Assembly (NCBI GenBank): GCA_021432605.1
Contig: MU271144.1
Coordinates: 3,282,606 to 3,346,605 of the forward strand
Length of the DNA: 64,000 nt
DNA from: Coniochaeta sp. PMI_546
Taxonomy: Eukaryota > Ascomycota > Sordariomycetes > Coniochaetales > Coniochaetaceae
Direction: 5' to 3'
The notes below the pieces were generated by a model. The model made no database searches. It had not been told where the DNA came from and saw only the letters and a list, made by a program, of their open reading frames with translations. Of this stretch, positions 1 to 64,000 are shown one piece after another. Positions within the stretch are counted from its first letter, which is position 1, and the number at the start of each line of letters is the position of its first letter. The position numbers were made by a program, and so were the translations under genes.

Positions 1-361
1 CATCGCAGTAATCAGGGTAGATCAACAGTAAGAAACTAAGCATGTAGTGTCACGAGTTCTTATCTTGCTCGCTCTATCTGAGAAGTAAAAAAAAACATGA
101 GATTCACACATGCAGCATGGAGAGCAGCGAGCGCAGTTAGCGGGCTTCTTCCATGGGTCAAGACGGTGAACGAGATATCTGAGAAGCATATGTCGTCAAT
201 TGCGCAAAGACAAGCTCAGATGTCGTGATATCTAGGCGCATATCTAACCAGTAGCACAGAGCCTCCTCGCAGCCCCAAGACGCTAAAGAGCCTTGGCTTC
301 GTGCTGCCAAGGCTGGGCATCCCGTTCCGTGGGAAGTCCCGTTGAAGGGTCCCGAATTACA

Positions 362-531
362 CAGGGGTGGAGCGCTCACTCGCACAAAACGGCTGTCAGA
401 TTGGAAAGACAACAAAGTACCCAGGGCCTAACTGTAAGATTGCACCCAGTACTTTTCCTAGTACTACGCCTCGTGCTCGGGCTACTAGGGACGGCTGACA
501 GGGATTCTGTGCGAGTGAGCGTTCCACCCCT
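362..531. mobile_element. Short inverted-repeat element, hAT-like termini (MITE candidate)
   Basis: A left arm at 362-399 (begins CAGGGGTGG) is matched in reverse complement by a right arm at 495-531 (ends CCACCCCT). By eye the arms agree at about 32 of 37 positions and flank roughly 95 bp of unrelated DNA. Termini starting CAGGG are typical of hAT-superfamily DNA transposons, so a non-autonomous hAT derivative is the likeliest reading. No transposase frame lies between the arms. The flanking 8-mers (gaattaca and ccgtaacc) do not match, so no target-site duplication survives. It could also be a chance or regulatory palindrome. Confidence 0.45.
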
Positions 532-1301
532 CCGTAACCTAAGCTACTTGTAGACCAACGTGGGAGGGGTTTGAGAGTTAAGTGCGAGGTACTCTTTCAT
601 AGGAATTGCTTAGAGAGCGATATCGTGGTTGAAGACCAGCTCTGTGTACCAATACTCACATTCTGGTTGCATAGTGTTGTAGCCAGTTGGGCAGGGACAT
701 TGTAGACCCCGGGGGAATACTGGATCAAAGGCTCGCTTGTTGACATCTTAGGGCTGCATACATCACATCGCCATGATATGAGGTGATGTCCTCAAGGCGG
801 CCCACTACTCGTCCTTCTTTAAGACAAGGCCCGTCCGCCAAGGGACCAAGCTTTGCCCACAGAACATTTTCCACTCAAGGCCCTTGGCTTATGCTCGCAT
901 GTCGAGATCAACCCGGACTTGAGCGCAAGAGAGGCTTTCGACCGAGCAATGAGACACAGGGCCAAGATTCAGCCACCATTGGCACAGGTGATCTCTCCCA
1001 AGTACCAGAAATGTCGAGCTCGAAACATTTCTTCGATAGTTGGCGCTCCCTCCGTGGGCGGGAAGCTTGGCTTCCTACCATTGCTGTCCCAGTTGAGAGC
1101 ATTTCTTTTTCTCGTCGGCGTCACCGTGCCTGTCGTGGGTATGTCGTGACACATCGCAATGGCAGATCTCATTTGAGACGGTGCAGGGGTCTTGATGGCG
1201 AGGCATCTCCGTGGTACGTACGGTATCGGCCACCAGACGTGGAATACGCCCCCTCGACAAAGGCGGCCTGGGCGAAGCTTGGCGATTGTGGGATGGATAC
1301 G

Positions 1302-1308
1302 TATAAAG
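1302..1308 (+). promoter_or_regulatory. TATA box of the sulfate permease
   Basis: TATAAAG lies about 90 bases before the ATG at 1398, a fitting place for a core promoter with a short leader. Confidence 0.45.
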
Positions 1309-1397
1309 AATCTGTCCCTGGCATATCGATCGTGCCAATGTAGTCAAACTCTTCGACGTCGTCAGATCTCCAGTACTGTTTGTAGGAGTTGATCACG

Positions 1398-3920
1398 ATG
1401 GCGCTCAGGCACCGTCTCGACAAGTTTTTTGGGATCGAAGACAGCGTCAACCCGCGCATCACAGGTCCCAAGTTTGAACATGGCGCGTATGTCGAGAAAG
1501 AGCCGACTACTGCGGACTTTTTCCGTGAGCATCATCCGACTGTCGACAACATCAAGGGCTACCTTCACAGCCTGTTCCCATTCTTGGGATGGATTGCGCA
1601 CTATAACCTGACATGGTTGTTCGGTGACTTGATTGCCGGTATGTCAGGTAACCTCTTTTTGATTTTGCATGCAGTAGATCGGAGACTGACAAGTCCTAGG
1701 CATCACTGTTGGCTTCGTGGTGGTCCCGCAGGGCATGGCATATGCTCTCCTCGCAAACCTGCCGGCCGAATACGGCTTGTACACATCGTTCGTCGGGTTC
1801 TTGTTGTACTGGGCCTTCGCAACTTCGAAGGACATCACTATTGGAGTAAGCTAACCGTTAATCGGAATATCGCTATTTCAAACTGACCAACGACCGCTCA
1901 TTTAGGCAGTGGCTGTGATGTCGACAATCGTTGGCAATGTCGTTCTGCGTGTCCAAGCAGAACATCCAGAGATATCAGCCGACAACATTGCTAGAGCTCT
2001 TGCTCTGGTTTCTGGCTGCGTGCTGCTCTTCCTCGGATTGATCAGGGCCGGGTTCATCGTCGAGTTTATCCCCTTGATCGCCATCGCCTCGTTCATGACA
2101 GGCGCCGCGTTGAGCATCGGTGTCGGCCAAGTTCCGACCATGATGGGTATCACAGGAGTCAACACCCGTGATCCAACCTACCTGGTCATCATCAACACCC
2201 TCAAGGGTCTGCCACGCACCAAGCTCGACGCCGCAATGGGACTGAGCGCTCTCTTCTTGCTGTACTTCATCCGGTACTTCTGCAACTTCATGGGCCGCAA
2301 GCAACCGCAGCGATCGAAGATGTGGTTCTTCATTTCCACGCTGCGCATGGCCTTCGTGATGATCATCTACATCTTGATCAGCTGGGGCGCCAACAGAAAC
2401 GTAGGTGGCGACGCAAAGAAGGCAAAATTCAAGATTCTCGGCCCGGTCCCGAGTGGATTCCAGCACAAAGGTGCCCCGAACATGGACAGGGCGATCCTCG
2501 AGGCCATCGCTCCGGATATTCCGGTCACCATCATCGTCCTCATTATCGAGCACATTGCCATTTCCAAGTCGTTTGGCAGGGTCAACAACTACATCATCAA
2601 CCCATCGCAGGAATTGGTCGCCATTGGCTTCACCAACGTCTTTGGACCGTTCTTGGGAGGCTACCCGGCCACTGGATCCTTCTCCCGCACAGCCATCAAG
2701 GCCAAAGCAGGTGTGCGCACTCCTCTTGCCGGTATCTTCACCGCGGTCATTGTGCTTCTGGCCCTGTATGCTCTCACCGCTGTCTTCTTCTTCATCCCAT
2801 CGGCGAGCTTGTCCGCTATTATCATCCATGCAGTCGGCGATCTTCTCACTCCTCCAAGAGAGGTGTACAACTTCTGGAGAGTGTCGCCTCTCGAGGTCAT
2901 CATCTTCTTCGCCGGCGTGTTGCTGACAGTCTTCACCAACATCGAGAACGGCATCTACCTCACAATGGCGGCATCGTTTGCCGTGCTCCTCTTCCGCACT
3001 GCAAAGAGCCCCGGCAGGTTCCTCGGCGAGGTCAAGGTCTTCAGCTCCCCCAGAGACACTCTGCGCGGCGGACGGTCGGAGAAGGCCCTGGTCCCGGAGA
3101 AGAAGGTCCACGACGCGTTCCTGGCTTTCGACAGGTCCGAAGGATCGAATCCGGAAATCGAGATCAAGCAGCCACATCCTGGTGTCTTCGTGTACCGCTT
3201 CGGCGAAGGGTTCAACTACATCAACTCGGCACGGCATCTGGACAAACTGACGATCCATATCTTCAACCACACTCGGCGGACGGAGTTGAATAAGTTTGAG
3301 AAGATCGGGGTAAGTCTACTCGTTTTGTCGGTGTCGCTGCCAAATCTGTCAGCTTGCTAACGCGTTCATCGTCCCAGGATCGCCCGTGGAACGACCCAGG
3401 CCCTCGTCGCGGCAAGGCAGCCGTCAACGCCGAGATCGCTTCCAGGCCGGTGCTCAAGGCGGTCGTGCTCGACTTTTCAGCCGTGAACTTTATTGACGTT
3501 ACTTCTGCCCAGGCTCTGGTCGATCTCCGCAAGCAGTTTGGCCGCTATGCTGCGCCTGACATCGTCGAGTGGCACTTCGCCGGTGTGACCAACCGTTGGA
3601 CGAAGAGGGCACTTGTCGCCTCGGGTTTCGGATACGACCTGGGTGCTTCGGCCGACGACGTCGATGAGAAAGGCGCGAGTGGACCGCTGGTTGCCGTCGC
3701 TGATCTCGAGAGTGGTAGCAGCAGCTCTAGTGTTGATGTCAAGGGTGGCGAGGAGAGGGTCGCTGGGGAAGAAATTGAACCGGTTGCGGCACAGCGTACG
3801 AATGCGCAGACACACGAAGGCAAATTGGTGCCTGTGTATGGTGTGAATCGGCCGTACTTCCATGTCGATCTGGCTACTGCTGTTGAGGCGGCTGTGCGCT
3901 CAGCCAGCGGCGGCGTTTAG
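1398..3920 (+). CDS. Sulfate permease, SulP/SLC26 family
   Basis: Plasma-membrane transporter predicted to import sulfate, with counter-ion coupling typical of SulP proteins. Four exons (1398-1638, 1700-1845, 1906-3309, 3378-3920) give 777 residues. Exon 2 holds the SulP signature (GITVGFVVVPQGMAYALLA, near residues 81-100, followed by ATSKDITIG). Exon 3 supplies most of the membrane-spanning core. The C-terminal third is a STAS domain (about residues 550-680; core AVVLDFSAVNFIDVTSAQAL) split by intron 3. A Ser/Gly-rich acidic linker precedes the C-terminus. Introns begin GTATGT, GTAAGC and GTAAGT. Length and layout match fungal sulfate permeases such as the Neurospora CYS-13/CYS-14 and yeast SUL1/SUL2 group; the orthologue was not determined. 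I saw no sulfur-regulatory site. The long frames antisense to exon 3 are shadows. Confidence 0.93.
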
Positions 3921-4329
3921 GATATGATATTTAATTGCCGGGGTCGTCTTTCTTGTCAGTTTGTCAGTAGAAGTTTACAGTTCTCGCATCATACCATTTT
4001 GCTTTTTCGAGGTCAAGCTGTTACTGTGACAAGTCAGAGAGTGCTCCTCATGGAAGTAAAGTTGTCAAGTGGATGAATGATACAGAGCGGTCAATCATAA
4101 GCAACAATCACAACGTGTAGAAGCGTCACCAAGTCTGTCTGGAACGAGTGTGTAAACTACCGCAGTCAAGTACTATCGATGTATCACTGAATCGGGCCCA
4201 ATCGCCCATGCTATCATCTGTGCCACTGGCCAATTCAATTTTGCAGCATGATTAAAGATCTGGCACCCTGAGCAGAGAAAGTCACGCGAAGCGCAAAAGC
4301 GACAGTAAATGGGAATCACTAAACCATGC
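3921..4329. other. Convergent 3-prime intergenic gap
   Basis: About 400 bases separate the stop of the sulfate permease (+) from the stop of the SNF2 gene (-). I see only probable 3-prime UTR sequence. Confidence 0.5.
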
Positions 4330-7300
4330 TCAAACCAGGTCCTGGATCCCGTATCCTGAAACCCGTGAATCACCATATCCCGGCATACCAGGTGTCCTGC
4401 CACCACCATTCACCTGATCACCATCAACATCTTCAACCTCCTGACCATCGTAATCAGGAGTCCCAGCCCTGTTCTCCGGTCCTCCTTCTTCATCTGTGTC
4501 GTAATCCTCCTCAACGGCCAGCGGCTTGCCGTTATTATCGCATGTGACACGGCCAAAAAGCTGAGCGACCTCCTCGAGCTTTGGTTGCGTTCGAGCCGAG
4601 TCGTAATCAGTGACCACACCGTTGATCTCCTTAAGCTTCTTAGCTTGCAATTTCGCCATACGCCCGTCGATCGTGTTGCGGGTGAGTAGTCGAACGTAGT
4701 ATGTCTCTTTCGTCTGGCCCATGCGGAAAACTCTGCCGTAACCCTGGGACTCAAGGGCCGAGTTCCACCATGGATCGATCATGATGACTCGGTTGGCACA
4801 GGTCAGGTTCAATCCTTGGCCACCACATTTCAGCGATGCCACCAAGACTTTAACGTTGTCCAATTCACGGTAGACATTGAGATTATCCTCCTTCTCTTCT
4901 CTAGACATCTCACCGAAAAAATAGAGAAAGTCGATCTTCTCCTGTTCGAGAACCCGTCCCAAAATTCGTGCAACCATGACCCATTGCGTAAAGACAATGA
5001 TCTTGTCATCAGGGTGATCCTTCTGCCACTTCAAGATGATATTCTTCACCATGGTTGTCTTTGCACTGGGAGCCAATGTCAGGTGGGCGTTTCCATCGCA
5101 CTCTTTCAAGAATTCGGCACTGTCCTCAATGCCGAGAGGCTGGTATCCTCTCCAGTCATTACCAGGCATATTGTCGTTCCACCCCGGAGGTCTCCTGGCC
5201 TGCCGGCGCCGGGTCTGTGGCTGCGAACTGCCTTGTGGACCGCGAGTGTTTAAGAACTCGTTGAGGCTGTGCTTCTTGTTGCACATGGGGCAGTGTATCT
5301 CGTTGTTCCCTTGGTCCCTCTCTGTCTCAATCATATCGTCAACACAGTCAGCGCAGAATACGTGATTGCACTTCGTCGTGCGCGGTCTGCTGTCGCTGCT
5401 GAACTTCTCTGAACAGATGCTGCACATGCTGGCCCCCAAAGTCTTCACTTTTTCCAGCTTCTCGAAATGTGGTAACATGTTGAACTCCAATCCGTGGTCG
5501 CCTTTCCCAAAGGGTTCATCTAAGTTAGAAGCGGTCACCTTCCCGTCCAGTCTGCCCTGGACTAGTGTTTCACACCAGCTTCCAATCTGGGTTACGAATG
5601 GGCGATTCGGGTATTTGCGCCTGATCTCTTCCATTTTCTCCCTCATTTCCAGAATATCTTCGTACTCGAAGAAGTCTCTCATCATCGGGAAGAGGAGGAA
5701 GGGATGGCTCACAGCTTGGCGGAGTCGCATAGCAATCGCGAAGAATGTCGCTCTTACTCTCTTCCTCTCCTCCGCGTCGTCGGACGCCAAGGTGCTATTG
5801 AGGAGTCCACGGATCTTGGACTCGATACGCCTGCCAACAATTAGTATTGTTGTTCAGTCTCATGTTGTAATCAAATCCGGTCGACATACCTGTAGATGAT
5901 GTTCTCCTCGTCGGAAAGTGTGATCCAGATGTTCGGAAGTGGATGAGTAGCTGGAATGTCGAAAAGAGCTTTTCCCAAGAAAAGGCTATCAATCCTCCTT
6001 ACCATCATCACGTCATCAACGAAGCTCTTGATCCTCTCGAGACTGTCCGAGGTCGACTTGGTGTATTTTTGTTTGAACTCTTTGAACGTCTCTCCGTCCG
6101 CAGCCCTAAGGAACTGCATATAGGGGTAAATTTCATGGAGACCATTGTGGACTGGAGTGCCAGTCAGGGCCCATCGATATTTGCCTTGGAGACGTGTGCA
6201 TGCCTTCGAAGTGTGAGAATTATGATTCTTGATGAGATGAGCTTCGTCGAGAATGACCCGATGCCACTCGATATGAAAAATTTTACCGAGCATTTCGTTG
6301 AACTTTGCGTTTTGCTGCTCGAGTGGAAGGTGTTCGTACTCCGCCAGTTTTTCTTTCTTAGGATATGCTTTGCAGACCTCATAGTATGTGGTGATCACAA
6401 TGTCCGCTCTCTGAACATTAGACATTCGAACCCGATTGTGTTTGCCGGAGTAGTAGTGGACCACATTGATGCCCATACCACAGCATTCATCAATCTCATC
6501 CTGCCACTGTGCAAGCAGGTTGGATGGGACCACAATCAAGGTACCATACTTCCCCTCGACCTTTTCCTTTTCCCCTAAACGATTCCCCAAGACACAGGCT
6601 ATAGCCTCAACAGTCTTGCCAAGGCCTACTGAGTCGGCCAGGATGCCTCCAAACGGGCCGTGCTGGTCGAGCTCCCGATGCAGCATCCATCCAACCCCGA
6701 CAAGCTGGTAATGATGCAAAGGCTTCTTGAGTCCTGTTATCTTCCATTGTCCATGGAATGCCTTGCAGAATTTCTTCCCGCCAACAAGCTTCCGCGCGCT
6801 CTCCAGCTGCTTGAGATCGGCCCTTACGCGACGCTCATTGACATCTGGAGTCGCATTTATCTGCTCCCGAAGCTTTCTCATCTGCTCTTCGACGGTGGTA
6901 GCCTCAATTCTGTTGAATATCTGGAAGTCATCCATCTGCGCGCGAGCCATGATCGGATCATGAACTTTGATAGAGTTGAGAATTGCTTCCGTCGTTGATG
7001 CAATATCGGCGGCCTCGCTTCTTGCATTCTTTCGTTGCCTCTTTGGCCCTACATCCGTATGGCCAGGGGGCAACTGCCATTTCCGTTTCTGTGTGCTTGG
7101 TCCTCCTTCAACAGCATCGGCCTTTCTCACCAAGGCCGGTATTCTGGTGTCAGGAGCACGCTGCTTTGTACCGCGTGCCTGTCCATTCACATTGCCTTGC
7201 GAGCCTGGGGGGCCTTCCTCCTCCGAGTCATCCTGCTCGACCATTTTCTGCAGCTCTTTTTGCGCAAGGCCTTGTAAGCTTTTCTGATGCAGGTTGGCGA

Positions 7301-8684
7301 GCTTCTTTCCCAAGATGGCTGACTTCTTGGCCAAATATTTGAGGCGCTCAGCATCCCCGTCAAGCGTTCTGTCCGTTTCCTTGCGTCGCTTGAGCACACT
7401 GAGCTCGGCTTGAATCATTAGCTGCTCGTCTTCCAAATCCTCCAGACTCAGATCAGGCCCACGCTGAGTGCTACCCTGAGCCTTCCGCTTCTGCTTCGCC
7501 TTCTGAGAACGAGGGGGTCTTCGACGTCGTGATCGTGGTTGCTCCCCATCCGAGAGCTCTTGGTCGTCACCAACGACAAACTCTTCGTCGTCGTCTGCCT
7601 CAGCGCCTGGGCCGTCGCTATCCGCACCAAGACTAGGTCCAGAATGGCCTCCATCCCCTCCTTCGCTCACTCTATCACCGTCATCGGCATCATCCCCGGC
7701 AGTCCCGGAGGACCCAGGAGCCCTGGACGACCCTGCAGCACCAAACATTCCCGGAGCTACAACAGCTCCCTCAAGCATAGATTCTCTAGAGCTATTATCA
7801 GCCTCAGCCACATGTGCGGCATCAGCTCCAGGGACAGCATCAACACCGTCATCGGCCTGCAAATGTTCTTTGTTATTGACGACATCATCAATATTCATAG
7901 GCATTATGTCGGCAGCAGGCTCAATGGGCTCGTCCACAAACATCACTTCGTCATTGGACTGGGCTGGAGCTGCAGGCACAGCTGTCGGGTCGGAGTTGTG
8001 GTCAGCCAAATCATCATCGCCGAAGACGTCCCCGAAGACGTCGCCGAAGAGTGACGCATTGTCGCTGCGATGTTCTTTTTTTATTTCAGGCGTAGCAGCA
8101 TTCGAACCTAGTTCGATGAGTGGTGGAGGAGTACCCAGCTCATTTTTGATCCTGACACCGACGATTTCTAAGTCCGGCGCCCTATGCTGCCACGGGTTGG
8201 CACTGAACTTGTCCATCACGTGAGCCGGAACATCAGCTTCATCAATTATCATCAAGTCGTCATCACTGTCTTCTTCAATCGTGCTGTTGTTCTTCTGAGA
8301 CTGCGGCTTGGGCCTGTGGTTGGGTTCGGTCATCGGGTCGCTTGACATGTCTGACGTGCATAGGCTGTTCTTCGTGGTACTCGAACTACCGGCAATGGCG
8401 AACTGTCCCAGAGGCACCTCTACCCCGAGTTGACTGATGTGATTTGGCTCGACTTCCTCATGTTTGACCTTGTCAACAGATGAAGTATCGTTGCCAGTTC
8501 CGACATCATCGTCGCCCGGACCATCAGAGACGAACAGACTATCGCCCCCATCGCTCTTATTATCATCTTCAAGAGGTTGTTGCGTAATGTCGAGTGCCGC
8601 AAAGCCGTTCAAGGCAAAGAAAGACCCCTCGCGTAAGATCTGTGCCATGTCTTTGTCGTCTGGTTTCGGTAGGTCTGTCGACAT
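4330..8684 (-). CDS. SNF2-family ATPase with embedded RING finger (Rad5/ULS1/HLTF-like)
   Basis: Predicted nuclear DNA translocase and possible ubiquitin E3 ligase. Two exons (8684-5890, 5830-4330) with a 59-nt intron give 1,431 residues. An in-frame ATG at 8708 would add eight residues; I chose 8684 (MSTDLPKP) as the more natural start. Residues 1 to about 550 are acidic and disordered, with several D/E-rich SUMO-interaction-like runs. The helicase core follows: Walker A written ADSVGLGKT (near 678; most relatives have DEMGLGKT), DEAH box (VILDEAH, near 813), motif III (ALTGTPVHN), a C3HC4 RING (CSICSEK ... CNHVFCADC ... CPMC, near 1065-1110) and the C-terminal lobe (IIVFTQW near 1209; GGQGLNL; GRVFRMGQT). 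RING between the lobes is the Rad5/Rad16/ULS1 arrangement. Another SNF2-RING gene lies at 50.2 kb. Exact orthology is uncertain. Confidence 0.9.
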
Positions 8685-8708
8685 GATGAAGCTCTTCTGT
8701 GGTCTCAA

Positions 8709-11700
8709 ACTTCTACGTCGTCCTAGAGCCGAGACGGTTATATGGCAAGCTCTATATGCGATGCTTGTGCCTTATAATGGTTACCACAAGACAATTTCCC
8801 ACGTGGTTCATTCGATTTGCAGCTCGAGGGGGGATGAGAGTGGCGGGTACGTTATGTCTGAGATATGTCTGAACGGATGGGTGTTTGAAGAACTCAGAAC
8901 TCTTGGGTCAAGGTCTCTGCTCTCGTACGTCAGCAATGGAACGTGAGGAATCTAATGACACTGCGCGTGGTGATAAAGAGGACGGATGCGGAGCATCGAG
9001 ACACACCAAAAACCTGGCTCACAATCTGAACGAGGGACCAAGTACCTTAGTGTTGGAGGTAGGGAAGGAACAGAAAGTCCGCAAGCTAGGATTGAATTGT
9101 CTTGAGGTTTGAGAGTGAGAGTAACAGTGGGAGTGAGGTGTGCGAAACTTGTGAGAAGTGTAAGGTCAAGTGATTTGAAACGATATAGTTTGGAAGGAAG
9201 GAGCGATTTGTCTGCAGCATCGGAGAGCAAAACTTACTCGACAGAGGAATATTTGACTTACTGCTATGTGGTTGCAATTGTCTGAGGTCTCATACAGAAA
9301 GAAGCGTGGGAATCGTCTTTGAAAGTGTAAAGCAGTGGAAACTGTGTCGACGGATCGCACAACGATGCCAAGCCAATTGACCAAGGCGGACGAGGAATGG
9401 GATTCGTGTTGCTGGAGTTATGACTGAAGGCGAAAGCTGGAGGTATGGGTTGAGGCAAGAATTCGTTCTGCTCCCAAGAAAGCAGTCGCCTGATGTGGAA
9501 GCCACGTCAAGTCTGGACTCTAGTGCCGTCTAAGGATGCAGTACAGACCTTGGACTCCCCGACGTTGTTTCTGTTATCGTGTGCGGGCTCGATCAAGTCG
9601 TGGACTCTGCGGGACTCCGTGCCCTTGGGAAGCTTCGAAATTAATGAGAGTGACACTCAAGACCTGCAATAATCCTTGTGTGCATGTTAGAGATGTCTGT
9701 CAGACTAGAAAAGACAGGAATTTCAAAATGCGGTGTCGGCCTTGTTGAGTTGAATCTTGGAGCACAGAAAGGCTCGGAAAGGAGGAGAAACCGAGCTGAC
9801 CCTTGTACAACTAAGAGATCTCCAGGAGGCAGAGGAAGAAGCACAAGTTGCATGAACGCACAAAGAATATGTTCGAGCCTGAAGCACGAACTCAAGGTCC
9901 GGGGACGGATGATTGATTCAAGAAGCCGGATTGATGCAATCTGTAGGAAGTTCCGCCCGGTCTTCGTGCTATGCGCGAGAAACCCGGGTAAGAAAAGGTG
10001 TGTTAGCTTGCACCGGCTTGATATGTCTCTTGATCCCATCTGGGTGGTGTGGCAGTTGGCAGTGTTTATAAGACCCCGGCCAGGTATTCAGCTCGGGTCG
10101 TCCTGGAGTCGATTGCCGTTGGCCCGACGCCTTTAGAAAAGTGAGAATATCGCCAAGTAGGAGGAAGCGAGCGTCCAATGCTGGCTGTTTTGTATGTTTG
10201 TAGCACTGTTGGGGTGATGAAATCGAACTAGCAAATGGAAGTTGTACAAGGATTGAGCACCGGTCCGAGTCTAGAGGTTTTGGATTCGCTTACTGAAAGT
10301 GGTGGGCTGGCGAGTTGGTACGTTGAGACTAGAAGTCAGTGGAGTGTTCGTTGATGGATGTTGGCATAGAGAATCGGAGATGGCAATGGGCTGGCGGTGG
10401 TCTTCGGTAAGGTATCAGAAGAGGTTCTTCAAAGAGGAGCTGCAACAGATATCATCAATATCCAAAGCACAAGAGGTTGGGTAGTTAGAGGAGTCGAAAT
10501 GGCATTCTGTACCGAAAGGTGGCAGCGCTCTTGCGCATCTTGAACCGCCTTATTCGAAGACTGCTCAGATGTTAAGACAGGGAGAGCCGTTTCTGGCAGA
10601 AAGGATCTTACATTAGTACTTATAGACTTCATATTGACAGAAGACCGACCTAACATAATATATTTCTGGAGACGACCGCGAACGGACATCTCGTAAGATG
10701 TATCTTATAAGCTCTACTATAAGCTTTTAAGCCGCCATCAAGATATCGTCTAGCATAGGACAAGACATAAAGCCCTGGTCGCCGCATCGATCGGTTAAGG
10801 TTAGCTATGATGCTCAGGACGTAAAGATATATATGACCTTATCTTTCAGATCTGCGCAAGGCGCAGAGCCTCGACTATCTGGTCATGGTTTGGACTACCG
10901 AACCGCAAGCCATCATATGATCCAGCCTGGTCTTCGGTTATCGCCTGTGATTTATTGGCCTGGGGACTCTCTGGGAGAGCTCACTGGTTCTCATTGAAAA
11001 GTAGAGGAGAAGAACAAGCTGCCCCAGTGCTTCGAACATATGGTCAGCAATGAACGGCATCTCAGACATGGACAGTCTCTGATCTGACTCTGTCTCACGT
11101 ACTTCACTTGCGAGTGAATGACTTCAGCCCCTCTCAAGGGACAAAGTCGCAAAGATTGTCTCCCTACTCAACCCGTTTCCCCAACTGATTCCCAACGCCT
11201 TGTTAGTCAACCGCGGCATGGCCAGGCAGAAAGGTCCTATGGCGACAACAGGTCGCGATGACATCATTCTCTGCTTAGCAATGGTAAGGAGGCGGCAGAT
11301 GATATTAGATATGGCCAAATGTAGAACGTATTCACAGCCGAAAGAGGCCAACACTACGGCAGTGGGCCTAAGTGCTCAATGCTAAGGAAGCTTGTCGAAG
11401 CCAAGGACTCTGGCTGTCCCTTGGTCTCTCTTCCTTAAAAGCACCCTGAGTCCCCCGCCCAGCGAGAGTCCTCCTGATCAATTGTTGAAGTCTCGTTGAA
11501 AGATCAAGGATAAAGGTCAGGTGGTAAAACCACGCCTAACAGCTTGCCGCCCTCACCAGTGAACAAAGTGTTTGAACTGTCTTGTTCCTCTGAACGATCC
11601 TCGTCCTTCCCAACCTTACAAGATCCAGTGCTCAAGGTCTGTTGTGGTTCAGAGACAGTGTTGATAGTCATCTGTCAAAAGCACTCGCTCCCTGTCAGCA

Positions 11701-13475
11701 TATCAGTTCCTTGATATCTCCTTGGTTTTCAGCTCTGTGGCCTACCTCCATCCATCAGTCCATTGCGGCCAGCTATCCAGAGTGGTAGAGGTTGGTACGG
11801 AGAAGATCCCGTCGACAGTGGAAGGTCCTTGTCCTCTAATGGCAGCCAGGTTCTGTGCTCCTGCAGGTCTTGCACCTTTGCCCTCCGCCTCTACCTTTGG
11901 TCCAGCAAAGCCAACTATTTGCACCTTTCTCGTTTCGCCTTACCACCACCCAAGTCTTCTTCCTTTCCTTGACCGCATAGTCTCAGCCGCAGTGTGTCCC
12001 GCAACACTTGAGTCAGTCCAAGGCAGCTCGACCTGTCGCTCACGCCAGACGAGCTCTCGACGACCGCTTATCGCACATATCAAGACCGATAGCGGTGAAG
12101 AGATCAGAAAGTCGACATCGACAACCGAGAGTACCAGAAATACAAACTTTATACTTCGGAATAAGGAGCCTGGGGGGGACAAGGAGCAAAGAGAACGGCC
12201 TGGGCATGAACAAGAAGTACGAATACTTCGAAGAGTATCAACTTGTAAGTGGCAAGCTTTCTCAAGACTGACGTCCTGTCCATCATGCCAATATGCCTTC
12301 CTCTCTCAAGCAATAGTCGGTGGCTTCATGAAATAGAGCCTGAAGAAAAGTGTTCGTCTCCAAGTGGTAACATCGATAACCTCAGTCCTTGAACCCCCTT
12401 GTACTCGCTATATTGATAGCCAATGACTGCTGTTTTGACGGCACTTGCACTTATCGATCGAGTCTGTGTCAGCAATCCTTTACCGTTGTGCAGAACAGAG
12501 CCGTAACAATCACGGCCCTCCCAGCGCTATTCGAAACGATTATCTCCCTCTCAGAAACGTTGTGTTGACCTTCATTTGCCCACTTCCGTTGTCATTACCT
12601 TTGGCTTGTGTCTCTGTGTCAGGCAACGGCCATTTAGCGGTCTGGGTGAAGTCACCAGAATTATGTCTTCGGCAATGGCCTTCAAGCACCATCACCCCGA
12701 TCTCCTTCTGAGTGTTCTGCATCGAAGCCTTCAACGTGTCATGAAGGCACGAAGCTAGTTCCGTTCAATGTTTCCTCGCTCTTGTCACGTGGGTCCCACG
12801 AGGGTCTTTGAATTCTATGATCACCATCCATTTATGTCCTTGATGTCTTGAGCATAGTGGAATTTTGTGGGATTTTCTGGAGACCCAGCCTTGGAAATAT
12901 GAGTCCTTGAGATAACATGGTCTCCAGGACATGATTGTTCGAAGCCGCAGCGTTGCCCACAGGTCCAGTGACCAGGGGAGCATCCAAACTGTCGGAGGAC
13001 GCAGGAGATGTTGCCAGGCTTTTGCAGCGTATAAGTCTTCTGCTAGCACCAGAAAGCCGTCCATATCTTCACTCCACGATGAGTAAAGTGATATGCTGCA
13101 TGGTGAGCTTGGGTGCAGAGCAGACATTTTGTGCGGCTGTGTCACGTCTTCGTTTCCTTCTCTTGGTTGGCGATATGCCAAAGCTCAACCTCCGCCATGC
13201 CCTTGACATCTGTCTTTGGCTGCTGTATCCCGAAGGCTGTGTCCCAATGTTCTTCGTCTGTATAACGCCCCAAGGCTGGTGTTCCTGGTTATGAAGCCAC
13301 CCGGCTGGCAGATCTCTGATCAGGTCAGTGAGACTGCTCCAAGCCAAGATTCGAAAGTCAACAGTCCCTTCCGTGCTGCTTTACGAAATGCAGGATCTCT
13401 CGTCCTTGATCCACCATTCGATATATTCGACTCGTTGAAGGCAGGACCGGTAACTAACTTGCCGTAGTAGAGAAC
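8709..13475. other. 4.8-kb gap without a recognisable gene
   Basis: All frames are short and none shows a known domain. Bases 8709 to about 9500 probably hold the promoter of the SNF2 gene on the minus strand. Bases 10590-10760 are AT-rich and look like decayed repeat DNA. From about 11400 the plus strand turns pyrimidine-rich, as in fungal promoters and leaders, and splice-like signals appear at 12245 and just before 13476. I read 11.5-13.5 kb as the probable long leader of the bZIP gene. Confidence 0.4.
12206..12310 (+). promoter_or_regulatory. Candidate leader exon with short ORF and intron
   Basis: A short ATG frame at 12206 (MNKKYEYFEEYQL) runs into a consensus donor GTAAGT at 12245. 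ACTGAC near 12267 could be the branch point and TCTCTCAAG ending at 12310 the acceptor. Unlike the surrounding frames, the peptide is rich in Tyr and Glu. It may be a uORF or a first coding exon of the bZIP gene; this cannot be settled from sequence alone. Confidence 0.25.
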
Positions 13476-16127
13476 ATGGATTTCTATCGATCCGGAGTCA
13501 ATTTGGTCATGGGTAATTCGTCGTCCGGTCAAGACAGTCTAAGCCCATCTCTCACTTTTGAGAACGGCTACGTCCCTTTCACCACGATCGGGGACGGAGA
13601 CGGGGCAGGCTCTTCGGACATACCCTCCGGGGCTTCTCCCACGGCATACTATCCTCAGCGAGTTGCACATCTGGAAGGCCTGGCTTCGCATGATGTGACA
13701 TCCGAGCCAGGCGGGCGAGAAGTCCCGTCCCCGAGATCGAATCACCCATCTCCAATACCGAACCACCCGTATACGACAACGAACTACCCGTCCACGACGA
13801 CGAATCAGCCGCCTACGACGATAGACCACCTGTCCACCACGACAGATCATCCGTCCGCGACGATGAATCACCCTTCCTCTTTCCCGCCCACGACGATGGA
13901 TCATCCGTCCGCGACGATGAATTACCTGTCCACGACGACGAATCACCCTTTCTCTTTCCGACCCACGACAATGGACCACCTATCCGCCACGATGGATCAT
14001 CCGTCCGCGACGACGAATCACCCTTTCTCTTCAACGCCCATGACGATGGACCACCTATCCACCACGATGGATCATCCGTCCGCGACGATGAATAACCTGT
14101 CCGCGACAATGAATCACCCTTCCTCTTTCCCGCCCACGACGATGAATCACCCTTCCTCTTTCCCGCCCACGACGATGAATCACCCTTCCTCGTCCCCGCC
14201 CCCTCCACCCCGCGTCCCGCCGAATAGTCCTAGCTATTCTGGCTTCCCTCTTGGACAACCAACTTTCGCTGCTGCATTGCCTCTCGAGAACAGGCGCCCC
14301 GGACGACCACGAGGAGGACGACTCTCCGCAATCGAGCAATACTATCGCGCTGTTGCCCAGTTGCACTATGCCCAGCCTCGCAGACTTCCTGGTCTGGCTG
14401 ATTTTGACACTTCGGTCGCTTCTCAAGTCGCAGCTCCGGTACTTGGTCAAGCTGCTGATCAATCGTCTGGTCGATCGAGCGGCCAACTTGGCGCCAACAT
14501 GGATACCCAACCGAGTCAAGGACTCGTTGACGGACTCATTGGAGGACTGGCTAACGGTCTAGTTGGAAGCATGGCTGGACAGTCTGTCGGACTGGCTGAT
14601 CTCAGAGCTAATGCAGCTTTGGGAAACCAGCAGCAATCCAGCGGGTATGCCTCCTCGATGAGCCAAGTTGCCCCTAGGTACGCTGGGGATTTTCCGAACA
14701 TGCCTTCACCAGCGAGCAGTGCTCATGCAGCACATCACACCTTCAGCAACGCATCGACATTGATGAACTCCTGTGCTTCGGACCAGGGCTTCAATCCTGC
14801 CGTTTCGGACACTCCTCCAATTCACTCTCCCTCCCCAACCAGTCTCCGTCGACAGCCGACCCTCTCTCAAATGACCGCTCACCCTCAGGTAGCCGTTCCG
14901 CCTCAGGTCGGGACCTCATACAATTTCACTGCTCCTCCCCAGCCTGCCGGTCCTTCTCCATATGGTGGACTGCCTCAGCACGGAACTGCACCTCAGTTTC
15001 TAGCCCCAACTCATGCTGCTCCGACTGCTCAAACCCAACCTCCTGCCCTGTTCGCTCAAACCTCTTCTGCATATACACAAGCGCCTGCGGACAATGCTCC
15101 TCATCCCACTCAGCTCGCCCCTCCTGCTCCACCAACCCTGATTCACGACTTGCCCGCCTCAGTTACCGCGAGACCAACATTCCAACGCATCCTGAGGATG
15201 GCAACAGACCCCAAGCAGCTCCCTCCCAATGTCACACCTCAGCAGGCCCAGATCATCCAGCAGACCCAGGTCCACCTGGCCAGCGCGAAGTTCGACAAGG
15301 TCCGCGAAGCCAACAACAAGTCTGCCAAGCGTGGCAGATACAAGCGGATGGCTACCACGGTTGCCCTGGCCGACGAGATCATGCGACAGAAGGCAGAGAT
15401 GAAGCATCTTGAAGAGGAGAATGACAAGCTCAGTGACAAGCTCGTGCGAGTCGAGAGTGTGATGCCGGGCATCACGAATGCTACGGAGGTCATCGGTGGT
15501 CCGCAACCGACCAACATGCAGCAACCCGCTCACGGTCATGGAGGCTTTGCTAGCAGCGCGACCTCTTCTTTCTTTGACGAGGCCTCTCAGACCTTCAAGT
15601 CCTCTGCGTCCAATAACTACGAGTCCTCTCAGTCGAACGCCCTCGGCATCACTCTGCCAACCATGACTGACGTCTTTGGCTCCCCCATCCAGCATCCCAA
15701 TGCCTCTGCAATGACTCAGTCCAACTCCTTCAACCTCACGCTGCCCTCCACCTCCGGCACGTCCACTGTCCCCACCGTGAAGGTTGATGACACCAACCAA
15801 GATGACCCAGAGGACAACCCAGACGAGCCCGACCTGTCTCTCGACCGGCAGTTCCTCCGCGAAGCCCACGATATGCGTCTCCAGCTCATCGACGCCGTCA
15901 AGGGCGACAAGCTGCACGAGCTCGGGTTCGGCTGCCACGACGAGATCGACGCCGTCATCCAGCGCGGCCGCCGCATCCGGGCGTCGCTCGGCATGCCAGA
16001 CGACGACTACGACCGCTGGATCCCGCCAGTCTCCAACGCCGGTCGGCGTAAGAGGTCTGCTGACGAGCCCGAGGAGGAGGAGACCAAGGCTCCTGCTAAG
16101 AAGATGGCGAAGAGGAGTAGGGCCTGA
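13476..16127 (+). CDS. bZIP transcription factor with long disordered N-terminus
   Basis: Single-exon frame of 883 residues. The bZIP region begins near residue 610: the basic stretch REANNKSAKRGRYK fits the classic bZIP pattern (N-x2-S-A-x2-x-R), with Gly where Ser or Cys is usual. A zipper follows with heptad d positions L, Q, L, L, V and a positions I, M, N, L; the buried Asn is typical of dimerising zippers. Upstream sequence is rich in Pro, Ser, Thr, His and Gln and includes a tandem-repeat block (residues about 90-245). After the zipper come Ser/Thr-rich sequence, an acidic segment, and a basic tail that may be a nuclear signal. Just before the ATG, CTAAC followed by CGTAG resembles a branch point and acceptor, so an upstream leader or coding exon is likely. 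The family is clear; the target pathway is unknown. Confidence 0.8.
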   Translation: MDFYRSGVNLVMGNSSSGQDSLSPSLTFENGYVPFTTIGDGDGAGSSDIPSGASPTAYYPQRVAHLEGLASHDVTSEPGGREVPSPRSNHPSPIPNHPYTTTNYPSTTTNQPPTTIDHLSTTTDHPSATMNHPSSFPPTTMDHPSATMNYLSTTTNHPFSFRPTTMDHLSATMDHPSATTNHPFSSTPMTMDHLSTTMDHPSATMNNLSATMNHPSSFPPTTMNHPSSFPPTTMNHPSSSPPPPPRVPPNSPSYSGFPLGQPTFAAALPLENRRPGRPRGGRLSAIEQYYRAVAQLHYAQPRRLPGLADFDTSVASQVAAPVLGQAADQSSGRSSGQLGANMDTQPSQGLVDGLIGGLANGLVGSMAGQSVGLADLRANAALGNQQQSSGYASSMSQVAPRYAGDFPNMPSPASSAHAAHHTFSNASTLMNSCASDQGFNPAVSDTPPIHSPSPTSLRRQPTLSQMTAHPQVAVPPQVGTSYNFTAPPQPAGPSPYGGLPQHGTAPQFLAPTHAAPTAQTQPPALFAQTSSAYTQAPADNAPHPTQLAPPAPPTLIHDLPASVTARPTFQRILRMATDPKQLPPNVTPQQAQIIQQTQVHLASAKFDKVREANNKSAKRGRYKRMATTVALADEIMRQKAEMKHLEEENDKLSDKLVRVESVMPGITNATEVIGGPQPTNMQQPAHGHGGFASSATSSFFDEASQTFKSSASNNYESSQSNALGITLPTMTDVFGSPIQHPNASAMTQSNSFNLTLPSTSGTSTVPTVKVDDTNQDDPEDNPDEPDLSLDRQFLREAHDMRLQLIDAVKGDKLHELGFGCHDEIDAVIQRGRRIRASLGMPDDDYDRWIPPVSNAGRRKRSADEPEEEETKAPAKKMAKRSRA
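13741..14215 (+). repeat. Intragenic minisatellite coding for NHPSS/TTMDHPS repeats
   Basis: Degenerate in-frame tandem units inside the bZIP gene. The clearest are 33-nt units between about 14107 and 14200 (each containing CGACGATGAATCACCC), coding for NHPSSFPPTTM-type 11-mers. Earlier units are more diverged (TTMDHLSATMDHPS). All units are multiples of three, so unit-number change would keep the frame and alter only the length of the disordered arm. Confidence 0.8.
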
Positions 16128-16706
16128 TCATATTTTGGTGGATGAATTTCAGTCTTTGTTCGTTCAATTTTTGGGTTTGGGGGAGGATGGAAAATAGGAA
16201 GTGGGAAAAAAAGACAATCTCCAATTCAGTCAATGGGCCTATCTACCTTTCGGAGGATCAGGTGATTCAGGTATCGCGGTTTCTATTGATCGTTCTTTCC
16301 TCTACTTCTCTTTTGTTCCAAGACTTTCGAAGGCAACTTCAGGCGCCAGGGGAAGGGAAGGAATCACCTTAAGATACCCGGCATAGAAAGAAAAAACAAA
16401 AATCGGTTGGCGTTTTGGTAGTTCTTTTGTTAGAGGCTCCCTAGTATCGACAGCCTTGTTTCTTATCGTGAGTTAAGATTATTAACTTTAAAAATAAATG
16501 AAACAATTTTGATATCAAGACGGTCCTAAGAACGATCACTTGTGATTTCATTATATCAACACTATTGATTCGATACTAGACAGGAATACTACTATTTCGC
16601 CTATTACGCCGAGGCATATCAACTCAAACCCAAAACAAACAGTAAGGACGCCAGCCTTAAGATTTGAACAACCAATCATAATCACCCTATACCATCGTAT
16701 TGCAAT
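16128..16706. other. Convergent 3-prime intergenic gap
   Basis: About 580 bases between the bZIP stop (+) and the MARVEL stop (-). They become AT-rich after 16380. I see no gene. Confidence 0.5.
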
Positions 16707-17457
16707 TTACTGGGCAGGATAAGTCTGCTGGGGATATTGCCCGGCAGGGTAGTTGTAGTTCGACGGCGTAGGCTCCTGCTTGACCTGGCCGAGCTCAGCC
16801 TGGTTGTGAGTATTGGCGCCCTCAGGATCAGCGAGACAGGCCCGGACGAAGAAGTAGAGGTTGACAATAGATAGGATCCTATGATTCTTATTAATTGTCT
16901 GCCCAACCGACCCGACAAAAAGAAAGGGTCAACATACCAAATGACGGCACCGATCGCGGCGCAACCAGCCAACGCGCCGCCTTCGTTCTTGGCGTAGCCG
17001 GACGGGCTGGAGCAAGTGCCGAAGTAGCAGTAGCTCGTCAGCCAGACGGAGGCCGTGGAGGCTGCCCAGGCCCAGGCGCTGAGCCAGAAGATGACGCTGA
17101 GGATGTAGGCGACCAGAGCGATGATGCGGTAGAAGAAGTGCGGCGCCCAGATCTCGATGGCGGTGGCACCGCCAATGACGATGAATGTCTTGATTGTCTA
17201 AATGACCCGGATGTTAAGAAGGGGCTCTTGAGTACGAGACCGGTGGGGATCATTGAGAACGATGCACGTACGACAAAGATCAGGTATCCGCCAGCTCCAG
17301 TGCCGCCAACAAGTCCATAGTATGAACCAAAGAGAGAAATAGAGTATGCTGCAAGCGCAAGCACTACGAGACTGAGCACTAGAATTGCGATCTTGAGGAA
17401 GAGGAGCCAGCGAGGTTGAGGTGGGACTCCCTTTGCGGTCAAGCCTCGCGAAGACAT
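16707..17457 (-). CDS. MARVEL-domain four-helix membrane protein
   Basis: Three exons (17457-17272, 17197-16938, 16878-16707) give 205 residues. Four hydrophobic helices lie near residues 18-40, 55-77, 83-108 and 133-158, with a short Gly-rich loop after helix 1 and a Cys-containing loop (CYFGTC) between helices 3 and 4. The cytosolic tail is rich in Tyr, Pro and Gln (YNYPAGQYPQQTYPAQ). This is the layout of fungal MARVEL proteins, which associate with membrane subdomains or vesicle traffic; the specific role is not known. The start at 17457 gives a basic N-terminus before helix 1. Introns start GTACGT and GTATGT and all phases agree. Confidence 0.82.
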
Positions 17458-18897
17458 CTTGGCGGTCGAGTCGTGTCTGAATAGGGAGGAAGGATGAAGG
17501 AGTGTAGTTAACTGGGAGAAAACGGCTCAGCAGAGCAGATCAAGTGATACCTAAATGCGACCTGGGGGGACAAGAAGGATAAACAGGACTGGAACAACCC
17601 CCAACGCAGGGGACGAAGGGCTGCTTTTATTGACACGAGCAGCAAGCCGTGGCGCAAAAGCTGGAATTCTACCCGTCGACACTTATCGACATGCACATTC
17701 AAATATTTGCGACAGATGCAAGCCAAGCACAGCCAGAGCCACCCCTTCGAGGAGCCCAGTGTTTCTAGAGCGCAATGGTGGCTGCATTCCGTTGGCCCTG
17801 GTACAGGGGCAGCAAGCACTGCGAGTATCACGCCAGACGCAATGCATCCATCCTTGGCGGCTACCGGTGATTGAAAGGGGGACATTGGCATAAGAAGGCT
17901 GAGAAGCTTAACGTCGGGATCAGGGATGTGTTCGGAGGATGGGTGATTTGCAGCGGAAGGTTGCCCGAGGGCTGAAGGCTGCAAACATTCATCGACCCCT
18001 GCGGGACAAGATGACCCTGGCACATGACTGGCCAAAGCTGAGAGCAAGATCCGAAATTGACAAAGGTCGTGCCTCTCAACGCGCAGAAGATGGCGTCCTT
18101 GGATCGTCTGGTCATTGGGTATCATTGCCGAATTTAGAAACATCCCGCATCCCGCAATCCTTGGAGCCTTGGAGGAAAGTCGCGACTGCGTTTGGCGACG
18201 CGCGAACAAGGTATTGAGAGGTAAAGCACGCCTTGTATTTGGGTGCCAACCATGCGTCGAGGCGAGGTGGAAAGGGTGCTGCATCTGTGTCGGCGTCCAT
18301 CTTAAGCCCGGATATTCACCGCTGAAACACAGCAAACAGAGAGAATATGCGACCAGAACTAGTACGTACAGCACACCGACAAGTATGGCAAGTGCTCCAG
18401 CAAGGGCTCCTCTACCGAACACAGACCCCGCCAGCGCAAGCTGAGGTGTCACCGGATCTGAAGTCAACAGAAAGAAAGTGTTATCTTCTCCCTGAGACGC
18501 GTGGTGGCGGAGCTTTCCCCGCTAGTGGTTGGACTAGTGGAGGTGGCTGAGTGCGCAGAAAATTGGCTGAGCAGCTTGACCCCAGCCATATGGCCCAGAT
18601 CGCAAGGGATCCATGCCTATCACATCTTAGACGGCTGGTGACATGGTATGCCACAAACTTCTCCCACAATCCAGGCCAAGATGAGAACTCGTTTGTGGCT
18701 GATGACTGAGCCCGTTGCTTGTGAATCCAAGTAGCAAATATTCAGACGTCTAGAACCTCGTTCATTAACGTAAAGACTCTTTTCTTGCGCAGAGTCGAGA
18801 AAGAAGGATTGGTCTGCAATTCTGCATTCCAAGCAAGATCGAATCCAAACACTCTACATGCGATGCCCTCAGCTGCCGTGCCTCCGCTGTGAGGCCT

Positions 18898-18922
18898 AAT
18901 TCCTAGAAGCCTCCTAGGAATT
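18898..18922. repeat. Perfect 9-bp inverted repeat
   Basis: AATTCCTAG at 18898-18906 and CTAGGAATT at 18914-18922 are exact reverse complements around a 7-base loop. It could form a hairpin and lies next to the end of the possible relic frame; no function is assigned. Confidence 0.5.
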
Positions 18923-18942
18923 GCTAGGCTAAACCATCGCCA

Positions 18943-19439
18943 TCAGTTCTCACGGATCCAGGTCTGAAGACTCTGCAGGTCCGCGTGGTTGATACGCTTC
19001 ATCTCTTCCACACCTCGTGTCCCCTGCTTCAACAATATGTACTCTTGGGAGCTTGGCCACCACATGCCGAAATTCCGTCTCGCGGTGATGTCGTCGGGAT
19101 TGATCTCGACCACAACCACCCTTCAGCTCTGGAGCCGTAAGAGCGGAAAGTACCTGTCGCCCGAGGGGAGTCTGGAGACGCGTGTTGCGTCGCGGCGTTG
19201 GGCAAATATGACTAACTCATGAGATCTTCATTTCGCTGACCGACGACGAGGATAGATCAAACGAGCTTGGAGTCAGACTGTGCAGGTGAGGTCATGCCAT
19301 CCAGATGGGTCATGGGTATGGGTGCGAGCTTTTCTGAGGGTGCTGGTGAGCCGGGCACTTGGTACTGAGGTTCGTCAGCCGGAGGTGGCAGTCGATGCTG
19401 CTGCTGCTGTAATGCCGTACCGTTCATCATATAGTTCAC
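18943..19439 (-). pseudogene. Possible broken or unresolved gene
   Basis: Two minus-strand stretches look more protein-like than their surroundings. One (19439-19257, from an ATG) is a Gln/Pro-rich 60-residue frame containing PPPADEPQYQVPGSPAPSEK. The other (19122-18943) is open for 59 codons, contains VVVVEINPDDI and NFGMWWPSSQEYILLKQG, and ends at a stop. Several stops separate them, and no intron I tried joins them in a convincing phase. This may be a decayed gene or a gene with splice sites I could not place. No family is recognised. Confidence 0.3.
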
Positions 19440-20442
19440 CTATGGCGGCGATGGGGAGGTAAATCTGGGGAGCGACGGAACAACTGCGTGAAAAGGAACC
19501 GGCCTTCCGATCAATGTCGAAGCTTTATCAGTGAGATCGATGATCACGGCAAAAGGAATTCCAACAACTAATCAAGGTCCGACCGTGACCAAGAAAAGGA
19601 GGATCTTTGGTCTATGAAGTGGATTGTTAAGCCCTCAATCTTCGCGGTGAATCAGGATGCCGGCTGAGGATCCTACCGCAACGTATTCAGGCTGGTCTAG
19701 CAGTCTCGTATGATTGAGCGGTCGACTATCGGATAAACGTCTGTAGAGAGATCGACCACGAAATGGTTCAGGCCGAACGCGTTAGCATGCGACCAGAGCG
19801 CCGTAAGATATAGATATCAAGGTACCAAAGCCAGTGAGCTGTGCGAGGGAACACACGGGAGGGGTACATATCGATATGTCTTGATGCTTGGTTGGTCGAG
19901 GCTAATTCCTGCCCTTGAGTGTTTTCAGGGCCTTCAAGTGTGCAGTGCCATCTTACCAACTGCCTTCTACATATTTAGCTATGATTGAGTTTACACCTTG
20001 CCGAATAAGTTCAGCTAGATTAGACTTTAGCGAGATAGTTCGTAAGCACCCTTCCTTGTCGTACCCTGTCCGCAAATCCAGTAGACTTATAGTAGCACTC
20101 AAGTAATAGCTGATTACTATTCATCCGTACGCTACGTTGAATAAGCACATTATGCGCTGTACAACCTTCCCGAGTACGTCACCAACCGTAACACCATAAT
20201 CAGTAATCCCAATCTTCATCACGAACAGGAAATAAACAGCCCTCAAGCATCCCTCGGTAGTCTTCTTGTCAAGTGCTCCCAACCGTAGATAAGAGAGAGG
20301 CCTGTCGCAACGCTATCCGTTTCTACAATCGTTCAGAGACACCCAACAAAATCACCAGCTCGGACGTCACTCATCTTCGTCAGCCACGGGCATCTAAGAC
20401 TTGTAGCCAATCAAGCTCGGATAGCAACAAAGTAACGACGCC

Positions 20443-21191
20443 ATGGCTTCCAACATTCTGTCAGAGTTGCTTGCTCGCAACAGGTAAAATCCTTCACAAT
20501 ACTTCTGTATCCGAGCGCAACTGCTTTGCTCTATGGATCAAGACTGACCAACTCAAAAGCAAATTATCAGAGACATACAAAGCACCACCGGATCTTCTGA
20601 CTATGGCCAATGCGGTTCGCAGTAGTGGGATCGGAACGATAATTCTGAGTTGCTCTGACCCGCGCCTGAATCCCTACCAGGTCTTTGGCATCGACCCGAC
20701 TATAAAGGGTGTCTCCATGGTGATCAATGCCGGCGGACGCGCCGTCGACGCTATCAGGACAATTTCGGTCCTGCAGACCATTGGTAATCCCAGGACCATC
20801 TTGGTTCTCCATCATACAGGTAAAAGGCCCCCCTGACGGCCAGGATGGGCTACCTCACTTGATGGTCAGTCGCTGACGTATGGTCAAGATTGTGGATTGA
20901 CCCATTTCCACGACGCCGATATCAAGGATGAACTGATCAAAATCGCACCCCAAGAGAAGGACACGATAAACACCTCGAAATATGGCGAGATCGTGGGATC
21001 GTGAGCTTGCCGTTCGCCTTCAGCTTGTCAAAGACTGACTTGTCAATAGAATCGAGGATTCGTTGAAAGAGGACGTGGCGTTCCTCAACGATTCTCCCTT
21101 CATTCAGCCAGGAACGCGGATCGTTGGACTGAAATACGATATCAACACTGGGCTCGTCACAAAGGTCGAGGAGGCAAGAGTCAGAGATTGA
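20443..21191 (+). CDS. Beta-class carbonic anhydrase
   Basis: Zinc enzyme interconverting CO2 and bicarbonate. Four exons (20443-20483, 20560-20819, 20889-21000, 21050-21191) give 184 residues. All metal ligands are visible: Cys45 in CSDPR, with the Asp47-Arg49 dyad, and His99 and Cys102 in HHTDCG, the last split by intron 2. The segment INAGGRAVDAIRTISVL replaces the FRNAG-type loop and marks the short beta-CA group often called carbonic anhydrase-like in fungi. There is no N-terminal extension, so a cytosolic location is likely. The first exon is only 41 nt (MASNILSELLARN). Introns start GTAAAA, GTAAAA and GTGAGC; the first two donors are weak but give the only consistent phase. Confidence 0.85.
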
Positions 21192-21566
21192 CTCAAGTCG
21201 TCTTAGAGTGCCTGATAATGAGTTTAATGATTTCATCTTGCCTTGAAATGAAAAGACGGCTTTGTTAGATGGAATATGCCCTAGCGGCGAAGCATGCGCA
21301 CTTGTTCTCGTTCGGAGGGCCTCATCTAATTACGAGATTATTCCCCGCTTGGGGAGAGGACCAGTGACTGCGAAGAAGACGAGTTGGGGCTGAGCGGCCG
21401 TCGGCAGAAATTGATGTATCAAATCACATCTCCACGTCATTGCACAACAATTTGTTACTCCTCACAGTTGGGGACGACGAGTAAACCAAATTCGCCAAGA
21501 AAGCCCCTGAATCCATGCCTCATTAAGATAAGAAGAACGCCTTTGACATCCGAACGACACTCCCCA
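21192..21566. other. Convergent 3-prime intergenic gap
   Basis: About 375 bases between the carbonic anhydrase stop (+) and the ankyrin gene stop (-). Nothing recognisable. Confidence 0.5.
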
Positions 21567-24500
21567 TCAATCCAGCTCATCAACATACCCAATCTGCCTT
21601 GGATTAACACCAGCAGCCACAAATCGCGCCGCAAGCTGATCCTGCTTCTCGACCAACTTCCGCTGCGCATCGATCCGTCCCACCACCCGCCTCGTAGCCT
21701 TCTCGTCGACTCTATCAACATCCTCCCTCTCCCTGACCCTCACAGCCGCCATCTCCTTCGCATTGCTGACCCTCTCGCCGCCAATCTGCCTCTCCCACTC
21801 CAGCATCGCCCGCTGCTTCTGCCCCTGTACCTCCACGTCCGCATCCCCCAACAACTTGACGTTTCGGGCACCAACCTGCGCCATCTCAACCTCATACCTG
21901 AGCTTGGCGTTCTGTTCCTCTTTCTGTCGCCTCAGTTGGGCGGCGAAGAGCTCGTCTTCTACTACTCCCCTGTCGCGCAGCAATCCCATCTCACGCCGCG
22001 CCTTGGCTTCCTCTAGTTCCGCGCGGCGGATGAAGACTTGGTCGGCCAGCATAGCGGCTTCCTTGGTTCGGTTAAGCTGTCGCCTGTGGTCTTCTTCTTC
22101 GGCGGCTTGCTGCTCGATGCGGGCGACACGGGCGCGCTCGGCGAGGAGGATGTCGGAGGGGGGGTTAATTGCGTCCGCGGGCTGGGGGCCGGAGAGGGCG
22201 TAGTAGGTGTCCTTTGCGCGATTTGCGCGGAGGAGGGAGAGAAGAGAAGAGGAGGTGTCTGACTGGGGCAGGAGGCGGAGGACATATTGTGTTGGTGAGT
22301 AGACGTGGTTGTTAGAGGTGTAGGTGTTGAAGTCAGCGTTGATGTGTTTCCACATTCCGACCTTGAGGAGTGACCGGGTTGTGAGGATGGGGTCGGAGGA
22401 TGAGAGAGCCAGGATGAGGAGCGATTTCCCGTCCGATTGGAGGGACAGATCTGTACCATTTTCGATGAGGTAGGCCATCACTCTTTCCATCTGCTTCTCC
22501 TGTGAGGCCGTGAGAGGCCCCGCATGCGCTGCGTTGAGACACAGCTCCCCCAGCGCGCTACGACCACCGTGGATCGGGCTTGGGAAGTCGAGTTCGTGAC
22601 CAAACTCGACTAGAACCTGAACTGCTCGGATATTGAGCTCTCTGGCTGCGTTGTGGAGTGAGCCGTCGTTCTTGGACGGCTCAGCGGCCAAGATGTTGGT
22701 CATCATCGTTGTGCCGATGTCGCCGCCAACCCTGGTCGCCATGGTCAGTGGTGTGTTGCCAGTGGCATCGACAACATCCACTTCGGCCCCAGCGAGGATG
22801 ATCTTGCGGACTAGGTCTTTTCGCTTGTTTTGGACAGCTAGCATGAGTGGTGTCGTTTTAGACAGGCGGGTTTCGAAGTTGACTTTCGCTCCGCGGCTGA
22901 TTAGGAGCTCAATGACGTTATCGCTAACCCTCTTCTGCGGCTGAAGCAGTGCCCAGAGCAAAAGACTGAGCTCCTCTTCTTCTTCGACAGCGTCTGGCAT
23001 GACCCGACCCATGGTCATTTGATCATGGTAGAAACCAGCGTCCAAGAGTGCTTGCAGGACTTTAACAGAGCGCGGGTATTTCGAAACAGCCTGAAATAAC
23101 ACAGGCTCACATTCCGGGTGAGAAAACATGACGTCCAGTCTCTCTTCGCCGTCGTGGTACTCGGCGAACAGATCGATGAGAAGAAGCAGTTCGTTCTCGG
23201 AGAGGGTAGCTTTGAAGATCAAGGGAAAAGCCATGGAGATGGTATGTGTGGTTGGCTTCCTGCTCAGCAATTGACGGATGAGGTCGGAGTCTGCTCGCTT
23301 GGCAGCGTTTTGCATGACGAGTCCGTCCTCATGGTTAACATCCACGTCGTGACCGGTCAGGAGCCCGACAAAACGGCGAGCGATGGTGTCTTTTTCAGAC
23401 CCATAAGCATCAATCGCCGTGCTCAGAGCGGCTGCAACACCATCACCACGTGCTCCTTTCGCAAGCAACATTTTCATGGCTTCGTAGCCATTATTGGACA
23501 ACCACACATCCGCCGCAGCCGAGGTAAACGCTTGACTGAAAGTCCAAGCAAGGTCCTTTCCCGGAATATCTGTCTCTAGGAAGATAGCAAGAATTCCCAG
23601 CAGCAGATTCTGAGTAACCTCGATCAAGCTCTCGCAACCATTCGAAGCCGGTGAAGCCCCTTTAGCGAGCAACAACTTGACAAGTCGCAAATCCGGCTCA
23701 TTCCTAACCGCCTTGACGAGCATCGTATGGATCTGTTCCGCGGTGAGAGGCTGTCCAGCCGCGAAAGCCCATTCAATGACCTGATACCGCGGATCCTTAC
23801 TCAGCATCCAGCTAGCCTTCAGCGCCTTGGCAACTGTCGCTTGGGAGGGCCTCTTCTGCCGCTCACCAAAGCCGGCGACGCCGAGCATCAGGGCTAGACT
23901 GCCAAGGATTGCGCTCCGCGTGGCCGTCCACACGGCCTCACCATTGTTGTAGTTCACATCGGCGCCAAATTTCAGAAGGAGTTCCACCAGCGGCTGTCCA
24001 TCTTTCCCGAATCGTGCAGCAGACACAAGCTGTGCATCGACGACCTCGCCAGTGACGCCCTTCTCGAGCAAGAGGCGGAATATATCGGCTCGCTTCTTCA
24101 AGTCGCCTACCTGCGTTGCAGCCTGGAATCCTTGTGCAAGAGTCTTATTCTTGATTTCGGATGGGGAGTTGAGCAGCATGGCGAGGACGTCGACTGCCCC
24201 AGCACGACAGGCCTCAAGCACTGCTTTGCCGTCCCGATGCTCGACGCTGGCGCCGCCTTTTTGTAGTAGTGCGGCGCCGAGAGCTGTATCGCCATCCGCT
24301 GCCACTGCTAGCAAGGCGTCGGACACAGCTGTACCCGTGACCCCTGCTTCCAGTAAGAGTGTGCATATTTGGACGCGTTTTCTTCTGTCGACTACTTTCA
24401 TCGCTGGGCCAACAAAAAGTGCATTGAGAGAGGCTGGAGAGTATCGCTTGCGTCCACCTACGAGCAGAATCTCGACGATGTCCACTCGCTCTTGGCGTAT

Positions 24501-27177
24501 GGCGGAAGCCAGAGCGTCACCATCACTAAGATCAGCACGAGAAGCCAGCACACGGACCAGAGAGATGTCGTCCGGGTATGTGTTGACAGCATGTACCAGC
24601 GCGCGATTAGCTTCCGACTCTGGTACACCAGCTTCGACGAGCTTCTTGGTGAATGCAAGGCGGTCCATCAGGTCAGAGATTCTGAGAGCATGCGGGAGTG
24701 CCGCTGCCAACGACGCTGGATTGGGACGCGCATCAAACAGGAGGTCGGAGACCGGTGCGTCTGCGGCGGAGACTGCAGTGCGAAGTGCCGCTGCTTGTTG
24801 CGCGTCGACATCTGCCCCTGCTGCGAGGAGCGACTGGATGATCCCTAGTTCTCGTGGCTCTAGAGGCGCCTTCACGACTGTTCGCACTTCTTTCACCAGA
24901 GCGGCGTCCAGCGAGTCTTTGTTGTTGGCTCGGCGGAGCATGAACTTGATTTTCGCTGCCTTCGACGGGGTGGTAGGCAGTTCAGATACGGCATCAAGAC
25001 CATGGACGAGCGTCTCGGGAGACGCTTTACCTTTAAGCAGCACCAGTTCAAGGACAGCCGCATCGGGATCGCGCGCAGCTGTAATCACTGATTAGTATAA
25101 AGCTTTCGCAAGAAAAGCATGAGTTTTGCGTACCAAGGATGACGGGACTGCCGTCCATGAAGTTCACATCCGCCTTGCCATATTCCAATAACAGATTCAG
25201 CAACTTCACATCTATGGGTTTCGTCTGAAGGACGTGTATCATGGCTTGAGATACTTCTTTGATACTCTCTCGAGCCAAGCCAACCCCAATTAGGAGACTG
25301 ACGATCCTGTATCTTTTAGAGCGGTCGCTGATGGTCATGGCTTTCAGTATTCCAGCCGCCGCCGTCTGAGGGGTCGGCCGATTCTTGAGCAACCTTTCCA
25401 AGAGAGGGACATCTTCATGAGTTATTGCTGACAGAATGCCAGCCCCATCATTGAAGTTCACGTCGGCATTATAGTTTAGAAGGAGACCTATAAAACGCTC
25501 GTCTCTTTGTGGAGGCTTTTCCTCAATCGCCTCTTGCAGCGCTGCAGAGACGGAAGGACCGGTGAGCCCTGTTGCTAGGAACAGTTCCGCCATGTGGTAC
25601 TTGTCAAGCGGAGATAGGTCTCGAATCTGGGAGAATACTGTGGCAAGAGTGTCAGGGGACGGCTTGCCGATCAGAAGTTGCTTTACCATGGAAACATTGC
25701 TGCCGACCACAGCGACTCTGAGTGCTTCACCTCCACGGTGATCAACAGAGGCAACTTCGTGTCGATCGTAGATCATTCCTCGGGGGCTGCTGCTGGGACT
25801 ATGCCCTCCGACTTGTCGGCCACCCGGGAAATGCGGAGTAAGCAGCAGTTTTGTCGATTCCATATCTCCGGCCTTGACAGCATGGATAAGGATTTCGTCT
25901 AGAGGGGGACCAGCAGCGCCCTTCCTGAGCAGGGTACTAAGCAGAGCATGTCGATCCTCGAAAGGCATATTCTTCGGAATGCATTCCACGCATTCTGATG
26001 CGTAGGTCCGACTCAAGCTGGTCTTTTCCGTCAGAAGTAGTTCAACCAAGGCACTCTTACCCTTCGATATGGCCTTTCGAAGAACCATGGCATCTTGGTA
26101 CTCGACCGACGCGCCATGCGAGACCAGCAGATCCACCATCTCATAGAACTCGATGTCGCAAGCCTGTACCAAGGCGGCCGAGACAACATCACCCGAGGCC
26201 CCGGCACACAGAAGCGCCTGCGTAAGCGCCATCTTCTCATTCGGCAGTATCGATTTATTGGCGAACAGCTTTCCGAAAGTCTCGTCTAGGGCACGGCCGG
26301 TCGGCGGCTTGCTGCCTGTCAGGATCGCGAGTGCAAGGTCGACACGACACAGGGCCACGGCCTCATTTAATGCTGATGCATCGCGATGGTTGCCGTCCGC
26401 TGTCGACCGACTCAACCGGAGAACCGTATCTAGACAGCCTTTGCGGGTGGCATCAACCATGCACTCAGACAGCCAGCTTTGTGAGGGGCGCCCGTCGGAC
26501 TGGAGGACAAGGCCAACGAGGTCCGACTGGCCGCCGGTGATGCAGATCTGTCGAAAGGCATCCTGACCATCCGCCGTTTGCGACACATTGGCACCATACT
26601 GTAAAAGGAGCTCCACGATAGCAATATCCCCGGAGCGGATTGCTATGGGAAGTGCCGAGTCCAGGGCAAAGTGGTCGGCATGCTGGACCAGGACGGTAAC
26701 CATGTCTGTCTGACGGTTCTCGACGGCCTTCTGGAGGATACGAGACGGGCTCATCGTCTCCATACTCCTTCTCCGGGTAAGCAGGCTTGTACGACTTTTG
26801 ATATTGGGCGCGCTCAAGCTAGCACCGGCTGATACCAACTTGAAGATAAGAGCCTCGGCAATACCAGGTGAGCCACAGTTCCCAACGTGCGCGTCGAGAG
26901 CATCGTAGATTTCCTTAGGATCCCAGCTTTTCTTCTTGTTGGTGGTGAAGGCCCTGCGTAGACCCGATTGTGAGTTGTCTTGACCGGCATTGAGTCGGCG
27001 GCGCTTCAGAAGCTCCTCGGCCAGAGAGTCGTCATTCGTAATCCGTGAACTAGGCGAGAGCGGAGACGAGGTTGGCCGTGGCAGTAGAGTCAGAGGAGGA
27101 AGGCTTCTGACACCCCACTCAGCCGCCTGTCGCTGCAGGCGTTGATAGCGGACATCCTGACTTGAAGACGAGGTCAT
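21567..27177 (-). CDS. Giant ankyrin-type repeat protein with C-terminal coiled coil
   Basis: Two exons (27177-25134, 25078-21567) joined over a 55-nt intron give 1,851 residues. After a basic N-terminus (ELLKRRRLN) nearly the whole protein is diverged ankyrin-like repeats, with recurring LLLxxGAxVxxxxG and ALxxAxxxGxxxxVxxLL elements. Better-preserved repeats sit near the end (TPLMLAVQNKRKDLVRKIILAGAEV, TGNTPLTMATRVGG is the next unit). The last 220 residues are a charged coiled coil (EEEDHRRQLNRTKEAAM onward) ending GYVDELD. No NACHT, NB-ARC or kinase domain is seen, so it is a scaffold-like repeat protein and not a full STAND receptor. Such large repeat proteins are common in Pezizomycotina and often vary between strains. 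The function is unknown. Confidence 0.82.
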
Positions 27178-28769
27178 CCTGATTCGAGCATAGAGCCTGA
27201 GTACACATGAGCTCTGATGTAGTCATAGGTTCTGGATTCAAGATGAATTGGCATTCAAGATAGTAAATGAAAGTGAGGAGTATCCGGAGCCCTGGTCTAG
27301 TAATCGGTCTGGAGAGCAGACGAGACGAGGCTATCCAAAGGTTTCACCAAGACAAGCAGGCCAGGTACACACAGGGTATCAAAAGAAGCCGGCGAAGTGG
27401 ATCGGGCGGGCAAAGGTCTGTAGTTTTCAGCCTGAGGGTCTCGTTTCAGGGGCCGCGACCTTGCACGTAGATGATTGATGCCCCTGGTGAAGCTGAGGGT
27501 CACCTGGTGCAGATAGAACTATGTAGGACGGAGGTCGAGCTCGAAACACTGACAATGCAGGTTCATGGAAAGAAAAATGAACTTCCACTTGGAAGTTGAA
27601 GAAAAGATGGGTTGGAAGCTTGGTTGTAGGCATTCAAGGTTAGCTTCGCCTCGATACTGGAACCAAAGAAGAACCTTAAACTGGCCGGCTGACGTTTGGC
27701 CAATTGAGGTTTGGTGACGAAAATCTACCTGCACAGCCTCACCAGTTCTCAGTACGGGGGTCGTACCACTGCAGGGCACGTAGCGCTGGGTTACACGTGT
27801 AGACCCAATGTCACACAACAACAAAGAGGATAGTTGTAGGAGCATGGCCTCGTTTCCAAATACCAAGTACCTAGAGTGAGGCCTCGGTGTGCTCTTAGAA
27901 CACGAGTCGACATAGGTAATACGGGACCCAATTCTTTTCCTGGAGGATTTGCGTGTACACCATCTTCTTCTTTTCATTCTCTTTGCCTAGGTTATTCCAT
28001 GTTCACATCGAGACAAGACGACTGAAACAGACATTGATGGCTGATGGACGAACTGCCTGATGATCCGCCTTGATGCAGCCACAAGCGGTACGTGGCACTT
28101 CGATCGAGAGAGGCCTGGGTTGGTCATGACGGGGGGTATGAGAGACAGAGCCACGGCGCCAAGGCGGGATCCGCTGCCGCTGAGAGATGGCGGGGCACGC
28201 CTCAACACTTCACCTCAAGGTACCTCGCTTTGGCACTGCCAGGGCAGCAGTAGGTGATCCAGGACGCAGCTCGGGACGGCTGCACATGTACGATTTACCA
28301 GAGGCTTGAACCTTGGGCGAGTTCCATAAATGACAATGCTTCGTAGATGCTTACAAAGTTTTGGTAACGGTTGCAGGACCAGGACAACTTGTGTTAGTAA
28401 TGTACCTTAACCCGCACATCTGTAGGTCGGGAAGGTGCCACTGCCATCGGCGTTAACCCGTAAATGTGCCGAACTCGGCGTTCCACGAATGCTTCCCGCT
28501 ACTATCCGCACTAGGTACCTCGAGGCTACCATTACCATGGACTTAGTAAACTCAATGAACTGCATGAACGAGCAACTTGGGGGGAAACGATTCTCCAATC
28601 ACCAAGATCGCGATTACTCAGGACAGTATCATCACTGCTTCAATTACCAGCACGCCATATAACAGATTTGCCAAGCCAGAGGTATATAAAACTGCTTCTA
28701 GTCTACAAGCACAGCAGTTTCCCCACCATCCTCCCTCGACCTAAACACCAGCAGCGGCAAGCAGTCAAC
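27178..28769. promoter_or_regulatory. Divergent promoter region, ankyrin gene / quinone oxidoreductase
   Basis: 1.6 kb between two divergently transcribed genes. Only short frames without recognisable products. A clear TATA box sits at 28683-28690 for the plus-strand gene. I see no repeats. Confidence 0.5.
28683..28690 (+). promoter_or_regulatory. TATA box of the quinone oxidoreductase
   Basis: TATATAAA, 80 bases before the ATG at 28770 and followed by a pyrimidine-rich leader, is a strong core promoter candidate. Confidence 0.65.
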
Positions 28770-29895
28770 ATGGCACCAATCCCAAAAACGATGCCCGGCA
28801 TCGTGATCGAGCAAGTAGGCGGACCAGAGGTCCTAAAGTGGAAGACAGACCTCCCTGTCCCAGAGCTCAAGGAGGGCGAAGTCCTCGTCAAAAACGAATA
28901 TGTCGGCGTGAACTACATCGACACGTAAGACCCACCTTCAATTGGCCAGCTTCCTTACCTGTAGAGCTAAACCCTTCCGACTAGGTACTTCCGCACCGGC
29001 CTCTACAAAGCCCCTTACCCCCTGATTACAGGCAAGGAAGCCGCCGGCACCGTCGCCGCAGCGCACCCCTCTGTCGCCGCCAAGTTTCCCGTGGGTACCA
29101 GGGTAGGCTACCTCGCCGACCACGCCTACGCGGCCCTGACCGCCGTGCCGGCTGCCAAGGTCCTCGTCCTGCCCGAGGGAGTCAGCACGGAGCAGGCTGC
29201 TTCTTCGCTTCTGCAGGGTCTGACGGCGTTGACTTTTGTCCGCGAGGCGGCTGGTATCACGCCACCCCCAGAGGGGTCTGAGGGACCGTGGGTATTGGTC
29301 CATGCTGCGGCTGGTGGTGTGGGCACGTGGTTCGTGCAGCTGCTATCCGCGCTCGGGGCAAGGGTGATTGGCACGGCGGGGAGTAGCGACAAGTGCGAGA
29401 TCGCGAAGCAGAATGGCGCCAAGTATGTGGTGCATAGCCGGGACGAGGACGTCGTTGCTAGGGTCAATGAGATCACGGGCGGACGCGGAGTGGATGTCAT
29501 CTTTGATGGTGTGGGCAAGGCGACCTTCGACTCGGATCTGGAGATGATTACGCGGAAGGGGACGGTGGTTATGGTTGGGAATGCTGTAAGTGACATCGCG
29601 GATCATATGAGGTTGTGTGTGGTATGACTGACGTGGTCCACAGTCCGGCGCCGTACCGCCCTTCGATATTCTTCGCCTTGGACCCAAGAACATCAAGCTC
29701 TTGCGGCCTGTGCTGTTCAACTACATCGTCACCCGGGAAGAGCTGGAGACATATAGCAGGGAGCTCTTCGAGCTGATTTCGTCCGGCAAGATCAAGGTCA
29801 AGGTGCACGAAGAGTACCCGTTGAAGGATGTTGCGAGGGCACATGCGGACCTAGAAGCGAGAAAAACCACGGGCAAACTGGTGCTGAAGTTGTAA
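28770..29895 (+). CDS. Quinone oxidoreductase, zeta-crystallin type
   Basis: NADPH-dependent MDR-superfamily enzyme reducing quinones by one electron, similar in layout to yeast ZTA1. Three exons (28770-28924, 28985-29585, 29644-29895) give 335 residues. The N-terminal GroES-like fold includes the GPEVLKW and NEYVGVNYIDTYFRTGLY motifs of the family. The Rossmann domain holds the signature HAAAGGVGTWFVQLLSALGA (from about residue 157). No zinc ligands are present, as expected for this subfamily. The C-terminus carries the usual ARAHADLEARKTTGKLVL ending. Introns begin GTAAGA and GTAAGT. Oxidative-stress roles are known for relatives; nothing here shows the regulation beyond the TATA box. Confidence 0.92.
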
Positions 29896-30003
29896 TATGC
29901 CGAGAAGTGCGGCTCTTTCAAATTGATTAAATGATTATGTCACAATGGATTACATGAAGCAGGCCGCCAATAAGAGCATATCTGACCACGACATCTTTCC
30001 AAA

Positions 30004-31461
<1,458 letters not shown>

Positions 31462-32938
31462 GATGTCTGGTCTATGCGGTCGATTGAAGGTCGCAGGAGT
31501 CTGGCTGGAATGTGGTCGAGAAATGCAGGAACAAAGACAATAAAGTATAAATCTACTGTGTTAAGTCTGGGACAAAGGGCAGACGAGAGGGACGGTTTAT
31601 TTAGTCACATACGTCGTCATAGGGAAGGAAAATAATTAAATTGTGTTGCAGCAGCACGAATCTCGCTAAACCGCATCTTGCCGGTCTCGCGTGAAACATG
31701 TCCGACGTGAGGAGACCATTAGAGAGTTGCTCCTCTATTTTCTGGGGCAAACATGTTACAGAATTCTGGAGAATGAAGATCTCGCCCAGCATCGTGTCGA
31801 CCGCGATTACATTTTCACTCGAGACTCGTTGCCCCCGGTCCGAACGGAGCCGAGAACTGCACGTTGGCCTCTTCCTAGTCTTGATACGCGGGTTCCTTTC
31901 GATGCTCTCGACAACAATGTAAACTTGTCTGATTACCATGTCTCCTATATTGTAATGTTCTCTTGCGACACAGAGAGTGCACGACGTTTCCGTCTCTCAG
32001 ATGGAACCGATGGAAAATGGGTGCGCCACTGTATCTATCACAGCAGAGGTACCTATCCCAGGTCGTAAATTGCTGGTAAACTGGATAAACGCATCTCTAC
32101 TTTGCTGTACCAAATATTCTGGCACTCAGGTAGGTACCTACGTACAGGAGCTGTCGATAGGTGGTCTGTGCACCCGCTTCGCATGTAGTAAGCTCTCTCG
32201 CGAATTTGGTGGCAGCTGGCCTTGACCGCAAGCGTCGAAAACGCGTTTGGGCATTCCAGCTAGTCGCGATGCCTCAACGGCACGACAATGGAAGTCAACA
32301 AAGAGCAACCAGACGCACAAAGACGCACAACCTGTGAAGACACATTCGACCATTCATGGCAAATCAATATTACAGCTCACAACAAATAAGACATGCGCTC
32401 ACCCGGGCTCGACGACGGCTTCCTTGTTTCGTGTCTTGTCCGAACACTCTCACCTCGTCGAGGACGTGATACGGATAAGCCATACCTTATTCATAACCGG
32501 GTTTCTTACGGTCCTGAACCGCTGCACCGCTGCCTCACCGTCCACAAGCTGTAGATCCTGTCCACTGCGACCAATTCTGCTTGCAAGAGGGAAATCCGGT
32601 GTACACCGACTGCATCGCGTACTCGACTTGAGCCATTCACTAAAGCTCTCTTGTGCAAGATTTTACCTGAGGTTGGCTCTACGCGACGGTGAGTCTATTG
32701 GAGTCACATCGTTCACTGCCCTGGGCATAGCCTTTCCTTGACGTTCACTTGATATCCGCTCTTACCTCGCATATCCACCAAGTGCTCTATCATACACATA
32801 GAACATCCAACTCCCCGGCCGTCATGATTCGTCCGCTAATTGAGTTCCAGACCTGAACAAAGTTCATCGAAACTATCAGCTTTTCTCACGGCCGGCAACC
32901 ATTGTAGCTGCTGAGACTCCCCTAAAACAGTCACTGCA
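31462..32938. promoter_or_regulatory. Divergent promoter region, epimerase / SUN protein
   Basis: 1.5 kb between two divergently transcribed genes. Frames up to 164 codons occur but lack coding character. No repeats or RNA genes seen. Confidence 0.45.
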
Positions 32939-35900
32939 ATGGCTCCAAAGCGACGCAGAGCCGCTGCTGAAGAAGCGGATGAACAGAAGGGCGACGCTCC
33001 ACTGACACGGAACCTCAGACTTTCGGCGAAGTCGACCGCGGTGCCAGGAAAGACAGCGAAACTGGCATCGCTACCGGCCAAGCATACGACCTCGTATGGA
33101 TCACCGGCCCCTGTGCTTCCCCTGGCTGGCTCGGGAGGTTATGGCTCGAATCTGAGAGCCGCCACGCGTGACATCTTCGCCGCCGTGCGTAGAGACAACA
33201 AAAAGGCCAAGCTCCAACATGACTCAGCTCAGGGAGACGAACTAGGAGAGTCATCGACAGCTAAGAGAACGCGTGAACCCAGCCTACAGGAGTCCATACG
33301 GGCGGCCACTCCGGAAGCCCCTGGGTCCGAAGACGGCAATTCCGATCCCGAGACTGGTCGAGAAGATACTAGCCCTGTTGCCCTCGGGGCTCCACCGAGT
33401 GGGTCCTTGCAGTCCTCTGCCGAAATCGAGGCAGAGTTGAGGCGCTTACAGGCCCGTCGGGAAGAGAGAGAGCGAGCGGAGCAGACTAGGAATCAGCGCT
33501 TGCAGAAGGAGGAGAACGATCGTGCCAGACGAGAAGAGAAAGAGCGTGCAGACAGAGAGCGCGCGGAGCGCAAGGAGAGAGAGAGTCGTCAGCGTGAGGA
33601 GAGAGAACGCGCTGGTCGAGAGGAAAGAGATCGCATCGAACGTGCTCAACAAGAACGTATCAGGCGGGAGGAGAGAGAACAGGCTGAGCAAGAGGAGAAG
33701 GAGAGGGCCGCGCAGCAGGAAAAAGAACAAGCTGCCAGGCAAGAGAAAGAACAGGCCGCCCGCCAGAAAGAAGCGGCTGCCAAAAAGGGTCGGGAGGAGG
33801 TTGATCGATTACTTGCCAGGTCCAGGCAGCGAGAACAAGAAGAGAGTGTAGAAACCCAGACAGTAGAACAGGTTTCTCGGGCAACAGGTACGGAAGCAGA
33901 TGTGGGAGGCGTCGCTCCGTACCAACCACCCAGGAAGCGTGCCGGGCAGGATTTCCTCGACGAGCTGTTCTATTCTCCCAAGCGGCCACGGAATAGCAAC
34001 GACCAAACTCCATCGGCTGCTCACTTGATAGCTCAAAAGCGACGCAATGCAACCGAGCCACCTGATTCGGTGGCCATGTCCGTACGCAGCTTCATTGAGG
34101 AGGCTCACGTTTTTAGAGAGGCGGACGTACATACACCAGCACCATCGTCTCTCATGGGAGATACGCCGTCTCGTGCGCCTATCCCCGGTAGTGCAGCATT
34201 GAAAGCAGCGTCGCTGCCTCCGGTCGCCGAGGAACAACGGACCCGCGCGAACTTATCGAGGATAAGTAGCCGGCCGAGCGAGTCGCAAGATGTATTGGAC
34301 GTCGGCTCCAGTTCACGACATGCAACAACTCAACCGAATCCTCGGCCTGCAGCGATACAATCGTCGCCAGCGCGGGAGCAGCAGAGCAGGCGTGTTACCT
34401 CGGTAATCCGTCCAGCCGATGACGAAGCTGTCGCGGTACCCCAAGCTGAAATAAACGTTACGCCACGCCGCTCGACTCGTCAAGCCAGGAAGAAGCTCGA
34501 AGTTGGACAAGCGAAGAGAGATGCTGCGGTCAATCCGCTCGCTGAGGAAGAACCACGAGAGGATCGACGCCCTCCGGATGAAAGACCGTCACCGTCCACG
34601 TCCACATCATCAGCAAAGGACAAAGGCTCGCCTGTCCAGCGGCGAAGGACCAACAATTTCCGTTTGCCTGGAAACTCGGCGAGACCACGGAGAGAGCGGG
34701 CGCCTCCAGGAGATGACCCGCCTCCGGATGATGACCCTTGGCTGGTGGTTCAGTTTCGCAAAGCATGGAATGATTGGAAGGACTATCTGTGGCGCATTCT
34801 CCGTTGGCTTGCCTATTTCTTCGTGTTTATCCTCGCCTTGAACCTGGTGTTCCGCTTGTGGCAAGGCGTCGGCAGCTCTCAGTGGGAGAGCACCGGTGGC
34901 AATTATGGTCTCGAATGGTACGGTTGGAACCACATGGGACGGAATATAGGTCAGCTTTTTCCATACGACCTTCGGCACCCTCTCGGATTCCTGAACGACG
35001 GTGAATACAATGCGCTCCGCGATCACATATACGACCAAGATGGGAGACTCATCAAACTCACCGATCAGAGTAACGATCTGCGTCAAGCAACACAGAAGCT
35101 CGAAGGTATCCTCCCGAGAGTGGTGTCTGTCAAGCAGGATAAGAAGACAAGCAGGTTGGTCATCAGTCAAGACTTCTGGCACGCACTGAAAGATCTGATG
35201 CATGCCGAAAAGTCTATCTTGACTTTGCAGCCCGGCAAAGACGGCAAGAATAACATCTCCGACGAACATTGGGTGGCCGTCCTCAAGCGACTCAAGGCCG
35301 AGGGCGTCCTGTCAGCCAAGGAAGTCGATGGCATTGTCCAAGGAGCCGTCTCCAAGTCATGGGAGAACTGGCTGAAGAACAACCGCGGGAAGGTCGACAA
35401 AGTCCTCGGAGGGTCCTCTGGCCAGGCGTTGGCCCCCGACGCCGAGAAGAAATTACTTGCAGATGTTGACAAGCTCATTCGCGAGAAGGTGTCTGGACCA
35501 GGGCTGAGAGACATCGTCGTCACGAGGGAGGAGTTCATCCGCGAGGTCGAGAAGAGCATCAATGCGCACAAGCGTGAGGCCGAGGCCGAGCTGGCGCAGG
35601 TGCAAGACAGCCTCAAAGACATGATCGAAGCTGCCAAGAAGGCAGCGGAGAAGTCGGGCGGGATGACTCGGCAGGAAGTGCTTACCTTGACAAACGAAGT
35701 TGTCCAACGAGCAATCAGCAACGCCAGGCTAGAAGGCGCTGCCAAAGGCAATATCAACAACAATTTCGAGGTCGAACTCAGCCGGCGCATCAACTACTTC
35801 GGTCTGGGCAACGGGGCGACGATAGAGAAGTCGCTCACGTCACCCAGCTACACCAACCCGCTGCATCGGAAGCTCAGATGGGGCTCGGCGGAGTGGGTGA

Positions 35901-36451
35901 AGGCGAAGGTCTCATCTCCCCGCTTCGTACCCGAGGAAGCAGCTGCTCTAACGAACTGGGAGGACGCAGGCCACTGCTGGTGCGCGGGCAACAAATTCGA
36001 AGATCCCGAAACACACCCGGCCGACATCAACATCCGGCTGGCGCACTCCATCATACCCGAGAGCGTGGTGATGGAACACATCGACCCCGACGCCACGCTC
36101 GATCCCAAGGCTATGCCCAAGGACATCGAGGTGTGGGCTCTGGTGGACGAATACACGCGCCGCAAACACGCCTGGGACTTTATGTTCGCCCAGTGGCCCG
36201 ATACCCCTAGGGGCCATCCGCTGATGACCAAGGGGTTTCTGAAGATCGGTCAGTTCACGTATGAGCACAACAGGGCTACGAATGGGGTGCAGGTGTATAG
36301 GATCTCGGATGAGCTGGCCAGGCTCGGGGTCACGACTGATCTCGTGCTGATCAGGGCTGTGAGCAATTACGGGGCTGATCATACCTGCTTCTACCGGATT
36401 AGGCTCTATGGGACTGAGCAGGAGGTTGTGGAGGGTGAGGATCAGGTGTGA
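32939..36451 (+). CDS. SUN-domain protein of the inner nuclear membrane (Sad1-like)
   Basis: Predicted LINC-complex component linking the nuclear interior to KASH proteins in the outer nuclear membrane. Intronless frame of 1,170 residues. The nucleoplasmic N-terminus is basic (MAPKRRRAAAEEADEQ), followed by an Arg/Glu-rich charged helix (about residues 160-300) and a disordered segment. One transmembrane helix (WLAYFFVFILALNLVF, near 617-640) is followed by a lumenal region with coiled coils. The SUN domain fills about residues 950-1160, with recognisable family positions: NYFGLGNGATI, DAGHCWCAGNKF, a PESVVMEHI strand, IGQFTYEHN, and the closing YGADHTCFYRIRLYG. The Arg/Glu repeat region is unusually long for a SUN protein. 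Confidence 0.92.
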   Translation: MAPKRRRAAAEEADEQKGDAPLTRNLRLSAKSTAVPGKTAKLASLPAKHTTSYGSPAPVLPLAGSGGYGSNLRAATRDIFAAVRRDNKKAKLQHDSAQGDELGESSTAKRTREPSLQESIRAATPEAPGSEDGNSDPETGREDTSPVALGAPPSGSLQSSAEIEAELRRLQARREERERAEQTRNQRLQKEENDRARREEKERADRERAERKERESRQREERERAGREERDRIERAQQERIRREEREQAEQEEKERAAQQEKEQAARQEKEQAARQKEAAAKKGREEVDRLLARSRQREQEESVETQTVEQVSRATGTEADVGGVAPYQPPRKRAGQDFLDELFYSPKRPRNSNDQTPSAAHLIAQKRRNATEPPDSVAMSVRSFIEEAHVFREADVHTPAPSSLMGDTPSRAPIPGSAALKAASLPPVAEEQRTRANLSRISSRPSESQDVLDVGSSSRHATTQPNPRPAAIQSSPAREQQSRRVTSVIRPADDEAVAVPQAEINVTPRRSTRQARKKLEVGQAKRDAAVNPLAEEEPREDRRPPDERPSPSTSTSSAKDKGSPVQRRRTNNFRLPGNSARPRRERAPPGDDPPPDDDPWLVVQFRKAWNDWKDYLWRILRWLAYFFVFILALNLVFRLWQGVGSSQWESTGGNYGLEWYGWNHMGRNIGQLFPYDLRHPLGFLNDGEYNALRDHIYDQDGRLIKLTDQSNDLRQATQKLEGILPRVVSVKQDKKTSRLVISQDFWHALKDLMHAEKSILTLQPGKDGKNNISDEHWVAVLKRLKAEGVLSAKEVDGIVQGAVSKSWENWLKNNRGKVDKVLGGSSGQALAPDAEKKLLADVDKLIREKVSGPGLRDIVVTREEFIREVEKSINAHKREAEAELAQVQDSLKDMIEAAKKAAEKSGGMTRQEVLTLTNEVVQRAISNARLEGAAKGNINNNFEVELSRRINYFGLGNGATIEKSLTSPSYTNPLHRKLRWGSAEWVKAKVSSPRFVPEEAAALTNWEDAGHCWCAGNKFEDPETHPADINIRLAHSIIPESVVMEHIDPDATLDPKAMPKDIEVWALVDEYTRRKHAWDFMFAQWPDTPRGHPLMTKGFLKIGQFTYEHNRATNGVQVYRISDELARLGVTTDLVLIRAVSNYGADHTCFYRIRLYGTEQEVVEGEDQV

Positions 36452-36840
36452 CGAGTACGTATCTGGCTTGCGAGTATATACAGGATTGTCGTAGCTTGGA
36501 AACTTTGTCAATTGTTAAGGGATGGCGTTTGATACCAAAGGAGGGGCGCATTGACGAAATATACTTTCTCTGGCTTTCCTCGTCGTTTTGAGCATGCGAA
36601 TAGTCATGAATTTGGAGTACCGGCTCTTGGTGTCGTCGATTGAGATTATTGGGACCAGGGGTAATCGTGAATACAACCATAACGCCCACACAAACTGAGT
36701 TTCAAGTGATCCTGATATGGCCGTGAATGATTACTCCATCTACATCCCATGCCAACCAACAAATACTTGTAGAGTATTTGTTCTGGATTACACCTACCCA
36801 AACTCTAGCAATCATATACACACGCTCACACAGGTGGCGC
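36452..36840. other. Convergent 3-prime intergenic gap
   Basis: About 390 bases between the stops of the SUN gene (+) and DBP4 (-). Nothing recognisable. Confidence 0.5.
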
Positions 36841-39237
36841 TTACCCTTCCAACAGACGCGCAGCCACATCCTCCAGATCCTCAATGGTATCCAGCTCCCG
36901 GTCCATCTCAATGACGTTCTTCTTCTTCCTCGCCTTCTCCCGCTCGTCATCCGAGTCGTCCTGGAACCACTTCTTCGCCTTCTTCTTCGGCGGGCCGTCG
37001 TCCCGATCACTGTCCGCCCCTCCGCCCGGCGCCGGAAGACTGCGCAGCAGCGCGAGCGGGTCCTCCTCGTCCCCGTCCGCGTCGAGCTGCGCCTTCGGCC
37101 CGCCCTGCGCCGCGGCCGCGGCCAGCTCTTCCTCCCTCTCCCTCTCCTTCCGCCTGATCTTCTTCTCCTTCCTCTTCTCCTTGGCGAGCTGCTTGTCCTC
37201 CACGTCCACCTCGCGCACGCGGGAGGCCTCGGTATCGACGAACTGCCGACGGAGGACCTCGACCGGACCTTGCTTCTTGAACTCCTCCTCGTCCTGCAGC
37301 TCGTAGATCGAGTGCGCATTGCCGTCGTCGTCGAAGACGAGCTTCTGGCCCTTGTCCATGTACTTGAGCATCTTCTTCTTGCTCTTGAGCAGCTTCTCGC
37401 GCCGGTGCGAGTCGACGATGAACTCCTGCTTGCCGAGGGACACGGTCTTGGCCGCCACAGCTGCAGCACCGGCCTTGTCGGCCGCGGCGTCCAGCTCGTC
37501 GTCGCCCAGCACGCGCTTGACTGACAGGAAATCGGCATCCTCGTCCTCGTCCTTGTCGCCGATGAGCTTGCGGTAGTGGCTGGATAGCACGTCCTGGTTG
37601 ACGCGCTCGGCCATCTTCTGGTATTTGGTGCGGACCTCGTCCTTCTTCTTCTTTCCGTCGTCTTCGCCTTCTGATTCGGACCCGCTGGACAGCGCGGCGC
37701 GCGAGGCGTTCTTTATCCGCTTGACGTCCTCACCGCCCTTTTGGTATTTGATCTGTGGTGTGCCGGCTAGACCCATACTTGCCGCGTAGCCGTCGAGATC
37801 GAGCTTTTGGAGTTTGAAGACTGATTTGTCCTTTTGAAGGTGAATTGACCGGGTGTAACTTATGAATGCTTTTTGGCCCAGATATTTTAGGTCTGGAAAC
37901 TGGAAGCACATGTTTTGCAGCTGGTCTGCTATGCTCTTCTTTTTCGTCTCCTTGACGTGCACTTTCTGTATTGGGACCTTCTTGTGCTCCAATCTCTTCA
38001 GCATGCCCTCCTCTTCACTAGGGTCCAGGAAGAGCACTGCCCGGCCTGCGCTCTCGTACCGCGCTGTCCGGCCGACTCTGTGGATGTATGTGTCTGCATC
38101 TTCGGGGCAGTCGACTTGTATGACCCAGTCCACGGCGGGGAAGTCCACTCCTCGGGCAACCACGTCGGTGGCGAACAGACAGGCGTGCTTGGCAGTAGTG
38201 AACCTGTATGTGATCTCGAGTCGTGCAACCTGCTTCTGCCGACCGTGGAGATGTAGTAGAGGTATACCGGGCTGTAGATGCCTGAAGCTCTCGTAGACGA
38301 ACCGTACTTGTTTCCCGGATGACAAGAACACGACGATCTTGCTCTTCAAGTTTGACTTGATAAATCCATATAACGTATCCAATTTTTCAGGCAGAGGTGT
38401 GACGATGTAGTGTTGCTGGAGAGTCGTCGGCGTCGCCGATTCTGCCGCCTCATGGACAGAAACGTATTCGGGATCCTTGAGACTTAACCTCGCCAAGTCA
38501 GAAACCTTCTTGCTCTGCGTGGCGCTGAACAGCATCGTCTGTCTACTCTTCGGTAGATGTTCTACCAGCGCGTCAACGGCAGACTGGAAGCCCATGTCCA
38601 TGATCCTGTCCGCCTCATCCAGAACAAGCATTTGTAGGTTATCAACCACAAACCCTGCCGTCTGGTCAAGATGCTGCAGCATGCGACCCGGCGTACAAAC
38701 AAGGATGTTCATACGCGATAACCTCTCCGCCTCTTCCTTGAGACTCTTTCCACCAATGACCAGTCCAGCCGAGAAGACGTGTTTCCGTCCGATTTGCCTG
38801 AGCACCTCGAAGATCTGCACAGCCAGCTCTCGGGTAGGGCTGATGATAAGCGCACCCAGTCCATCGTACTCGGTCCACTGCTGGCGGAAGAGACATTCGA
38901 GAACAGGGACGAGGAAAGCGAGGGTCTTGCCGCTGCCGGTCTTGGCGGCACCGAGGATGTCGCGACCCTTGAGGGCAAGCGGGATGGCGCGCGCCTGGAT
39001 GTCAGTCAGGGTCTCGAAGTGGGAGGAGCGGAGGCCGGCGGCTGTCGCTGCGGATAAGGGGAGGTCGGTGAAGGATTTTATAGTCGCTGATTTGGGGTCG
39101 AGTTCGTTGACGGCTTGTTGAAGCTTTCCCAAGTCTTCCTGGTCTCGCTTTCTCTTCAGGGTCCGAGCCTCGGTGGTTCCTGACCTGTGCTTCTTCTGGG
39201 CTGCGCCGGGCTTTACGGGTTTTGTTGTGGCTGCCAT
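36841..39237 (-). CDS. DEAD-box RNA helicase DBP4/HCA4 (DDX10)
   Basis: Nucleolar helicase of 18S rRNA processing in the small-subunit processome; in yeast it helps release U14 snoRNA. Intronless frame of 798 residues. Motifs in order: Q motif (FETLTDIQ), I (AAKTGSGKT, residues 98-105), Ia (SPTRELAVQ), Ib (CTPGRML), II ([13 protein letters not shown]), III (SATQ), IV (VFLSSGKQV), V ([11 protein letters not shown]) and VI (HRVGRTAR). The segment KSFTDLPLS and the C-terminal charged extension with [21 protein letters not shown] are typical of the DBP4 group. The last 250 residues are highly charged (KKEEKxR runs) with several Asp/Glu-Lys clusters, as in DDX10 proteins. It starts 594 bases from the divergent mannanase gene. 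Confidence 0.95.
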
Positions 39238-39830
39238 TCTTTCCAGAGAGTTTCCGTGGCAGAAAGGGCAACAGTACGGCCTTCAATAGCGACACAAGCT
39301 CACCGGAAGACGGTGGTGACGGTCCAGGAAATTTTTGGCGGTGAGAAAGTTCTGCCAGTCCAAGAATCCAAAGTCCCCTCCGAAGCCCCACATCACCTTC
39401 CATGGCGGGGCGAAAGTTGCAGTGACCCCTGTTTATGGTTGGCCTCTCGCACCGGTTTCCGACAAAGTAGTACAATGGAATGATTTTAATTCGTTATGAA
39501 CGGATCGGCGTGAAGTCTACCTGAGATCCGCAATGTTTGCTGGCATATCTACACGTGTAGCTCTGTGCCTGAGCGCATATACATCGCCAACCAAACGTGA
39601 TTGAGTAGCGGCAGGCGAGCTTCCTGTCGATATTGGCTCTTCACAGCCGTAGAAGTTTTGCCGGAAGTCCACCTCCACATCTCTTTCTATCATGTGTCCT
39701 CCCAAGCGGGAGGTCACTATCCATGTTGACGCTCAGCATGCGCTTCTCTCTGCTTAATAGGCCGGCCATACGGTCATATTTCCCTTCTTTCCCCGTGCTC
39801 TGACTTCCTTATGTCTTTCAACTTGTCGTG
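39238..39830. promoter_or_regulatory. Divergent promoter region, DBP4 / mannanase
   Basis: About 590 bases between two divergent starts. Pyrimidine-rich (CCCTTCTTTCCCC) just before the mannanase ATG. A small upstream ORF lies at its right edge. Confidence 0.5.
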
Positions 39831-39831
39831 A
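39811..39831 (+). promoter_or_regulatory. Upstream ORF (MSFNLS) overlapping the mannanase start
   Basis: An ATG at 39811 opens a six-codon frame whose TGA (39829-39831) shares its final A with the mannanase ATG (39831-39833). If the leader includes it, ribosomes would stop exactly at the main start, allowing termination-reinitiation control. Whether transcripts begin upstream of 39811 is unknown. Confidence 0.4.
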
Positions 39832-41226
39832 TGGGTGTGCAGTTCCTCTTATCGAGTCTGCTGTACCTTGGCTCAGGGTTCGTGGGTTTCAGCTACGGAG
39901 CAAATGAAGACCTGAGGTCTTCTAGAGATTCCGACGTACCGCCACCATTCTACCCCATCGGGCTCCAAAGAGGCAGTTTTGCCAAGGTGTCTGGCAGGCT
40001 GTTCGAGGTTGATGGCAAGACAGGCTACTTTTCTGGTACCGCACGATCGGGAGTCATCCAGCTATTGTGAAGCAGTGGAAGCTGAAGAGACAACTAGGCA
40101 CGAATGCTTGGTGGCTCGGTCACCTGGAGAAGAACGACGATGTGGACATTGCAACTCAGCAGATATCTGATGTGAGACCCTTTTGCTTCATGAACAGGAA
40201 AATTCGTGCCAACGTCATACAAACAGACCGGCTACAGGATAGTCCGTGTCTGGGGTTTCGGCGATACAGACAGGATACCGGATGAGAAGACTATAGGTCC
40301 GGCCAAGATATGGTACCATCTCATCAACACAACAGGTGGTTACATCAACTACGGTGAGAACGGTATACAGCGTCTCGATTATGCCATCTCAAGGGCAGAA
40401 AAGCTGGGGCTCAAGCTCGTCCTTCCGCTCATGAACAACTGGTCTGACTGGGGAGGCCAGCTCGTCTACAACAGCGTATTCGGGTATGATTACACTTGGT
40501 ACGAGCACCCGCGGTCACAGGAAGTCTATCGCGACTACGTCAAGACCATTGTCACACGATATAAAAACAGTACCGGCATCTTTGCCTGGGAATTGGGCAA
40601 CGAGCCGCGATGTCCAAACTGCGAGAACTCGGTGATCACCAACTGGGCAGCAAACGTGTCGGCTTACATCAAAGACATTGACCCCAATCACATGGTCACG
40701 CTCGGCGACGAGGGCTGGTTTGGCTCTGCCGATGGTTATACTGATGGTGACCCTTCTTCGGTTGCGTACCTGGCTAACCACAACGGCGTTGACTTTGTTG
40801 CTAACCTGCAAATTCCAACGCTGGATTACGGTGTGTTCCACCTATACCCCAATCTCTGGGGCTATCCATACGATTGGGGCAATCTTTGGATCCAGCAACA
40901 TGATGAAGCGGGCGCCAAGGTGTGTAGTTCTACGCCACATAATGGTCGCTCAGATGTAGCTAACAGGAATCAAGGCCAACAAGCCAGTCATCCTCGAGGA
41001 GTACGGATCGCCGTACAGGCACAACCACACCTCAGTTCTTCAACCCTGGCAAGAGACTGTCCTCAAGTCCGGCCTTGCTGCGGATCAGGTGTGGCAGTTC
41101 GGCCCTGCGAATCTATCTGTCGACGTGACTAGCTTCGGCGATGAGTTCAGTGTCTACTACAATGATACGGACTTCGGACAGGTTGGGACAGCTCATGCTC
41201 AGCAAATGTCGAACAAGTCTCTGTGA
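39831..41226 (+). CDS. Secreted endo-beta-1,4-mannanase, GH5 (subfamily 7-like)
   Basis: Predicted to cleave internal bonds in plant mannans outside the cell. Four exons (39831-40035, 40098-40171, 40227-40919, 40975-41226) give 407 residues. A signal peptide is visible (FLLSSLLYLGSGFVGFSYG). Family landmarks: FEVDGKTGYFSGTNAWWLG at the N-terminus, TGYRIVRVWGF, the acid/base motif WELGNEPRC (near residue 217), the VFHLYPNLWG loop, and the nucleophile motif VILEEYGSP (Glu 332/333). There is no carbohydrate-binding module. Intron 3 uses the acceptor GAATCAAG at 40974; the nearer AACAG would break the frame. The last 20 residues (AHAQQMSNKSL end) are not conserved-looking. Confidence 0.9.
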
Positions 41227-41913
41227 CTTTCCTTGGGTAAACCCTCCGAGAATCTTGTCTGACCGAGGACATTGTCGTAAGCTCGCGAGCCTGCCACAGG
41301 AACTTATCACGTTAAGCAGATGTTACCATAGAACTCATACGCATGCGTCTTGATCCCTCAAACATGCTTCAGGGCGGCGACAATCTGTGGCTTATATTCA
41401 GAGCAGGCACTTGCCGGTGCTCTTCATCGTCTTGCAGCGCAAAACGAAAGACCTTTCCACATGCCCTTGTCTGTCTGCCGCCGAATTATCCGGTAACACA
41501 GCACGAATTGACGATCACCAGGGTTTAATACCTTTCATAATTTCAACACAGCACTTCTATTGGAGGTAGTAATGGAAGCTCTACCAATCAGTCGCGTCCT
41601 TGTCTAGATTGGTTCAGAGATCGTACAGCCCTTCTACCCTTCTATAGCCACAAAACGCCCCTGTCTCTTGGAGTTCACCGGCACTGCCGTCCCTTTAACC
41701 TTGGCAGTGGGTCACAATTGCCGTTGCCGTGTAAATGAAGTCTATACTATCATAGGTCTTAGTGCGATTGCCGCGCGGAGGAGCATGGTCAGACCCAGGT
41801 GGTCGCTCAAGCACTCCTCGACTGCGGTTGTTATAAACGCCAGCCCTCTGCAGGGTCGCCCGATAACCGAAGGCCAAGCCCAAATCCGAATCTTCGGACT
41901 TGTCGGCGACTAC
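41227..41913. promoter_or_regulatory. Intergenic region, mannanase / tyrosinase
   Basis: About 690 bases holding the mannanase 3-prime end and the tyrosinase promoter. TATAAA lies at 41832-41837. The frame that runs in from 41668 is in phase with the tyrosinase but adds no sensible N-terminus. Confidence 0.5.
41832..41837 (+). promoter_or_regulatory. TATA box of the tyrosinase
   Basis: TATAAA 77 bases before the chosen ATG at 41914, consistent with a short leader and with starting at the signal peptide. Confidence 0.5.
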
Positions 41914-43415
41914 ATGATGTTGTGGACAATTTCAGCTGCGCTCCTTCTGCCCTCGTTCCTTGGCGCAGTCAGAGGAGTGGCAGTGGAGGTGCCTCGTAGT
42001 GCCTGGCAATCGAAGATACAAGTGTATGATCGTTTCTTCTCGCTGGTTGAGGGCTTCGTATGAGCTAACCAGGATGATTCACTTCAGGGTTCGCAATCCC
42101 GTGTATCCATTAGATGTCGTCGACAAGCTGGAAGAGGCTACCATGCCCAATGTCGACACCTATATGGACAAGAAAATAGCTGCGGCCAAGAACAACAAGT
42201 GTACTCTGGAGAACGCAGCTGTCCGGAGAGAATGGTTTGTCTGCCACGTCTATAAATCTTCTTCAACCCTTCAACGTACTGATGAAGTGGACAGGAGCGA
42301 CCTTACCGAAGCGCAGAGAATAGAGTACACCACCGCCGTGAAGTGCCTGATGAAACTGCCTCCCAAGTCCGACAGGACCCGGTTCCCAGGCGCTCTTAGT
42401 CGATTCGATGACTTTGTCGCCTATCATATGACGCATGCTATGCAACTCCATGACAATATTCACCTCTTTGGAGCCCACAAGTACTTTGTCTGGCTGTTCG
42501 AGGAAGCTCTCCGCAGCGAGTGCAACTATACCGGCTACCAGCCTGTATGTAGACTCCAGTACACCAAACTCGTGGTTTGTACTAAAATATGTGATAGTAC
42601 ATGAACTACGACCGCTATGCAGAGGACCCAATCAACTCTCCTTTGCTCAACGGCAACGCGTCGAGCTTGGGGGGTAACGGTGAAAAGGATGCCACGTACA
42701 AGGGCGTGCCGCAGCAAGGCCGCAAACCCAACATCATAGCGACGGGCGGCGGCGGCGGTTGCGTCACATCGGGCCCTTTCTCAGAGTATGGCACCTCTAT
42801 GCATGTGTATTTCTGTGGACATAATGACTGACACAGCGCAGTATGGTCGTCAGCCTCGGACCGACCTCAATGTCAACAGCCAGCAGACAAGTCCCCAAAA
42901 ACCCGCGATCCGACGGCACCGGCTCGAACCCGCGCTGCCTGCGCCGCGACGTGAACCGCAACGCGGCCATGGGCGCCACGGCCGATCGAGCATTCAGCCT
43001 TCTGCAAAACAAGGAGATCGACGGTTTCTACAACCAGTTGTTGGGCACACCGGTGCCCAAGAACGACCCTTACCCCTGGGGTATCCACACGGCAGGCCAT
43101 TATGTCGCGGCCGTCGACCCGGGCGGCGATCCCAACACTTCGCCCGGCGACCCGGTCTTCTACTTCCACCACACATCGCTGGACCGCCTGTGGTGGGTCT
43201 GGCAGATGCAGGACGTCGACAAGCGCCTCAATGCCATTCCTTTTGTCAATGACACCATGACGATGCCTATGAACAAAGATCGGCGCGCGACAGAAGACAC
43301 GAACCCCCTGGACACTATGGTTGATATGGAGTGGCTTGGGCCGCCGATCAAACTTCGGGAGACGCACGATCAGCTTGGTGGGAATGATGGGAAGTTCTGC
43401 TATGTCTATGTGTAG
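41914..43415 (+). CDS. Secreted tyrosinase (type-3 copper oxidase)
   Basis: Predicted to hydroxylate and oxidise phenols. Five exons (41914-42023, 42088-42234, 42295-42544, 42598-42785, 42842-43415) give 422 residues. The start gives a clean signal peptide (MMLWTISAALLLPSFLGAVRG). Copper site A (about residues 129-150) keeps His in YHMTH, LHDN and AHKYFVW; most relatives have WHRYF at the last position. Copper site B keeps His in IHTAGH (near 314) and HHTSLDRLWWVWQ (near 341), with the usual GGDPNTSPGDPVFYFHH context. The QPYMNYDRY segment replaces the common QPYWDWSKY. There is no long C-terminal shielding domain, so it belongs to the short secreted fungal group. Natural substrates are unknown; no pigment gene cluster surrounds it. 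Confidence 0.9.
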
Positions 43416-43522
43416 TTCTATGCTGTGCTGTTTCTTTCCGGGCTCGCTCGCCACGCATCCGCAGACAATACGGCTCGGTATTATGGTAGTTCGCTTCGTC
43501 GCTCGCTCGCTTGCAGATCTTC

Positions 43523-45630
43523 TCATATAATCGTGACTTCTTCCTTATCATTGTTCGCAAATAAGTGCATCCCCAGTGTCTGCGATGATTCAGTGCCCCA
43601 TCCTAAGCCGATCCGCCTATACTCCAGCTCCTTCGTCCCATTCCCCTGAAGTTGCTCAAGAATTAGGAAGGTGTATCGCCTGACTTCGCGGCTCTTCTGG
43701 ACGTGAAGGAGGAGGCACCAAACCTCTCTTCCTGCCTCGAGTTCAGAATCACCTGCCGGGTTGAAGTCGAGAGCGGCCTCCATCAGAGGTTTGAGCGTCG
43801 ATTGTTCCAAAATCAGCGCCGGATATCGCGGATGCTCCATCTTGTCCTCGCCCTCGAAGCCCGGGAACTTAGTTGCTCCAGGCCTAGGGACAGGCCGCGT
43901 TCTGTACTCCGCATACTCCTTGTTATGTACCAGCAATCCCTTCCAGAGCCTAGCGCGTAGCTTTACTGATCCAAGTTTGACAGCGCCATAAGGGTTGACG
44001 GGGCTGAACATATCGCAACTGGTCTCCAGTACATCCATCCCCTCCTCACAGAGGTGAGTAGAGTGAGACTCCCAAGCTCGAAACTTCAATCGTACCTTTC
44101 CGACTGCAGCCCACGACCACGACGGCGTGCCCTCAACTTTCACAATCGGCCGAGTGTCATTCAGCGCCACGTACCATGCAAGTCCGAGCTGCAGGTCCTC
44201 CGCCCACAGCCCGGCGACGTACCTCGATCTGTGCGCTCGAGTAAACATAGCCGCCAGACCCGAGAGTGCCTTGATATTATCAGAGACTGCTCTGAGCTGC
44301 CGGCGGCTGTATTCCTCTACCACATCGTACCAAGCGTCGAAGTGGTTCCTCCGGAACCAACTTTGTCTCGGTGAGTTTGCCATGTCGGCCGGGGCGTAAA
44401 GCCACATGCGCAGTCTGTCGATGTCACTCGCCAAGACGTCACTTAGAGGGCTCTTCCGCGGCCGCGGAGCGGGATGCGTCTCGCTTGCGGTGGAGGTGAT
44501 ACAGCGCCACGACATCTGGGTGCCAAAGCGTAGGAAGCGGGAGGTGAGGACTTCCTCTTGCAGGCACCAGCTGCGCTCTTTGAGGTAGTCGGGCCCCGTC
44601 AACCTGGTTGCGAGTGTCAGTGTAGTCTCGGTACCCGGATCGGGGGCAAGGCCCGTGACGTCGATGGTACACGGTTGGTAGGCCTTGGGGTTCCTGTTAC
44701 GGAAGAGGCCCGATTGCGTGCTGCTAGAGCCCTCAGCGTAAATGGTGAAGACGGCGTGGCGGTAGATGTCGCCCATGATTGGCAACTCGGCTTCGAGGTC
44801 AGAGGGCTCGTCTTGAATGATGCATATGGCGTCGATCCAGATGTGGGTGACTCCGATCAGCTCGGCGACGCGCATGGCGCCTTTGAAGGTCCTGGGGAAC
44901 TTTTCTACTGGCAGACAGGTCTGGAATTGGTCGTAATCCTTCTTGAAGGTGAGGAATCGGTACCCCTCGCCCCAGGCGTAGCTGAGAGCCACGTATGGGA
45001 CAGTGGAGCCGGACATGACCTGGAGGAACGGCTTCTTGGGATCCTCAAGGTTTATCAGTCGTCGAGGGTGGAATTTATTTTGTTGTTGGGCTATGACTTC
45101 TGTACATAGGTCGTGATTGTGGATGCAGTTTTGTAGCCACTGCTTCGCTAGTGAAAGATTCGTGGCGGATCCAGTCGATGTATCCTCCTCATTGTCAGTG
45201 GTGTCGTCGGAGTGAACTCCTACCGTGTCTGTAGCGTCAGTCAAGCACCTCAGCCGACTCAGAACATATCGCTCTTACTCAGCGGTTCCTCAATAAAATC
45301 CAAAACGAAGGTGCCGCGAAGGCTGATCACTGTCAAGGACTTCGGGAGGCCTCCAGGAATGATAGTGTCGAAGCCAGCAGTACACTTCAAGATGATGTAC
45401 GCCTTGATCGATCGGTATTCTGAAGGCAAGACAGGTGAATGAGTTTTGTTCATTCGAGCTTCGATAAGTGTGCAAAAGTGGCAGCCTTCTGATAGAGACT
45501 GAGCAAACGATGTGCGGTTATCGTGGAGGATGCAAATAGCATTCGATGCAGTGTCTCTTGGAGACCGCCTCACTCTAGTCTCATCTTGGAATCTCTGGAA
45601 TGATATAGACTTGCAGCGTTCGCATAGCAT
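43523..45630 (-). CDS. HET-domain (heterokaryon incompatibility) protein
   Basis: Two exons (45630-45279, 45228-43523) over a 50-nt intron give 685 residues. The HET domain starts near residue 194 with YVALSYAWG and continues through HIWIDAICIIQDEPSDLEAELPIM-type sequence and the GDIYRHAVFTIYAEGS block. The N-terminal region has a Cys cluster (LCERCKSI ... CHFCTLI) often seen before HET domains. HET proteins trigger cell death after fusion of unlike fungal cells, and the HET fold is related to TIR domains. No repeat domain follows. Its neighbour on the same strand is the NACHT gene, so the two may form a recognition block, an inference from position only. A TATAAAAG box lies 115 bases upstream. 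Confidence 0.9.
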
Positions 45631-46108
45631 GGTGTGCTCGATGAGTAAGATTTATCTAGATTATCTCGTAATGTGGTCTATGGCAGCCTGACTAGTGTAA
45701 GGTATGCAGCAAAAGAAGGCCGCGTTTGGCTGGCTGGATCTTGCCTTTTATAGGCTACGCCTATCTGCCATGCAGCCATGCTGGAGCACGACCGTGATCC
45801 ACTCCAGGTAATACACAGTCTTTTGCGTGAATCTTCTGGGGAGGAAGCAATTTCGAATCGAATTCAAGGGTCATCGAGGCAGTGTTCATGAAATTATGAT
45901 TGTCATAAATATTGTTAAAAACAAAATGTCGTCACTCCCAATGCGCAGCTCAATACATGGTGTCGCGGAGGAACAAATCAGTAATCATAGTCGGGCATGC
46001 ACCGATCAGACCAGATTACTTGACAGCAAAACCGCAACGACAAGACTATCCCTATGCCCGCCTTTGACATGCGTAACCTACTGCCATGTGACTTGATGAA
46101 GACTACCC
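45631..46108. promoter_or_regulatory. HET gene promoter and NACHT gene 3-prime end
   Basis: About 480 bases between the NACHT gene stop and the HET gene start, both on the minus strand. A TATA box is present at 45745-45752. Nothing else recognised. Confidence 0.5.
45745..45752 (-). promoter_or_regulatory. TATA box of the HET-domain gene
   Basis: TATAAAAG on the minus strand, 115-122 bases upstream of the ATG at 45630. Confidence 0.55.
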
Positions 46109-49100
46109 TTACACGCGCCTTACGTGCTTCTTCTCATGTCGTCTCCGATCATTTGCACGCGCAAACGCCTTCCCACAAGTGGTACAAGCATACGGCCTTC
46201 GTCCAAGATGGCTATTCTTATGCCCCTCAAGATTGGCAAGACGTGTGAAAGCCTTCGGACATAGATCACACTGAAACTTGGCATCCTTGGGAACCTCACG
46301 ACCCAGCTGCCGGAACTGCGCCGGCAGCTCAAGCTCCTCCGAGTGATAGTTCTTGACGTGCTTCTCCTTGTCCTTGTTCGTCGAGAAGCCGAAGGGGACC
46401 AGGCTACATCCTTCAATGGGGCAGAGGAACGGTCGGTCGTGGCGTGGCAGATGTCTGTCCCGCTGCTCCTTCTCATCAAACCCCTCGTGGAAGTACACGC
46501 AACGTACGCGGTCGCACTTGAAGATTTTTTTGCCATACCGGTCGGTCAGCATCCGTCCCATGTCAGATTCAGGAGTGCTGCCTTCTGACAGCCCTTCAAG
46601 TTTATTTCGGATTTTCTCTATTGCATCGCCGAGTTCCTTGATGCTGATCTTGTTGCGGTCCTTGGCCGGAAGCTTCTGGTGCCTGTGAACATGTGTCCAG
46701 ATATCGACCAGCACCTGGTAGAATTCGTAACCCTGGAAGGCTTGGCAGTCTCCACGCGGTATCTCTGGGTCCAGGAGTTGACGAGTCTGCTCGTCGTTTG
46801 GGATGGCCAAGCCACTCTTGAAGGTCTCTTTGAATCTTCGTAGGGTCTGCGAGATCTTGTACTGATAAAGTGCTCCCTTGACCGGATCGTTGAACAACGT
46901 TGAGTTTTTGCTATCGAGAATTGACTGTAGATGTTCGTTCCATTTTGACACGGCATAGTCTTGGAATGCATATTCGGCGTTCTGGATGGCGACTTGTATC
47001 TCTTGGTCCTTGAGACCTTTGCGGAAGCACCTGAGCGTCAGGTAATTCATGCAGAGGACAGCAAGATCACACTCGATGGCTCTGACGTCCAATGATTGGC
47101 TTTCCACGATATATCTTGTTGCCGTTAGCCATCGCTCCAAAGCTTTTCGGGAATTTATAGGCTTACCGTTTGGCAGTCTGATGAATGAACTCGATTTTAT
47201 TCCCCGGAAGTACCTGGATAAGGGAACCACACATTTCGCGGATATCGTTTGGAGATCGTCCCAGACGATACGTGAAAAAGGGGGTGCCCCTCTCGTCAAT
47301 TGTAATGGCGAAGGCGGCCTGAAGCTCATGCCACTTGAGGGGACGTTTTGCACATGCCAGCCACTCAAAAATGGTCTTGGCTTTGTCCCACGTACTTCCT
47401 TCACCTTCGTGATAGTCGCGTTTTAGCCTCTCGAGGATTCTCCCGTATCTGGAGGTCAGTGTCAGCCAATATTCACAGAGCGCCTCAAGGCGCAGAGTTA
47501 CGACTTACGCCTGGTGGAGATTTCGGGGGAAAATCGGTCCATCGAGCTCGGATATGACCTGCCTCGCATCACCCATAGCGATCAGATTTTTCATGACCAG
47601 GACGGCGAAAAGCATCATGCCTTTTGTCATAATGTCAGTTCGTTTCGTGGGAGTAGTGGAACCCGGGAAGCGCTTAACCTTTAGCTCCTGCGACTGTCAT
47701 CGTCTTTACCCTTTCTGATTCCTCCGTAGTGAGCATGAACTTCGTTTTCAGGAGTTCCGTCTGCTGCGTAACCAATATCCGGATATCTGATTCGACATGT
47801 GATGGCTGAATCTCTAGCACATCTGGAGCAGACAGTTGTGGAGAAGCCACAAGCTTCCTCATCTCCTTCAGGTCTTGACTGAAGAATAGGACACGGATCT
47901 TGCCAAGAGTGGGCGACTTTTTGTCACTCTTATCGACAATGGACGAGATGAACTGTATAGCACTGGATCGGTCCTGCGCGCTGAACTCGTCCAAGCCATC
48001 GATAACGATAAAATGCGTTGTGTCTCTTTCGAAACACAGCTCGAGCAATGATCGGGCAATCGCTTCGTTGTTCAATATCTCTTGGCCCTTGAGCTTCTTG
48101 TCATAATACAACGGCAGTAGGTCGTTTCGGTTATGTTCAACCAATTGTCGGAGCAGGCTCTTATAGAGCGACATGCATTTGCTGCTTTCATTGAGGTCAT
48201 CCTCTCGGCAATAGAAAAAGCTTGTCGTAGACTCTGTCTTTTCCTCCATCAAATGGTCAATGATACGAGAAGCCAATATAGTCTTCCCTGGAATGCGCGA
48301 AAGTATCAGCACACAGCTAGTTTTGAATAAATGATCTTGGTCCACGTACCTGCACCCTTTTTTCCATAGACCCAGAGGATAGAGTTCGATGGCTCCTCTT
48401 TATCCATCCAATCCTTCACTTGCGAATTCTCAAGTATCCAGGTTGAAGTTCCAGGGAATCTGTCCCGTTCATCTCGCCACCTGGCCTGGTACGTTTGTTC
48501 GTCATCGCCAGGGTTAGAGAGCCATCGCTGGACTTTGCTGTACTGGTCCTGCCTGCGCTCCTCTTCCTGCATTGCAGCCTGAGATAATAGTTTGGTCCGG
48601 TCATCTTCATACCTGTATAGAAACTGGCGGAAAACCTCCCGGTCATCCTCATACCGGAGAAAATGATCCGTTTGTTGTGAACTGTACTCTTGTACATGCT
48701 GCTTATGTTGATGTTGTGCCAGCAGGTCCAAATGTCTTGCATGGAGATCAAAGCCCTCCAGTAATCTTAGGAAATCGTCTTGATAATCTCTCCAGTAAAT
48801 AGAGAAGGTACGCTTCCAGTCTTTTGCAGCGGCAAACAAGCTGGTTTCAGTATGTGAGACTGCGCCCAATGACCAAGGGTAACTCACTTTTCTCGGCAAA
48901 CAATTTGAGAATATGGACGTGGAAGCTCAGTAAATCCTCGTACATGTATGCCAGACACTTTCTCATAGCATCGTGGTCTCTGAGAAGCGATTTGTAAATG
49001 CCCAACAATGGAACTCTTCTGCCAAACTTCAAATACGAGTCTAAGATGGAGTCCAAAGCGGCCGGCAATTCCTTCGCCTTCTGTGAAGCCCCATGTTAGG

Positions 49101-49447
49101 TTACGCTTCCGATATTTTAGCTGTTCCAGGGGTGTGCTATATCCTACCTGCAAGATGAACTTAGGAGGACCCCAGATGAAGTACGATATTTCCGGGTTTC
49201 CCAATTCCATTGCCTGGCAGACCTCGTCGAACTGCTCAAACGCCGTGACAAAGGACTCGAATCTAGACAAGTTCATCAGTGACTTATCCTGTTCCCGGGC
49301 ATTTTGAATCTGGAGGATGTCGATTTTGACATGGTCGGCGGTGGTGTTGGTGAATTTTTCCAGCTGGTACTCAAGGGCTTGATGCTCGGACAAAGCTGAC
49401 TTGAAGCGTGCTAAAGCCTCATCAAGTATTTCCTCTGTCGGGCGCAT
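46109..49447 (-). CDS. NACHT STAND protein with C-terminal C2H2 zinc fingers
   Basis: Seven exons (49447-49148, 49080-48888, 48820-48350, 48287-47679, 47620-47509, 47448-47167, 47114-46109) give 990 residues; all phases agree. The helical N-terminus (to about 310) resembles the fungal domains that precede NACHT. The NTPase has a Walker A VYGKKGAGKTILASRI, split by intron 3 near residue 321, and a Walker B FIVIDGLDEF. A winged-helix-like segment follows (AKTIFEWLACAKRPLKWHELQ). The C-terminal 150 residues hold two canonical C2H2 fingers (FQCDLCPKAFTRLANLEGH, YACTTCGKAFARANDRRRH) and two looser ones before them. STAND proteins are NLR-like sensors. Zinc fingers in place of ankyrin, TPR or WD repeats point to nucleic-acid or protein binding as the sensing end. 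Intron 2 uses the acceptor GCAAAAG at 48821; other choices break the frame. Confidence 0.87.
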
Positions 49448-50193
49448 CTTTATAGCCGTATCAGTTGCTGGTTCTCATGTGCTTCATTCTGTTCAATGCC
49501 CGCGTAAGATTATGAAGACCACAAAGAGAAAACCCAGATGTCGTCGGCGGAAAACAATTGACCTGAGATGGGCAAAAGTCGGAAGGTGGCTCACGTTTCG
49601 GCGCAAAGGTTCGAGTTGATGGGAGGTAAGGCTGTGGCCAAAGTCTGACCATGCTAAGGCAGATTCGATTCCAACGAGGCAGGGGAAGCGAAGGAACACC
49701 AGAACGCCTTGACCAGCAGTGGCAGTTCGCGCGCCATGACGGAGGTGATGGTGTGGGCAAGGGAGAATTGGCGTCGGGGCGCAGTCGTGGATGCGCATGA
49801 TACTGCAGGCACAAGCGAAAATGGCGCCCAATCACGGCGATTGCACTGCAATCCAATCCGTTCAGGGTCCATTAGCGGCCCATCGCCCACTCTCATGCCA
49901 CCCCATTCTCCCCTGTCACACCTGAGTTCGGTGGTCTTCTCACTTAGCCAATCCGCAAGCTAATGCACCCTGATACCAAGCAGGTAGCTGCACAGATCCT
50001 TAGCACAAGTCCTTCGAGATCATACAGCCACGCAGCCTCGTTTGGCATTCGCATGCGGCGGTTGCCTTTCTGGTTCCTGCATGCCGATTCTTTCATTTCT
50101 TCAGCTCCAGGCGAGCAGTTGATTGTATCTACTCCAGGACCTTGTCGCCGCTGATCTTGAGGAGATATCTGAAGGAACAAAATATCGCTCGAC
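49448..50193. promoter_or_regulatory. Divergent promoter region, NACHT gene / SNF2 gene
   Basis: About 750 bases between two divergent starts. Short frames only; no box stands out. Confidence 0.45.
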
Positions 50194-53100
50194 ATGGCTT
50201 TTCCACTTGGCATGGTGCTCAACCAAGGCAATCTAGATGAAGACTACTTACTATCCTTTGAACGTCCTACTCGCTTCATTCTTAGTCGCGATGACGATGG
50301 ATCTACTCCCGACATTGACTCCGGGGAGTTGGACGGTGACTCGGGGACTCGGTCGCCCACGGACTCACTCTTTGTTACGGACACAGATAGTCAGGCTCAT
50401 ATACCATACAGCCACCTCCTGACGCCTCACAGCCATCTTCATCATCAGTTCTCGAGCAGTCAGTCGTCAGTTTCCGTCCGTGAAGATGTCAGCATGACGG
50501 ATATCGCGGATGGCCTCAGCCAGAGCGATGCGACGAGCGACGTGACGGCCAACGAAAGTGAGCCTGGTGGTGTTTGCTACGGGATGGTAAGTCCAATACT
50601 TCACGACCACCGACAACATCAAACTGATCCGAGCCGTGGTCTGCGTAAAAGATCCACAAGGTAGACGTGAAGCTACACACCCAGGCATCCCAGCTTCTTC
50701 CAAAACTGAATAACTCAGACGGGTTAAGCGCGCAGCACATGCAAAAGTTTACACTTCAAGCGAAATCAGACCATATTCTGCTTTCTTTCCATGATGGAAC
50801 TCAGTTCGGCTACCTCAGGGATAACCTGACAGAAGCACTGAAACCACATCTAACGTCAGAAGACCTGAGCTTTGAAGCCGTGGCCTCGGCTGCAAATCTT
50901 CGCGCGAGGATAGCCAAGGTCGAAAAGCAGGGGGATGCCATCGTTCATGTTGACATCAACGTCTACGGTCCCCGCGTACGGGCTAAAGCAGTTGGAGAGG
51001 ATCTATCCAGCAGGAAGGTCTGGCTCCAGAAACCGGATTACTATAAGCGGCAGTATCCATACGAGAACCCGCATCTTATAAGGTTTCCCGATCTTGAGCA
51101 AACAATTTCGGAGCAAATCGTACAAGATGTCCAGGCCGCCGAGCCTGTGATTCCTCAGGCCACCGTCAACACAGTGCAGCAAGTGGTATCTGAAGTGCAC
51201 CGCTCTTTACACAGAGCAGCTGATCTAGACCGAGAGGATGGAGATGAGAGACTGAGAACTCCGCTGCTCGAGTATGTTTCTTTCGAAGTTCCCATATTAA
51301 GGGATATCGACTGACTCGCGACTTGCAGCCATCAACGACGTGGCTTATCATTTATGCTTCAAAGGGAAACGGGCAATATTCCAGAAGACTTTCGACTATG
51401 GAGACCAGCAGTTTATGAAGGCCAGGAAATGTGAGTCGACGCATTAGCAGACAGTTCCGTCTTCCGAGGGCAGTGCGTATACTAACGCTTGAAGGTTCAT
51501 TCACTGCATCACGAAACAGAGGTCTACAGTCCGGCCCGATGAGAAAGGAGGAGGCGTCTTAGCGGACGAAATGGGTATGGGTAAGACGCTGGCCATCTTA
51601 GCATTAATCATCAGGACACTGGAAAGAGGTCGCGAATGGGCAGAGGGGCATCGAAGTGACGAACACTCACACCTTGGAACGCACACATACTCGCATTCGA
51701 CCCTCGTCATCGTCCCGTCAGCGCGTATGTCTAAACTCTCTATTTCTTGGTTATCTTCTGCTGCTGACAGTGTCACAAGTACTAATCAATAGCTGGGAGG
51801 CCGAGATCAAAACGTAGGTGCCATGACATCGCAGGTCAACCAACTCATCATACGGCTCTCTAATATAATCTAGACACTTGGGAGAGAACCTAACGGTGAC
51901 GCGCTATCATGGTCAGGGAAGAGAACGAAGAGTTGAGGTCCTCGCTGCTTCCGACGTGGTGATCACGACGTATAATACTCTCGCGGCAGATTCAGCGAAG
52001 AAAAGTAGTCCGCTGCACAAGATCTCCTGGTATAGGGTTGTGCTAGACGAAGGTACGCTATTTTACTTGCCAAGTGGACACTGTCGCGGGACGCATGACT
52101 GACCATAGCAGCCCACTTCATTCGGCGTGTTGCTACATCATTCTACCGCACATGTTCCACCCTTGAAGCCAATTCTCGTTGGTGTCTTACAGGAACCCCG
52201 ATCCAGAACCGACTCGAGGATATCGGTTCACTCTTTGCATTTCTTAGGGTCGAACCGTGGAACAATCGAAATCAGTTCAGGAAGCATATCGCTGCTCCTT
52301 TTGAGAACGGTGATACCGTGGTCATAGACCGCCTCGTCGTGCTTTACGACTCACTGGTCCTGCGCAGAACCAAGGAAATTCTGACGTTGCCTGGCCAAGA
52401 TGTTCGAACTCGAGAGCTTGAGATGAGCCCAGGGGAGAAGGAGCAGTACAAGAGGACCACCAATATTCTCAATCGGCGAATCCGCCAGGTTCCGGGAGGT
52501 GACGAGACCGAAGATAAGTTCGGTCTTTTCCAAGCACAGTTACAACTTCGCATTCTCTGCAACCACGGAACCTGGCAAAAATTGTTCTCGTGGAAGAAAC
52601 GAGACCTCATGGAAGAGGAAGAGGCATGGGTTAGCGAGGCCGGTCTCAATGCCGAAGCAACATGCGCTGGATGCAAGCAGCCGAGGCCCATTCTTGGCTC
52701 TAACAGGATATACCACCAATTCATCGAGAAATGTAGCCACATCCTCTGTGCCGAGTGTCTAGAGGATTGCGGTGGCGAGAGTGTCATCTCTTGTCCGCTT
52801 TGCAAACGCTTCCGGAAGTCTGGCACCGCTACCGAGCCCTTGTCGCCACACGAGTCCGACAGCGATGAGGACATTCTAATGGCAGATGGAGAAGAAGACT
52901 CGTCCCCTGCCCAGTCGAAAAAGAGGGATGATGCCTACTTCAATTTCCAGGGACACTCTACCAAGATGGAAGCGCTAGTTAATGATGTCAAGGTCGATCT
53001 ACAGACAACAAAGAGGTATGAACAACTCCACTTTTGAGCACAAAATCATTTCAGCGCTGCCTCCCTGAAGCTTATGATCAGAGACTTGCTGTTCATTGGG

Positions 53101-53759
53101 TCATGCATTTGTGTAACATAGACCCAACAAAGTCGTGTTGGATAGGGAGGCAGACCGGGATTCTCAAGCGGACGCCTGGCTAACAATCTGTGCTGTAGCA
53201 TTATTTTCTCGTGCTGGACACGAACACTGGACCTGGTCGAGACGTACTTGCTTCGCAACCAAATACCATTCCTTCGTATTGATGGTGAAATCCTACTCTC
53301 CAAGCGACAAAAGATTTTGGACGATTTCGCGGAGCCTACTTCTCGTGAGAGAGTCATGCTGATGACCACCGGAACGGGAGCCTTTGGGTGAGCTGAATCA
53401 TGCGACCGATTTGGTTGGCACACTTTGGAATCCTCAAGACTGACCCTGTTGGCTTCAAAGGCTCAATCTGACTGCAGCGAACCGGATCTTCATCGTCGAG
53501 CTGCAATGGAACCCCACGGTCGAGAATCAGGCGATTGCAAGAGCAATCCGTATCAACCAGTCGGATAAGGTCATTGTGACGAGGTACAAGATGAAGGACA
53601 CTGTCGAGCAGGTTTGTAAAGTCCCGTCCCCCCCCCAAGTATGGAAGGTCGAAAATTAAGTGACGAGCAATCTAGGAAATCGAGTCTCAGCAATTTAAGA
53701 AGAAGATGGCCGCGAGGGTTGGATTCGTTAAAGACGATGAAGAGACAGACAACTTGTGA
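50194..53759 (+). CDS. SNF2-family ATPase with RING finger (second copy in window)
   Basis: Ten exons (50194-50586, 50661-51271, 51329-51430, 51495-51724, 51780-51813, 51874-52052, 52112-53015, 53199-53387, 53461-53611, 53676-53759) give 958 residues. Helicase motifs: Walker A LADEMGMGKT (near 394), DEAH (rebuilt across intron 6 as LDEAHFIRR, near 516), LTGTPIQNRLED, a C3HC4-like RING (CAGC ... CSHILCAEC ... CPLC, near 700-750), then IIFSCWTRTLDL (near 818), GTGAFGLNLTAANR and a final AIRINQSDKV. The last motif is QxxR-like but diverged (RAIRINQSD where RxxRxGQ is usual). Intron 7 (183 nt) is long for this gene and might hide a small exon. Rad5/HLTF-like architecture; orthology not settled. 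It differs strongly from the copy at 4.3-8.7 kb. Confidence 0.85.
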
Positions 53760-54373
53760 TCCACAGACTGTAGACTTAGAACGCCTGATGATAGGGACTC
53801 TGATCATCTATGCTGATTATCTCCAGAGCAACACACGGTCAATGATCATAACTCAAGCGTGACTTGTGCTCAAGCAGACCTCACTAGACGACACAACTGA
53901 GAAGCGAATATCCTACCAATAACATGCCTAGCATGAGCAATATGAACTCCAGGGTCGAGGCGTCTGTGTAGCTTCATTTCTCTTCCAAGCTTCTCCCTTT
54001 CTCTTGGCCTGAAATCTCATAAGACTTTCAGCAAGTGCTAGCTTAAACAACTCAGGTAAATTCCTGCACAGCAGTACATCACCACCACATGTCCTGCGAG
54101 TGACTCACCTGTAATTACGTTAGCGTGTGCCTTACATGGACGGATTGTCATCACGATATGTGTAATACGTTTGTCCTTGGCGGGGTCGGATTGGTCGCTG
54201 CTGCCAAGACCACTGCATGCTAGTCCCGTCGATTGCGTGATCGTGCCCATTGATTCTCTCCCCTCGAACCATGTTGCTTGTTTGAACGTCAAGTTCGCCC
54301 ATTTTCGATACAGCGACATATTTCACCTTTTACCACATATTTAAAGGATTGACTAATATTCTTTGGCTCCAAG
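53760..54373. other. Intergenic region, SNF2 gene / chromate transporter
   Basis: About 610 bases; 3-prime end of the SNF2 gene and promoter of the transporter. TTTAAA near 54340 could be a weak TATA-type box. No gene seen. Confidence 0.45.
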
Positions 54374-56079
54374 ATGTCGAGATCAACGAGAAAAGCCGTT
54401 GTGGATGCCTTTCACTCCCTCCAAGACCGGTTCCCAAAACTGGAGTGGTCAGCAAACGTTAAGAGGGTTGTGGTAGAGACTCTGACCAAGAATGGAGACC
54501 TCGGCTTTACATGCTTCGGCGGGCCAGCTGTGCACTTCCAGGTTGTACGGATTCTATCCTCTCTCCATCGGGTCTATGTTTTGATATTAACAAGTGCTCT
54601 AGTACCACAAGAGATTCGTCGAGAAGCACGGATGGCTCAGCGAGCCCGTATTTCAGGAGCTGTTTGCTGTCACGCAGGCCCTGTCCGGACCGGCCAGCAC
54701 GAAGATGTTGTACTGCATCAACCTGCGCCGCAATGGTTTTCTGGCGGCCGTGTCGTCGTTTCTGATCTGGTCGTAAGTGACACGCCCACATCGTGCTGGG
54801 CCGGAAACACCTGACGGCGATGCAGCATACCCGGTGCAGCAGGCATGTTCGCCCTGTCCCTAGGCGTGTCCCATATAGGCAATACCCTCCCGGAGATCGC
54901 ATATGCCGTTCTCTCTGGTCTCAATGCGGCAACGGTAGGGATAGTGGCTCTTGCTGCCGTGCAGCTGTCCAGCAAGGCGATCACAGATAAAGTCTCGAGA
55001 CTGCTGGTCTTCCTGGGTGCGGCTGCGGGGATGCTCTACAACGCCTTGTGGTACTTCCCTGTCATCATAGCAGTGGCTGGCTTGGTCACACTCGCATGGG
55101 ACTCGGGGGTCATTCGTCGTGCCGCTAGACGTGCCATTTCGAAAGTGCCGTGGAGGAGGCATGTTGAGATTGAACGAGATGTGGAGTTGACGCGTGGGTC
55201 GGAGACGGGAGAGGATACCGCAGAAGATCAGCGGGCCAGTGGCGACCATCGCTCGGCAGAACAGGAAGATACTGGGGCGCGAACGGTGCCTCCTGAGCGC
55301 GAACTGACTGTGTCTTGGAAGCTGGGTACGACAGTGATTGCCACATTCTTCGTGAGCTTCATTGCTATCATGGTTGCCCGAGCTCTTGTTCCTTCGCGAC
55401 CATTGCTTTTTGGACTGTTCTCGAACATGTACCTTGCTGGCACGATCATCTTTGGTGGCGGTCCGGTGGTGATTCCGCTGCTGCGAGAGTGGGTTATCGA
55501 ATGCGTCCTTCTTCTGACAAGCGCTAACACGTCCGAAGGTACATCGTAACGGAAGGCTGGGTCTCACCGCGAGACTTCCTGCTCGGTCTAGCCATTGTGC
55601 AGTCATTCCCAGGTCCTAACTTCAACTGTGAGTCAATTCCCTCCTTCTGACATCGCCATTAGCTAACAACACCAGTTGCCGTCTACCTTGGATCCCTAAC
55701 AGCAGCAAACGCCGGCTACCCCGCCATAGCCGGCGCGATCATTGGCTATATCGGCATCTTTGCGCCCGGGATGATTCTCGTGCACGGTACGATGGGCATC
55801 TGGAAGACGCTGCGGTCGCGGCCCTGGGTCAAGGCGATACTCAGAGGGATCAACGCTGCTGCAGTGGGCCTAATTTACACGGCTGTGTATAAGCTGTGGG
55901 AGATTGGCTATGTTGATGTCTCCATGTCGAGCGGAACGAGTCTGGGACGAGAGCCGTGGTGGGTTGTCACGACAGCCACGAGTTATACGGCTACGGCGTG
56001 GTTTGGCTTGCCGGTGCCGGTGGCAATTCTGCTGGGAGGTGTCATGGGCCTGATCTGGTATGGGGTGGTCAAGACTTGA
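54374..56079 (+). CDS. Chromate transporter, CHR (ChrA) family
   Basis: Membrane protein of the chromate ion transporter superfamily; bacterial ChrA exports chromate, while fungal roles are less clear and include sensitivity rather than resistance. Five exons (54374-54541, 54603-54772, 54826-55488, 55539-55627, 55676-56079) give 497 residues. The two homologous halves each carry the family loop: FTCFGGPAVHF (near 45-55) with YHKRFVEKHGWLSEPVFQEL, and GGGPVVIPLLRE (near 320) with YIVTEGWVSPRDFLLGLA. A charged linker (about residues 215-265) separates the halves. The PGPNFNFAVYLG motif is split by intron 4. Intron 3 uses the donor GTGGGT, the only one restoring LLREYIVTEGW. Confidence 0.92.
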
Positions 56080-56577
56080 TGGGACCCAAAACAGGTGTTG
56101 AACTCGCACATGCGGTCGGAAACGAAAACTAAACATGATGAAGGCACCACAGTCCAACTGGCGAGTCCTCCCACCACTTCAGAAGCCATAATTCCTGGGT
56201 CCGTTCGGGTGAACAAGATGGATACGAGTGTTGGCCTGCAACATGGTTGGACAGTATCTTGTGAAAGCATGAAGCACATGTAAGGATGCGAAATTCCTAG
56301 GTGCGCCTGTCGAGATGACCCTGCTCAAATTGACAGTGCGTCGAATGGATATTCGTCTTGTGGGATTTTTGTTGACTTTTCAAGCTTCTCACAGCGACGC
56401 TGTGCGTCTGCCACTGACCTTGTGCATGGGGTGTTGGGAGGAGATACCTTAGACACCTAAGGCACGTACGTGGTAGTTGGGTTCATCAACCGGAAGGAGC
56501 ACCAGCCAATTGAAGTGCGGTGGGCCCCACTCCGAACCTGGCCCCGCTTCCACAAGGTCAAGAAGTCAAATAACGGA
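56080..56577. other. Intergenic region upstream of U6
   Basis: About 500 bases between the transporter stop and the U6 RNA 5-prime end. I see no clear Pol III TATA box 25-30 bases before the likely U6 start, in line with promoter elements inside the gene. Confidence 0.4.
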
Positions 56578-56579
56578 TT

Positions 56580-56805
56580 GTTCCTTCGCCTTCGGGCATT
56601 TGGTCTTTTATAACGTAAGCATCACTTTCAAGAGGTCGTTTGTTCGAATCCCACTAACAGCCACCATAGGATACAGAGAAGATTAGCATGGCCCCTGGTA
56701 TGTTGACTGCGCACTGCAATCTCAACAAATGCATGTACTGCATGTACTGACTGTTAAACAGCACTAAGGATGACACGCTCAATCAAAGAGAAGCTACCAA
56801 TTTTT
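56580..56805 (+). ncRNA. U6 spliceosomal RNA interrupted by two introns
   Basis: Catalytic RNA of the spliceosome, normally made by RNA polymerase III. Exon 1 (about 56580-56614) holds the 5-prime hairpin (GCC-TTCG-GGC) and CATTTGGTC. Exon 2 (56670-56697) holds GATACAGAGAAGATTAGC with the invariant ACAGAGA and AGC triad, then ATGGCCCCTG. Exon 3 (56762 to about 56805) holds CACTAAGGATGACACGC, the U4/U2-pairing region and the AGAAGCTACCAA tail before a T run. Intron 1 (56615-56669, 55 nt) has GTAAGC, branch CTAAC and CCATAG. Intron 2 (56698-56761, 64 nt) has GTATGT, branch CTGAC and AAACAG. Removing both leaves about 105 nt, the normal U6 size. U6 introns are known in Schizosaccharomyces and Rhodosporidium. 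The segment between TTTGGTC and GATACAG (TTTTATAAC) is unusual, so the exact 5-prime edge of intron 1 is slightly uncertain. Confidence 0.88.
56642..56652 (+). promoter_or_regulatory. B-box-like Pol III promoter inside U6 intron 1
   Basis: GTTCGAATCCC matches the tRNA B-box consensus (GGTTCGANTCC) at all but the first G, where T stands before GTTCGAATCC. It lies wholly in intron 1. U6 A-box-like sequence (TTAGCATGGCCCC) lies in exon 2, downstream of it, so the order is inverted relative to tRNA genes. Fission yeast U6 is known to keep its B box in the intron. Confidence 0.65.
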
Positions 56806-56809
56806 TTTT
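56801..56809 (+). terminator. Pol III terminator of U6
   Basis: Nine consecutive T residues directly after the conserved U6 3-prime tail, followed by more T-rich sequence; a strong polymerase III stop. Confidence 0.8.
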
Positions 56810-57160
56810 ATTCTTTTCTTTTCCATTTTAGAATTTTTTTTCTTTTCCCTTCATCCGTCTGGAACATTTTTCAATATATAGCAAGCTCGTGTGACTACGG
56901 CTCTAAGGTGACTAGTGATCGCTCGCTACTCTAGAAATATTCTGTCGTCTCAGTTTTGGTCTGCTAAGGTGTCCAACATCAACTCTCCATTGAAATGAAT
57001 AACCAGGTCGTATTCACGGTTGGTAAAAACGACGTAAGAAAGATGGCAGCGGGTGTCTAGTGGCTAGAATAGCAGATTTCATTATGGCACTGCCTCTGAG
57101 TCAATGTGGTGCTGTGTCAAGGACGATGCTTCTCAGCGCGACAACTGGAACCTAGAACCA
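56810..57160. other. Gap between U6 and the next gene
   Basis: T-rich at first, then about 300 bases without recognisable features up to the stop of the minus-strand gene at 57161. Confidence 0.5.
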
Positions 57161-58913
57161 CTACGCGGGAATCTCCCATCCACCATAGGCGCTCCAGAGT
57201 TCCTCCTCGGCTACGAAAACATTGGAGCCTCTATTTTCCCCAAACAGTTGCTGGCACCACCACTCAAGATCTTCAAGATTGTCGATAAATGGAACACACC
57301 CAATTCCCCGCAAACCAGCAGTGACAAAGTCCTCTTCATGGCCAGGAATCCAGAGCTTGAGCGGGAGAAGCGGCATATCAAACAGCGGAGTCGGAGGCCG
57401 TGGCGTACTCCGGCCATCATAAGCGCCGTTCCATATGGCCATGCCAAGGTCCGGGTCCGGCCTCCAGAGAGGATGATGCAGGGGGACCATACTGACGATT
57501 GTACGAATCCTTTCCCACGAGTCTGGAGGAAACCGGTACATCGCAAAATTGGTAAACCCAGTATCAATAGTGACGGTACACTTGCCGAAGTCGAAGCCTT
57601 CGACAGGGTCCCATTCCTTGCCATCCTCGACGACGACGCCCAAGAACATAGCGATACCATGCTGGGAAAGGTTAACGTACGACACATACAGCTGCTAGGG
57701 AATGGCTCACGTCTTGTAGCTTGCAAAGCGAGGCGCACCAAATGTGGTGCATCCAAGAACCCCAGCGATCCCCAAGCCGGAAGGCTATCTCATCCTGCGA
57801 AGCATCAGGTCGCTGCTTCTTGACGGTCTGGATTTTCTGGCAGATCCAATGAGCCATCCAGTACGCAAGATAAACGTCAGTGACGACTTTCTCTCCACAG
57901 CCGGCCTCCTCTGCAAGCTTGTTGCACTGTGTGCGCATTCTTGCGAGTCTTTCTGATGCGAAAGCGGTTAATAAGTCCCAGCTCCAGCCTATCGCTTTGG
58001 CCTGCGATCGTGATAAGACGTGAAAGGGGTAGAAAACTCGAGTGTCGTAAGGGGAATCGGTGCAACAGTAATAGTCGAATTCCTCCGGTGTCAGAGAGTA
58101 CTTGGCAGCGATTCTCACCATCGTCTCGAGCATGTTGGCGTAGTCGATACCTGATTGGACGGACAGCCCCCTGGATACGATCTTGAACAAAGATGCCTGC
58201 CCACGGGCTGCGACCTCGCACCGCAACTTGGCCGTCAAGCTACCAGTTCGGAGGGCGTCGAGGACTTCTGATTGCTTCATGATATCCCAGGTCGCCCAGT
58301 CTTGGATCTGGTCTTTATGGTACCCAAAACAGTGGAACACCTGTCTTGCGATAGCCATGTTGGTGGCCGCGTTGAAAGCCCAGCACATCTCAGCTCTCGA
58401 AGTCTTGAAGTCGCCATGATTGAGAGCATTTACCCAAGTGGCAATAATTGCCAAGCTCAGAGCTGGGTGCTGTCTTTTGCCGAGGTTGAGAGCTGTCGTT
58501 ATAAGGGCTACATTGTTACTGGCGTGGTATGCGAGTCGCCCATGCGATAGGACGAACGGGTAGATTGCCTCGAGCGAGTCCGTGAATGGCCCTGGCGACC
58601 ATAGGGCAGTCAGCCCCGTGTAATCACAATGGCGAGTTACAAAATCACTGTCATCCCCTCGTTGCGTATAAGTTGCTATGAGATATGCCGTGATCTCTTC
58701 CTGATGTCGCTTGGTAGTATCTAGCGTTGCACCTGGAAGGCGAGAGTCTGTCGCGCTGAGATTATCACGAACTGCTTTAGCGAGCCTTGACTCTGCGGCA
58801 GATCGTCGAATGCTGCGGATATCTTGGGTATGCGAAGGTGCATAGCTACTCGCCACCCGCTTCGAGGCCACAAGATGCTGGACCCCTCGACTTGACGTTG
58901 CCTTGCTCGTCTG
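57161..58913 (-). CDS. Unknown protein block, 567 codons, start unresolved
   Basis: Open from 58913 to 57711, then a 49-nt intron (GTGAGC to TTCCCAG) and an exon 57661-57161. The product has strong coding character but I recognise no family. It contains the Trp/Tyr-rich stretches HCDYTGLTALWSPGPFTD, YPFVLSHGRLAYHASNN, YLAYWMAHWICQKIQ and ends GGWEIPA. No ATG lies near its 5-prime end; the first internal Met is about 170 codons in. The block overlaps the end of the next minus-strand frame by about 70 bases in a different reading phase. It is thus either the 3-prime part of the same gene, joined by an intron I could not place (ACAG at about 58914 is a good acceptor but has no good donor), or a gene whose start is broken. 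Confidence is in coding, not in boundaries. Confidence 0.6.
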
Positions 58914-59935
58914 TCACAGCAAGGACGTCGTTCTCCGGCAACCCATAGACATCTTCGTCAAGCTCCTCATCCAGCTCGACAGACAGAATGTCCAACCTAG
59001 CCGCTGGAGTACCGAGGCGAGTCTTTTTAAACTGTCTGTCATTGGCGAGGGCCGGTGCGATCATAACTGCTGGTCTGTGGTATCAGCAAATACATCAAAT
59101 AACATATCATAACAGGCAGAACGACTTACATCGCTTTCGCGTCTGCGCTCCGAATCTGACAGCAACCTCTGGCATGACTTGCACCAGATGTTGACGACCA
59201 AGGCCCTGATAGTGGTTGTAGTGTTCGTCAAGCATATCAGCATCAAAGTCGGAGTATATCCAGACGATATTCGGAGAAGGAGTCGCTTCCTCGTCGCTGA
59301 AGACCGTGATATTGCCAGTGACGGTAAGCCAAACGAGGGCATATGTCTCCCTTTGGTCTGCATTTTTGTCGCTGCGTTGACACCACTTCTTCAAGATAAA
59401 GGAGAGGTGATCGGCGTAGTAGTTATTATACGTCGACCGTGGATTATCGCCATTGAGTTGGTGCTCATGGGCGACCAACTCGTCACTTCTCGCTATGCTC
59501 ACTATCGCCTCGTATGACGCTTCCACGCCGTACTGCGCGAGTAGGCTTGCTACGAGCGCACGGGGACCACACATGAGCCCGGAACCTGAGACAGGGTGCC
59601 AGTGACAACTGTTTGGGAAACTGTCGAGGAAAATAAGGGTAGCAGAGAGGGTTCCATAGATGCGGGATGGGAAGCCTGACGCGTCGAACATGGTAGGGTC
59701 ACTCCTCCCTGCCTATGAGCCCGTGGACCAATCGTCTCGCCAGCATCCTGAGGCTTATTCAACGCTGTTAAACAGTCAGAGCGTGGCACATGCGCGTTCG
59801 TGACAAACTTGACTTACACACGGGGGTCAAATAAACTTGCACAGCCGCCGCCGTCTTCTCGCCAGAAGCATCTTTGGGTGTCCTAGGCTCGCACTGGGCT
59901 TGATGACTGACCGTAGTGGCGTTGGACCGTGTCAT
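58846..59935 (-). CDS. Unknown protein with cysteine-peptidase-like motif
   Basis: Three exons (59935-59818, 59708-59130, 59066-58846) give a 305-residue frame with consistent phases. Near residue 80 is SGSGLMCGPRALVASLL, where a Cys in a G-x-x-C-G context at a helix start resembles OTU and other papain-fold active sites. About 100 residues later comes DEHYNHYQGL, a possible catalytic His strand. The C-terminal 60 residues are acidic (VELDEELDEDVYGLPEND). I infer a papain-like fold only from this pattern; it could be an inactive relative or unrelated. The start is uncertain: minus-strand open sequence and a GTGAGT donor upstream (near 60130) hint at further 5-prime exons. The 3-prime end overlaps the next block, so both may be one gene. 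Confidence 0.5.
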
Positions 59936-60920
59936 CGTGGCTGTTCTTCTCTGGAACGACAGGTTAGTGACGGCAGCCGCGGGCACTGATTGAATCAGCT
60001 TCTCTCCTCGCTTCTGTCCACGAGCCCCCTCAGGCCACCTGTTGCCCTTCAGCAGGCTTGACCAAAGGCTGGACCGCAAAGTAATCGGATACCCAGAGCA
60101 GTGCACGCCGGAAGGCAGATTTAATACTCACCAACCGAAGTTGGAGAGTAGCAGCACTCCGAGCGTATAGATTACCTCTTGGACCAGACTCCAGGACAAG
60201 CCTGCCGTCGGAACAACAGATAGCCTTCGGGACAAATCGTTTCAGTACTCGCCTCCAGTCAGCAGACATCAACGGCGTTCTCAAGGCAGACAAGAACACG
60301 GACTCTTGGAAACGCGGTATCACAGTAGAATACAAGACTCGGACGATGGTAATGCGAGGAAAAGGAGGATTCTGGAGCTCTGCGTTCAGAATTTTGAATA
60401 CCTTGGATCTATTTCAGAAAGATGGAAGGAGCCCCCAAGGAGTCTGCCCAAGGACGCTCCACCTTCTATGTGGCTATCATGCTTATGGATGGTAGGAACG
60501 AGAACGGAAGGGGTGCCCCAGCGGGCGGCCCAACACTTCAACCTAGGGGTGCATGGAACAGGACATGGCCAAATAGGAAGAACGGAAAGGAGTGTCTGCT
60601 CATGACAGGCGTGTGGGATTTGGCATGGGCCAACAATGTTACTGGCTGCTGGTTCGGCGTCTGTGTTCAGTCTATTCGTGCTATCATCGTTCAAATCACT
60701 CCTAGTCGCAGTTAATCTTCCTGGCAAGATGGTCCGGTCAAGGGGGTGGAACTTCAACCCATATTCTTTGGCAGAGGATATTTGTCCACATTGTTTCATA
60801 CTGGCTACCTTATGTTGGCCTTTTGCATTCTCTTCTCAACATGGCCTTTTAGATAATTGACGGACGGAAATGCTGCCCTATATCTGTCAGTATCATGTAT
60901 CACATCTGACTTGGAGCGGC

Positions 60921-60968
60921 AATATACATATTTAACAAGCTGGCACCAAGTGCTCCAGGTAGCAATAT
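60921..60968 (+). repeat. 45-bp dispersed repeat, copy A
   Basis: AATATACATATTTAACAAGC followed by TGG...TGCTCC...GGTAGCAATAT. Copy B at 62528-62575 has the same blocks in the same order, with small gaps and substitutions. Copy A directly abuts the U6-like sequence at 60971. Confidence 0.55.
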
Positions 60969-60970
60969 TA

Positions 60971-61074
60971 TAGCATGGCCCCTGGTTAGTTTCTCTGATC
61001 CTCTGTAGAGGCATGTTTTAACAGCTTGATAGCACTAAGATGACACGCTCAATCAAAGAGAAGCTACCAATTTT
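60971..61074 (+). pseudogene. Truncated U6 copy that keeps an intron-like insert
   Basis: Begins TAGCATGGCCCCTG (as U6 exon 2), continues with a 48-nt insert (60985-61032; GTTAGT to GATAG) at exactly the site of U6 intron 2, then CACTAAGATGACACGC and the AGAAGCTACCAA tail before TTTTATTTT. The ACAGAGA box, the 5-prime hairpin and intron 1 are missing, and one G is lost in AAGGATG. The insert is unlike the intron at 56698-56761 apart from its ends. Keeping an insert argues for DNA-level duplication, not reverse transcription of mature U6. Lack of ACAGAGA means it cannot act as U6. Confidence 0.8.
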
Positions 61075-62527
61075 ATTTTGGGATTTTTTTCTTCTTCTTC
61101 CATTCGGGTTATCACATCCCCTTAACAGCTACCTACGGCTTCTTTGGCAGTCTCTGATTCAGCGATTCAGCGATATCGTTGCTAGCACTTGGCTGCGATT
61201 CACGGGGCAATGCATTCTCTGGGCGATAGCCTCGTGGCACTGGAACCCAAGTCCTGTTTTACGAGCCGGTAATACGCGCTTCTCCATGACTTGCTAGGTC
61301 GTAAGTATGGCCAGTGATGCTGCGTTTGCAGCCGACTTGATCAATCTAGGACAGCGTGTCGCTCTCCGGACGGCTTGCAGTGACAGGAGCTGGAACCCCT
61401 GTTGTCGGTGTGAGTATGTAGAGCCTGTGTGTCGCTAAAACCGTCCGCACGAGGTTTGGCTTCGACAACCAGCAAGAACCTTTGTGTACATACCGTTGAT
61501 CTGATCGCAGACGTGGTGCTCTTCAATGTCATCTGTATGCAGTGGACAGTCCCGAACGCCTTAAGGATCCAACCGGGGGTGAAGCCGGGATTGATGCTCG
61601 ACACTCTGTTCGAGTCATACCCCGACCTCTCGAGAATCTGGAGCGTAAATTGTCCCGCGAGTCTTATTGGACAGGCTGCTCCCGGACGAATGCACACCGA
61701 GGGGCTCCCGTGGGCAAAGTAGCACCATCCTAAATAGTCTCCCCCATCGGAAGTCGCAGACGACATTGGCGTTTGACATTGACATGATGTTGGAAGACGG
61801 ACGGGGTGGCTGTTGACCGAAAGAGACACCTGGCACTGTCAACGTGGTGGCGTCTTCACGCAAGCCATCACCGTTTGGGAGGCGCGCAGAACCACTATAT
61901 TGAGCCGTCCCTAGGACGGTAATGCTTTGGGGCACATGTGCTCTCCAGGGGAGACGCACGGCCCAGAGCATCGCCCACAGCCAACTCCTCATTGAGGGTG
62001 CCAAGTGAGACTGAGGCCCCGTCACCGGGACTTCTATTCAGAAGGGGCTTCTCGACTACCTCTTCAGGTAGTCCTGAGTCCACCCGCCGCTCATCCGTAC
62101 CCATCTACACTCGCCCACGGCCTTCCCATCCCCGTATGGCTTACAAGAGAGGTCGCACCCCCTGCCATAGCTGCCGACGATGCTGCTCCTATCATAATTT
62201 GGCGGGCTCTGACAGTTGCAACCACTATGTACTATTCTAAGCTCAAACCGTGCAGGACGCGCATCTTATCGGGCCGCCACGGCCTGGATGACTTGTGGAC
62301 TCTCAGCTAGAAGCGGTCCTTCTACTACTGTCCTTGGTCTTGCACTTTTGCCTTCGCTGGAAGGTGAGTGTCTGCCACCCATATGCATCTGCTTTGCTCG
62401 CTGGAAGTCCAGCATCGCCCTTGCTGGGGTCTGAGAGTCGGAGAGGGGCAACGAGGACAAAGGCTCACGTTGTGCAGCTGACTGGAAAGTAGATACACGG
62501 TGTACCATATATACGAGAGGACGACGT

Positions 62528-62575
62528 AATATATACAACAAGCTGGTGCCGCGACTGCTCCTGGGTAGCAATATG
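62528..62575 (+). repeat. 45-bp dispersed repeat, copy B
   Basis: AATATATACAACAAGCTGG, then TGCTCC and GGTAGCAATAT; the partner of copy A at 60921-60968. The family is unknown. Confidence 0.55.
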
Positions 62576-62773
62576 TACAGGAATAGCTGAATATGTACAG
62601 CAAAAGATGAATGTGGATGGAGGGCTAGGCAGTAAAAAACACAAAATCCACCACATGTGATCGTCAAAGAGCATGATGCCATATGTACATACGTATGCAA
62701 GGTAAAATAAGTACGAGAAGTGAAGTATGTTCGGTGCTATGCACGCGAAGTGAGGCATGGCAATGTCCACCTC

Positions 62774-63691
62774 TTAAGTGGACTGGTAGTGAGCGACATA
62801 GCCGACCTCCATCATGCTACCGTAGCCGTCCTGGGTGCTGCCATCTGGGTATCCGGGCTGTGTTATGCGGTTAGCGAGGAGAACTATGATACTCAAAAGG
62901 GGAGAGAGGCAACTCACCCAGCTGCCACCGACAGCCACGTTGAGGATGAAGTATTCGGCGCTGTGAGCCAGGGAGTTCCAGACGTTCTGGTTACCAATAC
63001 GGCTGCCAGTGATCTGGTGGAACTGTTTGCCGTCCATGTACCAGGTGATGCTCTCGCTCTGCCAGCTCGAGGGAGTGCGGTCCCAGACGATGCGCCAGGT
63101 GTGCCAGCTCTGGTCCGGGATGGCAATGCTGCTGCCGATGCCATTGCCCTCGTTGCAGATACCGCCGGGATACACGTCGCAGTGGACGGTACCGTAGCCG
63201 GTCAGCTGACCGTTGATGGTCTCGAGCACGTCGAGCTCGCCGCAGGAGGGCCAGCTGCCGCCGTGTCGGAGCACGTCGCCCAGCAGCCAGAAGGCGGGCC
63301 AGATGCCCTTCTTGTTGTTGACCGAGTTGGTGCCGAAGCGGATCTGCGACTCGCCCATGGTCCGCTTTCCGGCAGCGGGGGTAAAGGTATACTTGGACTC
63401 GAGGCGGCCGGATGTCCAGCCTCCGGAGACAGAGCTGTCGCGCCAGGGCACGAGCTGGAGCGTACCGCCGCCGCTGTTCTGCACATTCTTGGTTGAGGAA
63501 GTGTAAGTCTCTAGCTCGGCATTGACGCCCAAGTTGCCGGTGATGATGTTCCACTGGCTCGTGTCCGGCAGGGTGCCGGATCCCCCAGGGAATGTGGACT
63601 GCCACACCCGGTTGTATCCCGAGTACTGGGGAGCGTCCCAAGCAAAGGCCACAGAGGCGAAGAGAGAAATGAGTGAGGCGTGAGTACGCAT
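62774..63691 (-). CDS. Secreted GH16 beta-glucanase
   Basis: Predicted extracellular glycosidase on beta-1,3 or mixed beta-1,3/1,4-glucans. Two exons (63691-62918, 62857-62774) give 285 residues. The signal peptide is MRTHASLISLFASVAFA. The GH16 catalytic motif ExDxxE is present as ELDVLE (near residues 150-155), with IWPAFWLLG before it and HTWRIVWDR and ITWYMDGKQFH after it; the C-terminus GGSWPGYPDGSTQDGY is typical. An in-frame ATG 69 bases upstream (63760) would bury the signal peptide, so 63691 was chosen. The 60-nt intron is a multiple of three with no stop, so its retention would insert 20 residues after GGSW. TATATATA lies about 35 bases upstream. Confidence 0.93.
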   Translation of the reverse strand: MRTHASLISLFASVAFAWDAPQYSGYNRVWQSTFPGGSGTLPDTSQWNIITGNLGVNAELETYTSSTKNVQNSGGGTLQLVPWRDSSVSGGWTSGRLESKYTFTPAAGKRTMGESQIRFGTNSVNNKKGIWPAFWLLGDVLRHGGSWPSCGELDVLETINGQLTGYGTVHCDVYPGGICNEGNGIGSSIAIPDQSWHTWRIVWDRTPSSWQSESITWYMDGKQFHQITGSRIGNQNVWNSLAHSAEYFILNVAVGGSWVSCLSPLLSIIVLLANRITQPGYPDGSTQDGYGSMMEVGYVAHYQST

Positions 63692-64000
63692 GGTGTCAAG
63701 GATAGACTTAGTAGTGAAGTCGGTATATATACAGGGGTAATGTATATGCACACGAAACAAATAAGGAATGTACAGAAGCAGAAGGTAGGGACCGTGAAAG
63801 GCTTGTGATCGACGTAGCTGAAGAGCAAGATCAACGACGCTTGATGAGAAAAGAGAGATAGGAGATGGGGATCTGCAGCGGACTTATATACAGCTCGCGA
63901 TACACACTGGCCCCTGGTGTCTTCATCCCATGGACGGCCAAAACGGCAGGTGAAAGACAAGCGTGGACCTCATCTACTACATGCCGGAGAGTCTGGGGTA
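63692..64000 (-). promoter_or_regulatory. Promoter of the GH16 gene
   Basis: TATATATA at 63724-63731 sits 33-40 bases upstream of the ATG, implying a very short leader or a start further upstream (another TTATATA lies near 63882-63890). No other gene is seen before the window ends. Confidence 0.5.

Follow-up and report, generated by a model that had tools for sequence, protein, structure and literature searches.

A U6 snRNA gene split by two spliceosomal-type introns in a Coniochaeta genome with introns in U2, U3 and initiator tRNA-Met genes

A U6 snRNA gene split by two GT-AG introns lies at positions 56580-56809 of the window, i.e. the whole analysed stretch of 64,000 nucleotides, which is part of contig C2 (handles of this form denote the contigs of the 33.5 Mb genome, 24 in number). 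With a probability of roughly 0.85, we regard this gene as the main U6 of this Sordariomycete, transcribed by RNA polymerase III (Pol III) via an upstream element and a B box in intron 1, relieved of both introns by splicing, and one of a set with U2, U3 and initiator tRNA genes. All statements on splicing and polymerase use are inferred from DNA.

The split U6 gene and its junctions

The gene consists of the following parts:
56580..56614, plus strand: U6 exon 1, with a GCC-UUCG-GGC 5' hairpin and ATTTGGTC, ending in ATAAC
56615..56669, plus strand: U6 intron 1, 55 nt, GTAAGC...CACTAAC...TAG
56670..56697, plus strand: U6 exon 2, GATACAGAGAAGATTAGCATGGCCCCTG, with the ACAGAGA box, the AGC triad and the 5' side of the internal stem-loop, from the Rfam U6 alignment
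56698..56761, plus strand: U6 intron 2, 64 nt, GTATGT...TACTGAC...CAG
56762..about 56804, plus strand: U6 exon 3, CACTAAGGATGACACGC..., with the 3' side of the internal stem-loop, the U2-pairing CAAAGAGA and the 3' tail, from the Rfam U6 alignment
56801..56809, plus strand: T9 run, predicted Pol III terminator

The ACAGAGA box, the AGC triad, the internal stem-loop stretch and the 3' tail follow each other in order, and the true 5' end of exon 1 is uncertain by several bases (about 56580-56588). For the assignment of junctions, every possible GT-AG intron of 40 nt or more within 56581-56805 was considered, and the unspliced sequence together with all one- and two-intron splicings (421 alternatives) was aligned to an independent uninterrupted U6 from JAIYDP010000129.1 (L021). 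The intron pair 56615-56669 and 56698-56761 ranked first with a score of 90.8, followed by a runner-up at 85.3; the best single intron reached 80.4 and the unspliced gene 49.8. Both introns carry the donor, branch site and acceptor of spliceosomal GT-AG introns, and their removal restores the exons exactly. The order of landmarks, the Rfam alignments of the pieces and the best restored U6 bear out the initial annotation, which had described a U6 gene with two ordinary spliceosomal introns adjoining the catalytic core. It had also suggested a covariance search with the Rfam U6 model; on the unspliced locus this gave no match at gathering (44 bits), and two sub-threshold RF00026 pieces of 27.9 and 23.0 bits, as expected because the gene is split.

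The contig that supplied the yardstick is filed under a Verrucomicrobiaceae MAG and is probably eukaryotic contamination. In pattern scans for relatives it was the single match among prokaryotic genome contigs, and none was found in viral contigs.

In length and branch-to-acceptor distance, the U6 introns resemble the intron of a protein-coding GH16 gene in the window (GTGAGT...GCTAAC...CAG, 60 nt, branch A 13 nt from the 3' end), which was placed by comparison with the best protein match. This match to the GH16 protein at 62774-63691 is from Coniochaeta ligniaria (86% identity), in agreement with the ascomycete origin assumed in the initial annotation. A similar layout of donor, branch site and acceptor is shared by the nine further introns of the genome that were inspected, namely two in U2, one in U3, five in initiator tRNA and one in a protein-coding gene. 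Spread of intron 1 as a repeat was considered and rejected, as its 27-base core is without a second copy within three mismatches.

Computed pairing of the spliced U6 with the single U4 match in the genome (108.1 bits) yielded -9.2 kcal/mol for stem I and -24.2 kcal/mol for the stem II region, in which U6 is one base longer than U4 expects; for helix II with the U2 5' end, -13.3 kcal/mol was obtained.

U6 of Rhodosporidium has multiple introns, and that of Schizosaccharomyces pombe has one, compared to two here. The S. pombe gene shares its pre-mRNA-type intron and its ascomycete origin with the window gene, although it comes from a different class of Ascomycota (intron: Tani and Ohshima, 1989, reference entry). 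The supposition that a two-intron ascomycete U6 is rare or undescribed did not hold, as fungal U6 genes with one or several introns have been reported (Canzler, Stadler and Hertel, 2016, as cited in PMC5832005, PMC7827515 and PMC9518982), with intron(s) in U6 as the likeness to the present gene. Moreover, a table entry in PMC9518982 lists a 'U6 snRNA promoter with 1st intron' of Trichoderma reesei (Bodie, 2021); going by that entry, the promoter of this U6, likewise from a Sordariomycete, is used with the first intron included.

Promoter elements of U6 and of genes sharing them

Two candidate promoter elements were located at the U6 gene:
56560..56575, plus strand: upstream element AAGAAGTCAAATAACG, probable Pol III upstream promoter element
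56642..56651, plus strand: B box GTTCGAATCC, perfect match, inside intron 1 just 5' of the branch site

The sequence GTTCGAATCC, which we take to be the Pol III B box, occurs once in the window, both strands included (128 kb of strand sequence). For exon 1, inspection by eye gave no good match to the A-box consensus. With both a B box and a T-run terminator, the locus has two of the features of a Pol III gene with an internal promoter, in line with the Pol III-type gene of the initial annotation, and we think that U6 is of Pol III type in this genome. Because the B box in intron 1 is perfect, this intron probably doubles as promoter; a B box is also said to lie inside the S. pombe U6 intron, in work by Frendewey from 1990. 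Pol III would be recruited by the upstream element and the B box, and the transcript would end at the T9 run. Removal of both introns by the spliceosome would then leave a canonical U6 of about 106 nt, predicted to pair with the U4 and U2 of the genome. Since intron 1 carries the internal promoter element, it could not just be dropped in evolution, and this would account for its retention.

The upstream pattern AAGAAGTNAAATAACG, a 16-mer, has three exact matches among those listed in 33.5 Mb, which belong to U6, U5 and an unnamed B-box gene on C4. In each case GTTCGANTC lies no more than 120 nt downstream of the element, at a distance of 66 nt (U6), 119 nt (U5) and 92 nt (C4 gene), and a run of at least six T follows as well. 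Allowing one mismatch, five places were found: L025 lies upstream of an initiator tRNA gene, and L027 precedes a gene with GGTTCAATTCC (by eye) and T9-T10 runs, the B boxes of both being variants read by eye, neither of which fits the B-box pattern used; at L026, L028 and L029, neither a B box nor a T6 run was found within 700 nt. At up to two mismatches, the 93 matches are hardly above the 73 obtained with the reversed pattern as control, so that meaning is limited to the exact and some of the one-mismatch copies.

The C4 gene (L023, C4:523485, plus strand) appears as a Pol III-like gene with U6-type upstream element, B box and T-runs, and so does L027 (C12:339037, plus strand), with one mismatch in the upstream element, a B box by eye and T-runs. 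Searches with Rfam and ARAGORN gave no match for either gene itself.

The only U5 gene found (L020/L024, C11:336513-336655, minus strand, 61.6 bits) carries the upstream 16-mer of U6 type together with GTTCGATTC and T-runs, an arrangement suggestive of transcription by Pol III. It lacks the Pol II-type snRNA element treated below, as well as the 3' hairpin (judged by eye from sequences and folds). From the upstream element, the B box and the T-runs, we think that U5, unexpectedly, is of Pol III type; a narrow search of open-licence papers found no relevant title on Pol III transcription of a fungal U5. A second U5 gene was sought and rejected: the loop pattern at one mismatch gave four places, none with a Sm-like site within 110 nt, compared to eight for the control.

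Further U6 and U2 genes

A genome search with RF00026 at E <= 10 returned six places: the two pieces of the window gene, two further U6 copies, and two weak matches on C1 and C9 (15.6 and 14.9 bits) that were taken as chance. The further copies are:
C3:77062-77161, minus strand: divergent, intronless, full-length U6 paralogue (L003), 63.1 bits with RF00026, above the 44-bit cut-off
60955..61075 of the window, plus strand: degenerate partial second U6 copy, 4.3 kb downstream of the window U6, 19.0 bits

In the C3 copy, ACAGAGA, AGC and the bulged U are retained, along with a 5' hairpin of its own (GCCA-GCAA-UGGC) and a T9 run. Compared to the window U6, it is identical in 37 of 41 core columns and in 38 of 60 columns elsewhere (not counting end gaps; p 0.0025, Fisher test), a bias towards the core that speaks for selection. 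Its exon contains the B-box core TTCGATTC (TTCGANTC is present in 0.5% of shuffles). These features would also fit the C3 gene being the working U6 and the window gene a relic or minor source, which we nevertheless judge improbable: the C3 RNA pairs more weakly with U4 (stem II -19.5 vs -24.2) and with the main U2 (-9.5 vs -13.3; all computed), the upstream 16-mer was not found at the C3 gene, also at two mismatches, and the canonical core belongs to the window U6. With a 25-base exon-2 pattern at up to three mismatches, the genome matches only at the window gene (none) and at the C3 copy (two). The claim that the fungus needs the spliceosome for its own U6 is thus qualified by the existence of a divergent intronless gene, although the latter pairs less well with U4 and the main U2; of the proposed refutation, an intact intronless U6 that supplies all U6, the first half has turned up at C3.

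In the degenerate window copy, a disrupted exon 2 remnant with an ACAGAGA box broken by insertions extends up to 60984, followed by a 48-nt intron-like insert (60985-61032) and an exon-3-like stretch (61033-61075) nearly identical to exon 3, with one base missing. The insert is no more like intron 2 than shuffles are (252 of 500 score as high); without the extra stem II base, the copy pairs slightly better with U4 (-26.4 kcal/mol). Candidate remnants of exon 1 and exon 2 upstream of this copy were rejected, with 33 and 164 of 200 shuffles, respectively, scoring as high. Such a degenerate copy 4.3 kb away might suggest that the window U6 locus is itself a pseudogene that is never spliced. We hold this to be very unlikely, given that no departure from U6 invariants was seen, the junctions are exact, and B box, upstream element and terminator are all present.

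For U2, the genome search with RF00004 gave five matches, corresponding to four genes:
C6:181631-181887, minus strand: canonical U2 (L012) with pre-mRNA-type intron
C3:2677559-2677813, plus strand: canonical U2 (L013) with pre-mRNA-type intron
C1:1616595-1616901, minus strand: third U2 (L015), interrupted and diverged, with snRNA-type promoter
C7:1661007-1661210, plus strand: divergent intronless U2 (L014), 66.1 bits

The two canonical genes score 126.7 and 126.3 bits. Their introns of 65 or 63 nt each follow CTTAAAAG, in the same place and with differing intron sequence. The C1 gene was matched by RF00004 as two pieces, and as one match of 56.4 bits in a smaller search; by eye, its insert lacks an AG end at the junction that would restore U2. 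The C7 gene has a snRNA-type upstream element and a TATA at the usual distance, and its RNA an extra 5' hairpin and stems IIa/IIb rebuilt from different bases, with the branch-pairing stretch unchanged.

The Pol II-type snRNA promoter was searched as GCRCRGNCCA-N9..20-TATAWAW, which gave 11 places in the genome vs 2 in the control. Six of these lie at U1 (three genes), U3 and the U2 copies on C1 (diverged) and C7 (divergent); the remainder comprises one RNA on C5 and four places without assignment. At U4 and both canonical U2 genes, the snRNA element is present as such or with one base changed, and the spacing or the TATA falls outside the pattern. By eye, a 3' hairpin follows U1, U2, the C7 U2, U4 and the C5 RNA, but not U5. 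The C5 locus (L047, C5:2121219, plus strand) is a short RNA gene with snRNA-type upstream element, TATA, a Sm-like AATTTTTG and a snRNA-type 3' hairpin, for which Rfam gave no match at E 0.05.

The presence of the divergent intronless C7 U2 beside intron-bearing U2 genes also leaves some room, though less than an even chance by far, for both U6 genes being at work, which is compatible with the window gene as main U6: the intronless copy would provide a splicing-free baseline and the two-intron gene most U6, with the C7 gene playing the same part for U2. Against this, helix II between the divergent U6 and the divergent U2 (-9.2) is no better than with the main partners (-9.5, -8.9), and helix Ia looks weakened in both divergent RNAs (by eye). 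A private second spliceosome formed by these two RNAs was rejected for the lack of better mutual pairing.

Introns in initiator tRNA-Met and U3 genes

The first initiator tRNA-Met gene, reached via a one-mismatch match of the upstream promoter element, is split between positions 26 and 27. The genome was searched with a pattern for the 3' half, allowing up to three mismatches, which gave five places, all exact:
C1:1313620-1313651, minus strand: initiator tRNA-Met gene, 3'-half match (L059)
C2:374129-374160, plus strand: initiator tRNA-Met gene, 3'-half match (L060)
C2:2601500-2601531, minus strand: initiator tRNA-Met gene, 3'-half match (L061)
C3:2399583-2399614, plus strand: initiator tRNA-Met gene, 3'-half match (L062)
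C6:1202117-1202148, plus strand: initiator tRNA-Met gene, 3'-half match (L063)

In all five genes found, an intron of 56-60 nt separates positions 26 and 27, with a GTAAGT donor, a branch-like ACTGAC (four genes) or ACTAAT (one gene) and a YAG acceptor; the canonical position of tRNA introns cut by the endonuclease, 37/38 in the anticodon loop, is not used in any of them. The exons of 25 and 47 nt are identical in all five, and when joined form a 72-nt cloverleaf. Similarity of the intron interior places L059, L061 and L062 in one group and L060 and L063 in a second; for comparisons across the groups, an equally high score is reached by 12 to 273 of 300 shuffles. An uninterrupted copy was not found within the three-mismatch pattern search of the genome. 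The Rfam tRNA model remains below gathering at all five genes, so that ordinary annotation may miss them. Rfam or ARAGORN did, by contrast, recognise three other tRNA genes encountered incidentally, one of which has an insertion in the anticodon-loop region. A narrow search of open-licence papers found no description of spliceosomal introns in initiator tRNA.

The analysis also came upon one U3 gene (128.8 bits), in which a 95-nt intron near the 5' end was placed by eye. Rhodotorula hasegawae, which belongs to another phylum, offers a precedent for the introns of the two canonical U2 genes. A reference entry in PMC2586383 names an mRNA-type intron in its U2 (Takahashi, 1993), and according to PMC5832005, frequent interruption by an intron was, among small structured RNAs, known to date for U3 and U6 alone.

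Given the pre-mRNA-type introns in both canonical U2 genes, a U3 gene and five initiator tRNA-Met genes, several small structured RNAs of this fungus, among them Pol III transcripts, are probably substrates of the spliceosome. The initial annotation had mentioned neither these interrupted genes, nor the B box in intron 1 of U6, nor the degenerate U6 copy in the window. The wider proposition, that it routinely matures Pol III transcripts, namely U6 and every initiator tRNA-Met, besides U2 and U3, with the intronless U6 and U2 paralogues as possible backups and U5 on a U6-type Pol III promoter, we consider slightly favoured over its negation.

The U6 gene itself is of a kind already reported in fungi; what deserves follow-up is the pattern across the genome, with the introns of the initiator tRNA genes foremost. 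The probable promoter element inside the U6 intron illustrates how an intron of this sort can become locked in, and the loop in which the spliceosome needs itself becomes testable in a fungus of a culturable genus. Should the wider proposition be true, the spliceosome would be required for its own assembly as well as for translation initiation. If the introns of the initiator tRNA genes are removed by the spliceosome, a tRNA would be spliced by the mRNA machinery, splicing capacity would be tied directly to protein synthesis, and the way in which Pol III transcripts get to the spliceosome could be studied in this system.
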